A stretch of DNA of 64,000 nucleotides, from positions 372,001 to 436,000 of the forward strand of contig NZ_JAHKKG010000009.1 in assembly GCF_018829635.1 (NCBI RefSeq). Reading direction: 5' to 3'. Under the pieces are notes generated by a model. That model was not told the DNA's origin. It worked only from the letters and a program-made list of their open reading frames with translations, and searched no databases. The DNA is from Paractinoplanes bogorensis. GTDB taxonomy: Bacteria; Actinomycetota; Actinomycetes; Mycobacteriales; Micromonosporaceae. A program made the translations under genes and the position numbers. Shown piece by piece: positions 1 through 64,000 of this stretch (the stretch's first letter is position 1; each line of letters starts with the position of its first letter).

Positions 1-902
1 TAGTGCGGCACCCGGTTGAACCCCATCGGCAGGGCGGCCCCCAGGATCGGCCCGTCCGCGTTGGACTCGTCGCGCATGCCCCAGTCGGCCGGCGTCCCGG
101 CCAGCCAGTCAGTCAGCAGCGTGCGGTAGTTGGTCTTGCCGAACGCGTCGGAGCTGTTCAGGATGCCCAGGCCCACGTTCACCCGGCCGTCGCCCATGCC
201 GAAGATCCAGCCGTAGCCGGGCAGCAGGACGTCGCGGTTCTTGGCGCTGCGCAGCTCGAGCCACGATTCGAGGTAATCGTCGTCGGCGCGGACCGGCGAG
301 TGGTAATAGCGCCGGACGGCCACCCCGAGCGGGCGGTCGTCGCGCTTGGTCAGACCCATCGCGATCGGGAGCTTGCCGGAGACGCCGTCGGCGGCGACCA
401 CGAGCGGCGCGCGGAACTCGACCGGCTCCTTGCCCGGGCCCACCTTGGCCTCGACGCCGATCGCGTGCCCGTCCTCGTCGAGCACCGGACCGGTCACATT
501 GGTGTTGGTGTGCAGCACGACACCCGCCTCGACGGCCCGCTTGGCCAGCATGTCGTCGAAGTCGAGCCGCGTCCGCACCAGGCCGTAGTTGGGGAAGCTG
601 GCCAGATCGGGCCAGTCCAGTTCCAGCCGTACGCCCCCACCGATCACCCGCAGACCCTTGTTCTGCAGCCAGCCGGCCTTTTCCGAGGTGTCGACGCCCA
701 TCCGGACGAGCTGGCGGACGGCGCGCGGGGTGAGCCCGTCGCCGCAGACCTTCTCGCGCGGGAACTCGGTCTTCTCCAGCAGCAGGACTCTGAGCCCGTG
801 CCGAGCCATGTGATAGGCCGCCGCGGATCCGCCCGGACCCGCGCCGACGACTATGACATCAGCCTCGTCGGCTATTCGTCCGGATGGTACTTGGTTGCGC
901 AC
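1..902 (-). CDS. menJ: MenJ-type geranylgeranyl/menaquinone reductase (3' part outside window)
   Basis: FAD-dependent geranylgeranyl-reductase-family enzyme. Mycobacterial MenJ-type members saturate one isoprene unit of the menaquinone side chain at the membrane. The N-terminus has the dinucleotide-binding motif GAGPGG (residues 20-25), followed by the family hallmark CGDGLTPR near residue 53. The start is GTG at 902 with GGAGG four bases upstream. About 300 codons are visible; the family is usually near 400-430 residues, so the C-terminus runs off the left edge of the window. It lies on the same strand as menG and mqnC, which supports a role in menaquinone tailoring. A chlorophyll- or archaeal-lipid-type reductase is less likely in this context. 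Confidence 0.88.
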   Translation of the reverse strand, partial: MRNQVPSGRIADEADVIVVGAGPGGSAAAYHMARHGLRVLLLEKTEFPREKVCGDGLTPRAVRQLVRMGVDTSEKAGWLQNKGLRVIGGGVRLELDWPDLASFPNYGLVRTRLDFDDMLAKRAVEAGVVLHTNTNVTGPVLDEDGHAIGVEAKVGPGKEPVEFRAPLVVAADGVSGKLPIAMGLTKRDDRPLGVAVRRYYHSPVRADDDYLESWLELRSAKNRDVLLPGYGWIFGMGDGRVNVGLGILNSSDAFGKTNYRTLLTDWLAGTPADWGMRDESNADGPILGAALPMGFNRVPH

Positions 903-1000
903 ACCACACCTCCGTCTCGCAGCGGCTCGTGAAACAGTTCACAAGCACGCCCAAGTCGGAGTCTAGGACGGCCATTGAAGGTCGTTCGGGTTAGGGAACC

Positions 1001-1270
1001 CTAACTGTTTCGGCTGGATGAATCGCGCTGCGTGAGCACCCGGTCGGCCGCCTGCCGCGCGTCACCGTCGAGGTAGTCACGGAAGTTGCCGCCCATGGCC
1101 TGGTCCAGCGCCACGATCAGGTTGTCGACCAGCTCCTGAGCCAGGTCAGGGTCTTCGGCGGCGACCATCCGGAGCCGGGTCGCCAGCTCCATGCCGCGAC
1201 GCTCGCCGGCGTCGCGCTCGTCGATCGCGATGTCGATGTCGGTGTCTTCGAGATGCCCGAAGGTCGTCAT
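1001..1270 (-). CDS. Small acidic protein of unknown function
   Basis: An 89-residue open frame between the menJ-type gene and menG, same strand. The start used is ATG at 1270 (MTTFGHLED); an in-frame start four codons upstream is possible. The N-terminal third is rich in Asp and Glu, the rest is predicted helical, and there is no signal peptide, membrane segment or cysteine. I recognise no domain. Codon third positions look GC-rich like the neighbours, which supports coding. It sits 98 bases upstream of the menJ-type start, so co-transcription is possible. Confidence 0.5.
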   Translation of the reverse strand: MTTFGHLEDTDIDIAIDERDAGERRGMELATRLRMVAAEDPDLAQELVDNLIVALDQAMGGNFRDYLDGDARQAADRVLTQRDSSSRNS

Positions 1271-1293
1271 GACCCGAGCCAAACAGGCCGTGC

Positions 1294-1319
1294 GGCTTTT
1301 CGTGGTAAAAGCCTTTTTT
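1294..1319 (+). terminator. Hairpin with U-tract reading on the plus strand
   Basis: Seven-base perfect stem GGCTTTT/AAAAGCC with a six-base loop, followed directly by six T on the plus strand (1314-1319). This is the shape of an intrinsic terminator for plus-strand transcription, but no plus-strand gene lies upstream. On the minus strand it sits downstream of menG (ends 1369) and in the leader of the small gene starting at 1270. Confidence 0.45.
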
Positions 1320-1368
1320 ATCCCTCTTTAGGCCTTCCCGTACGCCCGTGCGCCCGGCCCGCCACAGG

Positions 1369-2067
1369 TCAGGCGGCCTTGGTCGCGCGGTGGAGCGCCA
1401 CCACTCCCCCGGTCAAATTGCGCCAGCCGATCCGGCTCCACGGGCCGGCCGCGGCGATCCGGGCGGCCAGCGCCGGCTGGTCGGGCCAGGCCCGGATCGA
1501 CTCGGCGAGATAGACGTACGCCTCCGGGTTGCTCGACACACGGCGGGCGACCTCGGGCAGCGAGCGCATCAGATATTGCATGTAGACGGTGTGGAACGCC
1601 TTGTTGGTCGGGCTGCTGAACTCGCAGATGACCAGCCGCCCGCCGGGCCGGGTGACCCGGGCGAGTTCGCGCAGCGCGCCCTCGACGTCGACGACGTTGC
1701 GGATGGCGAACGAGATGGTGACCGCGTCGAACGTCTCGTCGGCGAACGGCAGCTTCAACGCGTCACCGGCGACCAGCGGGACCTGCGGCCGGACGCGGCG
1801 ACCGGCACGCAGCATGCCGGTGGAGAGGTCGGCGCCGACCGCGAACGCGCCCGAGCGTCCCAACTCGTCGGTCGAGACACCGGTGCCGGCGCCCACGTCG
1901 AGCACCCGCTCACCCGGCCGCAGCCCCAGGGCCGCGCGGGTGGCACGCCGCCAGCCGCGGTCCTGCCCGAAGGCGAGCACGGTGTTGGTCAGGTCGTACC
2001 GCTCGGCCACGCCGTCGAACATCTCGGCGACCTCGTGCGGCTGCTTGTCCAGGTCTGCGCGCGTCAC
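1369..2067 (-). CDS. menG: Demethylmenaquinone methyltransferase MenG (UbiE family)
   Basis: SAM-dependent C-methyltransferase that converts demethylmenaquinone to menaquinone. The 232-residue length is normal for the family. Visible motifs: [13 protein letters not shown] near the N-terminus, SAM motif [10 protein letters not shown], the acidic motif II region GADLSTGM, and the late family motif [11 protein letters not shown]. The GTG at 2067 is chosen because residues upstream do not match the family and the protein then begins [12 protein letters not shown], a typical start. It lies between mqnC and the menJ-type reductase on one strand. Confidence 0.93.
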
Positions 2068-2138
2068 GAGACCAACTCTCTCACTCCATCCAACCGCCCC
2101 GCCCGCCACCCAGAAGCGGACTGAAGCCGGAAACACAG

Positions 2139-2170
2139 AACGGGCGGGATGGTCACCCATCCCGCCCGTT
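2139..2170 (-). terminator. Perfect 14-bp GC-rich hairpin downstream of mqnC
   Basis: Arms AACGGGCGGGATGG (2139-2152) and CCATCCCGCCCGTT (2157-2170) with loop TCAC. It lies between mqnC and menG and could end the mqnC transcript. There is no real U-tract on the minus side, so it could instead be a leader hairpin of menG if the TATATATA tract just upstream is its promoter. Confidence 0.6.
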
Positions 2171-2278
2171 TCCTTGTGCGTTATATATACGACCGCCATC
2201 GGTCGGGTCCGCGACCATCACCAGGAGTGGAGCTCCCGGCTCTGCGTCAGGAAGTTCTCAGGCCTTACGCGAAGCACC

Positions 2279-2361
2279 GTAACCAGGGCCGGAACACTGG
2301 CAACAGAGGTTCACGTCCCTCGTTACGAAGGAGATACCCACCCTCCCCAGTTCGGGGAGGG
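2279..2361. other. Foldable intergenic RNA candidate
   Basis: Nested complementary segments: GTAAC (2279-2283) with GTTAC (2322-2326), AGGG (2285-2288) with CCCT (2317-2320), and GAAC (2292-2295) with GTTC (2309-2312). Together they make an interrupted stem-loop. A second perfect hairpin follows, CCCTCCCC (2341-2348) with GGGGAGGG (2354-2361). Strand and function are unknown; it does not match a riboswitch class I know. Confidence 0.35.
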
Positions 2362-2365
2362 GTAC

Positions 2366-2381
2366 CTGACCGAACGGTCAG
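2366..2381. promoter_or_regulatory. 16-bp palindrome resembling a TetR-family operator
   Basis: CTGACC-GAAC-GGTCAG, perfect six-base arms around four bases. ACCGAACGGT-type palindromes are common TetR-family sites. It lies just downstream of the mqnC stop, and no TetR gene is in the window, so the regulator is unknown. Confidence 0.3.
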
Positions 2382-2404
2382 CCGGAAGCCGCCGAAGAGC
2401 CCTC

Positions 2405-3646
2405 TCAGGAAGCTTCCACCAACGGCAACTGGGTGCGGCCGACGCCGCCGCCCGGAATCGCGATCGACGAGAAGTGGGACGTGACACGCTCATCGGTCGG
2501 GTCGTCGGCCGGGGTGTGGTGGACGGCCAGGTGGCGGTAGAGGGTGTCGCGCTGGGCCGGGGTGCGGTCGGCCGTACGGATCATCCAGATCAGGTCGTGC
2601 AGGTTGGACCGGTGCTTGGCGCCGGCCGAGGAGATCACGTTTTCCTCGAGCATGATCGAGCCCAGATCGTCGACGCCCAGGTGCAGCGCGAGCTGGCCGA
2701 CGTCCTTGCCCGTGGTCAGCCAGGACGCCTGCAGGTGGGCGAAGTTGTCGAAGAACAGCCGCGACATGGCCAGGAACCGCAGGTATTCCATGCTCGTGGC
2801 CTGCGTGCGGCCCTTGAGGTGGTTGTTTTCCGGCTGGTAGGTCCACGGAATAAAGGCGCGGAAGCCACCCACCTCATGAGAGGTCTCGATCGCGTCGTCG
2901 CGGTAGCCGTTGGCGACGGCCTTGTCCTGCACGTCGCGGATCATGCGGATGTGCTCGATGCGCTCGGCGTGCGTCTCGCCGGTGCCCATCATCATCGTCG
3001 CGGTCGACGAGAGGCCGTGGCGGTGCGCGACCGTCATCACCTCGAGCCAGCGGGCGCCGCTCTCCTTGAGCGGGGCGATCGCCTTGCGCGGGCGGTCGGG
3101 CAGCATCTCGGCCCCGGCGCCGGCGATCGAGTCGAGCCCGGCCGCCTTGATCCGGATCACGGCGTCTTCGATCGAGACTCCGGAGACCTTGGCCATGTGC
3201 AGGATCTCGGACGGGCCGATCGAGTGGATCGCCAGCTGCGGATACGCCTGCTTGACGGACGAGAAGAGATTTTCGTAGTACTCCACGCCGAAGTCGGGGT
3301 GGTGGCCGCCCTGCAGCATCACCTGGGTGGCGCCGAGATCGACCGCCTCGCCGCAGCGGTGCAGGATCTCTTCCATCGGGTGGGACCAGCCCTCGGCGTG
3401 CTTGGGTGCCCGGAAGAAGGCACAGAATTTGCAGGCCGTGACGCAGACGTTCGTGTAGTTGATGTTGCGATCGATCAGGTACGTGACGATGCCGTCGGGA
3501 TAACGACGGCGGCGCACCGTGTCGGCAGCCTCGGCCAGCGCGTGGAACGGCGCCTCCGTATAGATGAGCAGCGCCTCGTCGGGGGTGATCCGCCCGCCGT
3601 CGGCGGCTCGCTGCAGGATGCTGTCGATCTCCGGGTTCGCCGTCAC
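2405..3646 (-). CDS. mqnC: Cyclic dehypoxanthinyl futalosine synthase MqnC
   Basis: Radical-SAM enzyme of the futalosine route; it cyclises dehypoxanthine futalosine to the spiro intermediate of menaquinone synthesis. The 413 residues are slightly longer than usual. The [4Fe-4S] motif CVTACKFC is intact (Cys68, Cys72, Cys75), followed by LQGGHHPD, SIGPSEI and GAGAEML, all typical of the MqnC/MqnE/CofH group. The start is GTG at 3646. The last 20 or so residues are Gly/Pro-rich and look variable. It is transcribed away from the SNF2 gene, so their promoters share 3647-3809. Confidence 0.94.
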   Translation of the reverse strand: MTANPEIDSILQRAADGGRITPDEALLIYTEAPFHALAEAADTVRRRRYPDGIVTYLIDRNINYTNVCVTACKFCAFFRAPKHAEGWSHPMEEILHRCGEAVDLGATQVMLQGGHHPDFGVEYYENLFSSVKQAYPQLAIHSIGPSEILHMAKVSGVSIEDAVIRIKAAGLDSIAGAGAEMLPDRPRKAIAPLKESGARWLEVMTVAHRHGLSSTATMMMGTGETHAERIEHIRMIRDVQDKAVANGYRDDAIETSHEVGGFRAFIPWTYQPENNHLKGRTQATSMEYLRFLAMSRLFFDNFAHLQASWLTTGKDVGQLALHLGVDDLGSIMLEENVISSAGAKHRSNLHDLIWMIRTADRTPAQRDTLYRHLAVHHTPADDPTDERVTSHFSSIAIPGGGVGRTQLPLVEAS

Positions 3647-3809
3647 GTAGTCGAGATTACGTCCCCCGCTCCCCAGGCGTCAGTCGGCCGGTTGCGTGGC
3701 GATGAGCACTCCGCGACCGGAGTCGGGGAATTTACGCCGTAACATGTACGGAGTATCAGCTCGGCCTCGGCGGTCGTTAGTCTCGACGCGAACTTTTCAG
3801 GGGGTGGGT

Positions 3810-6800
3810 GTGCTCGTCGTGCATGGCGGCTGGGTCCCGGGCACGGACCGGCCGGGTCAGCTCGCGCTCTGGGCCGAAGATCCAGATCTTCCGTCGACGA
3901 CCCGTTCGCGGGCGCAGCGGCGGCAACACCCGTTCGCCGCCGGCTCCGATGCGCTGCTCCGTGAGCTGGCTACTGACGCGCTCGACCAGGCCGTCGAGGG
4001 GCTCCTGACGCTGCGGCTGCCCAGCTCGGCCGGCGGCCCGGTGCCCTCGCCGGACACCGGGGTCGAGTCGGCGAGCCGCGGCGTCCGGCTGTCCGAGTGG
4101 TCGGTGCCGGTGCTGCTGGTGCCGGGCGACGCCGCTCTCGAGGCTCTGGCCGCGCTGGCCGATCCCGGCGACTCCTGGCTGGCCGGCTCCTCCCTGCGCT
4201 ATCTGAGCGTGCTCACGGCACACGCCTTCGACCTGGCCCGCCGCGGGCGCATGCTGCCCCAACTGGTCACCGAGGCGGGCGTGGCCACCGCCCGTTGGCG
4301 GCCGGTCATCACGGGTGCCGACGCCGCCACCTATCGCGACTTCGCCACGGCCATGCCCGCCGTGGTCCGGGCCACCGGCCGCGGCGTGGCCGACACGCTG
4401 CGCGATGCGCTGGCCACCCTCGTCGACAGGGCCGCCCGCACGGTCATGCCCGAGCGCATCCTGATCGGCCACCGCGCCGGGCCCAAGGCGCCGCTGCCCG
4501 ACCGGTGGATCGCGGCCCTCACCGCCGACGACCCCACGCTGCCCGGCGCCAAGCCGGCCGAGGAGCGGGAGCTGCGGGCGGCGCTCGACGAATGGCTGCG
4601 GGCGGCCCACGAGGCGAACGGGCCGATCCGGGTCAGCTTCCGGCTCAGCGAGCCCGAGGTCGGGTCCGACCTGTGGGGTCTGGAGTTCGCGCTGCAGTCG
4701 GCCGAAGACCCGAGCCTCTATCTGGCCGCGGCCGACATCTGGGAGGGCGGACGGTTCCCGGGGCTGCCCCCTCGGCCCGACGAGACGTTGCTGGCCGGGC
4801 TCGGGCGGGCCATGCGTCTGTTCCCCCTGCTCCACCTGGCCCTCCAGGAGCAGGAGCCGGCGAGCCTCGAGATCGACACCGGCGAGGCGCACGAGTTCCT
4901 GCGTCAGGCGGCACCACTGCTGCAGGCGGCCGGGTTCGGCGTGCAGTTGCCGTCCTGGGCCGGGCGCAAGGGCGTCGGCCTCAAGCTGACCACCCGGTCG
5001 AAGTCGAAGAAGGGCAGCGCGTCGCGGGCCGTGGCCGATTCCGGGTTCGGGCTCGACGACCTGGTCAGCTTCCAGCTCGACCTGGTGATCGGCGACGGCG
5101 TGGTGACCGCCGAGGAACTGGCCGAGCTGGCCCGGCTCAAGGTGCCGCTGGTTCGCGTACGCGGGCAATGGGTCGAACTCGACGACCGCCAGCTCAAGGC
5201 CGCGCTCAAGGCGGTCGGTAAGCGCCGCGAGGGCGAGCTCACCGCCGGCGAGGTGCTGCAGCAGGTGATGGACGGCGGCGAGGAGGACCTGCCGCTGGTC
5301 GAGGTCGACGCCGACGGGATGCTCGGCGATCTGCTCTCCGGGCAGGCGGCCGATCGACTCGACCTGGTGCCGACGCCGCCGACGTTCCAGGGCACCCTAC
5401 GGCCGTACCAGGAACGCGGTTTGTCCTGGCTGCACTTCCTGTCGCGCCTGGGCCTGGGCGGCATCCTGGCCGACGACATGGGTCTGGGCAAGACCGCGCA
5501 GACCCTGTCGCTGCTGCTGGCCGAGCGGACCGGGAACGCGACTCCGGTCGCGCCGACACTGCTTATCTGTCCTATGTCTCTGGTGAGCAACTGGTTCAAG
5601 GAGGCGGGCCGGTTCGCGCCGAGCCTGCGGGTCTACGTGCACCACGGCGGCACCCGCCGGCGCGGCGCCGATTTCGACGCAGCGGTTCGCGATGCCGATC
5701 TTGTGGTCACGACGTACGGAACGGCCGTCCGTGACCTGGAGACGTTGCGCAGTGTCCACTGGGGACGCGTCGCGTGCGACGAGGCGCAGGCGATCAAAAA
5801 CAGTGGCACGAGACAGTCCCAGGCCGTACGCGCATTTCCCGCTCGCACCCGTCTCGCCCTGACCGGCACGCCCGTCGAAAATCACCTGGCCGAACTGTGG
5901 TCCATCATGGACTTCACCAACCCCGGCCTGCTCGGACCGGTCAAGAAGTTCCGCCGCCGCTTCCAGGAACCGATCGAGGTGCGACAGGACGAAGACGCCG
6001 CGGCCGCCCTGAAACGGGCGACCGGCCCGTTCGTGCTGCGGCGCCTCAAGACCGACAAGTCGATCATCTCGGACCTGCCCGAGAAGAACGAGATGAAGGT
6101 CTGGTGCACGCTCACCCCCGAGCAGGGGACGCTCTATCAGGCCGTGGTCGAAGACATGATGGAGACGATCTCGAGCAGCGAGGGCATCCAGCGGCGGGGC
6201 AACGTGCTGGCCGCCATGACCAAGCTCAAACAGGTCTGCAACCACCCCACCCACCTGCTCAAAGACGGCTCACGCCTGCCCGGCCGCTCGGGCAAGCTGG
6301 CCCGCCTCGAGGAACTCGCCGAAGAGATCATCGAGGAAGGCGACAAGGCACTGATCTTCACGCAGTACGCGGAATGGGGCTCACTGCTGCAGCCCTACCT
6401 GGCCGCGCACCTCGACCGGCCGGTGCTGTGGCTCCACGGTGGACTGTCGAAGGCCAAGCGTGACGAGATGGTCGAGCGGTTCCAGACCGACGACGAGCCG
6501 ATGCTGTTCCTGCTGTCGCTCAAAGCCGCCGGCACCGGCCTCAACCTGACCGCGGCCAACCACGTCGTCCACTTTGACCGGTGGTGGAACCCGGCCGTCG
6601 AAGATCAGGCGACTGACCGCGCGTTCCGCATCGGACAGTCGCGCAACGTGCAGGTCCGCAAGTTCATCTGCACGGGGACGCTCGAGGAGAAGATCGACGC
6701 GATGATCGAACGAAAGAAGGCACTGGCCTCGTCCGTGGTCGGCACCGGCGAAGACTGGATCACCGACCTCAACACCGATCAGCTGCGCGAACTGTTCGCG

Positions 6801-6824
6801 CTCGACCCGGCGGCGGTGCGCTGA
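3810..6824 (+). CDS. SNF2-family DEAD/DEAH-box helicase with SNF2-associated N-terminal region
   Basis: Swi2/Snf2-type ATPase of 1004 residues. The N-terminal half (about 1-540) is the extended region typical of bacterial SNF2 proteins that are paired with SWIM proteins. The motor follows: Walker A DDMGLGKTAQ, motif II DEAQ, LTGTPVENHLAELW, then the second RecA fold with LKAAGTGLNLT and the QATDRAFRIGQ motif. GTG 3810 is chosen because AGGGGG lies about six bases upstream; GTG 3804 is an alternative. The SWIM gene starts one base after the stop, so the two are surely co-transcribed. The role is probably DNA or protein-DNA remodelling; the substrate is unknown. Confidence 0.9.
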   Translation: MLVVHGGWVPGTDRPGQLALWAEDPDLPSTTRSRAQRRQHPFAAGSDALLRELATDALDQAVEGLLTLRLPSSAGGPVPSPDTGVESASRGVRLSEWSVPVLLVPGDAALEALAALADPGDSWLAGSSLRYLSVLTAHAFDLARRGRMLPQLVTEAGVATARWRPVITGADAATYRDFATAMPAVVRATGRGVADTLRDALATLVDRAARTVMPERILIGHRAGPKAPLPDRWIAALTADDPTLPGAKPAEERELRAALDEWLRAAHEANGPIRVSFRLSEPEVGSDLWGLEFALQSAEDPSLYLAAADIWEGGRFPGLPPRPDETLLAGLGRAMRLFPLLHLALQEQEPASLEIDTGEAHEFLRQAAPLLQAAGFGVQLPSWAGRKGVGLKLTTRSKSKKGSASRAVADSGFGLDDLVSFQLDLVIGDGVVTAEELAELARLKVPLVRVRGQWVELDDRQLKAALKAVGKRREGELTAGEVLQQVMDGGEEDLPLVEVDADGMLGDLLSGQAADRLDLVPTPPTFQGTLRPYQERGLSWLHFLSRLGLGGILADDMGLGKTAQTLSLLLAERTGNATPVAPTLLICPMSLVSNWFKEAGRFAPSLRVYVHHGGTRRRGADFDAAVRDADLVVTTYGTAVRDLETLRSVHWGRVACDEAQAIKNSGTRQSQAVRAFPARTRLALTGTPVENHLAELWSIMDFTNPGLLGPVKKFRRRFQEPIEVRQDEDAAAALKRATGPFVLRRLKTDKSIISDLPEKNEMKVWCTLTPEQGTLYQAVVEDMMETISSSEGIQRRGNVLAAMTKLKQVCNHPTHLLKDGSRLPGRSGKLARLEELAEEIIEEGDKALIFTQYAEWGSLLQPYLAAHLDRPVLWLHGGLSKAKRDEMVERFQTDDEPMLFLLSLKAAGTGLNLTAANHVVHFDRWWNPAVEDQATDRAFRIGQSRNVQVRKFICTGTLEEKIDAMIERKKALASSVVGTGEDWITDLNTDQLRELFALDPAAVR

Positions 6825-6825
6825 C

Positions 6826-7656
6826 ATGCCGATCGATCGCGAGGGACGGTTCTTCGAGGGCGGCCGGCCGATCGAGGTCGAGGGTGGCATCGCCGTACGC
6901 GCGAAACGGGGGCAGATCGGCGGCAGCTGGTGGTCCCGCAAGTTCGTCGACGTGCTCGAGCAGGTCTGCGACGGTGGGCGGCTGGCGCGCGGACGGGCGT
7001 ACGCGCGTAAGGGCCAGGTCATGGACTTCACGCTGACGGCGGGCCGGGTCACCGGCCGGGTGCAGGGTTCCCGGCCGCAGCCGTACGAGGTCACGATCGA
7101 CATCGCGGTGTTCGACGAGACATTGTGGACCGAGTTGACCGAGGCGCTGGGCACGCAGGCGCTCTATCGGGCCGCGCTGCTGGCGGGCGAGATGCCGCAC
7201 GAGATCGTCGACCTGTTCGCCGCGCACGAGGCCCCCCTCTTTCCGAGCAATTTGGACATTTGTTGCAACTGTCCTGATTGGGGCGTGCCCTGCAAGCACG
7301 GGTCCGCGGTGCTCTACGTGCTGGCCGAGGCCTTCGACGACGACCCGTTCCTGGTGCTGGCCTGGCGCGGCCGCCCGCGGGAGGCCCTGCTCGACGCTTT
7401 GCGGGGCACGCCCGAGCCCACACCCACGGTCGACCCGCTCGCGGTGGAAGAGTCCTCTTTGGATGACCGCCTGGCCGACTTCTACACACCCGCGATCAGC
7501 CTGAGCCGCCTGCGCGAACGCCCGTCCCGCATCATCGCGCCGCCCGAGTTGCTGCTGCGAGCGCTCGACGCCCCTCCGATCCGGGTCCGCCACATCCCCC
7601 TGGTCGACCTGCTGCGCCCCGCCTACCGAGACCTGGCCACACCCCCGGACGCCTAG
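6826..7656 (+). CDS. SWIM zinc-finger protein, partner of the SNF2 helicase
   Basis: 276 residues with a SWIM zinc-binding motif in the middle: CxC at Cys147/Cys149 and CxH at Cys156/His158 (CNCPDWGVPCKH). The N-terminal part has the MDFTLTAGRVTGRVQGS region usual in these proteins. SWIM domains bind nucleic acid or protein; the partner here is almost certainly the preceding SNF2 ATPase, whose stop is one base upstream. The C-terminal third is Pro/Arg-rich and less conserved. No enzymatic motif is visible. Confidence 0.85.
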   Translation: MPIDREGRFFEGGRPIEVEGGIAVRAKRGQIGGSWWSRKFVDVLEQVCDGGRLARGRAYARKGQVMDFTLTAGRVTGRVQGSRPQPYEVTIDIAVFDETLWTELTEALGTQALYRAALLAGEMPHEIVDLFAAHEAPLFPSNLDICCNCPDWGVPCKHGSAVLYVLAEAFDDDPFLVLAWRGRPREALLDALRGTPEPTPTVDPLAVEESSLDDRLADFYTPAISLSRLRERPSRIIAPPELLLRALDAPPIRVRHIPLVDLLRPAYRDLATPPDA

Positions 7657-7690
7657 GATCCGTACCAGGGCAACAAACTAAGATCTGCGC

Positions 7691-8128
7691 GTGGAGATGC
7701 GTGAGCTGGTCGCGGAGGATCTCGAGCTGGTCGAGTTCGCGCGCGGGATCGTGGACGCCAACACCGACGGCGAGTTCGGGGTGCACACGATGGGCGCCGC
7801 GGTGCGGGAGGCCGACGGGCGGATGTTCGGCGGGATCAACCTCTACCACTTCCTCGGCGGGCCCTGTGCCGAACTGGTCGCGCTCGGGAACGCGCGCGCG
7901 TCGGGTGGGCGGGAGTTCACGACCATCGTCGCGGTCGGCAACTTCAATCGGGGGCCGGTCGGGCCGTGCGGGCGTGACCGTCAGATCCTCTTCGACTACC
8001 ACACCGGGATCCGCGTCATTCTGCCTACTGATCAGGGGATTCGCAGCGTCCGGATCACCGATCTGATGCCGTTGGCCGCGCGCTGGGACCCCGACACCGG
8101 CACGCAGCCGTTCGACCCGACGCCATGA
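7691..8128 (+). CDS. Cytidine/blasticidin-deaminase-like protein with an altered zinc motif
   Basis: 145 residues with the cytidine-deaminase fold signature. The first zinc motif is CAE (Cys59-Ala-Glu61). The second motif reads PCGRDRQ, so one of the two expected cysteines (PCxxC) is Asp96; Cys93 remains. Family knowledge: both cysteines normally bind zinc. Either Asp acts as a ligand or the protein is not a standard deaminase. The start is GTG 7691; ATG 7697 is possible. There is little sign of a Shine-Dalgarno, so the mRNA may be leaderless. It sits alone between the SNF2/SWIM pair and convergent pepE. Confidence 0.72.
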   Translation: MEMRELVAEDLELVEFARGIVDANTDGEFGVHTMGAAVREADGRMFGGINLYHFLGGPCAELVALGNARASGGREFTTIVAVGNFNRGPVGPCGRDRQILFDYHTGIRVILPTDQGIRSVRITDLMPLAARWDPDTGTQPFDPTP

Positions 8129-8180
8129 CCGGCTGAGCCGCTCGGGGGCACAAGCACAAGCCCGAACCGAATGAGCCGTG

Positions 8181-8807
8181 TCAGGTGGTGAGCCGCCAGG
8201 AAACGCCAGACTCGTACGTGAGGTGGGCGCCGGGGGTGAAGACGTGGACGGTGGCGGGGCCGGCGTTTCGGGCCTCGACACCGTCGACGATGACGCCGGA
8301 CGTTTCGGGGATCGCCAGCACGTTCACGTTGTGGCCGGCGGCCCACTCGGCGGCCGTCGTCTCCTGGTCGGGGGTGTAGTGCGGGTAGACGACGTGGCCG
8401 GCGAGCAGGTCGGCGCCGGTCGTGTCGGTCAGGCCGATGTCGTTCGGGTCGAGGATGCCGGCGATGTCGATGTCGGCGCCCAGCAGGATCGCGCCCGCGC
8501 TGCCGCCGTAGACGTGCCCGCCGGCCTGCAGAAACGCCGACAGGGCGGGGAGGCGCGAGCGCACGGCCGCGAGCAGGTCGTACGTGTTGCCGCCGGGGAT
8601 GACGAGGACGTCAGCACCCGGCAAGGAGTCGGTGACCGTAAAGGTGCCCCGAGGTGCGAGCGCATCGCGGAACCACGAGACGACCGCGGCCCGGTCGGCC
8701 GGCGGCATCGCATAGGGCCACACGACGACACGCTGACCGGGGACGAAGAGCGAATCCCACAACTGCGACTCGTCGGACTCACTGCCGCCGCCTCCGAGAA
8801 AGATCAC
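8181..8807 (-). CDS. pepE: Peptidase E (S51 family dipeptidase)
   Basis: Peptidase E-type serine hydrolases cleave Asp-X dipeptides in the cytoplasm. The 208-residue protein has the S51 nucleophile elbow GGSAGA (Ser103) and the upstream PGGNTYDLL motif. GTG 8807 is chosen because the fold begins VIFLGGGGS directly after it, while the longer frame upstream is Arg-rich and unlike the family. No clear Shine-Dalgarno is seen. The 36 bases upstream hold the terminator of the glucanase gene. Cyanophycinase-like relatives share this fold but usually have a different C-terminus. Confidence 0.8.
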   Translation of the reverse strand: MIFLGGGGSESDESQLWDSLFVPGQRVVVWPYAMPPADRAAVVSWFRDALAPRGTFTVTDSLPGADVLVIPGGNTYDLLAAVRSRLPALSAFLQAGGHVYGGSAGAILLGADIDIAGILDPNDIGLTDTTGADLLAGHVVYPHYTPDQETTAAEWAAGHNVNVLAIPETSGVIVDGVEARNAGPATVHVFTPGAHLTYESGVSWRLTT

Positions 8808-8841
8808 GCGTGGAAGCGTACGGGGAAACGGTCTTGATCTT

Positions 8842-8882
8842 AAAAAGGCGGCCCCACCACGAGAGTCCATGGTGGAGCCGCC
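8842..8882 (-). terminator. Intrinsic terminator of the GH64 glucanase gene
   Basis: On the minus strand a 13-bp stem (arms 8870-8882 and 8847-8859, one G-U type pair) is followed by five U (8846-8842). It begins nine bases after the glucanase stop. It is a textbook intrinsic terminator and also separates the glucanase gene from pepE. Confidence 0.88.
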
Positions 8883-8890
8883 GACACGAC

Positions 8891-10483
8891 TCAGCCCTTG
8901 CGCCACTTCTGGTTGGCGGCGCCGACGCAGTCCCACAGGTGCAGGCGCGCCCCGTCGTTGGGGTTGACCTCCTTGATGTCGACACACCGGTTGGCCTGGG
9001 GGTTGACCAGGTCACCGGCGCCGCTCAGCACGAACTGCTGGGCCGCCGTCCCGTTGCAGGTGTAGAGCTGGATCGGCGTGCCGTTGCCGGTGCCCGCGGC
9101 CTGCACGTCCATGCACTTGCCGCCGGCCTGCAGCGTCCCGCCGGTGAAGTTCCACTTCTGGGCGGCGGTGTTGTTGCAGGTCCACATCTGCAGCGGCGCG
9201 CTGTCGACGAAGTTGGAGCTCGGCACGTCGATGCACTTGTTGTTGAGCGAGCTGATCACCGGCACACCGCCCGTGGACGGCGGCGGGTTGGTCGTGCCCC
9301 CACCGGTGAACGGCGTCAGGTGGATGCCGGCCGAGCGCGGGTCGCCGTCGTGCACGAGCGACTCGAACGCGCCGACGTCGTCGAAGGCGAACGCGTAGGC
9401 CTTGCCGTCCTGCATGTTCGCGTGGACCGCCTTGGCGTACACGTTGGTCGGGTTGTTCTTGTAGAAGTCGGCCGCGTTGGTGCTCGGCTGCGTGTCGATG
9501 GTGCCCAGCGTGCCGCGGTTGAGGGCGGCGCACAGCGTACGGGAAATGGGTCCGACGACCTGGTCGTTGGGGGCCGGCAGGTCGCCGTCGCAGCCCCAGA
9601 CCGAGGAGGACGACGGCCGGTTGAACGACGCCACCTGCGCGCCCGACGAGTTCGTGAAGCGCATGACGTTGCCCGAGGTCCGACCGGTGTACCGCACGTT
9701 GGGCTGGTCGCCGAACGGAACAACGGTCAAATTCTTCCCGGTGTACGCGTTCCAGGCCGACGCGATATAGGAGTCCAGATACGTCGTGCTCATCAGGCCC
9801 GCGCCCGCCGCCTTGCCGGGTGCGAGGGCCCGCAGCACGGTGCCGTCCGACCGGGCATAGATGGTGTTACCCAGACCGGCGTTGCGGAGCGCGGCGAAAA
9901 TGTTGTCGCGCCCGTTGGCGACCAGGTCACCCGTACGCTTCGTGGCCCCGCCCGCCCCGGTCACCGAGACCGCGTGCGGCACCGCGAACATGTCGACCTG
10001 CGAGCTGTTCAGCCACAGGCCGGCGTCGTTGTAGGTGAACTCGCTCCAGTCGAACAGGATGTCGCGGTTGGAGTCACCACCGGCCCACGGCGCCGGCTGC
10101 ACCAGGCCGTCCGGAGTGAGGAAGAACTTGAGCTTCTGGCCGAGCGAGAAGTACACGCGCCCGGAGAACCCGCGCGGGAAGTTGATCGTCGTCGAGCCTC
10201 CGTTCCCGGCGGCGTTGATGGCCACGTCCGGGGCGGGTGCGGGCGGGTTGGCGCCGCCGCTCCACGCGGTGAACGTGCCGCCCTGGTTGACGTAGCCAAG
10301 CCGGCCGGACGACAGCTGGATGCCGATGACGTAGAGGTACACCGCGTCGCCGCGACCGGTGTTGTTGGAGACGGTGACGGGCAGGATGTTCGGGCCGATG
10401 GCCTGGGCCGCGGGTGGGGAGACCGCGACCGCGGCCGGTATGGCCAGGGCCGCTGCGACCAGGGTTCGCAGGAGGGTACGCAC
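8891..10483 (-). CDS. Secreted GH64 beta-1,3-glucanase with C-terminal ricin-type CBM13
   Basis: Extracellular laminaripentaose-producing type endo-beta-1,3-glucanase that attacks fungal wall or storage glucan. Residues 1-28 are a signal peptide ending AQA. The GH64 domain spans about 30-390. Glu148 and Asp164 are spaced exactly like the catalytic Glu154/Asp170 pair of the Streptomyces matensis enzyme (inference from spacing). A Gly/Thr/Pro linker follows, then a beta-trefoil CBM13 (about 405-530) with three QxW-type repeats (AAQKW, AAQQF, ANQKW). The start is GTG 10483. It is a monocistronic gene with its own operator and terminator. Confidence 0.92.
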   Translation of the reverse strand: MRTLLRTLVAAALAIPAAVAVSPPAAQAIGPNILPVTVSNNTGRGDAVYLYVIGIQLSSGRLGYVNQGGTFTAWSGGANPPAPAPDVAINAAGNGGSTTINFPRGFSGRVYFSLGQKLKFFLTPDGLVQPAPWAGGDSNRDILFDWSEFTYNDAGLWLNSSQVDMFAVPHAVSVTGAGGATKRTGDLVANGRDNIFAALRNAGLGNTIYARSDGTVLRALAPGKAAGAGLMSTTYLDSYIASAWNAYTGKNLTVVPFGDQPNVRYTGRTSGNVMRFTNSSGAQVASFNRPSSSSVWGCDGDLPAPNDQVVGPISRTLCAALNRGTLGTIDTQPSTNAADFYKNNPTNVYAKAVHANMQDGKAYAFAFDDVGAFESLVHDGDPRSAGIHLTPFTGGGTTNPPPSTGGVPVISSLNNKCIDVPSSNFVDSAPLQMWTCNNTAAQKWNFTGGTLQAGGKCMDVQAAGTGNGTPIQLYTCNGTAAQQFVLSGAGDLVNPQANRCVDIKEVNPNDGARLHLWDCVGAANQKWRKG

Positions 10484-10516
10484 GGGGGAACACCTTCCGC
10501 TGAAGGGGGGAACGGG

Positions 10517-10528
10517 GAGAGCGCTCTC
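10517..10528. promoter_or_regulatory. LacI/CebR-type operator upstream of the glucanase gene
   Basis: Perfect 12-bp palindrome GAGAGCGCTCTC, 34 bases upstream of the glucanase start. GAGCGCTC-centred palindromes are the classic sites of actinobacterial LacI-family sugar repressors such as CebR. Repression relieved by a glucan breakdown product is the likely mode. The repressor gene is not in this window. Confidence 0.65.
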
Positions 10529-10628
10529 AGAGAGAGTCGGATTTGTTTCCGACTTGTGTCAATAGACGCTTGCCGATGTCGCGCGGTCCCGGGCAAACGT
10601 CGGCCCGAACGGGCATAGGGTCGAGCGC

Positions 10629-11594
10629 ATGAGTGAGATGAGCTATCGGCGGCTGGGCACCTCGGGCCTGGTCGTCTCCGTCGTCGGCATCGGCTGCAAC
10701 AACTTCGGCCGCAAGCTGGACGCCGACGGCACGCGCGAGGTCGTGGACGCGGCGTTCGACGCCGGGATCACGCTGTTCGACACCGCCGACCGCTACGGCG
10801 AGCCGGCCGGCGCCTCCGAGGAATGCCTGGGTGCGGCACTCAAGGGCCGTCGCGACGAGGTGGTGCTGGCGACCAAGTTCGGGCTCGACGTGTCCGGCCT
10901 CAACGGCAACGACTTCGGCGCCCGCGGGTCGCGCCGCTACATCGTCCGCGCGGTCGAGTCGTCGCTACGCCGGCTCGAGACCGACTACATCGACCTGTAC
11001 CAGATGCACGAACCCGACCCGCTGACCCCGATCGACGAGACGCTGGCCGCCCTCGACGACCTGGTGCGTTCGGGCAAGGTGCGCTATCTGGGCAACTCGA
11101 ACTTCGCCGGCTGGCAGATCGCCGACGCCGACTGGACCGCCCGGGCGGCCGGCCACACCCCGTTCATCAGCGCGCAGAACCAGTACAGCCTGCTCCACCG
11201 CGAGGTCGAGAAGGAGGTCGTGCCCGCCTGCGAGCAGTTCGGGCTGGGCCTGCTGCCGTTCTTCCCGCTCGACTCGGGTCTGCTCAGCGGTAAGTACAGC
11301 CGCGGCTCGGCACCCACGCCGGGCACCCGGTTGTCGCTGCCCCGCTACCAGCGCTGGCTCGACGGTGCCGACTGGGACACCATCGAGGCGCTCACCGCGT
11401 TCGGCGCCGCACGCGGCCACAGCCTGCTCGACGTGGCGATCGCCGGCCTGGCCGCTCGTCCGGCCGTGACCAGCGTGATCGCGGGCGCGACGACGGCCGA
11501 GCAGGCGCACGCCAACGCGGCAGCCGGATCGTGGGAGCTGTCCACGGCCGACGTCGCCGCGCTGGACCAGGCGCTAGAGCCCGAATCCGCCTGA
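10629..11594 (+). CDS. Aldo/keto reductase
   Basis: NADPH-dependent oxidoreductase of the AKR superfamily, 321 residues, (beta/alpha)8 barrel. Visible: the N-terminal RRLGTSGLVVS, the catalytic segment FDTADRYGE (Asp and Tyr), the Lys segment VLATKFG, and the His segment YIDLYQMHEPDP. It resembles the YghZ/Kv-beta-like branch; the substrate cannot be told. The 3' end overlaps the convergent SDR gene by 21 bases. The start is ATG 10629; ATG 10638 is also possible. Confidence 0.88.
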   Translation: MSEMSYRRLGTSGLVVSVVGIGCNNFGRKLDADGTREVVDAAFDAGITLFDTADRYGEPAGASEECLGAALKGRRDEVVLATKFGLDVSGLNGNDFGARGSRRYIVRAVESSLRRLETDYIDLYQMHEPDPLTPIDETLAALDDLVRSGKVRYLGNSNFAGWQIADADWTARAAGHTPFISAQNQYSLLHREVEKEVVPACEQFGLGLLPFFPLDSGLLSGKYSRGSAPTPGTRLSLPRYQRWLDGADWDTIEALTAFGAARGHSLLDVAIAGLAARPAVTSVIAGATTAEQAHANAAAGSWELSTADVAALDQALEPESA

Positions 11595-12347
11595 CACCTC
11601 GACGTTCTGGGCGGTGATCCACCGGCTCTCGTCGCCGAGCAGCGCGACGATCGCCGCCCCCACGTCGTCGGGTTCGCCGAGCCGGCCCAGCGCCGTCTGC
11701 CCGGCCAGAATCGGAATCATTTCCGGGTACGCGTCGAAGCCCACCACGCCGTCGGCATCGGCCAGCCGGGTGCGGGTCGGGCCGGGCGAGACCGCGTTGA
11801 CCCGGATCCCGCGGACGGCGAGTTCCTTGGCCAGCACCCGGGTCCACACGTTGAGCCCGCCCTTCATCGCCGCGTAGGCCGTGTATCCGGCGTCGGCCGC
11901 CCCCGACGGCAGCGCCGAGTTGCTGCTGACGTTGACGATCGCGCCACCGTCGGTGAGCAGCGGCAACAGCGCCTGGGTGAGGAAGTACGGCCCCTTGAGC
12001 AGCACCCGCAGGAACCGGTCGAACAACTCCTCGGTCACGTCGGCGAACATCGCCATCCCGCCGAACCCCGCACTGTTGACCAGATAGTCGAACGAGTCAC
12101 GCTGCCAGTTGTCGCGCAGCGCGGCCGCGACCTGCTCGCGGAACGCCGGGAACTCCTCGGTCCGCCCGACGTCGAGCCGGAACGCGACCGCCGTCCCACC
12201 CTCCTTCTCGACCAGCGCCACGGTGTCGCGGGCCCCGCTCGGATTGCCGCTGTAGGTGACGATCACGCCCACGCCGCGCCGCGCCAGCTGCACCGCCGTC
12301 GCCTGCCCGATGCCCGAGCTGCCCCCGACCACGATTCCGACTCGCAT
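11574..12347 (-). CDS. Short-chain dehydrogenase/reductase (SDR)
   Basis: Classical SDR, 257 residues, NAD(P)-dependent. It shows the cofactor motif VVGGSSGIGQ at the N-terminus, NSAG in the middle, the catalytic Ser (NVSSNSA), and Tyr/Lys in YAAMK. ATG 12347 is chosen: AAGGGG lies about eight bases upstream, and the longer frame lacks family similarity. It is divergent from the AraC regulator at 12473, which is the likely controller. The substrate is unknown. Confidence 0.88.
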   Translation of the reverse strand: MRVGIVVGGSSGIGQATAVQLARRGVGVIVTYSGNPSGARDTVALVEKEGGTAVAFRLDVGRTEEFPAFREQVAAALRDNWQRDSFDYLVNSAGFGGMAMFADVTEELFDRFLRVLLKGPYFLTQALLPLLTDGGAIVNVSSNSALPSGAADAGYTAYAAMKGGLNVWTRVLAKELAVRGIRVNAVSPGPTRTRLADADGVVGFDAYPEMIPILAGQTALGRLGEPDDVGAAIVALLGDESRWITAQNVEVSGGFGL

Positions 12348-12472
12348 GATCCAACCCCTTTTCCCGTACGCCGTCATTTCGTTGCTTCTATTCGAGCAGC
12401 TCGTGGGATTTTCGAGTAGAACGAGACTGGCTCTCACTTGCCTATTACTCCCATCGCGAGCAGGCTGGTCTC
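12348..12472. promoter_or_regulatory. Divergent promoter region between SDR and AraC regulator genes
   Basis: 125 bases shared by two divergent genes. It is noticeably AT-richer than its surroundings around 12365-12410. It probably holds both promoters and the AraC protein's binding sites; no clear palindrome is visible. Confidence 0.4.
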
Positions 12473-13351
12473 GTGGACGAGTTGCGCGCACTCCTCAACC
12501 GGCACGCCCGATCCGGTAGCACCACGGCGATCGACGGGATGCTGATCGGGCGGGCGGAACGGGCGTACGAGGAAAGCACCTCGATGTCCGGGACTGTGCT
12601 CGCCCTCATCGCGCAGGGGGCCAAGACGCTCGCGCTCGGCGACCGCGTATACGAATATCGGGCCGGGCAATACCTCGTCGCCTCGATCGACCTGCCGGTG
12701 ACCGGCCATTACACGGAGGCGCCGGCCCTCGGTTTCGGGCTCGTGCTCGACCCGGCCGAGATCGCCGCGCTGCTGCTCGAAGCTCCGGCCGGCTCGCTAC
12801 CCGCAGCCACCGGTTCGCCGTCCGCGATCGCGGTCAGTGACGCTCCCGCCGAGCTGATCGACGCCGCAGTCCGCATGGTGCGACTGCTGGAGACCCCGCG
12901 CGACATTCCGGTGGTGGCACCCCTGATCCGCCGCGAGATCCTGTGGCGCCTGGTCAGCGGCGAGCAGGGCGCGGCCGTACGGCAACTGGGCCTGACCGAC
13001 AGCAGCCTGTCCCACGTGGCCCAGGCCGTGCAGTGGATCCGCGACAACTACCGCGAGTCATTCCGCGTCGACGACGTGGCGCGACGGGCCGGGATGAGCG
13101 CGTCCGCGTTCTACCGCAACTTCCAGGCGGTCACCGCGATGAGCCCGATCCAGTTCCAAAAGCAGATCCGCCTCCAGCAGGCGCGCCTTCTGCTGGCCGC
13201 CCGCCCAACCGACATAACCGGCGTAGGCCACCGAGTCGGCTACGACAGTCCGTCCCAGTTCAGCCGCGAGTACCGCCGCCAGTTCGGCGCCCCACCCAGC
13301 CAAGACGCAGCCCGCCTGCGCGACCGGTCACCCGCACCGGCCGTTCCGTGA
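12473..13351 (+). CDS. AraC-family transcriptional regulator
   Basis: 292 residues. The N-terminal ligand-binding domain is of the AraC_N type (about 20-170). The C-terminal double HTH (about 185-285) includes VDDVARRAGMSASAFYRNF and the second helix region with GYDSPSQFSREYRRQFG. The start is GTG 12473 (VDELRALL). It likely regulates the divergent SDR gene and perhaps itself. The last 30 codons are the source of tandem degenerate copies that continue beyond the stop (13362-13643). Confidence 0.88.
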   Translation: MDELRALLNRHARSGSTTAIDGMLIGRAERAYEESTSMSGTVLALIAQGAKTLALGDRVYEYRAGQYLVASIDLPVTGHYTEAPALGFGLVLDPAEIAALLLEAPAGSLPAATGSPSAIAVSDAPAELIDAAVRMVRLLETPRDIPVVAPLIRREILWRLVSGEQGAAVRQLGLTDSSLSHVAQAVQWIRDNYRESFRVDDVARRAGMSASAFYRNFQAVTAMSPIQFQKQIRLQQARLLLAARPTDITGVGHRVGYDSPSQFSREYRRQFGAPPSQDAARLRDRSPAPAVP

Positions 13352-13643
13352 GCCTGTCCACCATTCAGCCGCAAGTACCACCCGAGCTCGGCGCCCCACC
13401 CAGCCCGCCCGCACCGGCCGTTCCGTGAATCTGTCCACCAGTCAGCCGCGAGTACCGCCCCGAGCTCGGCGGCCCCACCCAGCCCGCCCGCCCGCGCAGC
13501 CAGACACCCGCACCGGCCGTTCCGTGAGTCCGTCCACAAACTCAGCCGTGACTACCGCCGCCAGTTCGCCGCCGCCACCCAGCCAAGACGCAGCCCGCCT
13601 GCGCGACCAGACGCCCGGGCCGACCGTTCCGTAAGTCTGTCCA
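13256..13643 (+). repeat. Four tandem degenerate copies of the araC-type gene's 3' tail
   Basis: Copies at 13256-13361 (inside the gene), 13362-13438, 13439-13537 and 13538-13643. Each contains the same ordered pieces: TCAGCCGCGAGTACCGCC, then GCCCCACCCAGCC, then CACCGGCCGTTCCGTGA, then a closing CTGTCCAC. They differ by internal deletions and substitutions. The copies outside the gene carry in-frame stops at the GTTCCGTGA position, so they are not translated as extensions. Confidence 0.85.
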
Positions 13644-14309
13644 CAGTCTCGCGATATCCACAGGGCAGGCGCTCGTCGACCGCCAAGATTCGCCCAGCCC
13701 CGTAAAATCCGTGGTGGCCGGGGGCGCCCCCGGTGGAGGGCGGGCTCTGCGCTCGGCCGACCACCAAGACCACTGCGCATGCCGGCTACGCGCGCAAGCC
13801 CACCGGCCAGCAGCGCCGAGGCGGGCAGGCCCAAGTCGCCGCGGTCGGTGCAATGCCGCAGCGACCCGGTGAGCGCCAAGTCGATAACGGCCAGCGCCGC
13901 GAGCCGCCGCCCCGCCTCATCAACCAGCTCGCGACGCCATCCAGCGTCCCGGCGAAGGCCGGTTATGAGCCGACGCGGGCGGGCCAGGCGCCACGGTCGA
14001 TGCGATGCCCGCCTCTGCCCGCTGAGCGCCAAGTCCATAACGGCCCTGCACAGCAGCGCCGCGAGCCGCCGCCCCGCCTCATCAACCAGCTCGCGACGCC
14101 ATCCAGCGTCCCGGCGAAGGCCGGCTGTGAGCCGACGCGGGCGGGCCAGGCGCCACGGTCGATGCGATGCCCGCCTCTGCCCGCTGAGCGCCAAGTCCAT
14201 AACGGCCCTGCACAGCAGCGCCGCTGGCAACGCCATCCAGCGTCCCGGCGGATGCCGGTTAAGAGCGGATGCCGGTCAAGAGCGGACGCCGGTCAAAAGC
14301 GGACGCCGC
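13644..14309 (-). repeat. Tandem repeats derived from the methyltransferase 3' end, plus 17-bp repeats
   Basis: Between the convergent AraC and methyltransferase genes. A diverged copy of the methyltransferase tail (CAGCAGCGCCGA..GCGGGCAGG) lies at 13805-13852. Then come units starting near 13870 (153 bp) and 14023 (162 bp, near-identical to the next unit), and a truncated one from about 14185. Finally three 17-bp units GCGGATGCCGGTTAAGA and variants run from 14248 to 14298 plus a partial, overlapping the methyltransferase stop. The minus-strand frame stays open across the long units, but I regard it as repeat-driven, not a gene. Confidence 0.82.
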
Positions 14310-15108
14310 CCGCCAGCAGCGCCGACGCGGGCAGGGCCAGGTCGCCGCGGTCGGTGCGGTAGGGGGCAGTCAGCTCGTCGAACGCAGCCCGCACCTCGGC
14401 CACGACCGACGGCGGCTGGGCGTCGAGGATCAGCCCGGCGGTGCTCAGGCCGGCGGCCGGCCCGGCCCACCAGTCGTCGGCGGTGATGTGCAGCGTCCAC
14501 GAGACCGTCGAGCAGGTGACCTCGGTCAGGCCGGCGCTCTCGAGCAGGGCGGACAGGCCCGATTCCGTACGCGGGAAGTCCTTCGCCGGTTCGAGACGGG
14601 GCATCGTGGCGGGCCGTTCCGCGCCGGCGGCGTCGAAGATCTCGCCCCACAGCCGTTGGGCGGTCGGCGGCGGGGACGGCCAGAGCGTCACCGCAACCCG
14701 CCCGCCGGGACGGGTCACCCGCGCGAGTTCGGCCACCGCGGCGGCCGGGTTGCCGACGTGGTTGATCACGAAGTTGGCCACGGCGACGTCGAAAGTGCGC
14801 GCCGGGAAGGGCAGCACCGGCAGGGTCGCGAGCACGGTCGCCCCGGGTGGAAGGCGGGTCGCGGCCAGCTCGAGCATGGACGGTTCGGCGTCGGCGGCCA
14901 TCACCGTCGCGCCACGGGCGGAGGCCAGGGCGGCCACCGTGCCGGTTCCGGTGCCGGCGTCGAGCAGGTGATGCCCCTTGTCGACCTCCGCCGCATCCAG
15001 CAGCGCCTCGGCCGGATGCGCGCAGAGTCGTGCGAAGCTGCGGTCGTAGGCGACGGCACGCCCGGCCCAGCGGGCCCGCTCGTGCCCGTCGAACTGGGGA
15101 CTCTTCAT
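14293..15108 (-). CDS. Class I SAM-dependent methyltransferase
   Basis: 271 residues, UbiE/Methyltransf_11 type. Motif I is LLDAGTGTGTVAAL, then the acidic motif AADAEPSM and the post-motif region [29 protein letters not shown] 15108 (MKSPQFDGHE) is chosen as the natural start. The small-molecule substrate is unknown. The final codons (GGVRF) come from a 17-bp tandem repeat, so the C-terminus may vary between strains. It follows mqnA on the same strand with a 63-base gap. Confidence 0.82.
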   Translation of the reverse strand: MKSPQFDGHERARWAGRAVAYDRSFARLCAHPAEALLDAAEVDKGHHLLDAGTGTGTVAALASARGATVMAADAEPSMLELAATRLPPGATVLATLPVLPFPARTFDVAVANFVINHVGNPAAAVAELARVTRPGGRVAVTLWPSPPPTAQRLWGEIFDAAGAERPATMPRLEPAKDFPRTESGLSALLESAGLTEVTCSTVSWTLHITADDWWAGPAAGLSTAGLILDAQPPSVVAEVRAAFDELTAPYRTDRGDLALPASALLAGGVRF

Positions 15109-15171
15109 GGCCCGACGGACCCTAGCAAGCGGGGTCAAATGCGGCGTTGACCACCGCATCGCCCTCGGAGA

Positions 15172-17226
<2,055 letters not shown>

Positions 17227-17243
<17 letters not shown>

Positions 17244-17270
17244 ACTTCGAAAATAGTCCTTCACATCTGG
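17227..17270. promoter_or_regulatory. Perfect 15-bp inverted repeat over the MFS start codon
   Basis: Arms CCAGATGTGAAGGAC (17227-17241) and GTCCTTCACATCTGG (17256-17270) with a 14-base AT-rich spacer. It covers the start of the MFS gene directly after arsR. As DNA it is a strong operator candidate for the ArsR protein. As mRNA it would form a hairpin that hides the start codon. Confidence 0.8.
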
Positions 17271-17285
17271 TTCGCGCCAGCCCCC

Positions 17286-17873
17286 TTACTCGTCCGGGAA
17301 TGCCAAATAGTTCAGATGGACGCGCCGGGCCCCGGCGGGAGGATCGGATTTCCGCGTACGCATGAGGTAGGGCTCGATGAGCTCACCGACCCGCTCGTTG
17401 AGCTGCCGCAACTCGTCCGCGGTGAGCAACAGCTGGCGGCTGCTGATCGTCCCCGCGTCCCGCCACTCCTCGGGTTCGGTCAGCTCCCGGGCGATGAAGT
17501 CACGGGCACGCGCCATGTCCCGCTCGAGAAAGATGTCGACCAGGGCCGACCGCGCCGACGCCGACTCCGGGTCATCCTGGTCGGCGTCGATCCGCAGTCC
17601 GGTGCCCGTGCTCCGCCAGAGCCGCTCGCGCCCGTCCCCGCGGCTGGGCGCCTGCTCGACCAGCCCGTATTTGGCCAGCTCACGCAGGTGATAGCTGATC
17701 GCACTGGGCGACAGATCAACCAGCGCCGCCGCCTCGGTCGCCGTCACCACGGCCCCGGTGTTGTTGAGATGCTCGACGATCGCGATCCGCGCCGGGTGGG
17801 CCAGAGCCCGCATGACTCGCGGATCCGTGATCCGAGTCCCTCCACCGTGCCCGCGCTCGCGCTCGTCCGTCAT
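17286..17873 (-). CDS. ArsR-family winged-helix regulator
   Basis: 195 residues. The N-terminal wHTH (about 18-95) contains MRALAHPARIAIVEHL and the recognition helix region LSPSAISYHLRELAKYGLVEQ. The C-terminal half (about 110-195) is a helical extension with no cysteine metal site, so a metal sensor is unlikely. Its start overlaps the mazF stop (ATGA at 17870-17873), and the MFS gene follows. It probably represses the MFS/mqnA part through the inverted repeat at 17227-17270. Confidence 0.85.
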   Translation of the reverse strand: MTDERERGHGGGTRITDPRVMRALAHPARIAIVEHLNNTGAVVTATEAAALVDLSPSAISYHLRELAKYGLVEQAPSRGDGRERLWRSTGTGLRIDADQDDPESASARSALVDIFLERDMARARDFIARELTEPEEWRDAGTISSRQLLLTADELRQLNERVGELIEPYLMRTRKSDPPAGARRVHLNYLAFPDE

Positions 17874-18178
17874 GGTCCGGTCTCCAGGTCGTACGCCGCG
17901 AGGATCGCCTCGGCCAGCGCGGGTTCCTGCCTGGGCAGCAGATAGCCCACTCGCCGGCCGATGGCCGAGCGCGGGATCGTCGTGACGTTGTCGCAGGACA
18001 CCACCGAGTCATGGTCGAGCCCGTTCGCCTTGCCGACGGGCACCTCGGTCGACAGGCCGCGAATGGTGCCGGTGATGGGCGCGACGGTGATGGCGTTGAG
18101 ATAGGGCCGCACGTGCTCGCGCGTGAGCACCAGCACGGGCCGGCTCTTGTCGAGGTCGGCCAGGTGGATCGGCCGCAT
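17870..18178 (-). CDS. mazF: MazF/PemK-family mRNA interferase toxin
   Basis: 102 residues, the size of ribosome-independent MazF endoribonucleases. Motifs: DKSRPVLVLTRE near the N-terminus, ITVAPITGTIRGLSTEVPVG in the middle, and SVVSCDNVTTIPRSAIGRRVG. The Asp-containing core and Thr are intact, so the toxin looks functional. It overlaps the antitoxin stop by one base (TGATG) and the arsR start by four, so it is co-translated with both. Confidence 0.9.
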   Translation of the reverse strand: MRPIHLADLDKSRPVLVLTREHVRPYLNAITVAPITGTIRGLSTEVPVGKANGLDHDSVVSCDNVTTIPRSAIGRRVGYLLPRQEPALAEAILAAYDLETGP

Positions 18179-18414
18179 CAGTCGAGGTCCAGCGACCGGC
18201 CGCCGGCCCAGGCAGCGAGCCCGTCGAGATCGTCGCGGTCGTTGCCGTCCGCGGCATAGATGGCCGCATCCCGCTCGGCGGCGGCCCGGCGGCGCTCCCG
18301 CTCGAGGGCGCGCACCACCACCGCGGCACGACTGGCCGCAGACCCGGAACTCACCTGTCCGTCGACAAACGCAACAAGCTCGTCCGGCAGCCGTACAGCG
18401 ATCTGAGTGCTCAT
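18178..18414 (-). CDS. mazE: MazE-type ribbon-helix-helix antitoxin
   Basis: 78 residues. The N-terminus is a ribbon-helix-helix DNA-binding segment (IAVRLPDELVAFVDGQV). The C-terminal half is Arg/Ala-rich then acidic (DGNDRDDLDG), the usual toxin-binding tail. ATG 18414 is taken; there is a TTG two codons earlier and no clear Shine-Dalgarno. First gene of the mazE-mazF-arsR-MFS-mqnA run; autorepression at its promoter is expected for the family. Confidence 0.88.
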   Translation of the reverse strand: MSTQIAVRLPDELVAFVDGQVSSGSAASRAAVVVRALERERRRAAAERDAAIYAADGNDRDDLDGLAAWAGGRSLDLD

Positions 18415-18466
18415 ACCCAAACGGTACCTGCGTGGGATGCAGCCCGATACCGCCGTCGGAGCAGGG

Positions 18467-18787
18467 TCACGCCACCTTGAGCTGCTCGTCCCCGAAGTCG
18501 GCGATGAGCCTCAGCGTGCCGCCGAGCGCCTCGATGTACCGCGCGAGAACGTCGTGGGTCGAGACGTCGCCCGCCTCGATCTGGGACACGCGCGCCACGG
18601 AGACGCCCATCCGGGTCGCCACCTGGTCCTGCGTCATCTCGCGCCGCCGGCGCATCTCGGCCAGACGCCATCCCCGCGCCTCGTCGAGCATCCGGCCCAG
18701 GCCCGCCTCAAAGGCGTCGGGCCCACCCGCCGTCTCGATCGCGCGACCCAGGTGCTCGGTGTCCCGCCAGCGCTTAGTCCCGCTCAT
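18467..18787 (-). CDS. higA: HigA-type XRE antitoxin
   Basis: 106 residues with a Cro/C1-type HTH in the C-terminal half (MTQDQVATRMGVSVARVSQIEAG). The preceding region is helical. It follows the toxin gene (toxin-first order, as in HigBA) and overlaps it by 14 bases. It neutralises the toxin and likely represses the promoter. The last segment LRLIADFGDEQLKVA is typical of this antitoxin group. Confidence 0.88.
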   Translation of the reverse strand: MSGTKRWRDTEHLGRAIETAGGPDAFEAGLGRMLDEARGWRLAEMRRRREMTQDQVATRMGVSVARVSQIEAGDVSTHDVLARYIEALGGTLRLIADFGDEQLKVA

Positions 18788-19157
18788 CCGTCATCTCCCC
18801 CTGCCGCTCCTCGAGATAGAGGGCAAAGCGCTCCTCCGCCTCCGGGACGGCGTCTCGATACCACCGACTGAAGTTTTCCGACTTGTCTCCCGCGACCAGC
18901 AGAATCGCTGAGCGCCACGGATCAAAAGCGAACAGGATGCGGATCTCTGTTCGCTTTCGAGAGGACGGTCGCAACTCCTTCAGATTGGCCAGCCGGGAGG
19001 CGGTGATGCTGTCGACCAGAGGTCGGCCCGCACCTGGCCCGACCCGCTCCAACACGAGTATCGCCTGGTTGACGAGCCGACGAGAGTCTCGGTCGGACTC
19101 ATAGAGCGCGTCGAGAAAATCCTCGACCTGCTCGGTCATGAAGATCTCCCATTCCAT
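18774..19157 (-). CDS. higB: HigB/RelE-fold toxin (phage Gp49-like)
   Basis: 127 residues of the RelE/ParE superfamily, Gp49-like HigB branch. It shows MTEQVEDFLDALYESD, then VDSITASRLANLKELRPSSRKRTEIRIL-type segments and a FDPWRSAILLVAGDKS core. Members cleave mRNA at the ribosome. The start is ATG 19157; ATG 19139 (MTEQ) is possible. Second toxin-antitoxin pair in under 1.3 kb, directly upstream of mazEF on the same strand, with a 52-base gap. Confidence 0.88.
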   Translation of the reverse strand: MEWEIFMTEQVEDFLDALYESDRDSRRLVNQAILVLERVGPGAGRPLVDSITASRLANLKELRPSSRKRTEIRILFAFDPWRSAILLVAGDKSENFSRWYRDAVPEAEERFALYLEERQGEMTDERD

Positions 19158-19470
19158 CGGACACCTCAGGCGGGTTAAGAATATGCTTAACTCGGGGAAA
19201 CGCCGAGGCCAGGCTGCGGTATTTCAGGGACTCGAGGTGCGGGGGACATTGCGCCCTGTCAACCACCCGAACTCGGTCATCCACAGCCCAGGCGCTATCC
19301 ACAGATGCGGGGTAATTCGGTGGAGGCGCCCGACCAGGTGGCGTAACGTGGATGGCCGCTTGACGGCCGTGGTGAGCATGCACCGCAGCGGACGTCCCCC
19401 CGCGCCGAGCGGCCGACGTGGAACCCTCGGATACGCGAGCAGCCAGGAACCACCTGCCTGAGGATGCACC
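19158..19470. promoter_or_regulatory. Intergenic promoter region between higB and helR
   Basis: 313 bases, divergent arrangement, no gene. A short inverted repeat GGCCG-CTTGA-CGGCC lies near 19354-19368. I could not recognise a rifamycin-associated element by eye. Promoters for both directions must lie here. Confidence 0.45.
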
Positions 19471-21426
19471 GTGCCCGCATTCGACCTGGACGCCGAACTC
19501 TCCGCCGAACGACACCACCTGACCGAGTCGCGCGCCGCGCTCGCCCGGATGCGGGGCCGCGCCGAGGAGCTCTTCTCGACCGGCGACCGGGTGGCCGGCG
19601 ACGCCTACACCGCCGAGCAGCTCGGCCGCCACATGGCCCGTCGCGTCAAGGAGCTGGCCGACGACCCGACGACGCCGTTGTTTTTCGGAAGGCTGGACAT
19701 CGACGACGCGGCCTATCACGTCGGCCGCCGCCACGTGACCGACGACGCCGGTGAGCCGATGGTGCTCGACTGGCGCGCGCCGCTCTCCCGCAGCTTCTAC
19801 CGGGCCAGCGTCCGCGACCCGCAGGGCGTCGCCACCCGGCGCCGGTTCGGGTTCGTGCTGGGTGAGCTCACCAGCTTCGAGGACGAGCATCTCGACCGCG
19901 GCGAGGAGCTGGGCACCAAGAGCCGCATCCTGACCGCCGAGATCGAGCGCCCCCGCGTCGGTCCGATGCGCGACATCGTGGCCACCATTCAGCCCGAGCA
20001 GGACGAGCTCGTACGGGCGGACCTGGCCGACTCGATCTGCGTGCAGGGCGCGCCCGGCACCGGTAAGACCGCCGTCGGCCTGCACCGGGCCGCCTATCTG
20101 CTCTATCTGCACCGGGAACGGCTGCGGCGCTCGGGCGTGCTCATCGTCGGCCCGAACACGGCTTTCCTGTCCTACATCGCGGCCGTGCTGCCGGCTCTGG
20201 GCGAGGTCGAGGTGCAGCAGGCGACCGTCGAGGAGCTGGTCGGGCGTTTTCCCGTACGCACGATCGACTCCCCAGCCGCAACGCTGGTCAAGAACGATGT
20301 GCGGATGGCCGACGTGCTGGCCAAGACACTGTGGCGCAAGCTCACCAAGCCGACCGAACCGATCATGGTGTCGGACGGCTCGTACCGGTGGCGCATCGAT
20401 GCCGAGCCACTGCGCCGGATCGTCGACGAGGCACGGCGCGAGAATCTCCCCTACAAAGTGGGCCGGGAACGGGTCCAAAGCCGGGTCGTCGCCCTTCTGC
20501 AACGACAGTCCGAATATCGCACCGGGAACTCGCCCGGCGAGGGCTGGCTGCGCAAGATGGGCAAGGTCGCGCCGGTGACCGGGTTTCTCGAGGCAGCCTG
20601 GCCCGCCGTGACGCCCGAGTCGCTGGTGGCCGAGATCCTCACCGATCCGCCCGAGGGCCTGCTGTCCGACGAGGAACGTGACGCGATCCGCTGGGCCAAG
20701 CCGCCCAAGACGGTCAGGTCGGCCAAGTTCAGCGCGGCCGACCTGGTGCTGATCGACGAGGCGGCCGGGCTGCTCGAGCGCGAGACCAGCTTCGGGCACG
20801 TGGTGGTCGACGAGGCCCAGGACCTCTCCCCCATGCAGGCCCGCGCGATCGCCCGGCGCAGCGAGCACGGGTCGATCACCGTGCTCGGCGATCTGGCCCA
20901 GGGCACCGCGCCGTGGGCCGCCGCCGAATGGCAGACGACGCTGGGTCACCTGGGCAAGCCGGATGCCGCGGTGGTGCCGCTGACGGTCGGTTTCCGGGTG
21001 CCTGCCTCGGTCGTCGAACTGGCCAACCGCCTGCTGCCGATGCTCGGCGTCGACGTGCCCGAGGCGGTGTCGCTGCGCCGCGACGGCGACCTGGTGATTG
21101 TGCCGGTGTCCGATCCGTCCGATCTGGACGCCGCCACCCTGACCGAGGTGACCGCGGCCCTGACGCACGAGGGCTCGGTGGCCGTGATCGCCGCCGATGC
21201 CGCGGTGGAACGACTGGTCATCGACAACCCCCGGGTCGAGGTCGTGCCGGCCAGCATGGTCAAGGGCCTCGAGTACGACCACGTGATCGTCCACGAGCCG
21301 GCCGACATCGTCGACGCCGAGCCGAAGGGTCTCAACCGGCTCTACGTGGTGCTGACGCGGGCCGTCTCGCGACTCTCGGTCGTACACGCAAAGCCCCTGC
21401 CCGCGCCCCTCATGAAAGCGGCTTGA
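19471..21426 (+). CDS. helR: HelR/HelD-type RNA polymerase-recycling helicase
   Basis: 651-residue UvrD-like superfamily 1 ATPase of the actinobacterial HelR/HelD class, which pries stalled RNA polymerase off DNA and in Streptomyces confers rifamycin tolerance. The N-terminal part is a coiled coil (about 5-65) that would reach the polymerase channel, followed by LDWRAPLSRSFYRA, a family hallmark. Walker A is GAPGTGKT, motif II VVVDEAQDLS, then VGFRVP and LYVVLTRA. GTG 19471 is used. The 3' end overlaps the convergent GNAT gene by 17 bases. Confidence 0.88.
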   Translation: MPAFDLDAELSAERHHLTESRAALARMRGRAEELFSTGDRVAGDAYTAEQLGRHMARRVKELADDPTTPLFFGRLDIDDAAYHVGRRHVTDDAGEPMVLDWRAPLSRSFYRASVRDPQGVATRRRFGFVLGELTSFEDEHLDRGEELGTKSRILTAEIERPRVGPMRDIVATIQPEQDELVRADLADSICVQGAPGTGKTAVGLHRAAYLLYLHRERLRRSGVLIVGPNTAFLSYIAAVLPALGEVEVQQATVEELVGRFPVRTIDSPAATLVKNDVRMADVLAKTLWRKLTKPTEPIMVSDGSYRWRIDAEPLRRIVDEARRENLPYKVGRERVQSRVVALLQRQSEYRTGNSPGEGWLRKMGKVAPVTGFLEAAWPAVTPESLVAEILTDPPEGLLSDEERDAIRWAKPPKTVRSAKFSAADLVLIDEAAGLLERETSFGHVVVDEAQDLSPMQARAIARRSEHGSITVLGDLAQGTAPWAAAEWQTTLGHLGKPDAAVVPLTVGFRVPASVVELANRLLPMLGVDVPEAVSLRRDGDLVIVPVSDPSDLDAATLTEVTAALTHEGSVAVIAADAAVERLVIDNPRVEVVPASMVKGLEYDHVIVHEPADIVDAEPKGLNRLYVVLTRAVSRLSVVHAKPLPAPLMKAA

Positions 21427-21826
21427 CCCAGCGCGACCAGTCCTCCTGACGGCGATATCCACGGGCGGCCCAGATCGCGTGGCCCCGCTCGTTGCCGTCG
21501 AGCACCATCGCGTCGACCCGCGTGCCGCCGAGGGCCCGGAACCGCTCCTCGGCGGCGTCGATCAGGGCCGCTCCGATGCCCTCGCGGCGCCGGCCGGGCG
21601 CGACCGCGAGCCGGTAGAGGTGACAGCGCCACCCGTCCCAGCCGGCGATCACGGTACCGACGATGCGCTCGCCGTCGAGCGCGACGATCAGCGCCTGGTC
21701 GTCGCGGCGATGCAGCGCGGCCAGGGCCTCGGCCGTGTCGGCGGGACGGCTGTCGTTCTCGGCGGCGGTCGTCCAGAACCGCAGAATCTCGTGGAGTTCC
21801 GAGGTCAGCGCGGGTCGCAAGATCAT
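21410..21826 (-). CDS. GNAT-family N-acetyltransferase
   Basis: 138 residues. The acetyl-CoA motif A is LYRLAVAPGRRREGIGAAL, followed by the C-terminal GNERGHAIWAARGYRRQEDW region. The substrate is unknown. ATG 21826 (MILRPAL) is the natural start. It is divergent from the membrane-protein operon at 21890; the 63 bases between hold a large inverted repeat. Confidence 0.88.
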   Translation of the reverse strand: MILRPALTSELHEILRFWTTAAENDSRPADTAEALAALHRRDDQALIVALDGERIVGTVIAGWDGWRCHLYRLAVAPGRRREGIGAALIDAAEERFRALGGTRVDAMVLDGNERGHAIWAARGYRRQEDWSRWVKPLS

Positions 21827-21841
21827 GCCCACCACCCTGTC

Positions 21842-21883
21842 AACTTTATGGCACAAACCTCTTTGACTTTGTGCGGTAAAGTT
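21842..21883. promoter_or_regulatory. 16-bp interrupted inverted repeat, likely operator
   Basis: AACTTTATGGCACAAA (21842-21857) against TTTGTGCGGTAAAGTT (21868-21883): 14 of 16 positions complementary, 10-base spacer. It ends six bases before the ATG at 21890. The winged-helix protein encoded second in that operon is the obvious candidate binder; the divergent GNAT gene may share control. Confidence 0.75.
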
Positions 21884-21889
21884 CTTTGC

Positions 21890-22522
21890 ATGACCCCGAT
21901 AGATGACGACGCTCCCCCTCTGAACCCGGCCGAGTCCCTGGCCCTCATCGAGCGCGAGCGGCGCAACGTCGGCCGTGACCTCTCGCCCGACCCGCGCGTG
22001 ATGTTCTGGCCGTGGGGCATCGCCTGGCTGGTCGGCTTCGCCTTCTTCTTCCTGCGGTTCGGCCCCGACGGCCGGGTCTTCGTCGACATGCCGCAGTGGC
22101 TGCCGCTGGCCGTCCTGCCGGTGCTGATGATCGTCGCGGGCATCGTCACCGGCATCGCCGGCAGCCGGGTCAGCGGTCGCGTCAGCGGCCCGAGCAACCG
22201 CCAGGGCATCATGTACGGGATCAGCTGGTCGATCGCCTTCACCGGCTTCTCGATCCTGTTCGCCCAGTTCAGCCAGCTGCTGCCGGAAGAGAAATCGGGC
22301 CTGCTGTGGGCCGGCGGCATGGTCGCGCTGACCGGCGCGCTGCACATGGCCGGCGGCGCCGTCTGGAACGACCGCGACCTGTTCGTCCTCGGCGCCTGGA
22401 CCAGCCTGATCAACATCGTCGGCATCCTGATCGGACCCGGCTGGCACTCGCTGATCGTCGCGGTCGCGGGCGGCGGCGGCATGATCGCGGCCGGGATCGT
22501 CGGCTGGGTACGCATGCGATGA
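21890..22522 (+). CDS. Multi-pass membrane protein of unknown function
   Basis: 210 residues. The N-terminal 40 residues are charged and cytoplasmic (LNPAESLALIERERRNV), then about six hydrophobic segments. No known enzyme motif. Start ATG 21890. Its stop overlaps the next start (ATGA), and an ABC exporter follows, so it may be an accessory or sensor subunit of that exporter. Similar membrane proteins often accompany this type of wHTH regulator and ABC pair. Confidence 0.72.
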   Translation: MTPIDDDAPPLNPAESLALIERERRNVGRDLSPDPRVMFWPWGIAWLVGFAFFFLRFGPDGRVFVDMPQWLPLAVLPVLMIVAGIVTGIAGSRVSGRVSGPSNRQGIMYGISWSIAFTGFSILFAQFSQLLPEEKSGLLWAGGMVALTGALHMAGGAVWNDRDLFVLGAWTSLINIVGILIGPGWHSLIVAVAGGGGMIAAGIVGWVRMR

Positions 22523-22833
22523 GCGACACCAACGAACCGCTGGTCACCGAGCTCGACCCGGTCATCCACGCCCAGGCCCGGCTACGCGTCGTCTCCGCCC
22601 TCTCGGTGTTACGCGAGGACGACCGCATCACGTTCCCCCAGCTCCAGGAGTCGCTGCGGATGACCGCCGGCAACCTCTCGGTCCACCTGCGCAAGCTCGA
22701 GGACGCGGGATACGTCGAGGTCACCAAGACCCATCAGGGCCGCACCCCGGCCACCCTGGTCCGGCTCACCCGCCGCGGCCGGCTCGCCTTCGACGACTAC
22801 ACCGCCGCGCTCCGAGCGCTGCTGAATCCGTGA
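22519..22833 (+). CDS. Winged-helix transcriptional regulator
   Basis: 104 residues, one wHTH domain of the HTH_27/MarR-like type: LRVVSALSVLREDDRITFPQL, recognition helix MTAGNLSVHLRKLEDAGYVEV and wing KTHQGRTPATLVRLT. It overlaps the membrane-protein gene by four bases; the ABC ATPase gene starts nine bases after its stop. It likely represses its own operon through the inverted repeat at 21842-21883. Confidence 0.85.
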   Translation: MSDTNEPLVTELDPVIHAQARLRVVSALSVLREDDRITFPQLQESLRMTAGNLSVHLRKLEDAGYVEVTKTHQGRTPATLVRLTRRGRLAFDDYTAALRALLNP

Positions 22834-22842
22834 GGAGAAGCC

Positions 22843-23721
22843 ATGGTCCTGGCCCGCGCAGTTGATGTCACCCGCCGCTACGGCGACAACCTGGCCCTCG
22901 ACGGCGTCAATTTCGAGGTCGAGCCGGGCGAGCTGGTCGGCCTGCTCGGCCCGAACGGCGCCGGCAAGAGCACCCTGGTCAACCTGCTGATCGGCATCCG
23001 GACGCCGACCTCGGGCCGGGTCGAGCTGTTCGGCGGCGACCCGCGGCAGCCGCAAAACAGGCGGCGGCTGGGCGTCACTCCACAAGAGACCGGTCTGCCC
23101 GCGTCGCTGCGGGTCGGCGAGGTCATCGACTTCGTGTCCGCCCACTACGACGACCCGCTGCCCAAGGCCGAGCTGCTCGACCGGTTCGGGCTGACCGATT
23201 TCGTACGCCGGCAGACCGGTGGACTGTCCGGCGGTGAGAAGCGGCGCGTCGCCGTCGCCCTGGCGTTCCTCGGGCGGCCGCAGATCGTCTTCCTCGACGA
23301 ACCGACCACGGGCCTCGACGTGGAGGCCCGCCGGTTCCTGTGGGACGCCATCCGCTCCTTCTCGGCCGAGGGCGGCACGGTCGTGCTGACCAGCCACTAC
23401 CTGGAGGAGATCGAGGCGCTGGCCCGGCGGGTGGTGGTGATCGGGGGTGGCCGGGTGCTCGCCGACGACACGGTCGACGCGGTGCGCGGCCTGGTCGCCG
23501 TCCACCGGGTCAGTCTCACCGTGGCCGGCGATCTGCCCGAACTCGACGGCATCGTCAGCGCCGAGCGGGAGGGCGACCGGTTGCACCTGCTGACCGGTGA
23601 CGCCGACCGGCTGGTGCGCGACCTGGTCGCGTACGAGGTCCCGTTCCAGGGCCTCGAGGTGCGCCCGACCTCGCTCGAGGAAGCGTTCCTCACCCTCACG
23701 CGCGAACCCGTCCCGGCCTGA
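22843..23721 (+). CDS. ABC transporter ATP-binding protein (drug/lipid-exporter type)
   Basis: 292 residues. Walker A GPNGAGKST, signature LSGGEKRR, Walker B IVFLDEPTTGLD, switch His in VLTSHYLEE. A C-terminal regulatory extension of about 80 residues is typical of CcmA/DrrA-like subunits. It pairs with the permease 14 bases downstream. A Shine-Dalgarno GAGGAG precedes ATG 22843. The exported substrate is unknown. Confidence 0.92.
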   Translation: MVLARAVDVTRRYGDNLALDGVNFEVEPGELVGLLGPNGAGKSTLVNLLIGIRTPTSGRVELFGGDPRQPQNRRRLGVTPQETGLPASLRVGEVIDFVSAHYDDPLPKAELLDRFGLTDFVRRQTGGLSGGEKRRVAVALAFLGRPQIVFLDEPTTGLDVEARRFLWDAIRSFSAEGGTVVLTSHYLEEIEALARRVVVIGGGRVLADDTVDAVRGLVAVHRVSLTVAGDLPELDGIVSAEREGDRLHLLTGDADRLVRDLVAYEVPFQGLEVRPTSLEEAFLTLTREPVPA

Positions 23722-23735
23722 GAAAGGGAACAACG

Positions 23736-24476
23736 ATGACCTCGCTCGCGCTCACCCATGCCAAATTCCAGATCATCGAGACCGCGCGCATCCCGATCGC
23801 CCTGTTCGGCAGCGCTTTCTTCCCGTCCGCGGCGATGCTCGCGTTCGTCGTCCCGTTCGTCGGTGACAATGCCGAATACGCCACCACCGCGACCGCCTCG
23901 ATGATCACTTTCTCGGTGATGTCGACCAATCTTTTCCAGTACGGGGTGGGAGTCGCCGAAGATCGGGCGCAGCCCTGGGATCCGTACGTGCGAACTCTCC
24001 CCGCCGGTGCCGGACCTCGCTTCGCCGGCCGCATCCTGGCCGGCCTCGCGCTGATGTTCGTCTCGCTGATCCCGGTGATCCTGATCGCCACGTTCCTGAC
24101 CGAGGCCACCGTGACCCCGGCCGCGTTCCTGATCACCGCGGCCACCACGGTCGTCATCGCCATCCCGTTCATCCTGATGGGACTCGCGATCGGCTACTCG
24201 ATGCCGCAGAAGGCCGCCATCGTGGTCGCTCAGCTGCTGTTCTTCCCGCTGGCGTTCCTGGGCGGACTGATGACCGGCCCCGGCCTGGCACCCGGGTTCG
24301 TGGAAAATCTGGCGCCCTATCTGCCGACCGGTGGTGCGGCCCGCCTGATGTGGGCCGGGGTCAGTGATTTCCCGTACGACGCCGGCTCGATCGCGGCCCT
24401 GGCCGGCTGGACGATTGCCCTAGGTTGGGTGGCCGTATGGGCCTATCGACGGGATGAGGGTCGTCGGTTCAGCTAG
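23736..24476 (+). CDS. ABC-2 type transporter permease
   Basis: 246 residues with six predicted membrane segments, ABC-2 family. An amphipathic N-terminus (TSLALTHAKFQIIETAR) precedes the first segment. The loop around SVMSTNLFQYGVGVAEDRAQPW is typical of this permease type. It forms an exporter with the preceding ATPase. AAAGGGA lies before ATG 23736. Confidence 0.9.
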   Translation: MTSLALTHAKFQIIETARIPIALFGSAFFPSAAMLAFVVPFVGDNAEYATTATASMITFSVMSTNLFQYGVGVAEDRAQPWDPYVRTLPAGAGPRFAGRILAGLALMFVSLIPVILIATFLTEATVTPAAFLITAATTVVIAIPFILMGLAIGYSMPQKAAIVVAQLLFFPLAFLGGLMTGPGLAPGFVENLAPYLPTGGAARLMWAGVSDFPYDAGSIAALAGWTIALGWVAVWAYRRDEGRRFS

Positions 24477-24526
24477 AACAACGACACTTAAGCCCGTGCA
24501 AAGGTGCGCGATGCGACGATGCGCGC

Positions 24527-25282
24527 ATGACCCCATCGACTCCTGGATCACCTGCGTGGGTCGATCTCGGTACCGCCGATCCCGTCGACGCGGAACGGTT
24601 CTACACCGCGTTGTTCGGGTGGACGGCGGAGGTGGCCGGCGACTACACCACCTTTCTGCTCAACGGCCTGCCGGTGGCCGGAGCGGGCCCGCTCTACGGC
24701 GTCGGGCAGCCGACGGCCTGGAGCACGTACATCGGCACCAATGACGCCGACGGCGTCGCGCACCGCGTGGCCGCGGCCGGCGGCAAGGTCCTGGTCGAAC
24801 CGTTCGACGTGCAGGACCAGGGCCGGATGGCCGCGTTCCTCGACCCGGGCGGCGCGCCGTTCAGCGTGTGGGAGCCGGGCACGATGCGCGGCGCCGAGCT
24901 GATGGACGTACCGGGCGCCCTGACCTGGAACGAGCTGAACACCCGCGACCTCGACGGCTCGATGTCCTTCTACCGCGCGGTGTTCGGCTGGCAGTTCCGC
25001 AACAGCTCGATGTCCGGCGTCCCCTACGTGGTGGCCAAGGTGCGCGACATCCCGGTCTGCGGCATTCAGGCGATGCGCCCCGAGGACTGGCCCGACGACA
25101 TCGGACCGCACTGGGTGGTCTACTTCGCGGTGCAGGACGTCGACCGGGCGACCGACCACGCGCTGGCTCTCGGCGGCAGCGTGCTGATGGTGCCGACCAC
25201 GCTGCCGATCGGCCGGTACGCCGTGCTGACCGACGCCCAGGGTGGCCTGTTCGCCGTGCTGGGCGGGCGCAGCCGGCACTAG
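24527..25282 (+). CDS. Protein with two VOC (glyoxalase-like) domains
   Basis: 251 residues, two vicinal-oxygen-chelate modules (about 10-120 and 135-248), each with the FYxALFGW / FYRAVFGW opening. It resembles the mycobacterial Cfp30B/Cfp32-type protein annotated as a putative glyoxylase; the true reaction is not known. Metal ligands are not obvious from reading alone. Start ATG 24527. It is separated from the exporter genes by 50 bases and faces the btu operon. Confidence 0.85.
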   Translation: MTPSTPGSPAWVDLGTADPVDAERFYTALFGWTAEVAGDYTTFLLNGLPVAGAGPLYGVGQPTAWSTYIGTNDADGVAHRVAAAGGKVLVEPFDVQDQGRMAAFLDPGGAPFSVWEPGTMRGAELMDVPGALTWNELNTRDLDGSMSFYRAVFGWQFRNSSMSGVPYVVAKVRDIPVCGIQAMRPEDWPDDIGPHWVVYFAVQDVDRATDHALALGGSVLMVPTTLPIGRYAVLTDAQGGLFAVLGGRSRH

Positions 25283-25291
25283 CGTCTGTCC

Positions 25292-26056
25292 CTAGCCACG
25301 GACCGGGACCACCAGCGGGCCGTGCTCACCCTCGATGACCCGGACACGCACCCGGTAGTGCTTGGCCAGGTTCTCCTCGGTGAGCACCTCGCGGGCCGTC
25401 CCGGCCGCGACCACGGCACCCTCGGCCAGCAGCACCATCCGGTCGGCGTACTCGCCCGCGGTGGACAGGTCGTGCATCGTGGCCAGCACGGTCAGCCCAC
25501 GCTCGGCCCGCAGCCGGTCGATCAGTTCGAGCACCTCCTGCTGGTGTCCGATGTCGAGCGCGCTGGTCGGCTCGTCCAGCAGCAGGATGCCCGCGCCCTG
25601 GGCCAGCGCCCGGGCCAGAAAGACGCGCTGCCGCTCGCCGCCGGACAGCGTCTCGAGTCGCCGGCTCGCGAACCGGGCCACGTCGAGCGACTCGAGCACC
25701 TCCTCGACGGCGGCCAGGTCGGCGGCGGACTCGCGGCCGAGCGGGGGGATGTAGGGCGTACGGCCGAGAAGCGCGTAGTCGAGGACGCGCATGGCCGGCG
25801 GCACGGCCGGGTTCTGGGCCACGGTGGCGATCGTGGTGGCACGTTTACGGCGGGGCATCCGCTCGATCGGGACGCCGTTGACCTCCACACTGCCGGTGGC
25901 GGGCAGCAGACCGCCGATCGCGCGCAACGCCGTCGACTTCCCGGCGCCGTTGGGGCCGATCACCATGACCCACTCGCCGTCGGCCACCTCGAGGTCGACA
26001 CCGTCGACGATCAAGTTCCCGTCCAGCCGTACGCGGAGATCCCGCACCCGGATCAT
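25292..26056 (-). CDS. btuD: Cobalamin ABC transporter ATPase BtuD
   Basis: 254 residues, FecE/BtuD-type ATPase: Walker A GPNGAGKST, signature LSGGERQRV, Walker B ILLLDEPTSALD, switch ATMHDLS. Its start overlaps the permease stop by four bases (26053-26056). Substrate assignment to cobalamin rests on the riboswitch in front of the operon; the family also includes siderophore and haem importers. Confidence 0.88.
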   Translation of the reverse strand: MIRVRDLRVRLDGNLIVDGVDLEVADGEWVMVIGPNGAGKSTALRAIGGLLPATGSVEVNGVPIERMPRRKRATTIATVAQNPAVPPAMRVLDYALLGRTPYIPPLGRESAADLAAVEEVLESLDVARFASRRLETLSGGERQRVFLARALAQGAGILLLDEPTSALDIGHQQEVLELIDRLRAERGLTVLATMHDLSTAGEYADRMVLLAEGAVVAAGTAREVLTEENLAKHYRVRVRVIEGEHGPLVVPVRG

Positions 26057-27147
26057 GGTGTCCCCGCCCCGCGGCTCCGGCGCAGCACGACGATGAAGAA
26101 CGGCGCCCCGAAGAACGCCGTGACCACGCCGATCGGGATCTCGGCCTGGCCCCCGGCGGTGCGGGCGAGCAGGTCGGCCAGGGCCAGGAAGGCGCCCCCG
26201 AACAGCACCGACAACGGCAGGATCGAGCGGTAACTGGGCCCGGCCAGCAGGCGCATCGTGTGCGGCACGATGATGCCGACGAAGCCGATCAGCCCGGACA
26301 CCGAGACCGCGGCCGCCGTGCCGAGCGAGGCGGCCACGATCAGCAGATAGCGGCTGCGCTGCGGATGCAGGCCCAGGCTGCTCGCCTCCTCGTCGCCGAC
26401 AGTGAGCACGTCGAGTTCACGCCGCTGCGACAGGACGATGGCGGCGGTCACCACGGCGTACGGGAGAACGATCAGCACGTCGTGCCAGCCCGCGGTGGCC
26501 AACCGGCCGAGCAGCCACGAATAGACCTCGCGCAGCGTGTCGACGTGCTGCTGCATCAGATAGGTCTGCCCGGCGGCCAGGAACGACGACACCGCCACAC
26601 CGGCCAGGATCAACGTGGCCGGCGAGCGGTCGCGACCCCCGGCCGCGCCGAGCAGCCAGGTCAGCGCGACCGCCAGCAGCGCACCGGCGAACGCCGCGAC
26701 CGGTACGCCCACCGGCAGGTTCGCGGTGGCGTCGCCGCTGGTCCCGGCCCGTAGGGAGATCACCGCGGTGACGCCCAGCCCGGCGCCGGCCGCTACCCCG
26801 AGCAGATGCGGGTCGGCCAGCGGGTTGCGGAACACGCCCTGATAGGCGGCCCCGGCCAGCGCGAGCAGGCCGCCGACGAGCAGGCCGAGCACCACTCGCG
26901 GGAGCCGGAGCTCGGTGAGGATGGCCACCTCGCGCTCGGTCAGGCCGCTGTGCAGGTGGACGCCGGGGATCAGGTTGAGCAGCTCGATCGCGACTCCCGC
27001 CGGGGGCAGCGACACCGAGCCGAAGGCCAGGCCGGCGACGAGCGCGATCAGCACCGCGACCACGCCACCGGCCAGCCAGCCGGCCCGCAGGCCGGCCGGT
27101 CGCACGGTCCCGGCCGGCCTCGTTGTCCCGGCCGGCCGCACGGTCAC
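26053..27147 (-). CDS. btuC: Cobalamin ABC transporter permease BtuC (FecCD family)
   Basis: 364 residues with about ten membrane segments. The FecCD hallmarks are visible: LPRVVLGLLVGGLLALAGAAYQG near the first third, and GFVGIIVPHTMRLLAG late. GTG 27147 is chosen because residues upstream do not fit; it overlaps the btuF stop by four bases. The first 20 residues contain three copies of an RPAGT-like pentapeptide. It forms the import channel with BtuD. Confidence 0.88.
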   Translation of the reverse strand: MTVRPAGTTRPAGTVRPAGLRAGWLAGGVVAVLIALVAGLAFGSVSLPPAGVAIELLNLIPGVHLHSGLTEREVAILTELRLPRVVLGLLVGGLLALAGAAYQGVFRNPLADPHLLGVAAGAGLGVTAVISLRAGTSGDATANLPVGVPVAAFAGALLAVALTWLLGAAGGRDRSPATLILAGVAVSSFLAAGQTYLMQQHVDTLREVYSWLLGRLATAGWHDVLIVLPYAVVTAAIVLSQRRELDVLTVGDEEASSLGLHPQRSRYLLIVAASLGTAAAVSVSGLIGFVGIIVPHTMRLLAGPSYRSILPLSVLFGGAFLALADLLARTAGGQAEIPIGVVTAFFGAPFFIVVLRRSRGAGTP

Positions 27148-28076
27148 GCCGGGACCTTGGTCACCGCGTCGGCAATCGCACGAACCAGGTCGACGGTGCG
27201 CGGGCCCCAGCGGGAGGCGATGTCGTCGTCGAGCGCGTAGATCTGCTTGCTCTTCACGGCCGTGATCGTGCTCCAGCCCTTGCGCGCGGCCACCGTGGCC
27301 GGCGACTGCTGGCAGCACTTGCTGTCGGCCAGGAAGATCGTGTCCGGATCGGACTTGACCAGCGCCTCCGCCGAGAGCTGCGGATAGCCGCTCTTGGCCC
27401 CGTCGGCGTCGGCCGGGTCGGCCACGTTGGTCAGGCCGAAGAGCGTGAAGACCGACCCGACGAAGGTCTTCGACGTCACCGAGTAGAAGGTCGGGTCGAG
27501 CTCGTAGTAGTAGCTGAGCGGCGTGCTCCGCTGCGGCACGTCCTTGACGATCTTGTCGATGTCGGTCTTCATCTGCGTGCTCAGCGCACCGGCCTCATCC
27601 GCGTGCCCGGTCAGCGTGCCCAGCTGTCCGATCTGCTCATAGGTGCCGTCGAGGTCGGCGGTGGCCGCGGCCAGGAAGACCGGGATCTTCAGCGCGGTCA
27701 ACTGCGAGACGATCTTGTCGATGTCGTTGGCCAGCACCACCAGGTCGGGGTCCTTGGCCGCGATCGCCTCGGCGTTCGGCTTGAAGCCGGACAGGTCCGA
27801 CTTGGGCGCGTCGGCCGGGAAGTTCGACTGATCGTCGACCGCGGTGACCTGCGCACCGGCCCCGATGGCGAAGAGCATCTCGGTGGCCGTCGCACTCAGC
27901 GAGACGATCTTTTCCGGACGGGCGTCGAGCGTGAGGTCGCCGACCGTCACCGGATAGGAGGCGGCGGCGCTCGACGGTGTCGTGGCCGCCGGCTGGGCAC
28001 TGTCGTCGTTGCCGCCGCACGCTCCGGCGAGCAGCAGGGTGGTGGCCGCGAGGGCGGCGGTGAACACGCGTTTCAT
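27144..28076 (-). CDS. btuF: Cobalamin-binding lipoprotein BtuF
   Basis: 310-residue periplasmic-binding-type (PF01497 class III) lipoprotein. The signal peptide ends in LLLAGAC, giving Cys20 as the lipidated residue. The binding domain opens with ARPEKIVSLSATATEMLFAIG, typical of BtuF/FepB proteins. There is a Cys-Cys pair in DSKCCQQ. ATG 28076 has GGAGGA upstream, next to a hairpin in the riboswitch platform. First gene of btuFCD. Confidence 0.88.
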   Translation of the reverse strand: MKRVFTAALAATTLLLAGACGGNDDSAQPAATTPSSAAASYPVTVGDLTLDARPEKIVSLSATATEMLFAIGAGAQVTAVDDQSNFPADAPKSDLSGFKPNAEAIAAKDPDLVVLANDIDKIVSQLTALKIPVFLAAATADLDGTYEQIGQLGTLTGHADEAGALSTQMKTDIDKIVKDVPQRSTPLSYYYELDPTFYSVTSKTFVGSVFTLFGLTNVADPADADGAKSGYPQLSAEALVKSDPDTIFLADSKCCQQSPATVAARKGWSTITAVKSKQIYALDDDIASRWGPRTVDLVRAIADAVTKVPA

Positions 28077-28290
28077 GGGGTCCTCCGGTCGGCCGGGTGG
28101 TGGCCGACGGAAGCCGGCCCGGTGCTTCGCCGACGGGAATCCGCCCGCGAGGCGCCCCTCCCCGGGAGCGCTGAATCGCGACCGCGCCCAGGCGACCTGG
28201 CTCGACCTCCGCTGAGGAGGACACACAGTTGCGGGACAGCGCCGGGCTCACACCGGCTTCGCTGAGACGCGGTCTCTCCGACGCTAACGC
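28077..28290 (-). promoter_or_regulatory. Cobalamin (AdoCbl) riboswitch controlling btuFCD
   Basis: On the minus strand, about 28265-28224 reads GAAGCCGGTGTGAGCCCGG then CGCTGTCCCGCAACTGT, the conserved core and B12 box of cobalamin riboswitches. It is followed by GAGCCAGGTCGCCTGG (about 28204-28187), the usual downstream element. The expression platform reaches to the btuF start and includes a perfect hairpin GTCGGCC/GGCCGAC directly before the Shine-Dalgarno, so translational shut-off by cobalamin is likely. It starts within about 15 bases of the stop of the upstream DUF4229 gene. Confidence 0.92.
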
Positions 28291-28300
28291 ACGCGGATGG

Positions 28301-28591
28301 TCACGCGGGCTTTTCGCCGGCCGCGCGGTCACCCTGGGCGGCCGCGTCCTCGTCGCCGGCCAGGGCGGCGCGCAGCCGGTCCTTCTCGGCCTTGCGCCGG
28401 GTGGCCACGCCCACGAGCTGCTCGTTCATCTCGTTGCGCCACTTGGCAAGCAGGAAGTAGGACGCGACGGCCGACACCACGATCGCGATCATGCCGGCGA
28501 CCAGGAGGTTGAGCGGGGCGAAGGACAGCGCGCCGAGAACCAGCACGAACAGCCCCACGCGCCCCAGCGTGTATTTGATGGCCGGACTCAT
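28301..28591 (-). CDS. DUF4229 small membrane protein
   Basis: 96 residues, two membrane segments (about 12-50), then a charged, Ala-rich cytoplasmic tail that includes RNEMNEQLVGVATRRKAEKDRLRAAL. This matches the actinobacterial DUF4229 family of unknown function, often found near menaquinone and cytochrome genes. It lies 11 bases downstream of the next membrane-protein gene. The btu riboswitch follows at once. Confidence 0.82.
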   Translation of the reverse strand: MSPAIKYTLGRVGLFVLVLGALSFAPLNLLVAGMIAIVVSAVASYFLLAKWRNEMNEQLVGVATRRKAEKDRLRAALAGDEDAAAQGDRAAGEKPA

Positions 28592-28602
28592 GGTCTTCCC
28601 CT

Positions 28603-29031
28603 TCACCCCATGCGGTGGCTCAGCCACCGGAGGCCGTAGAACCACACCAGGCAATAGACGGCCGTGAAGGCCAGGGCACCGGCAAAACCGCTGATCAGCG
28701 TCGGGAACTGGTTTGCGGCCAGGCCGGCCAAGGTCATGCCGGCGACCACGGCGAAGCCGATGCCGAGCAGCGCGACCACGATGCGCGAGGCGCCGAAGCC
28801 CTCGGCCCGGAACTCCTCGACGAACAGCCACACCGGCAGGATGATCGCGAGCCATCCGCTCGTGTCGCCGAACTCGGAGACGTGGGTCAGCGACAGGATC
28901 GCCTCGAGGATCAGCACCAGGACGCCACTGACCACCAGCCCGGCCATCGCGGTGCCGAGAAGGTCACCGATGGTGGACAGGCGTCCACTGGGGTCGCGGC
29001 GCGGTCGGCGCTCGCTCTTCGTCTCCGTCAT
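28603..29031 (-). CDS. Four-segment membrane protein of unknown function
   Basis: 142 residues. A charged N-terminus (MTETKSERRPRRDPSGRLS) is followed by four hydrophobic segments and a short basic C-terminus (YGLRWLSHRMG). No motif I recognise. ATG 29031 is chosen over a longer frame that lacks membrane-protein character. Its stop is 11 bases before the DUF4229 start and its own start is 25 bases after the MqnE-like stop, so the three are likely one transcript. Confidence 0.75.
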   Translation of the reverse strand: MTETKSERRPRRDPSGRLSTIGDLLGTAMAGLVVSGVLVLILEAILSLTHVSEFGDTSGWLAIILPVWLFVEEFRAEGFGASRIVVALLGIGFAVVAGMTLAGLAANQFPTLISGFAGALAFTAVYCLVWFYGLRWLSHRMG

Positions 29032-29056
29032 GACAACAGCAGGATACGCGCCGGGC

Positions 29057-29707
29057 TCAGGCCCAGACTTTCTGCGGCTCGCGGCGACGCTCGGCCAACG
29101 ACGGGGCACGATCATGTTCCCGTACGACGTGGTAGCGCGCGTCGCGTCCGACCGGCTGGAAGCCCGCGTCCCAGATCAGCTCGAGCAGGTCGGCACGCTG
29201 CACCGAGTCCGGCGGGCCGGCGTCGTCGGACAGCGGACCGACCAGGTCGTCGGCGCCGAAGTTGAGGGTGAGCTGCGCGACCGACAGTCCGAGCGTGGTC
29301 CAGACACATGTCACGTGGGCCACGTTGTCGAACAGCAGACGCGACACGGCGAAGGTCTTGAGCGATTCGGCCGGCGCGGCCATGGTCGCGTCGTCCTGGT
29401 GGCGCAGCGGAATGAAGGCGGCGAAGCCACCGGTCTCGTCCTGCGTCTCGCGCAGCCGCAGGATCTGGTCGACGCGCTGCGCGGGCTCTTCACCCTGGCC
29501 GAAAATCATGGTGGCGACGTTCTCCGCGTCGTCGTCGGCGGCCGCGAACATCACCCGGTCGCCGTTGAGCTCGGTGCGCCTGTGGTGCGCGAGCCGGCCG
29601 AGCCAGGCGAGGTCGTCACTCGCGTACAGCACTTCGCCGTCGGCGCGGCTCAGTCGCTCCCCGGCGTAGACCTTCGCCTCGAGCTCACGCTTGAGTCCGG
29701 CATCCAT
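29057..29707 (-). CDS. mqnE: MqnE-like protein lacking the radical-SAM core
   Basis: 216 residues. The first 50 (MDAGLKRELEAKVYAGERLS to LNGDRVMF) match the N-terminus of aminofutalosine synthase MqnE. The sequence then jumps through AAADDDAENV to ATMIFGQGEEPAQRVDQILRL, which corresponds to the late barrel, and continues to the family C-terminus (LKTFAVSRLLFDNVAHV, ADLLELIWDAGFQPV). Roughly 130-140 residues are missing, including the CxxxCxxC [4Fe-4S] motif. Two smaller gaps are also present. The frame is clean and starts ATG 29707 with GAAGGAG upstream, so it is expressed as a protein. It cannot do radical-SAM chemistry as read. Confidence 0.85.
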   Translation of the reverse strand: MDAGLKRELEAKVYAGERLSRADGEVLYASDDLAWLGRLAHHRRTELNGDRVMFAAADDDAENVATMIFGQGEEPAQRVDQILRLRETQDETGGFAAFIPLRHQDDATMAAPAESLKTFAVSRLLFDNVAHVTCVWTTLGLSVAQLTLNFGADDLVGPLSDDAGPPDSVQRADLLELIWDAGFQPVGRDARYHVVREHDRAPSLAERRREPQKVWA

Positions 29708-29923
29708 CTGCGGCGCTCCTTCATCCCCGGCAACGTCTCCGAGCGTACGGGCAAGCCTTTGTGATCTTGAAAGAGCGCTCGCGGTCGGGGCCCAGGTCAC
29801 GCGGTTGTTGGCCGAATTCCCAGGCTTCTTTCATCTTCGATCAATCGACAGGCGTGTAAGGAGTGAGGTAAGTCTTTAGGGGGAACGGCAGCGACACACG
29901 ATGTCGCGGCGGACGGGGAGCAG

Positions 29924-31609
29924 ATGGCGACAGCACGAGTTGGGGTCCAGCGGTCACGCAGCGCGCGCCCATGGTGGCGCCCTGTGGTGTTCTCTGCTGT
30001 CGCCGCCACCATCGCCGCCCTGTTCCAGCCCGTCCCCGCCTTCGCCGACCCGGCCGCCGCCCCGCAAGACACCTTCAGCGTCGCCGTTCCCGACGTCGGC
30101 TCCCGGCCGATGCCCCTGGGCACGCTGGCCATGCCGGGGCAGAAGGCCGCGACGCCCACCCCGACCACCTCGCTCACCGGCGTCGCCACCAGCCCGGTCC
30201 TGCAGCAGATCGAAAAGGGTCGCAACGAGATCTCGACCCTGGGCGACGAGCTGATCCAGCTCGGGCAGGATCGCGACCTCGCCCGTGACCAGCAGACCGC
30301 GGCCAAGCTGAAATACGAGCAGGCGACCGAGGCCCTGCGGCAGGCGCAGACCGCCGCCGCCGAGGCCGCTGCCCAGTCCGTGGTCGACGCCGCCGCGGCT
30401 CCTCCCGGCGGGCTCGGCGGTCTCTCCGACCTCGGCGACCTCGCCCGCCTGCAGCGCGGCGACGGCACCCAGCAGGCCGTGGCCCGCCAGATCCAGCTGG
30501 CTCAGATCAACTCGCAGCTCGCCCTCGACGAGCAGGCGCTGAGCACCGATCGCTACAACCAGTCGGCGACGAAGTACAACCAGCTCAACAGCAAGCTGAG
30601 CACCAAGCAGGCAGCCCAGCAGCGCCTCGAGCTGGCGCACACCGACGAGATCGCCGCCGCCGAGGCGAGCCAGGCCGGGGTCGACAGCGCGCTCGGCGCG
30701 GGCTTCCTGGCCGGCGCCGAGGCCGGTCGTGGCGCCGACGCCCGGGCCATCAACGCGCTCAAATACGCCCTGGCTCAGCGCGGCGACCCCTACGTCTGGT
30801 CCGAGGAAGGCCCGGACGAATACGACTGCTCCGGTCTCATGTACGCGGCATACCGCTCGGTCGGCTTCCCGCTCACCCGCGTCTCCCGCGACCAGTACTG
30901 GCAGACCCGCAACAAGGTCGTGTCGCGCTACTCGCTGCTCCCCGGCGACCTGCTGTTCTTCAGCTACACGAACAGCTGGAAGGGCATTCACCACGTCGCC
31001 ATGTACGCCGGCAACGGCATGATGGTCGAGGCCCCGCGCACCGGCCTCAACGTGCGGCTGACCCCGGTCCGGTGGTCGCGGCTCTTCCAGGCCACCCGCA
31101 TCTTCGGCTCGATCGAGGGCGTCGTCCCCGGCCCCGAGCTGGGCCAGCCCGACCCCGACCCGACCGGCGGCAACCCGGCGCAGCCCACATTGCCGACGAG
31201 GCCGACCACGCCTCCGGCGACCACAAAGCCGCCGACCACTCCGCCGGCCACCACAAAGCCGCCGACCACCCCACCGGCCACCACAAAGCCGCCGACCACC
31301 CCACCGGCCACCACAAAGCCGCCGACCACCACTCCACCCGCCACGACTCCACCGGCGACCACGCCGCCCGCGACCACGCCGCCGGCCACCACCCCGCCCG
31401 CGACCACGGCCCCGCCGGTCGCGACGCAGCCGCCGGCCACGACGCCGACGACCGGTGGGTCGGGTTCGGGCGGCAGCCCGTCCGGCGGCGGGTCCAACTC
31501 GGCCGGTGCCGGTTCCTCGGCGGCCAACACGCCGAGCGGCACGACCAGCTCGGCCAACGCCACCGAATCCAAGACCCAGTCCGCCTCGGCGTCCGCTTCC
31601 GGCAACTGA
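29924..31609 (+). CDS. Secreted NlpC/P60 peptidoglycan hydrolase
   Basis: 561 residues. Signal peptide 1-41 (ending AFA), then a coiled-coil region (about 95-255), then an NlpC/P60 cysteine peptidase domain (about 270-385) with Cys302 in YDCSGLMYAAY and His357 in GIHHVAMYAG. It cleaves cell-wall stem peptides. The C-terminal 160 residues are a Pro/Thr tail with four PPATTK/PPTT units and several PPATT units, then Ser/Gly-rich sequence. ATG 29924 has GGGGAG upstream. Coiled coil plus NlpC/P60 is the RipA/RpfB-partner type layout for division or growth. Confidence 0.9.
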   Translation: MATARVGVQRSRSARPWWRPVVFSAVAATIAALFQPVPAFADPAAAPQDTFSVAVPDVGSRPMPLGTLAMPGQKAATPTPTTSLTGVATSPVLQQIEKGRNEISTLGDELIQLGQDRDLARDQQTAAKLKYEQATEALRQAQTAAAEAAAQSVVDAAAAPPGGLGGLSDLGDLARLQRGDGTQQAVARQIQLAQINSQLALDEQALSTDRYNQSATKYNQLNSKLSTKQAAQQRLELAHTDEIAAAEASQAGVDSALGAGFLAGAEAGRGADARAINALKYALAQRGDPYVWSEEGPDEYDCSGLMYAAYRSVGFPLTRVSRDQYWQTRNKVVSRYSLLPGDLLFFSYTNSWKGIHHVAMYAGNGMMVEAPRTGLNVRLTPVRWSRLFQATRIFGSIEGVVPGPELGQPDPDPTGGNPAQPTLPTRPTTPPATTKPPTTPPATTKPPTTPPATTKPPTTPPATTKPPTTTPPATTPPATTPPATTPPATTPPATTAPPVATQPPATTPTTGGSGSGGSPSGGGSNSAGAGSSAANTPSGTTSSANATESKTQSASASASGN

Positions 31610-31820
31610 CAGCACGGTTGGGCCGGGCGTCCGCTTCGGTCCGGCCGGGCCGGCGCCACGTCCACCGGCAGGCGTTCAAATTTCGCCTTTCCGGTGGTCA
31701 GTGCCGGGCCGGGGGCATGGTCCGGTTGATGCCGGGTGTGCTGACGCGCACGGATATGGCACGGTTATGTGCAGCGCCCGACGACCGAATCCCGTCGGCA
31801 CGCGGCGGTCGGGAGGATCC

Positions 31821-34268
31821 ATGGACGAGCGGCAGGCGGCACCGGACAGCGACGGCATGAAGCCGCCCGCTGCGCGGACGCCCGCAGACGACCAGGACGG
31901 TTACGCACCCCCGCCGCCGCCCGCACCGGGCGCCCTGTGGGCCGCCAAGCCGGCCGACCAGGATTCCGGCCCGGCCCGCGCCTCCGCCCCCGTTTCCGCA
32001 GCTCCCGTCTCCGGCTCGGCCCGCGCGTCCGCCCCCGTCTCGGCGGCGCCGGCTTCCGGCTCGGCCCCTGTCTCGGCGGCGCCGGCTTCCGGCTCGGCCC
32101 CGGTTTCCGCGGCTCCCGCTTCCGGCGGCGGCACCTACGGCACACCCGTCTCCGCAGCCCCTGTCTCCGGCCCCGGCACCTACGGCACGCCCGTCGCCGC
32201 AGCCCCTGTCTCCGCGGCCCCTGTCTCCGGCGCCGGCACCTACGGCACGCCCGTGTCCGCGACTTCTGCCGCCGACGTGCCGGCCTCGGGCGGACCGATC
32301 TTCGGCTCGCCCACCTCCGGCGTGCCTGCGTCCGGCTCGGCCGGTTCCGGTTCGCCTTCGTCTGCCTCCCCCGCCGTCGGCTCGCCCGGCTCCGGTGGGC
32401 CGATTTCGGAGGCGCCGGTTTCCGGTGCTCCGGGCGACGGCGGCCAGAGCCGGGCCATCGGCTCAGCCCGCCCGACCAGCCCCGCCGCCGGTGATCTTGT
32501 GCCCGAGCGCGTCGACGGCACCAGCCGCCGGCTTCCGTCCACCCTGGGCACCGGCGCCGCACGGGCCACGGTGCCCGGCTCGATCAGTCCCGATTCGGCG
32601 GGTGCGGCCCGCGCGACCGGCTGGGGCACGGGCGAGGCGAAGCTCTACGGCAGCAAGTCGGCCGAGGCCGCGGGCGCCAAGGTCGTCACCCCGACGTCGA
32701 CGGCCTCGGCCCCCGTCTCCGCTGCCCCGTCAGCCCCGGTCGTCTCATCGGCCCCCGTCTCCGCTGCCCCGTCGGCGGCCCCGGTCGCCTCATCGGCCCC
32801 GCCGGCTGGATCGTCGGGAGCGCCCACCGCTTATTCCGGATCGTCCGGGGTCTCTTCCGCGCCACCGGCCCGCGATTCCTCGCGCTCGGAGTTCTTCCCG
32901 CCGACAGACACCGCCAAGAGCAGCTCGACCACCCGCTCGACCGCGCCGGAGTCCGATCAGGAGAGCCGCCCGCCCGCGCCCGAGCCCGGCCAGGTGAGCC
33001 GCCCGTCCGCGCCCGAGCCCGGCCAGGTGAGCCGCTCGGTCGTCGCCCGCGCCAAGGTCACACCGCCCCCGACGGGTTCCCGTCCGCAGGCCACCTCGCC
33101 CGAGCCGGGCCCTGGTGATCCCACGCCGTCCGACCCCAAGCCTTCGGATCCCCGGCCGTCCGATCCACAGCCTGGACGTCCTTCGCCCGGCGACCCGCGC
33201 CCGACCGACCCCGACCCGGGTCAGCCGCAGCCCGGCCATCCCGAGCCGACCCAACCCGACCCGTCGGAGCCGGAGCCCGTCGAGCCCGAACCCGAGCGCC
33301 CGGCCCCGGTGCCGGCACCGCCGTCGCGTCCCGAGCCGACCAGCCCCGCGCCCGGCCGCCCCGACCCGATCCAGCCTCCGGACCCGTTCCCGGCCCCGCC
33401 CACGCCCGGTCCGTTCCCGGCGCCCACTCCGGGCCCGTTCCCGAGCCCGGAGCCGCGGCCGGCCCCGACCCCGCCCGGACCGAACCCGCCCGGGCCCTAT
33501 CCGCCGAGCCCGGTTCCGAGTCCGGCGCCGCCCGGTCCCGTACCGCCCGGCCCTGGTCCGTCGCCGGTTCCGCCCGGTCCCGGCCCCTCTCCGATGCCAC
33601 CCGGCCCCGGCCCGTCGCCCGTGCCGCCAGGACCGGGGCCGAGCCCCGTACCTGGCCCGCCCGGACCGAGCCCCGTGCCCGGGCCGCCGCAGCCGATCGT
33701 CCCGCCGCCCCCGATGATCCAGACTGGCGGCAGCGGCCTACCTTCGTACACGGTGCCGCCCGCCACCGGAGGCCGTTCCCCGGCCGCCACCACCCCGTTC
33801 GGGGTCGTCGGGCCGGACCCTCAGCAGCCACCGATCGGCGCGAGTTCGTCTCGTCCGTTCGGTTCCCGCCCCAGCCAGGAGGCTTCCATTTCCGGTCCGA
33901 GCGAGTCCGCGCCGGCCACCCAGGTCAGCGCCGCTCCCGCCTACCCGCCCGGCTTCGACCCCGAGCCGACCATGGCCGTGCCGCAGCAGCGGATCCACCC
34001 CAACGGCACGCTCTACGGAACCGGTGGATACGAGACGATCGACGCGACGATGCCCGTCTCGACCAATCCGGTGGAGAATTCCGGGTCGCTAACCGGACAC
34101 ATCCTGGCCCAGGGCTGGCGTGACGAGGTCGTCGACCGGCGGCGCAGCAACCTCAAGGTCGCGGTCGCCATGCTGGTGGTGTTGGGCCTGCTCGTGACGG
34201 TGAGCATCGTGTTCCTGCTGACCGCGGGCAGCTCGTTCAGCGACTGGATCGGCGGCATCTTCTCCTGA
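31821..34268 (+). CDS. Giant disordered Pro/Ser/Ala-rich tail-anchored membrane protein
   Basis: 815 residues. Residues 1 to about 770 are low-complexity: SAPVSAAPASG repeats (about 50-110), GTYGTPVSAAPVSG repeats, EPGQVSRP repeats near 390, a DP/SDP-rich tract, and a PGPSPVPPGPG tract (about 570-630). One membrane segment, near 780-802, follows RRRSNLK, so the long N-part should be cytoplasmic and only about 13 residues lie outside (inference from the positive-inside rule). ATG 31821 has GGGAGG upstream. No known domain. It follows the NlpC/P60 gene by 211 bases. Confidence 0.75.
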   Translation: MDERQAAPDSDGMKPPAARTPADDQDGYAPPPPPAPGALWAAKPADQDSGPARASAPVSAAPVSGSARASAPVSAAPASGSAPVSAAPASGSAPVSAAPASGGGTYGTPVSAAPVSGPGTYGTPVAAAPVSAAPVSGAGTYGTPVSATSAADVPASGGPIFGSPTSGVPASGSAGSGSPSSASPAVGSPGSGGPISEAPVSGAPGDGGQSRAIGSARPTSPAAGDLVPERVDGTSRRLPSTLGTGAARATVPGSISPDSAGAARATGWGTGEAKLYGSKSAEAAGAKVVTPTSTASAPVSAAPSAPVVSSAPVSAAPSAAPVASSAPPAGSSGAPTAYSGSSGVSSAPPARDSSRSEFFPPTDTAKSSSTTRSTAPESDQESRPPAPEPGQVSRPSAPEPGQVSRSVVARAKVTPPPTGSRPQATSPEPGPGDPTPSDPKPSDPRPSDPQPGRPSPGDPRPTDPDPGQPQPGHPEPTQPDPSEPEPVEPEPERPAPVPAPPSRPEPTSPAPGRPDPIQPPDPFPAPPTPGPFPAPTPGPFPSPEPRPAPTPPGPNPPGPYPPSPVPSPAPPGPVPPGPGPSPVPPGPGPSPMPPGPGPSPVPPGPGPSPVPGPPGPSPVPGPPQPIVPPPPMIQTGGSGLPSYTVPPATGGRSPAATTPFGVVGPDPQQPPIGASSSRPFGSRPSQEASISGPSESAPATQVSAAPAYPPGFDPEPTMAVPQQRIHPNGTLYGTGGYETIDATMPVSTNPVENSGSLTGHILAQGWRDEVVDRRRSNLKVAVAMLVVLGLLVTVSIVFLLTAGSSFSDWIGGIFS

Positions 34269-34575
34269 TCGCGGCGGGCCGCCGGTCCCGATTCGGCGAG
34301 TCGCCCGATTTGGTATGTCGCCCGGTGCGGCCTAAGCTTGCCGGGTTTGCGCAGCATGAGCTGCGTGCCCTGCGTCACTGGTGCGGTGAGCCTGCCCACT
34401 AGCGGCGTGGAATGCGGTCGGCGTGCGAAACGTTGAGCCGTACACTTATGACAGTTACTGACGCGGCGTGCCCTTGCGGAGCACGCCACGGGCGTTCTTG
34501 CGGGCATTTCAGCGGCCGGCTCTCGGCAGCCGCGGCGGGCTATTCGCGAGCATGCGCCCCCGTAGAGAGGTTCTC
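34269..34575 (+). promoter_or_regulatory. Structured leader upstream of the DEAD-box helicase
   Basis: 307 bases without a gene. It holds a hairpin CGCAGC-ATGA-GCTGCG (34350-34365), another with arms GGCGTGC and GCACGCC (about 34464-34486), and further GC-rich self-complementary sequence up to the start. Long structured leaders are common on cold-responsive DEAD-box helicase genes and often serve autoregulation; that use here is inference. Confidence 0.45.
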
Positions 34576-36549
34576 TTGACCACTTTCGCTGATCCCAGCA
34601 CGTTCCCGTCCGTCTTCGAACCCCGTTCCACCGAAGAGCAGACCCCCGAGACTCCGGCCACCGACGAGACGTCGGTCACCGTCGAGACTGCGGAAGCCAC
34701 CACTGAGGAGCCCACGGCGACCACGCACACGACCACCGAGCCGACGACCGCCGAACTCACGATCACCGAGCCCGCCGCTGTCGAGCCCGCGGTCTTCGCG
34801 GAGCCCGCGGCCACGGTCGCTGAGCCCACGGCCGCAGTCGCGGAGCCGGCTGTCGAGGAAATCGAGGAGCCCGCGGTCCCGGCCGTCGTCCTGCCGAGCT
34901 TCGCCGAGCTGGGCCTGCCTGCCGAGCTGGTGCGCGTCCTCACCCGCGAGGGCATCACCACGCCGTTCGAGATCCAGGCCGCGACCATGCCCGACGCGCT
35001 GGCCGGTCGTGACGTTCTCGGCCGCGGTCAGACCGGCTCGGGCAAGACCCTGGCCTTCGGTCTGCCGCTGCTGGCCCGGGTCGCCCAGGGCGGCCGCGCC
35101 AAGCCGCACCACCCCAAGGCCCTGATCCTGGTGCCGACGCGTGAGCTGGCCATGCAGGTGGCTGACGCGCTGATGCCGCTCGGCCGTTCGGTCGGCGTCT
35201 TCCTCAAGACCGCAGTCGGCGGCGTTCCCTACGACCGTCAGATGGACGCGCTGCGCCGCGGCGTCGAGGTCATGGTCGCCACCCCGGGCCGCCTCGGCGA
35301 CCTGATCGAGCGGGGTGCCTGCAAGCTCGACGACATCGAGATCACCGTGCTCGACGAGGCCGACCAGATGGCCGACATGGGCTTCCTGCCCGAGGTCACC
35401 GAGCTGCTGGCCAAGACCCCCGAGCACGCGCAGCGCCTGCTCTTCTCGGCCACCCTCGACGGTGACGTCGACGCGCTGGTCAAGCGGTTCATGCACGACC
35501 CGGTCACGCACTCGACGGCTCCGGCCGAGGCGAGCGTGTCCACCATGGACCACCACCTGCTGCTGATCCCGCCGCACGACAAGTTCCCGATCGCGGCCGC
35601 GATCGCCAACCGGGCCGGCAAGACGATCGTCTTCGCCCGCACCCAGATGGGCGTCGACCGGCTGGTCGAGCAGCTGCGTCAGGTCGGCGTCCGGGCCGGT
35701 GCGCTGCACGGCGGCAAGACCCAGCGGGTCCGCACGCGCACGCTGGCCGAGTTCAAGGAGGGCCGCACCAGCGTCCTGGTGGCGACCGACGTGGCCGCCC
35801 GCGGCATCCACGTCGACGGCATCTCGCTGGTCATGCACGTCGACCCGCCCAAGGACCCGAAGGACTACCTGCACCGGGCCGGTCGCACGGCCCGGGCCGG
35901 CGAGTCCGGCGCCGTGGTCACGCTGGTGCTGCCCAAGCAGCGCCGCAGCACCCAGGCCATGATGTCGAAGGCCGGTGTCGCGCCGACCGAGACCCGGGTG
36001 CGCAACGGTGACGAGAAGCTGATCGAGATCACCGGCGCCCGCGAGCCGAGCGGCGTGCCCGTGGTCGACGAGCCGGAGCCCCGCCGCGAGCGTGGCGACC
36101 GGCCGCGGGGCCGCTTCGGCGACCGCCCGCAGCGCTCGTACGGCGACCGCTCCCGCGGTGACCGTCCGCAGCGCTCGTACGGTGACCGTCCGCAGCGCTC
36201 CTTCGACGGCGGTGACCGTCCGCAGCGGTCGTACGGTGACCGTCCGGCGGGCGACCGTTCCGAGCGCGGTGGCTACGGCGACCGCCCCCAGCGGTCCTAC
36301 GGCGACCGTCCGGCCGGCGAGCGCGGCAGCTACGGCGACCGCTCGGGCTCGGGCGACCGCGCCACCGGCGGCGGCTACAGCGGCGACCGCGGTGGCTACG
36401 GCGACCGTCCGCGCGGCGAGCGCAGCTTCGGCGGCGCCCGCAACGGCGAGCGGGCCGGCGGCTTCCGTCGCGACAACAACCAGCGCAACGACCGCCGCGA
36501 GGGCCCCGCGGGCCGCTTCGGCTCGGCCCGCCCGGCGCGCACCTACTGA
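34576..36549 (+). CDS. DEAD-box RNA helicase with RGD/YGDR-rich tail
   Basis: 657 residues. The N-terminal 100 residues are Thr/Glu/Pro/Ala-rich and acidic. The helicase core follows: GQTGSGKT, PTRELA, TPGRLGD, DEAD (VLDEADQM), FSATLD, then ATDVAARGIHVDG and HRAGRTARAG. The C-terminal 160 residues are repeats of GDRPQRSYGDRP-type sequence, a basic RNA-binding tail. TTG 34576 is chosen: AGAGG lies five bases upstream and the protein begins TTFADPS; ATG 34552 is an alternative without a Shine-Dalgarno. It likely acts in RNA unwinding, ribosome assembly or decay. Confidence 0.9.
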   Translation: MTTFADPSTFPSVFEPRSTEEQTPETPATDETSVTVETAEATTEEPTATTHTTTEPTTAELTITEPAAVEPAVFAEPAATVAEPTAAVAEPAVEEIEEPAVPAVVLPSFAELGLPAELVRVLTREGITTPFEIQAATMPDALAGRDVLGRGQTGSGKTLAFGLPLLARVAQGGRAKPHHPKALILVPTRELAMQVADALMPLGRSVGVFLKTAVGGVPYDRQMDALRRGVEVMVATPGRLGDLIERGACKLDDIEITVLDEADQMADMGFLPEVTELLAKTPEHAQRLLFSATLDGDVDALVKRFMHDPVTHSTAPAEASVSTMDHHLLLIPPHDKFPIAAAIANRAGKTIVFARTQMGVDRLVEQLRQVGVRAGALHGGKTQRVRTRTLAEFKEGRTSVLVATDVAARGIHVDGISLVMHVDPPKDPKDYLHRAGRTARAGESGAVVTLVLPKQRRSTQAMMSKAGVAPTETRVRNGDEKLIEITGAREPSGVPVVDEPEPRRERGDRPRGRFGDRPQRSYGDRSRGDRPQRSYGDRPQRSFDGGDRPQRSYGDRPAGDRSERGGYGDRPQRSYGDRPAGERGSYGDRSGSGDRATGGGYSGDRGGYGDRPRGERSFGGARNGERAGGFRRDNNQRNDRREGPAGRFGSARPARTY

Positions 36550-36565
36550 GAAACACCCAGCAAGA

Positions 36566-36613
36566 CCGGACGCCCGGCCCCCCGAATCAGCGGGGGCCGG
36601 GCGTCCGGCTTTT
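36566..36613 (+). terminator. Strong intrinsic terminator of the DEAD-box helicase gene
   Basis: 17-bp perfect stem (36566-36582 and 36592-36608) with a nine-base loop, followed by CTTTT. It starts 17 bases after the helicase stop. Confidence 0.9.
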
Positions 36614-36736
36614 CCACAGTTCCCACCAGAGCACGGCGCTCCTTTGGACAAGTCCCCCACGAACTTGACGCCGGGCTAGCGTCCCTTCCTATTCCCCAGG
36701 GCGGGTGGGGGCTAGACGAGTAAGTCCTAACCGCGG

Positions 36737-37086
36737 TTAGTGGTCGTAGGCGATCAGTGACCTGGTCACGGGCTGGCCGGTGGCGCGGTTGTGCCAGATC
36801 GCGGCGGTCAGGGCGAGGATGCGTTAGGCGATACGGGCGGTGACGCCTTCGATCTGCGACCGCCGTGCAGTTCGAGGTCGAGTTGGCCTTTCAACGCGTC
36901 GTTGACCGACTCGATGAGCTGCCGGACCGCCTGCCTGAGCAGCGATGACGCCGCCCGCAGGCGTTTGTTGTAGCCGGACTGGCCGGGCAGATACGGGAAC
37001 GTGCCAGGCAGACGCTGAGGCAGGAACCGCAGCCAGCGGGCCTCGGACCGGATCCCGAGCAGAGCCTGGGCGACCGCGATGGTCTA
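36737..37086 (-). pseudogene. IS982-family transposase remnant with deleted catalytic core
   Basis: The minus strand encodes pieces of an IS982-type transposase in order: TIAVAQALLGIRSEARWLRF, then GYNKRLRAA, then directly LIESVNDALKGQLDL, and the C-terminal LALTAAIWHN and RSLIAYDH ending at TAA 36739-36737. The DDE catalytic middle is missing. Before the C-terminal part one base has been lost (frameshift at about 36846) and a Gln codon has become TAA near 36830. The N-terminus before TIAV is absent. No terminal inverted repeats or target duplication are visible. Confidence 0.82.
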
Positions 37087-37180
37087 GGGATGGCGGCTCC
37101 GGTCGCGCACGAAAAATCGAAGGCGGGCGCCGGCTCCCGTCGGGCACGACAATCGGGCGCTGGGCGGGTAGACAGGAGGG

Positions 37181-37831
37181 ATGCTGCCCTCCTCGCTGTT
37201 CTGGCAACGCAAGGACACCGCCGGCGCTGAGCACGTTCTGGCCGACTCGTCCGATGGGCTCTACGCCCGCGGCACGGCGCTGGCCGTCGACCCGATTCCC
37301 TACACCTGCCGCTATGAGCTGCGCACCGGTCCCGACTGGACCACGTCCTACTTCGACGTCGCGGCTGAGGGGGCCGGCTGGGCCCGCACGGTGCGGCTGG
37401 AACTCGCCGCCGGCCGTTGGCGGGTCACCACGGCCGAGCAGGGCAACCTCGACGCGGTGCTGGCGGCCGCGGGGCACGCCGGCGCGGGGCTCCCGGGCAC
37501 CGAGGATCCCGATCTGCTGTACGGCGCGTTCGACGTCGATCTGAGCGGCTCACCGCTGACCAACACCTTGCCCGTACGGCGTCTGGGCCTGCACCACCCC
37601 ACGACAGATGACACCGGTGTCGCCCATCGGCTCAACGTGGCCTGGGTGCTCCTGCCAAGCTTGGAGGTCGTGGCCGCGGATCAGATCTACACGGCTCTCG
37701 GCGAGGGCCGCGTACGGTTCGCCAACGAGACCTTCAGTGCCGACATCGCCATCGACGATGACGGCTTCGTGCTCGACTATCCGGGCCTGGCCCAGCGGGC
37801 TGGTCAGCCGCACCCGCAGCGGGCCGGTTGA
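37181..37831 (+). CDS. Putative glycolipid-binding protein
   Basis: 216 residues of the Glycolipid_bind (DUF1089) type: SSDGLYARGTALAVD near residue 23, YELRTGPDWTTSYFDV, then the late DQIYTALGEGRVRFANETF and DDDGFVLDYPGLA. The family is named for a distant lipid-binding fold; the biological role is not known. No signal peptide. ATG 37181. It lies alone after the IS982 remnant. The closing QRAGQPHPQRAG is probably not part of the fold. Confidence 0.82.
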   Translation: MLPSSLFWQRKDTAGAEHVLADSSDGLYARGTALAVDPIPYTCRYELRTGPDWTTSYFDVAAEGAGWARTVRLELAAGRWRVTTAEQGNLDAVLAAAGHAGAGLPGTEDPDLLYGAFDVDLSGSPLTNTLPVRRLGLHHPTTDDTGVAHRLNVAWVLLPSLEVVAADQIYTALGEGRVRFANETFSADIAIDDDGFVLDYPGLAQRAGQPHPQRAG

Positions 37832-37988
37832 GTGGCGCAGCGGCGTTCTGACGGCACTTCCCAGGGCACTGCCCTGGATGTCCACCCTGCCAGAACCGAC
37901 CACCCCGCGGGCGAGAACCGGCGAGGACCGGGGAGCGAGAGCCGCCGAGGACCGGGCACGCTTTCCGCCCGTACGGGAAAACGGGTTT

Positions 37989-38438
37989 TCAGCCGAGACC
38001 GGGCTGCGGCCGGTTCTCCCACTTGGTGGAAAGCGCGATCGCCGTGCGCGTCGAGGCGACACCGGGGGTGCGGTTGATGCGCACGATGAGCTGCTCGAGC
38101 TCGGCGATCGTGCCGACCCGGACGGTCAGCTGGTACGACTCCACGCCGGCCATGAAGTAGCAACTCTCCACCTCGGGCATGGCCCGCACGGCGGCCATCA
38201 CGTCGTCGGTGTCGGCGCCCGAGTCCTCGATGATGCCGATCAGCGCGGTCACGCCCAGGCCCAGCGCCTCGTGGTCGACCTCGGCCCGGTAGCCGCGGAT
38301 CGTTCCCGCCGCCTCGAGCTTGCCGACCCGCTCGTGCACGGCCGGCGCCGACAGCCCGACCTTGCGGGCGAGCTCGGCGTACGACGAGCGGGCATTCTCC
38401 CGTAGCAGCTCGATCAGCCGTAGGTCGATGGAGTCCAT
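37989..38438 (-). CDS. Lrp/AsnC-family transcriptional regulator
   Basis: 149 residues. The N-terminal HTH (SYAELARKVGLSAPAVHERVGKL) is followed by the RAM ligand-binding domain (YRAEVDHEALGLGVTALIGI to STRTAIAL). ATG 38438 (MDSIDLRLIELL) is the natural start. Family members sense amino acids and bind DNA as octamers. It is divergent from the BldC-type gene; 38439-38650 holds both promoters. There is no neighbouring amino-acid gene to name its target. Confidence 0.92.
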   Translation of the reverse strand: MDSIDLRLIELLRENARSSYAELARKVGLSAPAVHERVGKLEAAGTIRGYRAEVDHEALGLGVTALIGIIEDSGADTDDVMAAVRAMPEVESCYFMAGVESYQLTVRVGTIAELEQLIVRINRTPGVASTRTAIALSTKWENRPQPGLG

Positions 38439-38650
38439 GCTGATGACCCTAAACGGGTGGCAGATCGCCACTCACGCCCGGTAGCGACGAATCGGCGGCA
38501 GGATAACGATCACTGTCGCAATTAGGGCTTTTTCCGCATTCCAGGGACTCGGTTCCGGGGCAATGCTCTAATGGCTTTACGTCCCGATCGAGCACGCCGA
38601 CACTCACCGTGATCACGGCCGCTCCAACTGACCGACGCGAGGAGGGGGCT

Positions 38651-38926
38651 GTGGACACTGGAGATCGTCTGCTGACGCCAGGCGAGGTGGCCGCGCTGTT
38701 CCGCGTCGACCCGAAGACGGTCACGCGATGGGCCGCCGCCGGACGTATCGGCAGCATTCGCACGCCAGGTGGTCACCGCCGCTTCCGTGAATCCGAGGTC
38801 CGAGCGTTGCTGGAAGGCGACGGCGTGGTCGAGGAAATGCGTGAGGACGATGCCGCCAACCGCCCACGTAATTCCGGCCCGAGCAATCCGGGCCTGGGTT
38901 ACGGACCGCCCAACGGGTTGCGCTGA
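38651..38926 (+). CDS. bldC: BldC-family MerR-type developmental regulator
   Basis: 91 residues. The first 65 match Streptomyces BldC closely: LLTPGEVAALFRVDPKTVTRWA, then SIRTPGGHRRFRESEVRALL. BldC binds DNA head-to-tail and holds back or promotes development in sporulating actinobacteria. This copy has an extra 20-25 residue Gly/Pro/Asn tail. GTG 38651 has a strong GAGGAGG just upstream. The 3' end overlaps convergent ubiX by 28 bases. Confidence 0.9.
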   Translation: MDTGDRLLTPGEVAALFRVDPKTVTRWAAAGRIGSIRTPGGHRRFRESEVRALLEGDGVVEEMREDDAANRPRNSGPSNPGLGYGPPNGLR

Positions 38927-39537
38927 GCGTTCAGCTCGCCCTTCCAGCGGGTGAGGAGCGTGTGCTCCACACCGAGCGCGTCCAGCGCCTTGCCCGCGAT
39001 GAAGTCGATGAGTTGCTGCGCTGTCGCCTGCGCCCCGGAGCCGTAGAAGCCCGGGCTTGCAGGCAGAACGACCGCTCCGGCGTCGTGCAGGGCGATCAGG
39101 TGCTCCAGGTGACTGCGAGTGACCGGCGTTTCCCGCGGCACGATGACTGTGCGTCGACGCTCTTTGAGGTTGACCTCGGCCGCGCGCTGGAGCAGATCTT
39201 TGGACAGCCCGATCGCTATGCCGGCGCACGCAGCCGTGCTGGCGGGCACCACGATCATGCCCTTCGCCGGGTATGACCCACTGCTGGGACCGGCGGCCAG
39301 ATCGGCCGCCGGCCAGTAGGTCAGGTCGCCCAGATCGCGGCCCAGCCATGCGCCGACGTCGTCCTTCCAATGCGCATCCCGTACGGTCGCACCGGTCTCG
39401 TCGAGAATCGTCAGCCGGGCGGCTTTCGAGATGACGAGGTCGACGGCCTCACCGGCGTCCAGCAGTCCGCTGAGCACGGCACGGGCGTACGGCGTACCGG
39501 AAGCTCCTGAGACACCCACGACCCACGGTTCACGCAT
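38899..39537 (-). CDS. ubiX: UbiX-type flavin prenyltransferase
   Basis: 212 residues. It attaches dimethylallyl phosphate to FMN to make the prenyl-FMN cofactor of UbiD decarboxylases. Visible: VVGVSGASGTPYARAVL, the serine-rich phosphate region VPASTAACAGIAIGLS, and RRTVIVPRETPVTRSHLEHL. ATG 39537. Its partner UbiD is 2.6 kb upstream on the same strand, which fits a joint role in the decarboxylation step of the futalosine route. Confidence 0.92.
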   Translation of the reverse strand: MREPWVVGVSGASGTPYARAVLSGLLDAGEAVDLVISKAARLTILDETGATVRDAHWKDDVGAWLGRDLGDLTYWPAADLAAGPSSGSYPAKGMIVVPASTAACAGIAIGLSKDLLQRAAEVNLKERRRTVIVPRETPVTRSHLEHLIALHDAGAVVLPASPGFYGSGAQATAQQLIDFIAGKALDALGVEHTLLTRWKGELNAQRNPLGGP

Positions 39538-39553
39538 GCCTCAAGTGTGCAAC

Positions 39554-40714
39554 CTAGTCGCTCGGCACCTGAGCCGAAGTGGGAAAGGACTCCACGGTCG
39601 TCCGCTCGGCCTCGGTGAGCCGGCCCGACACCGCCATCCGCTTGAGGTCCGCGATCGGCACGTCGGGACTCGACCGGGCGACCAGATAACTGTCGTTGTC
39701 CGGAGCGACCTCGCACTCCGTCGCGGGTGTGTCCGGAGATTGGCCCCACGACCGGGATTCGATGACCGACCGGCACGTCGGCGTCCGCCCCAGTCGAGCC
39801 GTGAAGCCCGGGGTCATGCCGATGGCGATGCCACCGGGCGGCACCGGCGTATAGCCCGGCGGAGACGAGAGGGGCATGGGAAAGGCGTAGTCGACCACGT
39901 TCCCCGCCGAGTCCACGGTCGGTGAACTCCACCCGGCCGTCGTCATCTCGGTCTGATCCACCCGCGGATCGATGGTGAAGCCGGCACTGTCACGCGCCGG
40001 AACGAACACCGCCGTCGGCGAGCCTCCGCGACCGCCCTCCACGGCGACCAGCCGCAGGCCGGGTGGCACCCACGAGACGGCGTAGCTCTGCCGGGCCGGT
40101 CGGGCCTCGGACAGACGGAACGCCGTGGCCACTCGCACCATCTCCTTGCGGCTGAGTTCGCCGTACGACATCACGACGCCCAGCGCGCCGTCGGCGTACT
40201 CCCAGACGAGCAGGCGGTCGGCCCGGTTGCCCGCGGTCACCGTCGGCTTGGCGAAATACGCCTGACCGCCTCGAATCGGCTCGGCCGCGGCGACGGTGGC
40301 GGCATCCCAGAGGTCGGGTGGGGTGAAGCCGGGGCGGTAGAGGGCGAGCCGGCCGGCCGACTCGTAGACACTCGGCCGGGACGAGAGCGAGGCGCTGGAC
40401 GGCACGGCGCGGGCGATCCAGGTGGTCTGGTTGTTGACGCTGACCCAGTCCGGATCGCCGACGCGGAGGTCGCCGCTCAGATACCCCGAGAAGATCTGGT
40501 CGAACGGCTTCGCCCCGGGCGGGTAGGCGGGCAGCAGCACGTCGTCATGCCGGGTGAGGATCTGCGGCACCCCGATCGCGATGGCTACCGCCACCACGGC
40601 CGCGATCGCCCACCCGGCATTCCGGCGCCGCCGACGACGGCGGCCCGCCGACACGAAATCGTCGACGGAGTATCGGGCCGGAGGTGCGCCCTCCAGCAGG
40701 TCAGAAAGCTTCAT
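39554..40714 (-). CDS. Membrane-anchored protein encoded with SigE-type sigma factor (putative anti-sigma)
   Basis: 386 residues. The N-terminal cytoplasmic stretch (MKLSDLLEGAPPARYSVDDFVSAG) is followed by seven Arg and one membrane segment (about 34-51), then a long extracytoplasmic domain of about 330 residues without a domain I recognise. Its start overlaps the sigma-factor gene by 14 bases. The layout is that of an anti-sigma factor or sensor, but no zinc-binding anti-sigma motif (HxxxCxxC) is visible, so the role is inference. Confidence 0.7.
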   Translation of the reverse strand: MKLSDLLEGAPPARYSVDDFVSAGRRRRRRRNAGWAIAAVVAVAIAIGVPQILTRHDDVLLPAYPPGAKPFDQIFSGYLSGDLRVGDPDWVSVNNQTTWIARAVPSSASLSSRPSVYESAGRLALYRPGFTPPDLWDAATVAAAEPIRGGQAYFAKPTVTAGNRADRLLVWEYADGALGVVMSYGELSRKEMVRVATAFRLSEARPARQSYAVSWVPPGLRLVAVEGGRGGSPTAVFVPARDSAGFTIDPRVDQTEMTTAGWSSPTVDSAGNVVDYAFPMPLSSPPGYTPVPPGGIAIGMTPGFTARLGRTPTCRSVIESRSWGQSPDTPATECEVAPDNDSYLVARSSPDVPIADLKRMAVSGRLTEAERTTVESFPTSAQVPSD

Positions 40715-41258
40715 GACGGGCCTCCGTCCGCCGTCGATCGGCCGCGACGGGGCCGGAGACACGCTCGTCGAGACTGAGGTCGGCGCCGAGAATCCGGCGC
40801 AGCGTTTCGAGACCCCGCGACGTGTACGCCTTGACCGTGCCCTCGGGGCAGCGCAGCGCCGCCGCCGTCTGCGGCACGCTGAGTCCCTCGAGAAACCGCA
40901 GCACCAGCACGGCCCGGTGCTTGACCGGCACCTGCATCAGGGCGGCGCGCAACTGCACACGGTCGTCCACGTCCGGGATCACGTCGGGCGCCGGCATCTC
41001 GGGCATGGCGTGACTGTGTGACTGTTCGCGGCGCCACCACGGCCGGCGCGTCTCGTCGATCGCCGCGCGGACCACCGCCGTACGGGCGTAGGAACCGTGG
41101 TTCTCGACCCGGCCCCATTTCACATAGAGCCGGGCCAACGCGGACAACACCGCGTCTTCGGCCACCTGCCAGTCGCCGCATGTGAGGTAGGCGAGGCCGC
41201 GCAGCGACTCCATCTGCGCCCCGACGAACTCGCGGAACTCGGCCTCATGGTCGCTCAC
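40701..41258 (-). CDS. SigE-family ECF RNA polymerase sigma factor
   Basis: 185 residues. Region 2 (EFREFVGAQMESLRGLAYLTCGDWQVAED) and region 4 (LMQVPVKHRAVLVLRFLEGLSVPQTAAALRCPEGTVKAYTSRGL) are clear. This is the actinobacterial SigE-type ECF group (SigE70-like in many genomes). ATG 41258. The overlapping downstream gene encodes a membrane protein that probably controls it. Targets are unknown. Confidence 0.9.
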   Translation of the reverse strand: MSDHEAEFREFVGAQMESLRGLAYLTCGDWQVAEDAVLSALARLYVKWGRVENHGSYARTAVVRAAIDETRRPWWRREQSHSHAMPEMPAPDVIPDVDDRVQLRAALMQVPVKHRAVLVLRFLEGLSVPQTAAALRCPEGTVKAYTSRGLETLRRILGADLSLDERVSGPVAADRRRTEARHEAF

Positions 41259-41289
41259 GCCGGTTAGACGGACGCCGATGGCGAAACGG

Positions 41290-42186
41290 TTACAGCAGCA
41301 TCAGGTCGAGCAGGGCGAACAGGAACAGCGCGATGCCGACAAAGCCGTTGGCCGTGAAGAAGGCGCGGTTGACCTTGGACAGGTCGTTCGGCGTGACCAC
41401 GATGTGCTGGTAGACGAAGGCGGCCGCGGTCAGGAGCAGACCGATCCACCACAGCCAGCCGAGGCCGACGAGCTGGCCGAACCACACGAACAGCGCGAAC
41501 GTCACCACGTGGGTCGCGGTCGAGATGTGCAGCGCCGTGCGGACGCCGAACCGGGCCGGGGTCGAGTGCACGCCGATCCGGCGGTCGACGTCGACATCCT
41601 GGCAGGCGTAGATGATGTCGAACCCGCCGATCCAGAGGCCGACCGCGACGCCGAGCAGCCAGGCCGGGCCCGAACCGTCGAACGTGCCGGTCATCGCCAG
41701 CCAGGCACCGACCGGGGCCACCGCCTGGGCCAGTGCGAGCACGTAATGCGGGAAGTTGGTGAACCGCTTGGCGTACGGATAGATCACCAGCGGGATCACG
41801 GCCAGCGGCGACAGCACCAGGCAGAGCGGGTTGAGCAGCCCGGCCGCCACGAACAGGACGACCAGCGAGATCGCCGCGCCCGTCCACGCCGTCCGCAGGC
41901 TGACCGCGCCGGTGACGAGCTCGCGGTTCTGCGTCCGCGGGTTGAGGGCGTCGATCTTGCGGTCGAGGATGCGGTTGGCGGCCATGGCGAACGTGCGGCC
42001 GGACACCATCGCGACCGTCACCAGCAGCAGGTCGATCCAGTGGATGCCGGTGTCGAGGCGGTCGAGCGCGACCAGCGCCGACAGGTAGGCGAACGGCAGC
42101 GCGAACACCGAGTGCTCGATGGCGACCAGGCGCAGGAACGCCTTGACCTTGCCCGGTTTCTCGGGGACTTCGGCGATCGCCGTCAT
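41290..42186 (-). CDS. mqnP: UbiA-type prenyltransferase MqnP
   Basis: 298-residue integral membrane prenyltransferase with about nine membrane segments. The first aspartate-rich motif appears as NRILDRKIDALNPRT (N/DxxxD type), the second as YACQDVDVDRRIGVHS. In the futalosine route it transfers the polyprenyl chain to the naphthoate ring. Start ATG 42186 overlaps the UbiD stop by four bases, and UbiX is nearby, which supports MqnP over other UbiA family members. Confidence 0.9.
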   Translation of the reverse strand: MTAIAEVPEKPGKVKAFLRLVAIEHSVFALPFAYLSALVALDRLDTGIHWIDLLLVTVAMVSGRTFAMAANRILDRKIDALNPRTQNRELVTGAVSLRTAWTGAAISLVVLFVAAGLLNPLCLVLSPLAVIPLVIYPYAKRFTNFPHYVLALAQAVAPVGAWLAMTGTFDGSGPAWLLGVAVGLWIGGFDIIYACQDVDVDRRIGVHSTPARFGVRTALHISTATHVVTFALFVWFGQLVGLGWLWWIGLLLTAAAFVYQHIVVTPNDLSKVNRAFFTANGFVGIALFLFALLDLMLL

Positions 42187-43643
42187 ATGCCGTATTCCTT
42201 CCAGCGCTTGTCCACCAGGCTGGTCACCTCGGGGGACATCACCATCTCTTCGGGCCAGCCTCGTGAGTAGCCCTCCGACGGCAGCTTACGGGTGGCGTCG
42301 ATGCCCGCCTTACCGCCCCAGAACTGCTGGTAGGAGGCGTGGTCGAGGTGGTCGACCGGGCCCTCGGTGAGCAGCAGGTCGCGGCTGTAGTCGACGTTGC
42401 CGAGCGCGCGGAAGGCGACCTCGGCGTAGTCGTGGACGTTGCAGTCCTCGTCGACGATCACGATCAGCTTGGTGAACGCCATCGAGTGCGCGCCCCAGAT
42501 GGCGTTCATCACCTTCTGCGCGTGCTTCGGGTAGCGCTTCTTGATCGAGACGATCGCACAGTTGTGGAAGACGCCCGCCGACGGCAGGTCGTAGTCGACG
42601 ATGTCGGGGATCATCATCTTGAGCAGCGGCCGGAAGATGCGCTCGGTGGCCTTGCCGAGGCCGTGATCTTCCTGCGGCGGCTGCGACGTGATGATCGAGT
42701 GGTAGATCGGCTTCTTCCGCATGGTCATGCACTCGATGTGCAGCACCGGGAACGGCTCGACCGGCGTGTAGAAGCCGGTGTGGTCGCCGAACGGGCCCTC
42801 GGGCAGCCGCTCGCCGGGCTCGAGATAGCCCTCGAGGATGATCTGGGCCTCGGCCGGCACCTGGAGCGGCACGGTCAGGCAGTCGACCATCTCGACCCGC
42901 TCGCCGCGCAGGAAGCCCGCGAACAGGTATTCGTCGATGTCGGACGGCAGCGGCGCCGAAGCGGAGTAGCTGACCACCGGGTCGCAGCCGATCGCGATGG
43001 CCACCGGCAGGCGCTGGCCGAGCCGCTCGGCCACCGCGTGGTGGGCGGTCGAGTCCTTGTGGATCTGCCAGTGCATGCCCAGCGTGTTTTTCGAGTGCTG
43101 CTGCAGGCGGTAGAGCCCGAGGTTGCGCTTGCCGGTCTCGGGGTGCTTGGTGTGGGTGAGCCCGAAGTTATGGAAGATGCCGCCGTCGCCGGGCCAGACC
43201 TGCAGGCCGGGCAGCAGGCCGAGGTCGACCTCGTCGCCCTTGAGCACCACCTCTTGGCAGGGCGCCGTCTTGACCTTGCGCGGCGGCAGCGACTTGAGCT
43301 GCAGCACCTTGCCGATGCCCTCGCGGATGCCGGACCAGCCGACCGGCAGCTCCGGCTTGATCATCGAGCCGATGCGGTCGCCGACCTCGTCCAGCGTCTC
43401 GACCCCGAGCGCCATGGCCATGCGTTTCTCGGTGCCGAAGAGGTTGATCGCCAGCGGCATCGAGCCCCGGGTGGGCCGCTCGAACAGCAGCGCCGGGCCG
43501 CCCTCGCGGACCGTGCGGGTCACCACCTCGCTGATCTCGAGCGTCGGGTCGACCGGCACGGTGACCCGGCGCAGCTCACCGGCCGCCTCGAGGGCGTCGA
43601 GGAAGCTCTGCAGATCGGCATAGGGAAACCCACGGGACGCCAT
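42183..43643 (-). CDS. ubiD: UbiD-family menaquinone biosynthesis decarboxylase
   Basis: 486 residues. Prenyl-FMN-dependent decarboxylase acting after or around prenylation in the futalosine route (MqnL type). Typical stretches: KVKTAPCQEVV, DLGLLPGLQVWPGDGG, NLGLYRLQQHSKNTLGMHW, EGPFGDHTGFYTP, MRKKPIYHSII. ATG 43643 (MASRGFPYADLQSFLDAL) is the natural start. It overlaps mqnP by four bases. Cofactor supply would come from UbiX at 38899-39537. Confidence 0.93.
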   Translation of the reverse strand: MASRGFPYADLQSFLDALEAAGELRRVTVPVDPTLEISEVVTRTVREGGPALLFERPTRGSMPLAINLFGTEKRMAMALGVETLDEVGDRIGSMIKPELPVGWSGIREGIGKVLQLKSLPPRKVKTAPCQEVVLKGDEVDLGLLPGLQVWPGDGGIFHNFGLTHTKHPETGKRNLGLYRLQQHSKNTLGMHWQIHKDSTAHHAVAERLGQRLPVAIAIGCDPVVSYSASAPLPSDIDEYLFAGFLRGERVEMVDCLTVPLQVPAEAQIILEGYLEPGERLPEGPFGDHTGFYTPVEPFPVLHIECMTMRKKPIYHSIITSQPPQEDHGLGKATERIFRPLLKMMIPDIVDYDLPSAGVFHNCAIVSIKKRYPKHAQKVMNAIWGAHSMAFTKLIVIVDEDCNVHDYAEVAFRALGNVDYSRDLLLTEGPVDHLDHASYQQFWGGKAGIDATRKLPSEGYSRGWPEEMVMSPEVTSLVDKRWKEYGI

Positions 43644-43757
43644 GCCAGTAAGTCTCGCGCACGGGTCCGACAGTTCCGAGCCCGGGCGATCACCGTCACT
43701 CATCATGTCCGATTCGAGTTGGAGTGGGCGATTTCCCGACACTCAGGCGAGGTGCAG

Positions 43758-44636
43758 GTGAAGATCCGGAAAGCAGTGCTGTGGTGCGCCCTGGCCGCGC
43801 TGGTCACCGCAGGTCCGACGCCTAGCGAGGCGGCCGCCACGGCGACCGGGCTGCCCGCGTGCCCGAAAGCCGGGAAGTCCACTCGGCCCCCCACCGAGCG
43901 GGCCGGACGGGCGACCCCGGGAGCGTGCCGTGCCGCAGGTCACATCCTCGAATCCGGGGTGAGGCTGGCCCGGCGCGGCGAGGCCGGGTTCACCCCGAGC
44001 GGCTATCACCACCTGGGCGCCAACACCGGCGGCGAATGGGCCGGCGTCTCCGGGCGCATGTCGGTGGTGGACGGCTCGATCCGCCCCCGCTCGTACGACT
44101 TCGTAGCCGGCCGCTTCATGGTCAAGCGCAACATGGGCCGGGGCGACATCCGGTGGCTCGAGGCGGGCTGGGCCGAGACCGGCTGGGCCGGGCCGGGCCG
44201 CCAGCAGATCTACACGTTCAACACCAACACCAAGACCTGGCAGTTCTACGAGCAGTACGCGCTGAAGCCGGGCGACAAGGTCTGGCTCGACCTGCACGCC
44301 GATGCGGGTGGCTACTGGAGTGCCTGGCTCTGGTGGGGCAACCGGTGGAACCTGCTGACCGCCCAGCAGCTGCCGCTCGGCGCCACCGCGACCGTCGAGC
44401 AGTACGTCGAGGTGCACGTCGACGCGGGCAAGCCGGGCCTGATCGACGTGCCGCCGGTGATGGTCGACAACGTGCGGCTGCGCCCGGGCGGCGGCGGGGA
44501 CTCCCGCTTCTGGCGCGAGGACATCCCCACCCTGACCGGTTCGAACCCGGCCCAGCGCGAACTCAACGGCGGCTTCTGCCTGGACTGGCTGACCCGCTAT
44601 GACACCTGGACGGCGGGCGACTGCGGCAAGGGCTAA
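43758..44636 (+). CDS. Secreted Trp-rich protein of unknown function
   Basis: 292 residues. Signal peptide about 1-25 (KIRKAVLWCALAALVTAG to SEAAA), then an aromatic-rich beta-type domain with many Trp (KTWQFYEQYALKPGDKVWLD, YWSAWLWWGNRWN) and a C-terminal part that includes CLDWLTRYDTWTAGDC. I do not recognise the family; the Trp pattern suggests a carbohydrate-binding or jelly-roll fold, without proof. GTG 43758 has GAGG upstream. It points against the ccs operon, with a four-base 3' overlap with ccsB. Confidence 0.72.
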   Translation: MKIRKAVLWCALAALVTAGPTPSEAAATATGLPACPKAGKSTRPPTERAGRATPGACRAAGHILESGVRLARRGEAGFTPSGYHHLGANTGGEWAGVSGRMSVVDGSIRPRSYDFVAGRFMVKRNMGRGDIRWLEAGWAETGWAGPGRQQIYTFNTNTKTWQFYEQYALKPGDKVWLDLHADAGGYWSAWLWWGNRWNLLTAQQLPLGATATVEQYVEVHVDAGKPGLIDVPPVMVDNVRLRPGGGGDSRFWREDIPTLTGSNPAQRELNGGFCLDWLTRYDTWTAGDCGKG

Positions 44637-45646
44637 CCGGCGTTCGCGTACGAGTGCAGGCCCTCGAAGAACAGGTTGACGCCGAACAGGTTCATCAGCA
44701 TGGTCAGGAAGCCGAACAGGGCGATCCAGGTCGCCACCGTGCGCTTGACGCTGGGCGTGGCCCGCGCGTGCAGGTAACCGGCGTAGACGACCCAGGAGAT
44801 GAACGCCCACACCTCCTTGGGGTCCCAGCCCCAGTAGCGGCCCCACGACGCCTCGGCCCAGATCGGACCCGCGATCAGCGCGCCAAAGGTGAACAGCGGG
44901 AACGCGAAGGCGTGCAGCCGGAACGTCAGGCGCTCGAGCGAGACCGCCTCGGGCACGTGCTTGCCCAGCGTGTAGGGGAAGCGGCGCTTGCCTTCGTCGT
45001 AGCCGTTGCGGATGAGGAACATCGCGGCCGGCACGGCCCCGATCAGGAAGATGCCGGAGCCGATGATGATCGTCGACACGTGGATGATGAACCAGTAGGA
45101 GTGCAGCGCCGGCACCAGCGGGCCCACCGGGGTGTAGGCGATCATGCTGGCCGCGCCGATCATGACGACCAGGAACAGCGTGGCGAACAGGCCCAGGTGG
45201 CGTACGGCCGGACGGGCGAGCACGACGCCCAGCCACACCGCCGAGGCGATGAAGGTAGTCGACAGGATGTACTCGTACATGTTGCCCCACGGCATCCGGT
45301 CGGCCGCGACACCGCGCGTGACCAGGCCGCCGAGGTGCAGCAGCACGGCGAGGACGTTGATGCCGACCGCGATCTGGCCGACCAGCTCACCGCGGTTGCG
45401 CCGGGCGGCGGCAACGTAGTCCGCGGCCGCCACATCGGCGGCGGGCGCAACGTCATCAGCGGGCGGAACAACGTCATCAGCGACGGACGCCGGCGCTCCC
45501 GCGCCCACCAGCTGCTTAGCGGGGCGAACGGCGGCACGGCCGATCCGGCTGCGTTTGCCGAACGCGTACTCCCCCGCGTAGGCGACCATCGCGGCCAGAT
45601 ATGCCAGGACGGCCGCGGCCATCAGCTGGTTCGACAACTCCGCCAT
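44633..45646 (-). CDS. ccsB: Cytochrome c biogenesis protein CcsB/ResC (haem-handling)
   Basis: 337-residue polytopic membrane protein with the haem-binding tryptophan-rich motif WGRYWGWDPKEVW. Together with ResB it exports haem and joins it to apocytochrome c in system II. An Ala/Asp-rich insertion with VADDVVPPADDV-like repeats lies at about 50-82, after the first membrane segment. ATG 45646 overlaps the resB stop by one base (TGATG). Last gene of the operon. Confidence 0.93.
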   Translation of the reverse strand: MAELSNQLMAAAVLAYLAAMVAYAGEYAFGKRSRIGRAAVRPAKQLVGAGAPASVADDVVPPADDVAPAADVAAADYVAAARRNRGELVGQIAVGINVLAVLLHLGGLVTRGVAADRMPWGNMYEYILSTTFIASAVWLGVVLARPAVRHLGLFATLFLVVMIGAASMIAYTPVGPLVPALHSYWFIIHVSTIIIGSGIFLIGAVPAAMFLIRNGYDEGKRRFPYTLGKHVPEAVSLERLTFRLHAFAFPLFTFGALIAGPIWAEASWGRYWGWDPKEVWAFISWVVYAGYLHARATPSVKRTVATWIALFGFLTMLMNLFGVNLFFEGLHSYANAG

Positions 45647-47268
45647 CAGGGTGTCCCTTCCTCGGCGGCCTTCACCAGTGCCTTGAACTCGGCTTCGAAA
45701 CCGGGATAGTCGGTGCGTGGCAGCCCACCGGCCGTCAACAACGTACCGCCGGACTCTCCCGGCGAACCTGCCAGGTCAGCATTTTGCGACACACGGAACC
45801 ACACCCGCCGCCGGCGCCCGCTCAGCGAGAACATCAGACCGATCAGGCCGACCACCGCGCCGGCCAGGGCAAGCAGCTGGGTCGGGTCGTGGCGGATGGA
45901 GAGCGTGGCGAACGGGCGGGTGCCGACGAACTCCAGCTTGGTGCCGTCGTCCAGGGTCCAGGTGTCGCCCAGCTTGAGCGCGTACGGGCGGTCGCCGCTG
46001 ACCTTCTTGAGGTCTCCACTGGTGATCTGGCTCTGGTCGAGCGAGTAGACCGAGCCCGGTGTGCCGACGTCGAGGCCCAGGTCGCCGCGGAACGCGCTCA
46101 GATAGAGCATCGGGTTGTTCTCGGCCGGGAACACCGAGGTCGCCCGGCCGTCGGTGGGCGCCGTGGGCAGGTAGACGCCCTCGAAGCCCATCTGCAGCGT
46201 GGAGTCCCGTTTGTCGGTCTTGGGGTCGATGTTGACGTCGGGGAACTGCGCGACGCCCTCGCTGGTCTGCATCGCGTCCATCGGCAGGAACGGCACGACC
46301 TTGGTCTGCGAGACGCCGTAGCGGTCGGTGTACTTGAGCACCGGCGCGTAGCCGTGGCCGAGCAGGTAGACGTTGGCGCCGTCGAGCCGCAGCGGGTCGT
46401 TGACCGTGAACTTCCGGGTCTCGTACGGGCCGTTGTTCTCGCTCACCCCGACGGTGGCCGAGAAGGACTTGGGCTGACCGGTGCTCTGGAACGTGGCGTC
46501 GAAGTCGCTCAGCCGCAGGCAGAAGTTGGGCAGGTCGGACGGCTCGACACGCGGTCCGAGGGTGGAGTCGTCATATTGCGTGAGCGTGTTGCAGAAGCCC
46601 GAGTCGTTGCCGCCGACCAGGATCCGGTTGGCGTGCCAGCCGTACCAGTGCCCGAAGCCGACGCCGAGCAGCACGGCCAGCAGGGCGGTGTGGAAGAACA
46701 GGTTGCCGGTCTCTTTGAGGTAGCCCTTCTCGGCCGAGACCGTCCAGCTGCCGTCTTCGCTCTCGCGCACCCGGGTGCGGAACCGGTGGCGGCGCAGCAT
46801 GCCGGCGACGTTCGACGCAACCTCGGCCGGCGCGCCGGTCCGCGACCCGAGATCGGCGAACTGCGGCAGCCGCTGCAGCCGCTTGGGCGCGTCCGGTGGG
46901 GCCTGGCGCAGCGCGCGGACGTGGTCGGCGATGCGCGGGATGATGCAGCCGACCAGCGACGTGAACAGCAGCAGATAGATCGAGGCGAACCAGGGCGAGG
47001 CGTAGACCTCGAAGCCGCCGAGCCGCTCGACCCAGGGCGCCAGCTGCGGATGAGCCTGGTAATAGCGCGTGACCCGCTCGGTGTTGACCGCACGCTGCGG
47101 GAAGACCGAGCCCGGGATGGCCGCGATGGCCAGCAGGAAGAGCAGGACCAGCGCCGTACGCATGCTGGTGAGCTGCCGCCACGAATTGCGCAGCAGGGCC
47201 CAGAGCCGGTTCGGCCGGCGGGGCGGCGGCGCGGCCGGTGCGGCCGGTCGTTCCTGGGTGACCGTCAT
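45646..47268 (-). CDS. resB: Cytochrome c biogenesis protein ResB
   Basis: 540 residues. Membrane segments lie near residues 37-55, 90-110, 190-210 and 475-495, with a large extracytoplasmic domain between the last two. The motif LGVGFGHWYGWHANRI is typical of the ResB/Ccs1 family. It forms the haem-ligation complex with CcsB. ATG 47268 overlaps the ccdA stop by four bases. The N-terminus is Pro/Ala-rich. Confidence 0.92.
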   Translation of the reverse strand: MTVTQERPAAPAAPPPRRPNRLWALLRNSWRQLTSMRTALVLLFLLAIAAIPGSVFPQRAVNTERVTRYYQAHPQLAPWVERLGGFEVYASPWFASIYLLLFTSLVGCIIPRIADHVRALRQAPPDAPKRLQRLPQFADLGSRTGAPAEVASNVAGMLRRHRFRTRVRESEDGSWTVSAEKGYLKETGNLFFHTALLAVLLGVGFGHWYGWHANRILVGGNDSGFCNTLTQYDDSTLGPRVEPSDLPNFCLRLSDFDATFQSTGQPKSFSATVGVSENNGPYETRKFTVNDPLRLDGANVYLLGHGYAPVLKYTDRYGVSQTKVVPFLPMDAMQTSEGVAQFPDVNIDPKTDKRDSTLQMGFEGVYLPTAPTDGRATSVFPAENNPMLYLSAFRGDLGLDVGTPGSVYSLDQSQITSGDLKKVSGDRPYALKLGDTWTLDDGTKLEFVGTRPFATLSIRHDPTQLLALAGAVVGLIGLMFSLSGRRRRVWFRVSQNADLAGSPGESGGTLLTAGGLPRTDYPGFEAEFKALVKAAEEGTP

Positions 47269-48065
47269 AGCAGGGTCCCCGCGTCGAAGTTGAAGGTCGT
47301 CAGCAGCCACACCAGGAAGTGGTCCCACCCGCCGCTGACCAGCATGACGCCGACGAGGATGAGCAGCACGCCGCCGATCCGGGTGACCCACTGGCTGTTG
47401 CGGCGGATGAATCGGAACACGCCGAGCAGCTTGCGGAAGAACAGACCGAAGAGCACGAACGGAATTCCCAGGCCCAGGCTGTACGCGAGGGCGAGCACGA
47501 CGGCCCGGTTGGTCTCCCCGCTCGTGGTGGCCAGCGCGAGCACGGCGGCCAGGGTGGGCCCGGTGCAGGGCAGCCACGAGAACGCGAAGATCGCCCCGAA
47601 GATCGGCGCACCGATCAGGCCGGCCGCGGGCAGCTTGGAGATGCGGGCCTCGCGCTGCATGCCCGGGATCCAGCCCAGGTAGCCGAGGCCGAGCACGATC
47701 ACCAGGATGCCCAGACCGATGTTGAGCGCCTCCTTGTTGCGCAGCAGGAAGCCGAGATTGGCGACCAGCGACGCGAGCAGCGTGAAGACGACCGCGAAGC
47801 CGAGCACGAACAAGCTCGTACCGGCCAGCACCCGGCCCCGGCGAGTGGTCGGGCGGGTGAGCGTCTGGACGCCGCCCTCCGGCGAAGGCTTCGGCGCGGA
47901 GGAGTCGAGATCGGAGCCGGCCAGTCCGGTCACATAGGACAGGTAGCCGGGTAACAACGGCAGCACGCAGGGCGAAAGGATGCTGACCAGGCCGGCCAGC
48001 GCGGCCACGGCGATGGCCAGCAGCAGCGGCCCTCCGCTGGCGATGTTGGCGAAGGAGTCGGCCAT
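47265..48065 (-). CDS. ccdA: Thiol-disulfide transporter CcdA
   Basis: 266 residues, six membrane segments, DsbD-like. The two redox cysteines are in SPCVLPLLPGYLSY and WLPCTGPTLAA. It carries reducing power across the membrane to ResA. ATG 48065 overlaps the resA stop by one base. A loop of about 30 residues that includes DSSAPKPSPEGGVQTLTRP separates the first two segments. Confidence 0.93.
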   Translation of the reverse strand: MADSFANIASGGPLLLAIAVAALAGLVSILSPCVLPLLPGYLSYVTGLAGSDLDSSAPKPSPEGGVQTLTRPTTRRGRVLAGTSLFVLGFAVVFTLLASLVANLGFLLRNKEALNIGLGILVIVLGLGYLGWIPGMQREARISKLPAAGLIGAPIFGAIFAFSWLPCTGPTLAAVLALATTSGETNRAVVLALAYSLGLGIPFVLFGLFFRKLLGVFRFIRRNSQWVTRIGGVLLILVGVMLVSGGWDHFLVWLLTTFNFDAGTLL

Positions 48066-48622
48066 CAGCGCTGCCCCTCGGCCGCGATCTTCTCGACCAG
48101 CGGCTTCAGTTGCGTCTCGGTGGTGGCACCGCGCAGGGCGATCGCGATCCGCCCCTGCCGATCGATGATCAACGTGGACGGCGTGCTGACCGCGGTCACG
48201 TCGAACTGGATGCCGACCCGGCCCTCGAAGTCGTAGAGGCTGGGGTAGGTCACCCGGCCGCGCTCGAACTCGCGGGCGGAATCCTTGTCGTCCCGCGAGT
48301 TGACGCCGAGGAACGTGACGTCTTTGGCCTTGGTGGCCTGGAAGGTGTTCTCCAGGTCGTCGGCCTCGGCCCGGCAGGGCGAGCACCACGATCCCCAGAA
48401 GTTGACCACGATGACCTTGCCGCGATCCTGGCTGATGTCGTACGCCTTGCCGTCGAGCAGCTCGCCCTGGATCGGCTTGACGGCGGGCCGGTTTTCGGGG
48501 GCGCACTCGACCACACCCGACGCGGTGGCGCACTTCTTGGTCCAGTTGTCCTCCCCGCTGCATCCGGCGAGCACACCGCCCGTGAGAGCGGCGGCGGCCA
48601 GGACGGCGGCGAGGCGGCGCAT
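48065..48622 (-). CDS. resA: Lipoprotein thioredoxin ResA/CcmG-like
   Basis: 185 residues. Signal peptide with lipobox LAGC (Cys21). Thioredoxin domain with NFWGSWCSPCRAE (Cys80/Cys83) and the cis-Pro in STPSTLIID. It reduces the haem-binding cysteines of apocytochrome c using electrons from CcdA. Two further cysteines (Cys31, Cys40) are near the N-terminus and are unusual for ResA. ATG 48622 follows two bases after the phosphatase stop. Confidence 0.92.
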   Translation of the reverse strand: MRRLAAVLAAAALTGGVLAGCSGEDNWTKKCATASGVVECAPENRPAVKPIQGELLDGKAYDISQDRGKVIVVNFWGSWCSPCRAEADDLENTFQATKAKDVTFLGVNSRDDKDSAREFERGRVTYPSLYDFEGRVGIQFDVTAVSTPSTLIIDRQGRIAIALRGATTETQLKPLVEKIAAEGQR

Positions 48623-48624
48623 GG

Positions 48625-49275
48625 TCAAGCTCCCTTGGCGGTCTTGGCTGTCGCGGAGAGGGCCACCAGGTGGGCGGCCGGCTCGGAGTAGTCGATGCCG
48701 ACTACCTTGCTGTCTTCGAACCGGAACGAGGTCAGGCTGGCCAGACCGCACTGACGCTTGCGCGGGTCGTGCCACAGACGCTTCTTTTCCACATAGCGTC
48801 GAAGCGTCCAGATCGGTAGCTGGTGTGAGACGCAGACGGCTTCGTGACCCTCGGCGGCGACCCGGGCCGCCTGGACCGCGGCGAACATCCGCTGGGCGAT
48901 GACCAGGTAGGCCTCGCCCCACGACGGCGTGATCGGGTCGCGCAGCACCCACCAGTGCCGCGGGTTGGTCAGCGCGCCGTCGCCGACCGAGACCTTCTTG
49001 CCCTCGAAGTAGTTGGCGCTCTCGATCAGCCGGGTGTCGGTGGCGATCTCGAGGTCGAACTCGCCGGCGATCGGGACGGCCGTCTCCTGCGCGCGCTCGA
49101 GCGGGCTGGCCACGACGTGCGTGATGTCGCGCTTGGCCAGCGCCTCGGCCGCCGCCTTGGCCATCTGGGTGCCGAGTTCGGACAGGTGGAAGTCGGGCAG
49201 CCGGCCGTACAGGATCTTGCCGGGGTTGAACACCTCGCCGTGCCGCAGCACGTGGACGGTCGTCTTGGTGGTCAT
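48625..49275 (-). CDS. Histidine phosphatase family protein
   Basis: 216 residues, phosphoglycerate-mutase-like fold. Catalytic RHG is in [12 protein letters not shown], the second His region is [10 protein letters not shown], and the Arg segment [10 protein letters not shown] is present. Such genes regularly sit between hemL and resA in actinobacteria; the substrate is unknown. ATG 49275 overlaps the hemL stop by four bases. Confidence 0.88.
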
Positions 49276-50606
49276 GCTGCTCCCCCCGCCGCGGCCGCCC
49301 GTGCCGCGAAGGGCAGCGCGGTCGCGATCGTCTCCAGCGCTTCCTCGTCGATCGCGGTCGAGACGAACCACGACTCGAAGGCGCTCGGCGGCAGATAGAC
49401 ACCGCGGGCCAGCATCTCGTGGAAGAACGCCTTGAACGCGGCCGCGTCCTGCGTCTTCGCCGTCTCGTAGTCGTGCACCTCGGAGGCGGTGAAGAAAATC
49501 GAGAACATGTTTCCCGCGTACGCGAGATGGTGCGCGACACCCGCAGTCGTCAGCGCATCGGAAGCGAGTGCCCCGACCGTCGCCGAGAGTTCGTCGAGCC
49601 GCTTGTACGTCGCATCGTCGGCCAGCCGCAGTGAGGCGAGCCCGGCCGCACAGGCCAGCGGGTTACCCGAGAGCGTGCCCGCCTGATAGACCGGGCCGGC
49701 CGGAGCGAGCCGCGACATGATCTCGCGCCGCCCGCCGAACGCCGCCGCGGGCAGCCCGCCGCCCATCACCTTGCCAAAGGTGAACAGGTCGGCGTCGACC
49801 GGGTCGAGCCCGGCCCAGCCCCCGGGCGAGACGCGGAAGCCGGTCATCACCTCGTCGACGATGAGCAGGGCGCCGGCCGCGTGGGCGATCTCGGCCAGCC
49901 GCTGGTTGAAGCCGTCGCGCGGGGCGACCACGCCCATGTTGCCGGCCGCGGCCTCGGTGATGATCGCGGCGATCTCGGCGCCGTCCTGCCGGAAGGCCTC
50001 CTCGACGGCGGCCACGTCGTTGTAGGGCAGCACGATCGTCTCGCTGGCGGCCGCGCCGGTGACGCCGGGCGAGTCGGGCAGGCCCAGCGTCGCGACCCCG
50101 GAGCCGGCCGCGGCCAGCAGCGCGTCGACGTGGCCGTGGTAGCAGCCGGCGAACTTCACGATCTTGGAGCGGCCGGTGTAGCCGCGGGCCAGCCGGATCG
50201 CCGTCATGGTGGCCTCGGTGCCCGAGTTGACCAGGCGGACCTCGTCGACCGGGGTGCGGCGGACGATCTCCTCGGCCAGGTCGACCTCGCCCGCCGTCGG
50301 GGTGCCGAAGCTGGTGCCCCGGGCGGCGGCGGCCGTGACGGCCGCGATGATCTCGGGGTGGGCGTGGCCGTGGATCAGCGGACCCCACGAGCAGACCAGG
50401 TCGACGTAGCGACGGCCGTCCACGTCCGTCATCCAGGCGCCGGAGCCGGAGGCCATGAATCGGGGCGTGCCGCCGACCGCCCGGAACGCACGCACGGGTG
50501 AATTGACCCCGCCCGGCACGATGGCCTGGGCGCGGTCGAACAGGGCCTGGGAAGCCGGGGCGTCCTCCGGGTAGGGGAGGCCCTCGGCGCGGTATGAGGT
50601 GGTCAC
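49272..50606 (-). CDS. hemL: Glutamate-1-semialdehyde 2,1-aminomutase HemL
   Basis: 444 residues. PLP enzyme making 5-aminolevulinate for haem. Clear motifs: [51 protein letters not shown], and the PLP-lysine in [20 protein letters not shown] 50606 is preferred because GGGAG lies five bases upstream; ATG 50618 is an alternative four codons earlier. First gene of the hemL-phosphatase-resA-ccdA-resB-ccsB run, so haem supply and cytochrome assembly are co-expressed. Confidence 0.93.
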
Positions 50607-50764
50607 AGCGGCTCCCATTGTGTCAGCGCGGTCGGGCGGGAATCTCAAGAGGGTTCCTCACATCACCCGAGGATGGCGCACGGCGGCACCCGCGGATGTC
50701 GGGAACGCCCCGATCTGGCCGAGCCCAACAGGCCGAACAAGCGCACAGGCGATAGGCTGGCCCG

Positions 50765-51091
50765 GTGGAACGACCCGAGCTGTCGATCACGGTTGAGCAC
50801 GCACCCGACGAGGTCACCTTCCATCTCGCCGGGGAGATCGACGTGCTCACGGTCACGAACCTGTCGACCCTGGTCAACGAGACATTGACCGACCCGCCGG
50901 CCCGCATCGTGCTCGACATGGCCGGTGTCACGTTCTGCGACTCCCAGGGTCTCGGCACCCTCGTGGTGCTCAGCCGCAAGGCCCAGCATGCCCGTTCTGT
51001 CCTGTCTCTGGCGAACGTGGGCGACTTCCTGCTGCGAGTGCTCGATATCACCGGCCTGCGCAGCGCCCTGATGATCAGCAGCACTGCTTAG
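50765..51091 (+). CDS. STAS-domain anti-sigma factor antagonist
   Basis: 108 residues, single STAS domain: PDEVTFHLAGEIDVLTV, LVNETLTDPPARIVLDM and the phosphorylatable Ser in FCDSQGLGTL. SpoIIAA/RsbV-type proteins bind anti-sigma kinases and are released or blocked by phosphorylation. GTG 50765. It ends exactly where the convergent response-regulator gene ends. The SpoIIE-type phosphatase 5 kb away is a natural partner. Confidence 0.92.
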   Translation: MERPELSITVEHAPDEVTFHLAGEIDVLTVTNLSTLVNETLTDPPARIVLDMAGVTFCDSQGLGTLVVLSRKAQHARSVLSLANVGDFLLRVLDITGLRSALMISSTA

Positions 51092-51640
51092 CTAACTGCC
51101 CCAGCGGGCTTTCTCGAGCAGGGCCAGCGCCTCGGCCGCGGCGTCTTCGCCACCCGAACGCAGCACCCGGGCGGCCTCGTCGACCGTCTCGGTGAGCCGG
51201 TCCCACTGCGCCTCACGCTCGCGGGTCGCCTCGCCCTGAGCCTTGAGCTGCTGGGTCTTGGTCCACAGCTCGACGAAGATGTTGACCTTGGCACGCAGCA
51301 CCCACGGGTCGAACGGCTTGGTCAGGTAGTCGACCGCGCCGACGGCGTAGCCGCGCAGGGCGAGCTGGGCGTCCCGGTCGGCCGCGGTGAGGAACAGGAT
51401 CGGCACATGGCGGGTCCGTTCCCGCCGCTTGATGTGGCTGGCGGTCTCGAACCCGTCCATGTTGGGCATCTGCGCGTCCAGCAGGATGACCGCGAAATCG
51501 TCGGTGAGCAGCTGTTTCAGCGCGGCCTCGCCGCTCTCGACGGCCACCGGCGTGACCGGCAGGCCCTGCAGGATCGCCTCCAGGGCGAGCAGGTTGTCCC
51601 TGCGGTCGTCGACCAGCAGGGCCTTCGCTAGCTCCGCCAC
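51092..51640 (-). CDS. Response regulator with C-terminal coiled coil
   Basis: 182 residues. Receiver domain with the phospho-acceptor Asp55 (VILLDAQMPNMDG), Asp11/Asp12 and Lys108 (YLTKPFD). The C-terminal 60 residues are a helical coiled coil without DNA-binding or enzyme motifs. It starts 21 bases after the hybrid kinase stop on the same strand. It probably relays a signal to the kinase network rather than to DNA. Confidence 0.9.
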   Translation of the reverse strand: MAELAKALLVDDRRDNLLALEAILQGLPVTPVAVESGEAALKQLLTDDFAVILLDAQMPNMDGFETASHIKRRERTRHVPILFLTAADRDAQLALRGYAVGAVDYLTKPFDPWVLRAKVNIFVELWTKTQQLKAQGEATREREAQWDRLTETVDEAARVLRSGGEDAAAEALALLEKARWGS

Positions 51641-51661
51641 TTTGCTCCCCTCGTGGACCGG

Positions 51662-56068
<4,407 letters not shown>

Positions 56069-56180
56069 GCTGTCCTCACTCGCTGTCCATCCGGCTGGGC
56101 TCCCTATCCTCTCTCGCCCGACCGGGTCAATGCGAGAGACGACTTTGTGCACGGGCCCCCCTACAGGAGAGGATGCATGC

Positions 56181-58220
56181 GTGTCAGTGGAGGCCGATGC
56201 GATCTCGGACACCCCGCCGGGTGGGCCCGTCCGGCGCGTCCGGCTGCCCAACGACCGGCGGACGCCGGCTGCTGCGCGTGCCCTCGTGCGCACGGTCCTC
56301 GAGGAAGCGGGGCTGGAAAGCCTGCTCAACGAGGCGTTGCTGCTCACCACCGAGCTTTCCACCAATGCGGTGGTCCACGCCAACACCGAGCTCGACATCG
56401 AGGTTCGCGCCGACGCCACCGGGCTGACCGTGACGGTCACCGACTTCGCGCCGGGCCCGGTCGAGCAGCTGGCGGTCGGCCCGCGCAACGAGAGCGTCGA
56501 CATCGGCGAGGTCGCCGAGCGCGGCCGTGGGCTGCTGCTGGTCGACCATTTCGCCAGCCGCTGGGGCACGGTGCACGAGGGTTCCGGCAAGGGCGTCTGG
56601 TTCCGCCTCGAGGGGCGGGCGGCGAGCCCGGCCACGGCCGTGGTGCCGGCGACCGCCGACGCGCCCGATTTCGGGTCGGCCGGGGTCGGCGCGCTCGCCA
56701 CGCTGCTGCAGGTCAACCCCGAGCGCAACTCCGAAGAGGGCGTGGCCGAGTTCGCGGCCGATCTGCTGGCCCAGCTCGCCCGGCTGACCGGGGCGGCCGG
56801 CGGGGTGATCCGCCTCGACCGCGGCGACGGCGGCGGGCGCCAGCTGCTGGCCCGTTACGGCCGGGCCCCGCGCGACGACGCCGACACCATCCGGGTGCCG
56901 CTCAACGTGCAGAGGCCGTACGCGGGGGAACTGGAACTTGACTCTTCCCCCATCGGCTTCGCTCAGCCGCTGGCCGCGCTGGTCGCCGAGCGGTTCTCGC
57001 TGCACCTCGAGAACGACCGCCTGCGCCGGGCCGACCTGCGCCGCCAGACCTGGCTGACCTTCCTGGCCGAGGCGAGCGAGCTGCTGGCCCAGTCACTCGA
57101 CGTCAACCTGACGATGGCGCTGATCCCGCAGCTGGTGGTGCCGCGCCTGGGCCAGTGGTGCGCGGTGCACACCACCGACGCGTGGGGCCGGCTGCAACTG
57201 GCCGCGGCCACCCACACCGACGAGTCGCTGCTGCCCCAGCTGCACGAGACGCTCGAGGAGACCGGTCCCGACTCGATCCTGGCCCGGCTCGAAGAGGCGT
57301 CAAGGCTCGGCACCCAGGTGATGCTGGGCGCGCCGACCGAGGGCTTCGCGGTGCCGCTGGTCGCCCGGGGCACCCGGCTCGGCACGCTGGCGGTGGGTCG
57401 CCATCACCGCATCCGGCACGACGCCGACGAGGTCAACGTGCTCGAAGACGTGGCCCGGCGCGCCGCCCTGGCGATCGACAACGCCCGCATCCACGACGAG
57501 CGGCACAAGGTCGCCCGCACGCTCCAGGCCTCACTCCTGCCGCCGGCGCTGCCCAAGGTCGAGGGCATCGGGTTCGCCGCCGAATACGTGCCGACCGGCT
57601 CCGAGGTCGGCGGCGACTTCTACGACGTGGTGCCCTCGGGCCCCGACAGCTGGATCGTCGTGGTCGGCGACGTGTCGGGCAAGGGCGTGCAGGCGGCGAC
57701 CGTGACCGGCCTCGTCCGCGACGTGATCCGCATCCTGGTCGACGATGGCAAGCCGATGGGCGAGATCCTCTGCCGGGTCAACAAGACGCTGGTGCAGCGC
57801 GGGGGCGGGCGATACTGCACGCTCGCGATGGCCTCGGTGACCCGAGCGCAGGACGGGGTGCTGTCGGTCTGCCTGCACCTGGCCGGGCACGACCGGGCGG
57901 TGCTGGTGCACGCGGACGGCAAGACGTCGTTCGTGGGCGAGGGCGGCACGGCGCTCGGCCTGCTCGAGTCGATCACCTCGCCCGACGTCGAGGTGCGGCT
58001 GCAGCCGGGCGACTCCCTGATCTTCTACACCGACGGGGTGACCGAGCGTCGCCGCGGGCGGGAGCTTTTCGGTACGGGCCGGCTGCGCGACGCGGCGGGC
58101 CCACTGGCCGGTTATCCGGCCGAGGTGATGGCGGCCCGGCTGCGCTCCACCACGATCAACTTCTCGGTCGAGGAGCCGCGGGACGACATCGCGATCCTCG
58201 TGCTGCGCAACGACGCCTGA
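56181..58220 (+). CDS. SpoIIE-type PP2C phosphatase with anti-sigma-like ATPase and GAF domains
   Basis: 679 residues in three parts. Residues 1-140 are an RsbW-like HATPase ([18 protein letters not shown] with Asn62, then VTDFAPGP and [11 protein letters not shown]). Residues about 300-440 are GAF-like. Residues about 455-679 are a PP2C/SpoIIE domain with metal aspartates in [25 protein letters not shown] and [10 protein letters not shown]. It would dephosphorylate a STAS protein and may also bind it. GTG 56181 has AGGAGAGG 7-12 bases upstream. It is divergent from the hybrid kinase across 112 bases. Confidence 0.92.
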
Positions 58221-58343
58221 GTCTCACTGTTCACCGGGAATCCCGGGCCGGCATCACGCGGGATTCCGGGCCAGCTTCACAGGTAAACCCAAGCCAGCCG
58301 ATTCGCCCCTTTAAGCCAGATTTTTCGTGGCATGGTGTTTGTC

Positions 58344-58958
58344 ATGGCGAAAACTCAGTACTACACGGCGACGAGCATCGACGGTTATATCGCCGACGAG
58401 AACAACTCGCTGGAGTGGCTCTTCGACGTCGACGGGGGCAACGAGAACCCCTTCGGCGGGTTCTTCGCGGGTGTCGGCGCGTTCGCCATGGGCGCGACCA
58501 CCTACGAGTGGGTGCTGAAGAACGACAACGTGCTCGACCAGCCGCAGAACTGGCACGACCTGTACGGCGACATGCCCTGCTGGGTCTTCGCCAACCGGGA
58601 GCTGCCGCTGGTGCCCGACGCCAACGTCTTCATGGTCAGCGGTGACGTGAAGCGGGTGCACGAGGCGATGCTGGTGGCGGCCAAGGGCAAGAACGTCTGG
58701 CTGGTCGGCGGCGGCGACCTGGTGGGCCAGTTCGTCGACCAGGGCCTGCTCGACGAGATCATCCTGGGTATCGCCCCGGTCGTGCTCGGCGGCGGCGCCC
58801 CGCTGCTGCCCCGCCACCTGACCTCGCAGAACCTGGCGCTGACGGGCACGGCCCAGATCGGCCGCTTCGCCTATCTGACCTACGCCGTCGGCAGCGAGCC
58901 CGTCCCCGACCGCCACCCGGCCGCCGCGGGCAGCCGTTACGCCGTCCTGCACAGCTGA
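58344..58958 (+). CDS. Dihydrofolate-reductase/RibD-C-fold protein
   Basis: 204 residues of the RibD C-terminal domain family: YYTATSIDGYIADENNSLEWL, AFAMGATTYEWVL, VWLVGGGDLVGQFVDQGLLDEIILGIAPVVLG. Family members are NADPH-dependent reductases or of unknown use; real folate reductase activity is unlikely. ATG 58344 (MAKTQYY) fits best; an ATG four codons upstream exists. The gene faces the repeat array at 58985-59400. Confidence 0.85.
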   Translation: MAKTQYYTATSIDGYIADENNSLEWLFDVDGGNENPFGGFFAGVGAFAMGATTYEWVLKNDNVLDQPQNWHDLYGDMPCWVFANRELPLVPDANVFMVSGDVKRVHEAMLVAAKGKNVWLVGGGDLVGQFVDQGLLDEIILGIAPVVLGGGAPLLPRHLTSQNLALTGTAQIGRFAYLTYAVGSEPVPDRHPAAAGSRYAVLHS

Positions 58959-58984
58959 GCCACCGCAGCGCGCGCGTAAAGCGG

Positions 58985-59400
58985 CAGCCCCGCGTACCAG
59001 CAGCCCCGCGAACCGGCAGCCTCGCGTACGAGCAGCCCCGCGAACCAGCAGCCCCGCGAACCGGCAGGCTCGCACGTCCGCGGGCTCGAGCGGCACCACC
59101 GGACCGGCGGCCTACGGCACGCTGCTCGAACGGGTCGCCCGGGTCGAACCGGCAGCACCGCGAACCGGCAGCCCCGCGAACCGCGCAGGCTCGCACGTCC
59201 GCGGGCTCGCGTACCGGCAAGCTCGCGCGTCCGCGGGCTAGCACGTCCGCAAGCTCGCGAACCGGCAAGCTCGCGAACCGGCAAGCTCGCGAACCGGCAA
59301 GCTCGCGAACCGGCAAGCTCGCGAACCGGCAAGCTCGCGCGTCCGCGGGCTCGCACATCCGCGGGCTCGCGAACCGGCAAGCTCGCACATCGGCGGGCTC
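58985..59400. repeat. Minisatellite of 15-16-bp units between two convergent genes
   Basis: Five perfect 16-bp copies of GCAAGCTCGCGAACCG at 59249-59328 plus a ten-base partial. Around them is about 330 bases of variants, such as GCAGCCCCGCGAACCG and GCTCGCGCGTCCGCGG. No unique spacers, so it is not CRISPR. The minus-strand frame stays open because 16 bp repeats give a 16-residue periodic peptide; I do not take it as a gene. Confidence 0.9.
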
Positions 59401-59415
59401 GGCGCACCGCGCCCG

Positions 59416-60612
59416 TCAGAACAGGTCGCGCTGGCCGGCCATCTCGACCTCGTGGGCGACCTCGGGCGGGGCCGCGACGACCACCGCGCGCCCGTTGCGA
59501 GCCAGCAGCACGTGCCGGACGCTCTCGACGATCGCGGTGATGCGGTCGGGCGGCAGCGTGCCCGGCAGCACCGCGTGGACCGTGCCCAGCCCGGCCGAGC
59601 CACGCACCGGCACCGCACCACCGGCCGCGTCGCCCAGCGAGTAGATGGCGGACGGCAGGTCGGCGACCGACATCGAGAGCCGCAAGGCGACGTCGTCGCG
59701 GCGGAACGGATAGACGCCCCACCACGGCGGCGCGATCGGCGTGACCACGGCCCCGGCACCCCAGGCGCCCGCGAGCCGCTCGGCCTGCTCGACCGCCGAC
59801 GCCTCGGCCCCCTCGAACAGCACCGCCAGCGTGCCGCCCTGACCGCCGGCGGGCAGGTCGGCCTCGATCGCGCTGGGCTCGAAGTCGTCGGCCGTCTCGA
59901 TCAGTTTGCCCAGTTGCAGCGGGGTCGGGAGGGCGACGCCGACCCAGCGCCGGGCCGGCGGCAGCGGCTCGAGCCGCAGAGTGGCCGCCGTGATCACGCC
60001 GTCGATCTCGGCCAGCCCGGGCCGGCCGTCCTCCCCGTCGGACGAGGCCGCCTGACCGGTGCGGTCGATGTAGGCGACGCTCTGCACGTATTCGGCCGGG
60101 GTGCCGAACCGGTAGCGCAGCGGCCCCGACTCATTGACCGCGAGCATGCCGCCGACCGTGGCCGTGCGGGACGGCGGATCGACCGGGAGGCGCTGACCCT
60201 GCAGAGCGAGCGCGGCCTGCAGAGCGTGAACGGGAGTGCCGGTCGCCACCTCGGCCGTGGCGCGCTCGACGTCGTGATTCCACATGCCGCTGAGCCGCCC
60301 GGTGTCGACCACCACGTCGACGCCCGGCCGCGGCGTACCCCAATCGATCTTGGAACCGCTGCCCCGGGCCAGAGCGCTGAGGCCCCGATCGGCGACGAGG
60401 CTCAGGATGTCGGAGACCGCATGCGCGGTGGCCGGCACCGCGACGTGACCCACGCGCCGGCCGCCGACCGTGTCGACAGTGCGGGCGACGCGCGCGTAGT
60501 CGGGCCCGCAGATGTCCACAAGCGCATCGAGAACTGGTTCGTTCACGTCCCGTTTCTCCACGTCCCTCGACGGCGGTAGATCGAACGATCCGAAGATCGT
60601 CCACTCTGGCAT
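59416..60612 (-). CDS. FAD-binding oxidoreductase, glycolate oxidase GlcE-like
   Basis: 398 residues, FAD_binding_4 type (VAO/PCMH fold). The FAD loop is in LSALARGSGSKIDWG, then LPVDPPSRTATVGGMLAVNESG, RYRFGTPAEYV and the C-terminal GGAVPVRGSAGLGTVHAV. GlcE is the subunit of glycolate oxidase that carries FAD; no GlcD or GlcF is next to it. The start is unsure: ATG 60612 used, GTG 60546 possible. It is divergent from oligopeptidase B. Confidence 0.8.
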   Translation of the reverse strand: MPEWTIFGSFDLPPSRDVEKRDVNEPVLDALVDICGPDYARVARTVDTVGGRRVGHVAVPATAHAVSDILSLVADRGLSALARGSGSKIDWGTPRPGVDVVVDTGRLSGMWNHDVERATAEVATGTPVHALQAALALQGQRLPVDPPSRTATVGGMLAVNESGPLRYRFGTPAEYVQSVAYIDRTGQAASSDGEDGRPGLAEIDGVITAATLRLEPLPPARRWVGVALPTPLQLGKLIETADDFEPSAIEADLPAGGQGGTLAVLFEGAEASAVEQAERLAGAWGAGAVVTPIAPPWWGVYPFRRDDVALRLSMSVADLPSAIYSLGDAAGGAVPVRGSAGLGTVHAVLPGTLPPDRITAIVESVRHVLLARNGRAVVVAAPPEVAHEVEMAGQRDLF

Positions 60613-60695
60613 ATCGTACACCTGTTCGAACGAGCGCGGTCAGCAGGCGCAAGAAGTGCAGAAGTCGCGGATTTCGGACCGGTAACCTGGGGCGC

Positions 60696-62780
60696 GTGAC
60701 AATCCAGACTCCCGACGGCCCGCCCTCGGCCCGCCAGGTGCCCAGCGAGCGCACCTTCCACGGCGACACCGTCACCGACGAATACGCGTGGCTGGCCGAC
60801 AAGGAGGATCCGCAGACCCGCGCCTATCTCGAGGCCGAGAATGCGTGGTCCGAGCAGGCGACGGCCCATCTGGCCGGGCTCCGCGAGACGATCTTCGACG
60901 AGATCAAGGGCCGCACGCTCGAGACCGACCTCAGCGTGCCCGCGCGTAAGGGCGCCTACTGGTATTACACGCGCACGGTCGAGGGCCAGCAGTACGGCAT
61001 CCAGTGCCGCGTCCCCGTGCGTCCGGGTGAGACCGACCCGCCGTCGGCCGGCGACAACCCCGACGAGCAGGTGCTGCTCGACGGCAACGAGCTGGCCGAG
61101 GGCCACGAGTTCTTCGCGCTGGGCACCTACGACGTCAGCATCGACGGCAACTGGCTGGCCTACTCGACCGACTTCTCCGGCGACGAGCGGTTCACCCTGC
61201 GCATCAAAGACCTGCGCACCGGCGAGCTGCTGCCCGACGAGATCCCCGACACCTTCTACGACTCGGCCTGGTCGGCCGACGCCGGCTCGCTGTTCTACAC
61301 GACGGTCGACGAGGCCTGGCGGCCGCACCGAATCTGGCGGCACACGATCGGCCGCCCGTCGAGCGACGACGTGGTCGTCTACGAAGAGGCCGACGCGCGC
61401 TTCTGGGTCGGCGTCGAGCTGACCCGCAGCGACAAGTTCATCGTGATCAGCTCGGGCAGCAAGATCACGTCAGAGGTCCGGGTCCTCCCGGCCGACGCCC
61501 CCGAGTCCGAGCCGGCCCTGATCGCGCCGCGCGTGCAGGGCGTCGAATATTCGATCGACCACCACGGCCACCGCTTCCTCATCCTGCACAACCGGGACGC
61601 TGAAGACTTCGCCCTGTCCTGGACGTCGGCCGACGCCCCCGGCGACTGGGTCGATCTGATCCCGCACGAGCCCGGCACCCGCCTCGAGTCGGTCGACGCG
61701 TTCGCCCGGCACATCGTGATCTCGCAGCGGCGTGACGGCCTGACCGGGCTGCGGGTGATGACCGACGGCAGCACCGACTCGTACGAGATGGAATTCCCCG
61801 AGCCGCTCTACACGGTCGGCCTGGGCGGCAACCCGGAGTACGACACGTCGACCGTCCGCATCGGCTACACCTCGATGGTCACGCCCGGCTCGGTCTTCGA
61901 CGTCGACCTGAACACCCGCACGATGGTGCTGCGCAAGCAGAAGCCGGTGCTGGGTGGCTACCGGCCGGAAGACTATGAGCAGTTCCGTGAGTGGGCCACG
62001 GCGCCCGACGGCACCCGGGTGCCGATCTCGATCGTCGCGCGCACGGGCGTCCACGAGGGCGGGCCGGCGCCGATGGTGCTCTACGGCTACGGGTCGTACG
62101 AAGTCAGCACCGACCCGTACTTCTCGATCGCCCGCCTGTCGCTGCTCGACCGCGGGGTCGTCTTCGCCATCGCGCACATCCGCGGCGGCGGCGAGATGGG
62201 CCGCCGCTGGTACGAGCAGGGCAAGATCCTGACCAAGCGCAACACGTTCACCGACTTCGTGGCGTGCGCGCAGGCCCTCAGCCGCGGCGGCTGGACGTCG
62301 CCCGGGCAGCTCGTCGCCCGCGGCGGCTCGGCCGGCGGCCTGCTGATGGGCGCGGTCGCCAACCTGGCCCCCGAAGAGTTCGCCGGCATCCTGGCCGAGG
62401 TGCCCTTCGTCGACCCGGTGACGAGCATCCTCGACCCGTCGCTCCCGCTCACCGTCACCGAGTGGGAGGAGTGGGGCAACCCGATCGAATCGGCCGACGT
62501 TTATGCCTATATGAAGTCGTACAGCCCGTACGAGAATGTCGCGAAGCTGAAATACCCGCGAATGCTGGTGATGGCCGGGCTGAACGACACGCGCGTGCTC
62601 TACCACGAGCCGGCCAAGTGGGTGGCCCGGCTGCGCGCGGTCGCCCCCGACGGCGACTACCTGCTCAAGACCGAGATGGGCGCCGGCCACTCCGGACCGA
62701 GTGGCCGCTACGACGCCTGGCGCGAAGAGGCTTTCGTGCTGGCCTGGACCCTCGACGTGCTGGGCCTGACCGGCAAATAG
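60696..62780 (+). CDS. ptrB: Oligopeptidase B-type S9 family prolyl oligopeptidase
   Basis: 694 residues. N-terminal beta-propeller (about 65-410) and C-terminal alpha/beta hydrolase. The N-terminus FHGDTVTDEYAWLADKEDP is a family hallmark. Catalytic Ser is in RGGSAGGLL, Asp in AGLNDTRVLY, His in GAGHSGPSGRY. It cuts short peptides, usually after basic residues, in the cytoplasm. GTG 60696. No signal peptide. Confidence 0.92.
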   Translation: MTIQTPDGPPSARQVPSERTFHGDTVTDEYAWLADKEDPQTRAYLEAENAWSEQATAHLAGLRETIFDEIKGRTLETDLSVPARKGAYWYYTRTVEGQQYGIQCRVPVRPGETDPPSAGDNPDEQVLLDGNELAEGHEFFALGTYDVSIDGNWLAYSTDFSGDERFTLRIKDLRTGELLPDEIPDTFYDSAWSADAGSLFYTTVDEAWRPHRIWRHTIGRPSSDDVVVYEEADARFWVGVELTRSDKFIVISSGSKITSEVRVLPADAPESEPALIAPRVQGVEYSIDHHGHRFLILHNRDAEDFALSWTSADAPGDWVDLIPHEPGTRLESVDAFARHIVISQRRDGLTGLRVMTDGSTDSYEMEFPEPLYTVGLGGNPEYDTSTVRIGYTSMVTPGSVFDVDLNTRTMVLRKQKPVLGGYRPEDYEQFREWATAPDGTRVPISIVARTGVHEGGPAPMVLYGYGSYEVSTDPYFSIARLSLLDRGVVFAIAHIRGGGEMGRRWYEQGKILTKRNTFTDFVACAQALSRGGWTSPGQLVARGGSAGGLLMGAVANLAPEEFAGILAEVPFVDPVTSILDPSLPLTVTEWEEWGNPIESADVYAYMKSYSPYENVAKLKYPRMLVMAGLNDTRVLYHEPAKWVARLRAVAPDGDYLLKTEMGAGHSGPSGRYDAWREEAFVLAWTLDVLGLTGK

Positions 62781-62866
62781 CAGAGCCCCCGCGGCGACCG
62801 CGACATCACTGTTGAAACGGCGACGGTGAATGTCTACGATGCGGTCGATCACAACGGGGGCCATAG

Positions 62867-64000
62867 ATGTACACAACTTCCCGCCGCGCCGTCGCGGCGG
62901 TCATTTCCGGTCTCTTTCTCTCGGTCGGCGCCTCGGTCACTCCAGCCGAGGCGGCCACCGCACCGAGCGAAGTCAAGGTCATTCCGGCCGACCGGTCGCC
63001 GGTGATACTCGCCCAGCGGCTGGTCTTCGCCGGCGAGACCGGCGTGCTGCACCAGCACACGGCCACCTCGCCGTGGCTGTGGACGCCGTACGCGACCGGC
63101 CGCACCACCATCGTCGAGGGCATCACCGGCGTCTCCTCGTCGGCCGTCATCCCGGCCGGCGGCGACACTGTGGAGTTCACGACCGCGGTGCCCGGCCACG
63201 ACTTCTCGGTGACCACCCGGGCCGCGCTCGACCTGAGCACGATGACCTGGCGGCAGCACAGCCTGCCGGGCAGCGGCTACGTCACCCGCCTGCTGGGCGA
63301 CTTCCGCGTCGTCCTGCGCAACACCTCCACCCCGGTGCGCGAGGTGTGGTCGCTCGGCGCCGACGGCAGCCACGAGGCCACGCCGATCACCGGGGTGCCC
63401 GAGGACACGTCGGCCATTTCCGTACGGGCCGGGGACGCCGACGCCGCCGTACTGTCGCTGACCGGCCCCACCGATGACCGGCTGGGCCTGCTCGACCTGC
63501 GCACCGGCCGGGTCGAGCTGCTGGCCGGGACCGACGGGACGGGCACGGCCCGGCTGAGTTCGGACCGGATCGGCATCTTCCTCGGCGCCACGGTCCGCAC
63601 CTGGTCGCGGTCGGCCGTGCTCGCCGGCCGGAACCCGGAGCCCACCGTGCTCACGCTGCCGTCGACGCCGTCCACAGTGTCGGTCGGGCTCGCCGGCGAC
63701 GACGTCATCGTCGCGCCCTCGGTGAGCATGACGGGCCGGGCTCCGGTGCTGCGCTACTCGCCCGGCGGCGGGCAGCCCACGCCGGTGGTCCCGCTCGGCG
63801 ACTTCTGGACGGCTCAGGGCCCCGACGGTGTGCTGCTGACCGGCGGCGACGGCGCGGGCACGTGGTCGATCCGCCAGGCCACGGAGGGCGGCCAGTCGGT
63901 CGTGACGTCGCTCGACCGGCCCGCCAGCACCCTCGGGGTCACGCTGCTGGCGGGCCGCCTGCGGCACCTCCAGGCCTACCCGGCCTCGGGCGAGACGAAC
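62867..64000 (+). CDS. Secreted beta-rich protein (3' part outside window)
   Basis: 378 codons visible, open at the right edge. Signal peptide about 1-29 (YTTSRRAVAAVISGLFLSVG to PAEAA). The rest is beta-rich with repeated short segments that include GLAGDDVIVAPSVSMTG, APVLRYSPGG and LLTGGDGAGTW, like a beta-propeller. Similar long exported proteins in this group carry FlgD-like Ig domains at the C-terminus, which cannot be seen here. ATG 62867. The function is unknown. Confidence 0.75.
   Translation, partial: MYTTSRRAVAAVISGLFLSVGASVTPAEAATAPSEVKVIPADRSPVILAQRLVFAGETGVLHQHTATSPWLWTPYATGRTTIVEGITGVSSSAVIPAGGDTVEFTTAVPGHDFSVTTRAALDLSTMTWRQHSLPGSGYVTRLLGDFRVVLRNTSTPVREVWSLGADGSHEATPITGVPEDTSAISVRAGDADAAVLSLTGPTDDRLGLLDLRTGRVELLAGTDGTGTARLSSDRIGIFLGATVRTWSRSAVLAGRNPEPTVLTLPSTPSTVSVGLAGDDVIVAPSVSMTGRAPVLRYSPGGGQPTPVVPLGDFWTAQGPDGVLLTGGDGAGTWSIRQATEGGQSVVTSLDRPASTLGVTLLAGRLRHLQAYPASGETN

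Follow-up and report, generated by a model that had tools for sequence, protein, structure and literature searches.

We show here that the mqnE gene of Paractinoplanes bogorensis has lost its radical-SAM core, and that core-less MqnE forms of this kind are real, recur across the genus and family, and are unexplained by the enzymes found. MqnE makes aminofutalosine from SAM and the product of MqnA and, to our knowledge, is the only known aminofutalosine synthase. The core is absent from the short gene, the genome search yielded no other MqnE, and both the remnant and the pathway genes MqnA and MqnC are under coding constraint. The explanation that we favour, and to which we give about an even chance, is that an MqnE orthologue has turned into a pseudoenzyme, its catalysis having been replaced by another enzyme while the remnant serves as a non-catalytic partner. 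All positions below, unless another genome is named, refer to the window, the whole 64,000-nucleotide stretch of P. bogorensis DNA that was analysed.

The short gene is an open frame of 216 residues on the minus strand, from the ATG at 29707 to the TGA at 29057 (29057..29707; frame translation, NCBIfam and alignment), and AAGGAG, a likely ribosome-binding site by sequence reading, stands 8 nt before the ATG (29716..29721, minus strand). The clean frame described in the original prediction, which left the strand unstated, was therefore found intact. Its best NCBIfam match was the MqnE profile TIGR03700, with 162.3 bits for the whole protein (E 1.4e-47), below the curated MqnE cut-off of 434.55 bits. 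In the genome search this match was split: 34.2 bits came from positions 2-48 of the 351-position profile and 126.2 bits from positions 204-350, with positions 49-203 unmatched; CofH_C was the sole Pfam match. The E value, together with the recurrence of the short form in other genomes, argues that the frame is beyond chance.

Alignment with full-length congeners placed one large gap of ~150 residues after residue 54, where a 9-residue linker stands instead, so that CxxxCxxC is missing together with the barrel's first half. Two smaller gaps follow, one after the RYQ position (the RYQHDF loop) and one at EYKITHD (the KITHD loop). MqnE-like ends, a lost CxxxCxxC and two further small gaps had all been predicted, and only the size of the main gap, given then as 130-140 residues, needs correction. 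The protein can be divided on the minus strand into a retained N-terminal segment (residues 1-54; 29546..29707), which is the most constrained part by pN/pS; a variable linker (residues 55-63; 29519..29545) that replaces the ~150 core residues including CxxxCxxC, as judged by alignment; and a retained C-terminal part (residues 64-216; 29060..29518; Pfam and alignment) that includes the CofH_C region. Neither the sequence nor the alignment of the 216-aa protein contains the CxxxCxxC [4Fe-4S]-SAM motif. Against the full forms displayed, HIVNG, TATE, GGGAE, RYQHDF and KITHD are lost and GHIEE is changed; in full-length congeners we take these motifs to be active-site loops. On the features tested, the protein thus fails as an MqnE enzyme, while its orthology holds.

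The evidence for orthology is positional. Two small genes lie downstream on the minus strand, one of 142 aa that is membrane-protein-like by eye (28603..29031) and one of ~100 aa (28301..28606) that we take to be DUF4229-like, neither with an NCBIfam match; the divergent neighbour (29924..31609, plus strand) is presumably an NlpC/P60-type secreted protein. By tblastn, the 142-aa neighbour lies within 4 kb of mqnE in 67/67 genomes of the genus, the ~100-aa neighbour was likewise found in 67/67, and the divergent one in 64/67. The short gene thus shares its neighbours with full-length mqnE in the genus, marking an orthologous locus, and since it sits in MqnE's own place with no other MqnE in the genome, it is an orthologue and not the paralogue that had been proposed. 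Elsewhere in the window, a 162-bp unit at 13892-14224, in a gap between called genes, occurs about twice in tandem (98% matches), and some seven copies of a 276-bp unit lie at 53698-55631 inside a long minus-strand gene (51662-56068) that we take to be histidine-kinase-like, the units being probably HAMP-type. Units of 16 and 48 bp are repeated in tandem at 58984-59409, at the end of a gene that is presumably FAD-linked-oxidase-like.

The genus, here Actinoplanes sensu GTDB, comprises 67 genomes (the window genome being G000), and all 67 have a match. The full-length form of 389 aa with CxxxCxxC is present in 52, and KITHD in 52/52 of these; 13 have only a core-less form of 183-230 aa (the length for G002 being taken from an inner ATG, its first called start lying too far upstream), and 2 are intermediate. 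Of the intermediates, G069 (357 aa) keeps CxxxCxxC, has lost loops and scores 343.5 bits, below the cut-off, and the divergent G012 (385 aa) scores 456 bits, above it. Across the family, MqnE exceeds the cut-off in 312/354 genomes. The other 42 include 14 from the genus (the 13 core-less ones and G069) and 28 from outside it; 27 of these 28 were searched with the short protein alongside five full-length controls (32 genomes), G124, which is 69% complete and gave no match, being left out. Short core-less forms came from 17 genomes in six other genera: g25 (4), g32 (5), g43 (1), g52 (5 of 6, the member G345 giving search fragments only and not counted among the extracted forms), g58 (1) and g63 (1). 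Longer forms without CxxxCxxC occur in G360 (333 aa), G361 (396 aa) and G366 (355 aa); G356, G357 and G359 have the motif and score below the cut-off; G370 (273 aa) has an odd CPQRCAFC; and G161 and G204, each in several hundred contigs, gave matches at the level of MqnC or CofGH only. Core-less or eroding forms are thus found in eight other genera of the family, and lengths are graded, with examples of 418, 396, 357, 333, 230, 216, 183 and 165 aa.

How often the core was lost was read from a FastTree tree built on 10,682 columns from 30 gene families that neighbour the locus (21 genomes, without G061 and G065). In this tree the full-length G078 is nested in a core-less group (supports 1.00), the full-length G082 stands beside the core-less G025 (support 1.00), and the full-length G076 stands beside the core-less G085 with the core-less G075 outside (support 0.94). 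If loss is irreversible, six losses are needed on this tree and five on a 66-genome tree, in which several of the relevant nodes have low support, making the 21-genome tree the better one. The trees therefore suggest that the core was deleted independently in several lineages; three losses would suffice if the full-length genes of G078 and G076 were instead regained by transfer. In the alignment, the limits of the deletion differ among core-less groups, which also favours separate origins. By DNA identity, the remnants of G034 and G075 are near full-length genes from the same region of the tree as themselves, but the N-terminal codons of G000 tie between G084, from its own region, and G087, from another, more distant one; these identities are suggestive at best of separate origins, and decide neither origins nor transfer. 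The original prediction had judged the short form to be old and kept rather than a recent deletion. This agrees with short forms that have been maintained over a long time and are shared within groups; comparison with relatives shows in addition that they arose repeatedly and that parts of them evolve fast.

What is kept is much the same in each case. When 30 core-less proteins (13 from the genus and 17 from the six other genera; 165-258 aa) were aligned to full forms, full-length residues 1-59, 211-218, 274-323 and 342-388 were retained in at least 90% of them, and positions 60-155, 163-208 and 259-270 were absent from at least 90%; some core-less lineages are without b5-b6 altogether. The lost part is thus the segment of the iron-sulfur motif plus loops, and the kept part the N-terminal helical segment plus the C-terminal part. 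Selection on these parts was gauged by pN/pS from pairwise, uncorrected Nei-Gojobori counts on related sequences, not from a codon model; so read, the 13 core-less genes of the genus vs the 52 full ones gave 0.227 vs 0.154 over codons 1-53, 0.790 vs 0.032 over b5-b6, which is close to neutral in the core-less genes, and 0.484 vs 0.160 over the C block, which is relaxed in them. Differences at codon positions 1/2/3 in the core-less genes were 0.099/0.101/0.343 for codons 1-53, 0.341/0.297/0.449 for b5-b6 and 0.211/0.170/0.333 for the C block. No internal stop was found in any of the 13 core-less genus matches, all 13 frames are whole codons, and 65 of the 216 positions are identical in 13/13 genomes. 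The pN/pS values, the codon-position pattern and the open frames indicate clear retention of the N-terminal part, moderate retention of the C-terminal part and hardly any of the middle. We would therefore describe the remnant as a pseudoenzyme under selection, in which the catalytic motif is lost and coding constraint persists, strong only in the N-terminal part; the nearly neutral b5-b6 and the relaxed C block show that part of the remnant is decaying.

The remnant is also predicted to fold. The best AlphaFold model of the window protein had a mean pLDDT of 77.5 (five runs, 62.5-77.5) and a pTM of 0.75, with pLDDT at ~93 over residues 1-40 and 84 over residues 41-50, and its N-terminal segment forms three helices and a strand. 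The short form of A. lutulentus (G075), a separate loss, was modelled with the same N-terminal helices but with lower confidence (mean pLDDT 69.9, pTM 0.69). Foldseek placed four MqnE chains of 6xig/6xi9 on top (E 3e-12 to 1e-11), the best being 6xig with a TM-score of 0.76 by query length.

The main rival to the replacement-and-partner explanation is a slow in-frame relic, in which MqnE function has been lost and the gene erodes with nothing kept on purpose. The nearly neutral b5-b6, the relaxed C block and the gradation in length from 418 to 165 aa are what such erosion would leave. However, the absence of internal stops and the whole-codon frames in 13/13 genus matches, the strong constraint on codons 1-53 with moderate constraint on the C block, and the survival of the same end segments in 30 proteins from seven genera all speak against it. 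Erosion explains the relaxed middle, but neither the constrained N-terminus nor the ends shared by seven genera, and we consider it unlikely, though it has to be taken seriously.

The original prediction had reasoned that the pathway needs a real MqnE, to be sought elsewhere in the genome. In the P. bogorensis genome (10.19 Mb in 40 contigs, with an estimated completeness of 100%), the TIGR03700 profile search found no locus over the MqnE cut-off, only MqnC, a CofGH fusion and the short gene, and a full-length MqnE was equally missing from the 12 further core-less genus genomes. At E<=10, TIGR03700 exceeded its cut-off in 0/13 core-less genus genomes, so that a hidden full-length MqnE was rejected for 13/13; the same search gave 9/23 genomes over the cut-off, that is 8/8 full-length ones plus G012. 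With the full-length MqnE missing from the genome, the finding becomes a missing-enzyme problem.

Other genes of the futalosine pathway are in place. MqnC (2405..3646) is intact, with 460.6 bits vs a cut-off of 428.1, and NCBIfam also identified the demethylmenaquinone methyltransferase MenG (1369..2067), a UbiX-family flavin prenyltransferase (38899..39537; 192 of 212 aa scanned), the prenyltransferase MqnP (41290..42186) and the UbiD-type menaquinone decarboxylase (TIGR03701; 42183..43643), all on the minus strand. The pathway genes predicted for the window were thus recovered, with the qualification that MqnA (15172..16023, minus strand) was assigned by PF02621 and had no NCBIfam match. MqnD is inferred from a second PF02621 locus outside the window (G000:C40:281303). 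Two PF02621 loci, MqnA and the one taken as MqnD, were present in 23/23 genomes, as was an MqnC-type locus. In 13 core-less and 12 full genomes (the two intermediates being left out), pN/pS was 0.167 vs 0.193 for MqnC and 0.172 vs 0.223 for MqnA, so the constraint on both genes is no weaker in core-less genomes than in full ones. A switch to the classical Men route was rejected, as MenB was over its cut-off in 0/36 genomes (including 8/13 core-less) and MenD in 0/37 (including 13/13 core-less), with weaker matches below the cut-off in all. With no other MqnE, constrained MqnA and MqnC, and no MenB or MenD, the aminofutalosine step in core-less genomes is without a visible enzyme. MK-9(H4) or MK-9(H6) is reported to be the predominant menaquinone of the genus (PMC6113628), and MK-9(H4) is given for A. 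missouriensis (PMC3569393); for the core-less species themselves, no report of menaquinone was found in the open literature.

A gap between constrained pathway genes is most simply filled by another enzyme, through which core-less strains would make menaquinone. In the ~30 kb on each side of the locus (11 core-less, 2 intermediate and 8 full genomes, G012 without its upstream side), no gene family occurred in every core-less genome while missing from every full one, and a replacement in the local cluster was rejected because no family was clearly gained there. The most skewed families were an 89-aa frame (11/11 core-less vs 3/8 full) and methyltransferase-like and AraC-like genes, so labelled by eye (each 8/11 vs 2/8). 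The 89-aa frame (window 1001-1270, minus strand) lies near MqnC and MenG and was called in 2/2 intermediates as well; its distribution may be a gene-calling effect. PF04055 matches numbered 19, 29, 22, 21 and 16 in five core-less Actinoplanes genomes and 16, 25, 19, 23 and 15 in five core-less genomes of other genera, the latter as positions and frame lengths only. The 16 matches of G026 come from 15 proteins: NCBIfam named five (AmcB, an unclassified SPASM protein, MSMEG_0568, Rv2578c and TIGR03960), MqnC and CofGH are also among them, and eight we take to be MoaA (two), MiaB, HemW, RimO, BioB, LipA and RlmN. Five further radical-SAM proteins of G000 and G085 were scanned with NCBIfam. In this partial survey by eye, with proteins named for G026 and some of G000 and G085, no shared new radical-SAM candidate was evident, which may still be compatible with a non-canonical or distant replacement enzyme. 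The Rv2578c-family protein of G026 (~615 aa; L309:76-1923) matches an intein-containing model with 859 bits vs a cut-off of 700, and a protein similar by sequence occurs in G000 (L319). Ravcheev and Thiele (PMC4746308), in the part of their text accessible to us, propose non-orthologous replacements in quinone pathways, including for genomes without mqnD, and in that part none appears for MqnE. Among the matches listed in a mostly open literature, no title concerned MqnE loss in the Micromonosporaceae.

Instead of a separate enzyme, MqnC itself might perform both radical-SAM steps with the MqnE remnant as heteromeric partner, like the trypanosome prozymes; an ancestral MqnC that already had both activities would have made the MqnE core redundant and open to repeated loss. 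All 13 core-less genus genomes have an MqnC under constraint, and in the four g25 genomes an MqnC-type locus is the sole TIGR03700 match at E<=1e-20, with no CofGH among the two matches of each. However, no column of the MqnC alignment separates the 13 core-less from 12 full genomes, so that nothing in MqnC hints at a new activity; a change of MqnC function was rejected on this ground, and we regard the bifunctional enzyme as rather improbable.

Still less probable, in our estimate, is a moonlighting role that is unrelated to menaquinone and also performed by full-length MqnE, the core having become free to go once catalysis was replaced. That the two small genes and the NlpC/P60-type gene stay linked to mqnE throughout the genus, and in some of the other genera, would fit such a role. 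However, the same linkage exists beside full-length mqnE and so singles out no role, and a search of the 1.5-kb flanks in G356, G358 and G359 found none of these neighbours. An assembly or sequencing artefact in the P. bogorensis genome, for which nothing speaks beyond the in-frame gap itself, is scarcely conceivable, and assembly error was ruled out by the recurrence of core-less forms in 13 independently assembled genus genomes, three of them single-contig (G025, G060, G085), and in six other genera too.

Compared with characterised MqnE (TIGR03700, SCO4494; PDB 6xi9/6xig), the short protein has the same locus, N-terminal helices and C-terminal CofH_C region, but is without CxxxCxxC, ~150 core residues and the active-site loops. 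MqnC (TIGR03699) and CofH (TIGR03551) belong to the same subfamily and match the same C-terminal stretch, but with 108 and 66 bits, respectively, vs 162 bits for MqnE, and the genome has its own MqnC and CofGH. A sister radical-SAM protein has likewise lost its CxxxCxxC segment: the CofH-like protein of G085 (L269:4737-5684, minus strand; 315 aa) and G075 (L271:5059-6045, plus strand; 328 aa) still matches the CofH profile from position 73-74 onwards, through to its end, and lies in another gene cluster, with genes that we take to be flavin-monooxygenase-like, flavin-oxidoreductase-like and crotonase-like. The CofG proteins of G085 and G075 (405 and 428 aa as called) lack the CofH half to which CofG is usually joined, and the searches matched no further CofH; in these two genomes a CofH for F420 synthesis thus also seems to be missing. 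The trypanosomatid prozymes of AdoMetDC and DHS are described as catalytically dead paralogues kept for a live partner (PMC5201418, PMC3663545, PMC6221367). They may offer a comparison in working principle only: in P. bogorensis no live MqnE paralogue was found, and the partner role is putative.

Under the replacement-and-partner explanation, another enzyme would make aminofutalosine and MqnE catalysis would have become dispensable in this actinomycete family. The radical-SAM core and the active-site loops would then have been deleted in frame, independently in several lineages, while selection would have maintained the N-terminal helical segment and the C-terminal part. The remnant would most likely serve the other futalosine-pathway enzymes as a scaffold or activator, its two ends probably contacting other enzymes of the pathway; the possible non-catalytic role mentioned in the original prediction fits these data. 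A broader proposal, to which we give somewhat less than an even chance, is that the family has a second route to aminofutalosine, through either a new enzyme or an MqnC that depends on the MqnE remnant as its partner, and that MqnE, thus relieved of catalysis, has been reduced convergently to a minimal non-catalytic subunit of the futalosine machinery.

Lineages that have the steps before and after MqnE but have its catalytic core cut out form a natural experiment in a pathway that has been considered as a drug target in other bacteria. They lead one to expect either an enzyme yet to be discovered or an MqnC with both activities. Repeated evolution would, at the same time, have isolated the part of MqnE that has a non-catalytic job, and the graded series of lengths in the family makes both the replacement and the role of the remnant directly testable.
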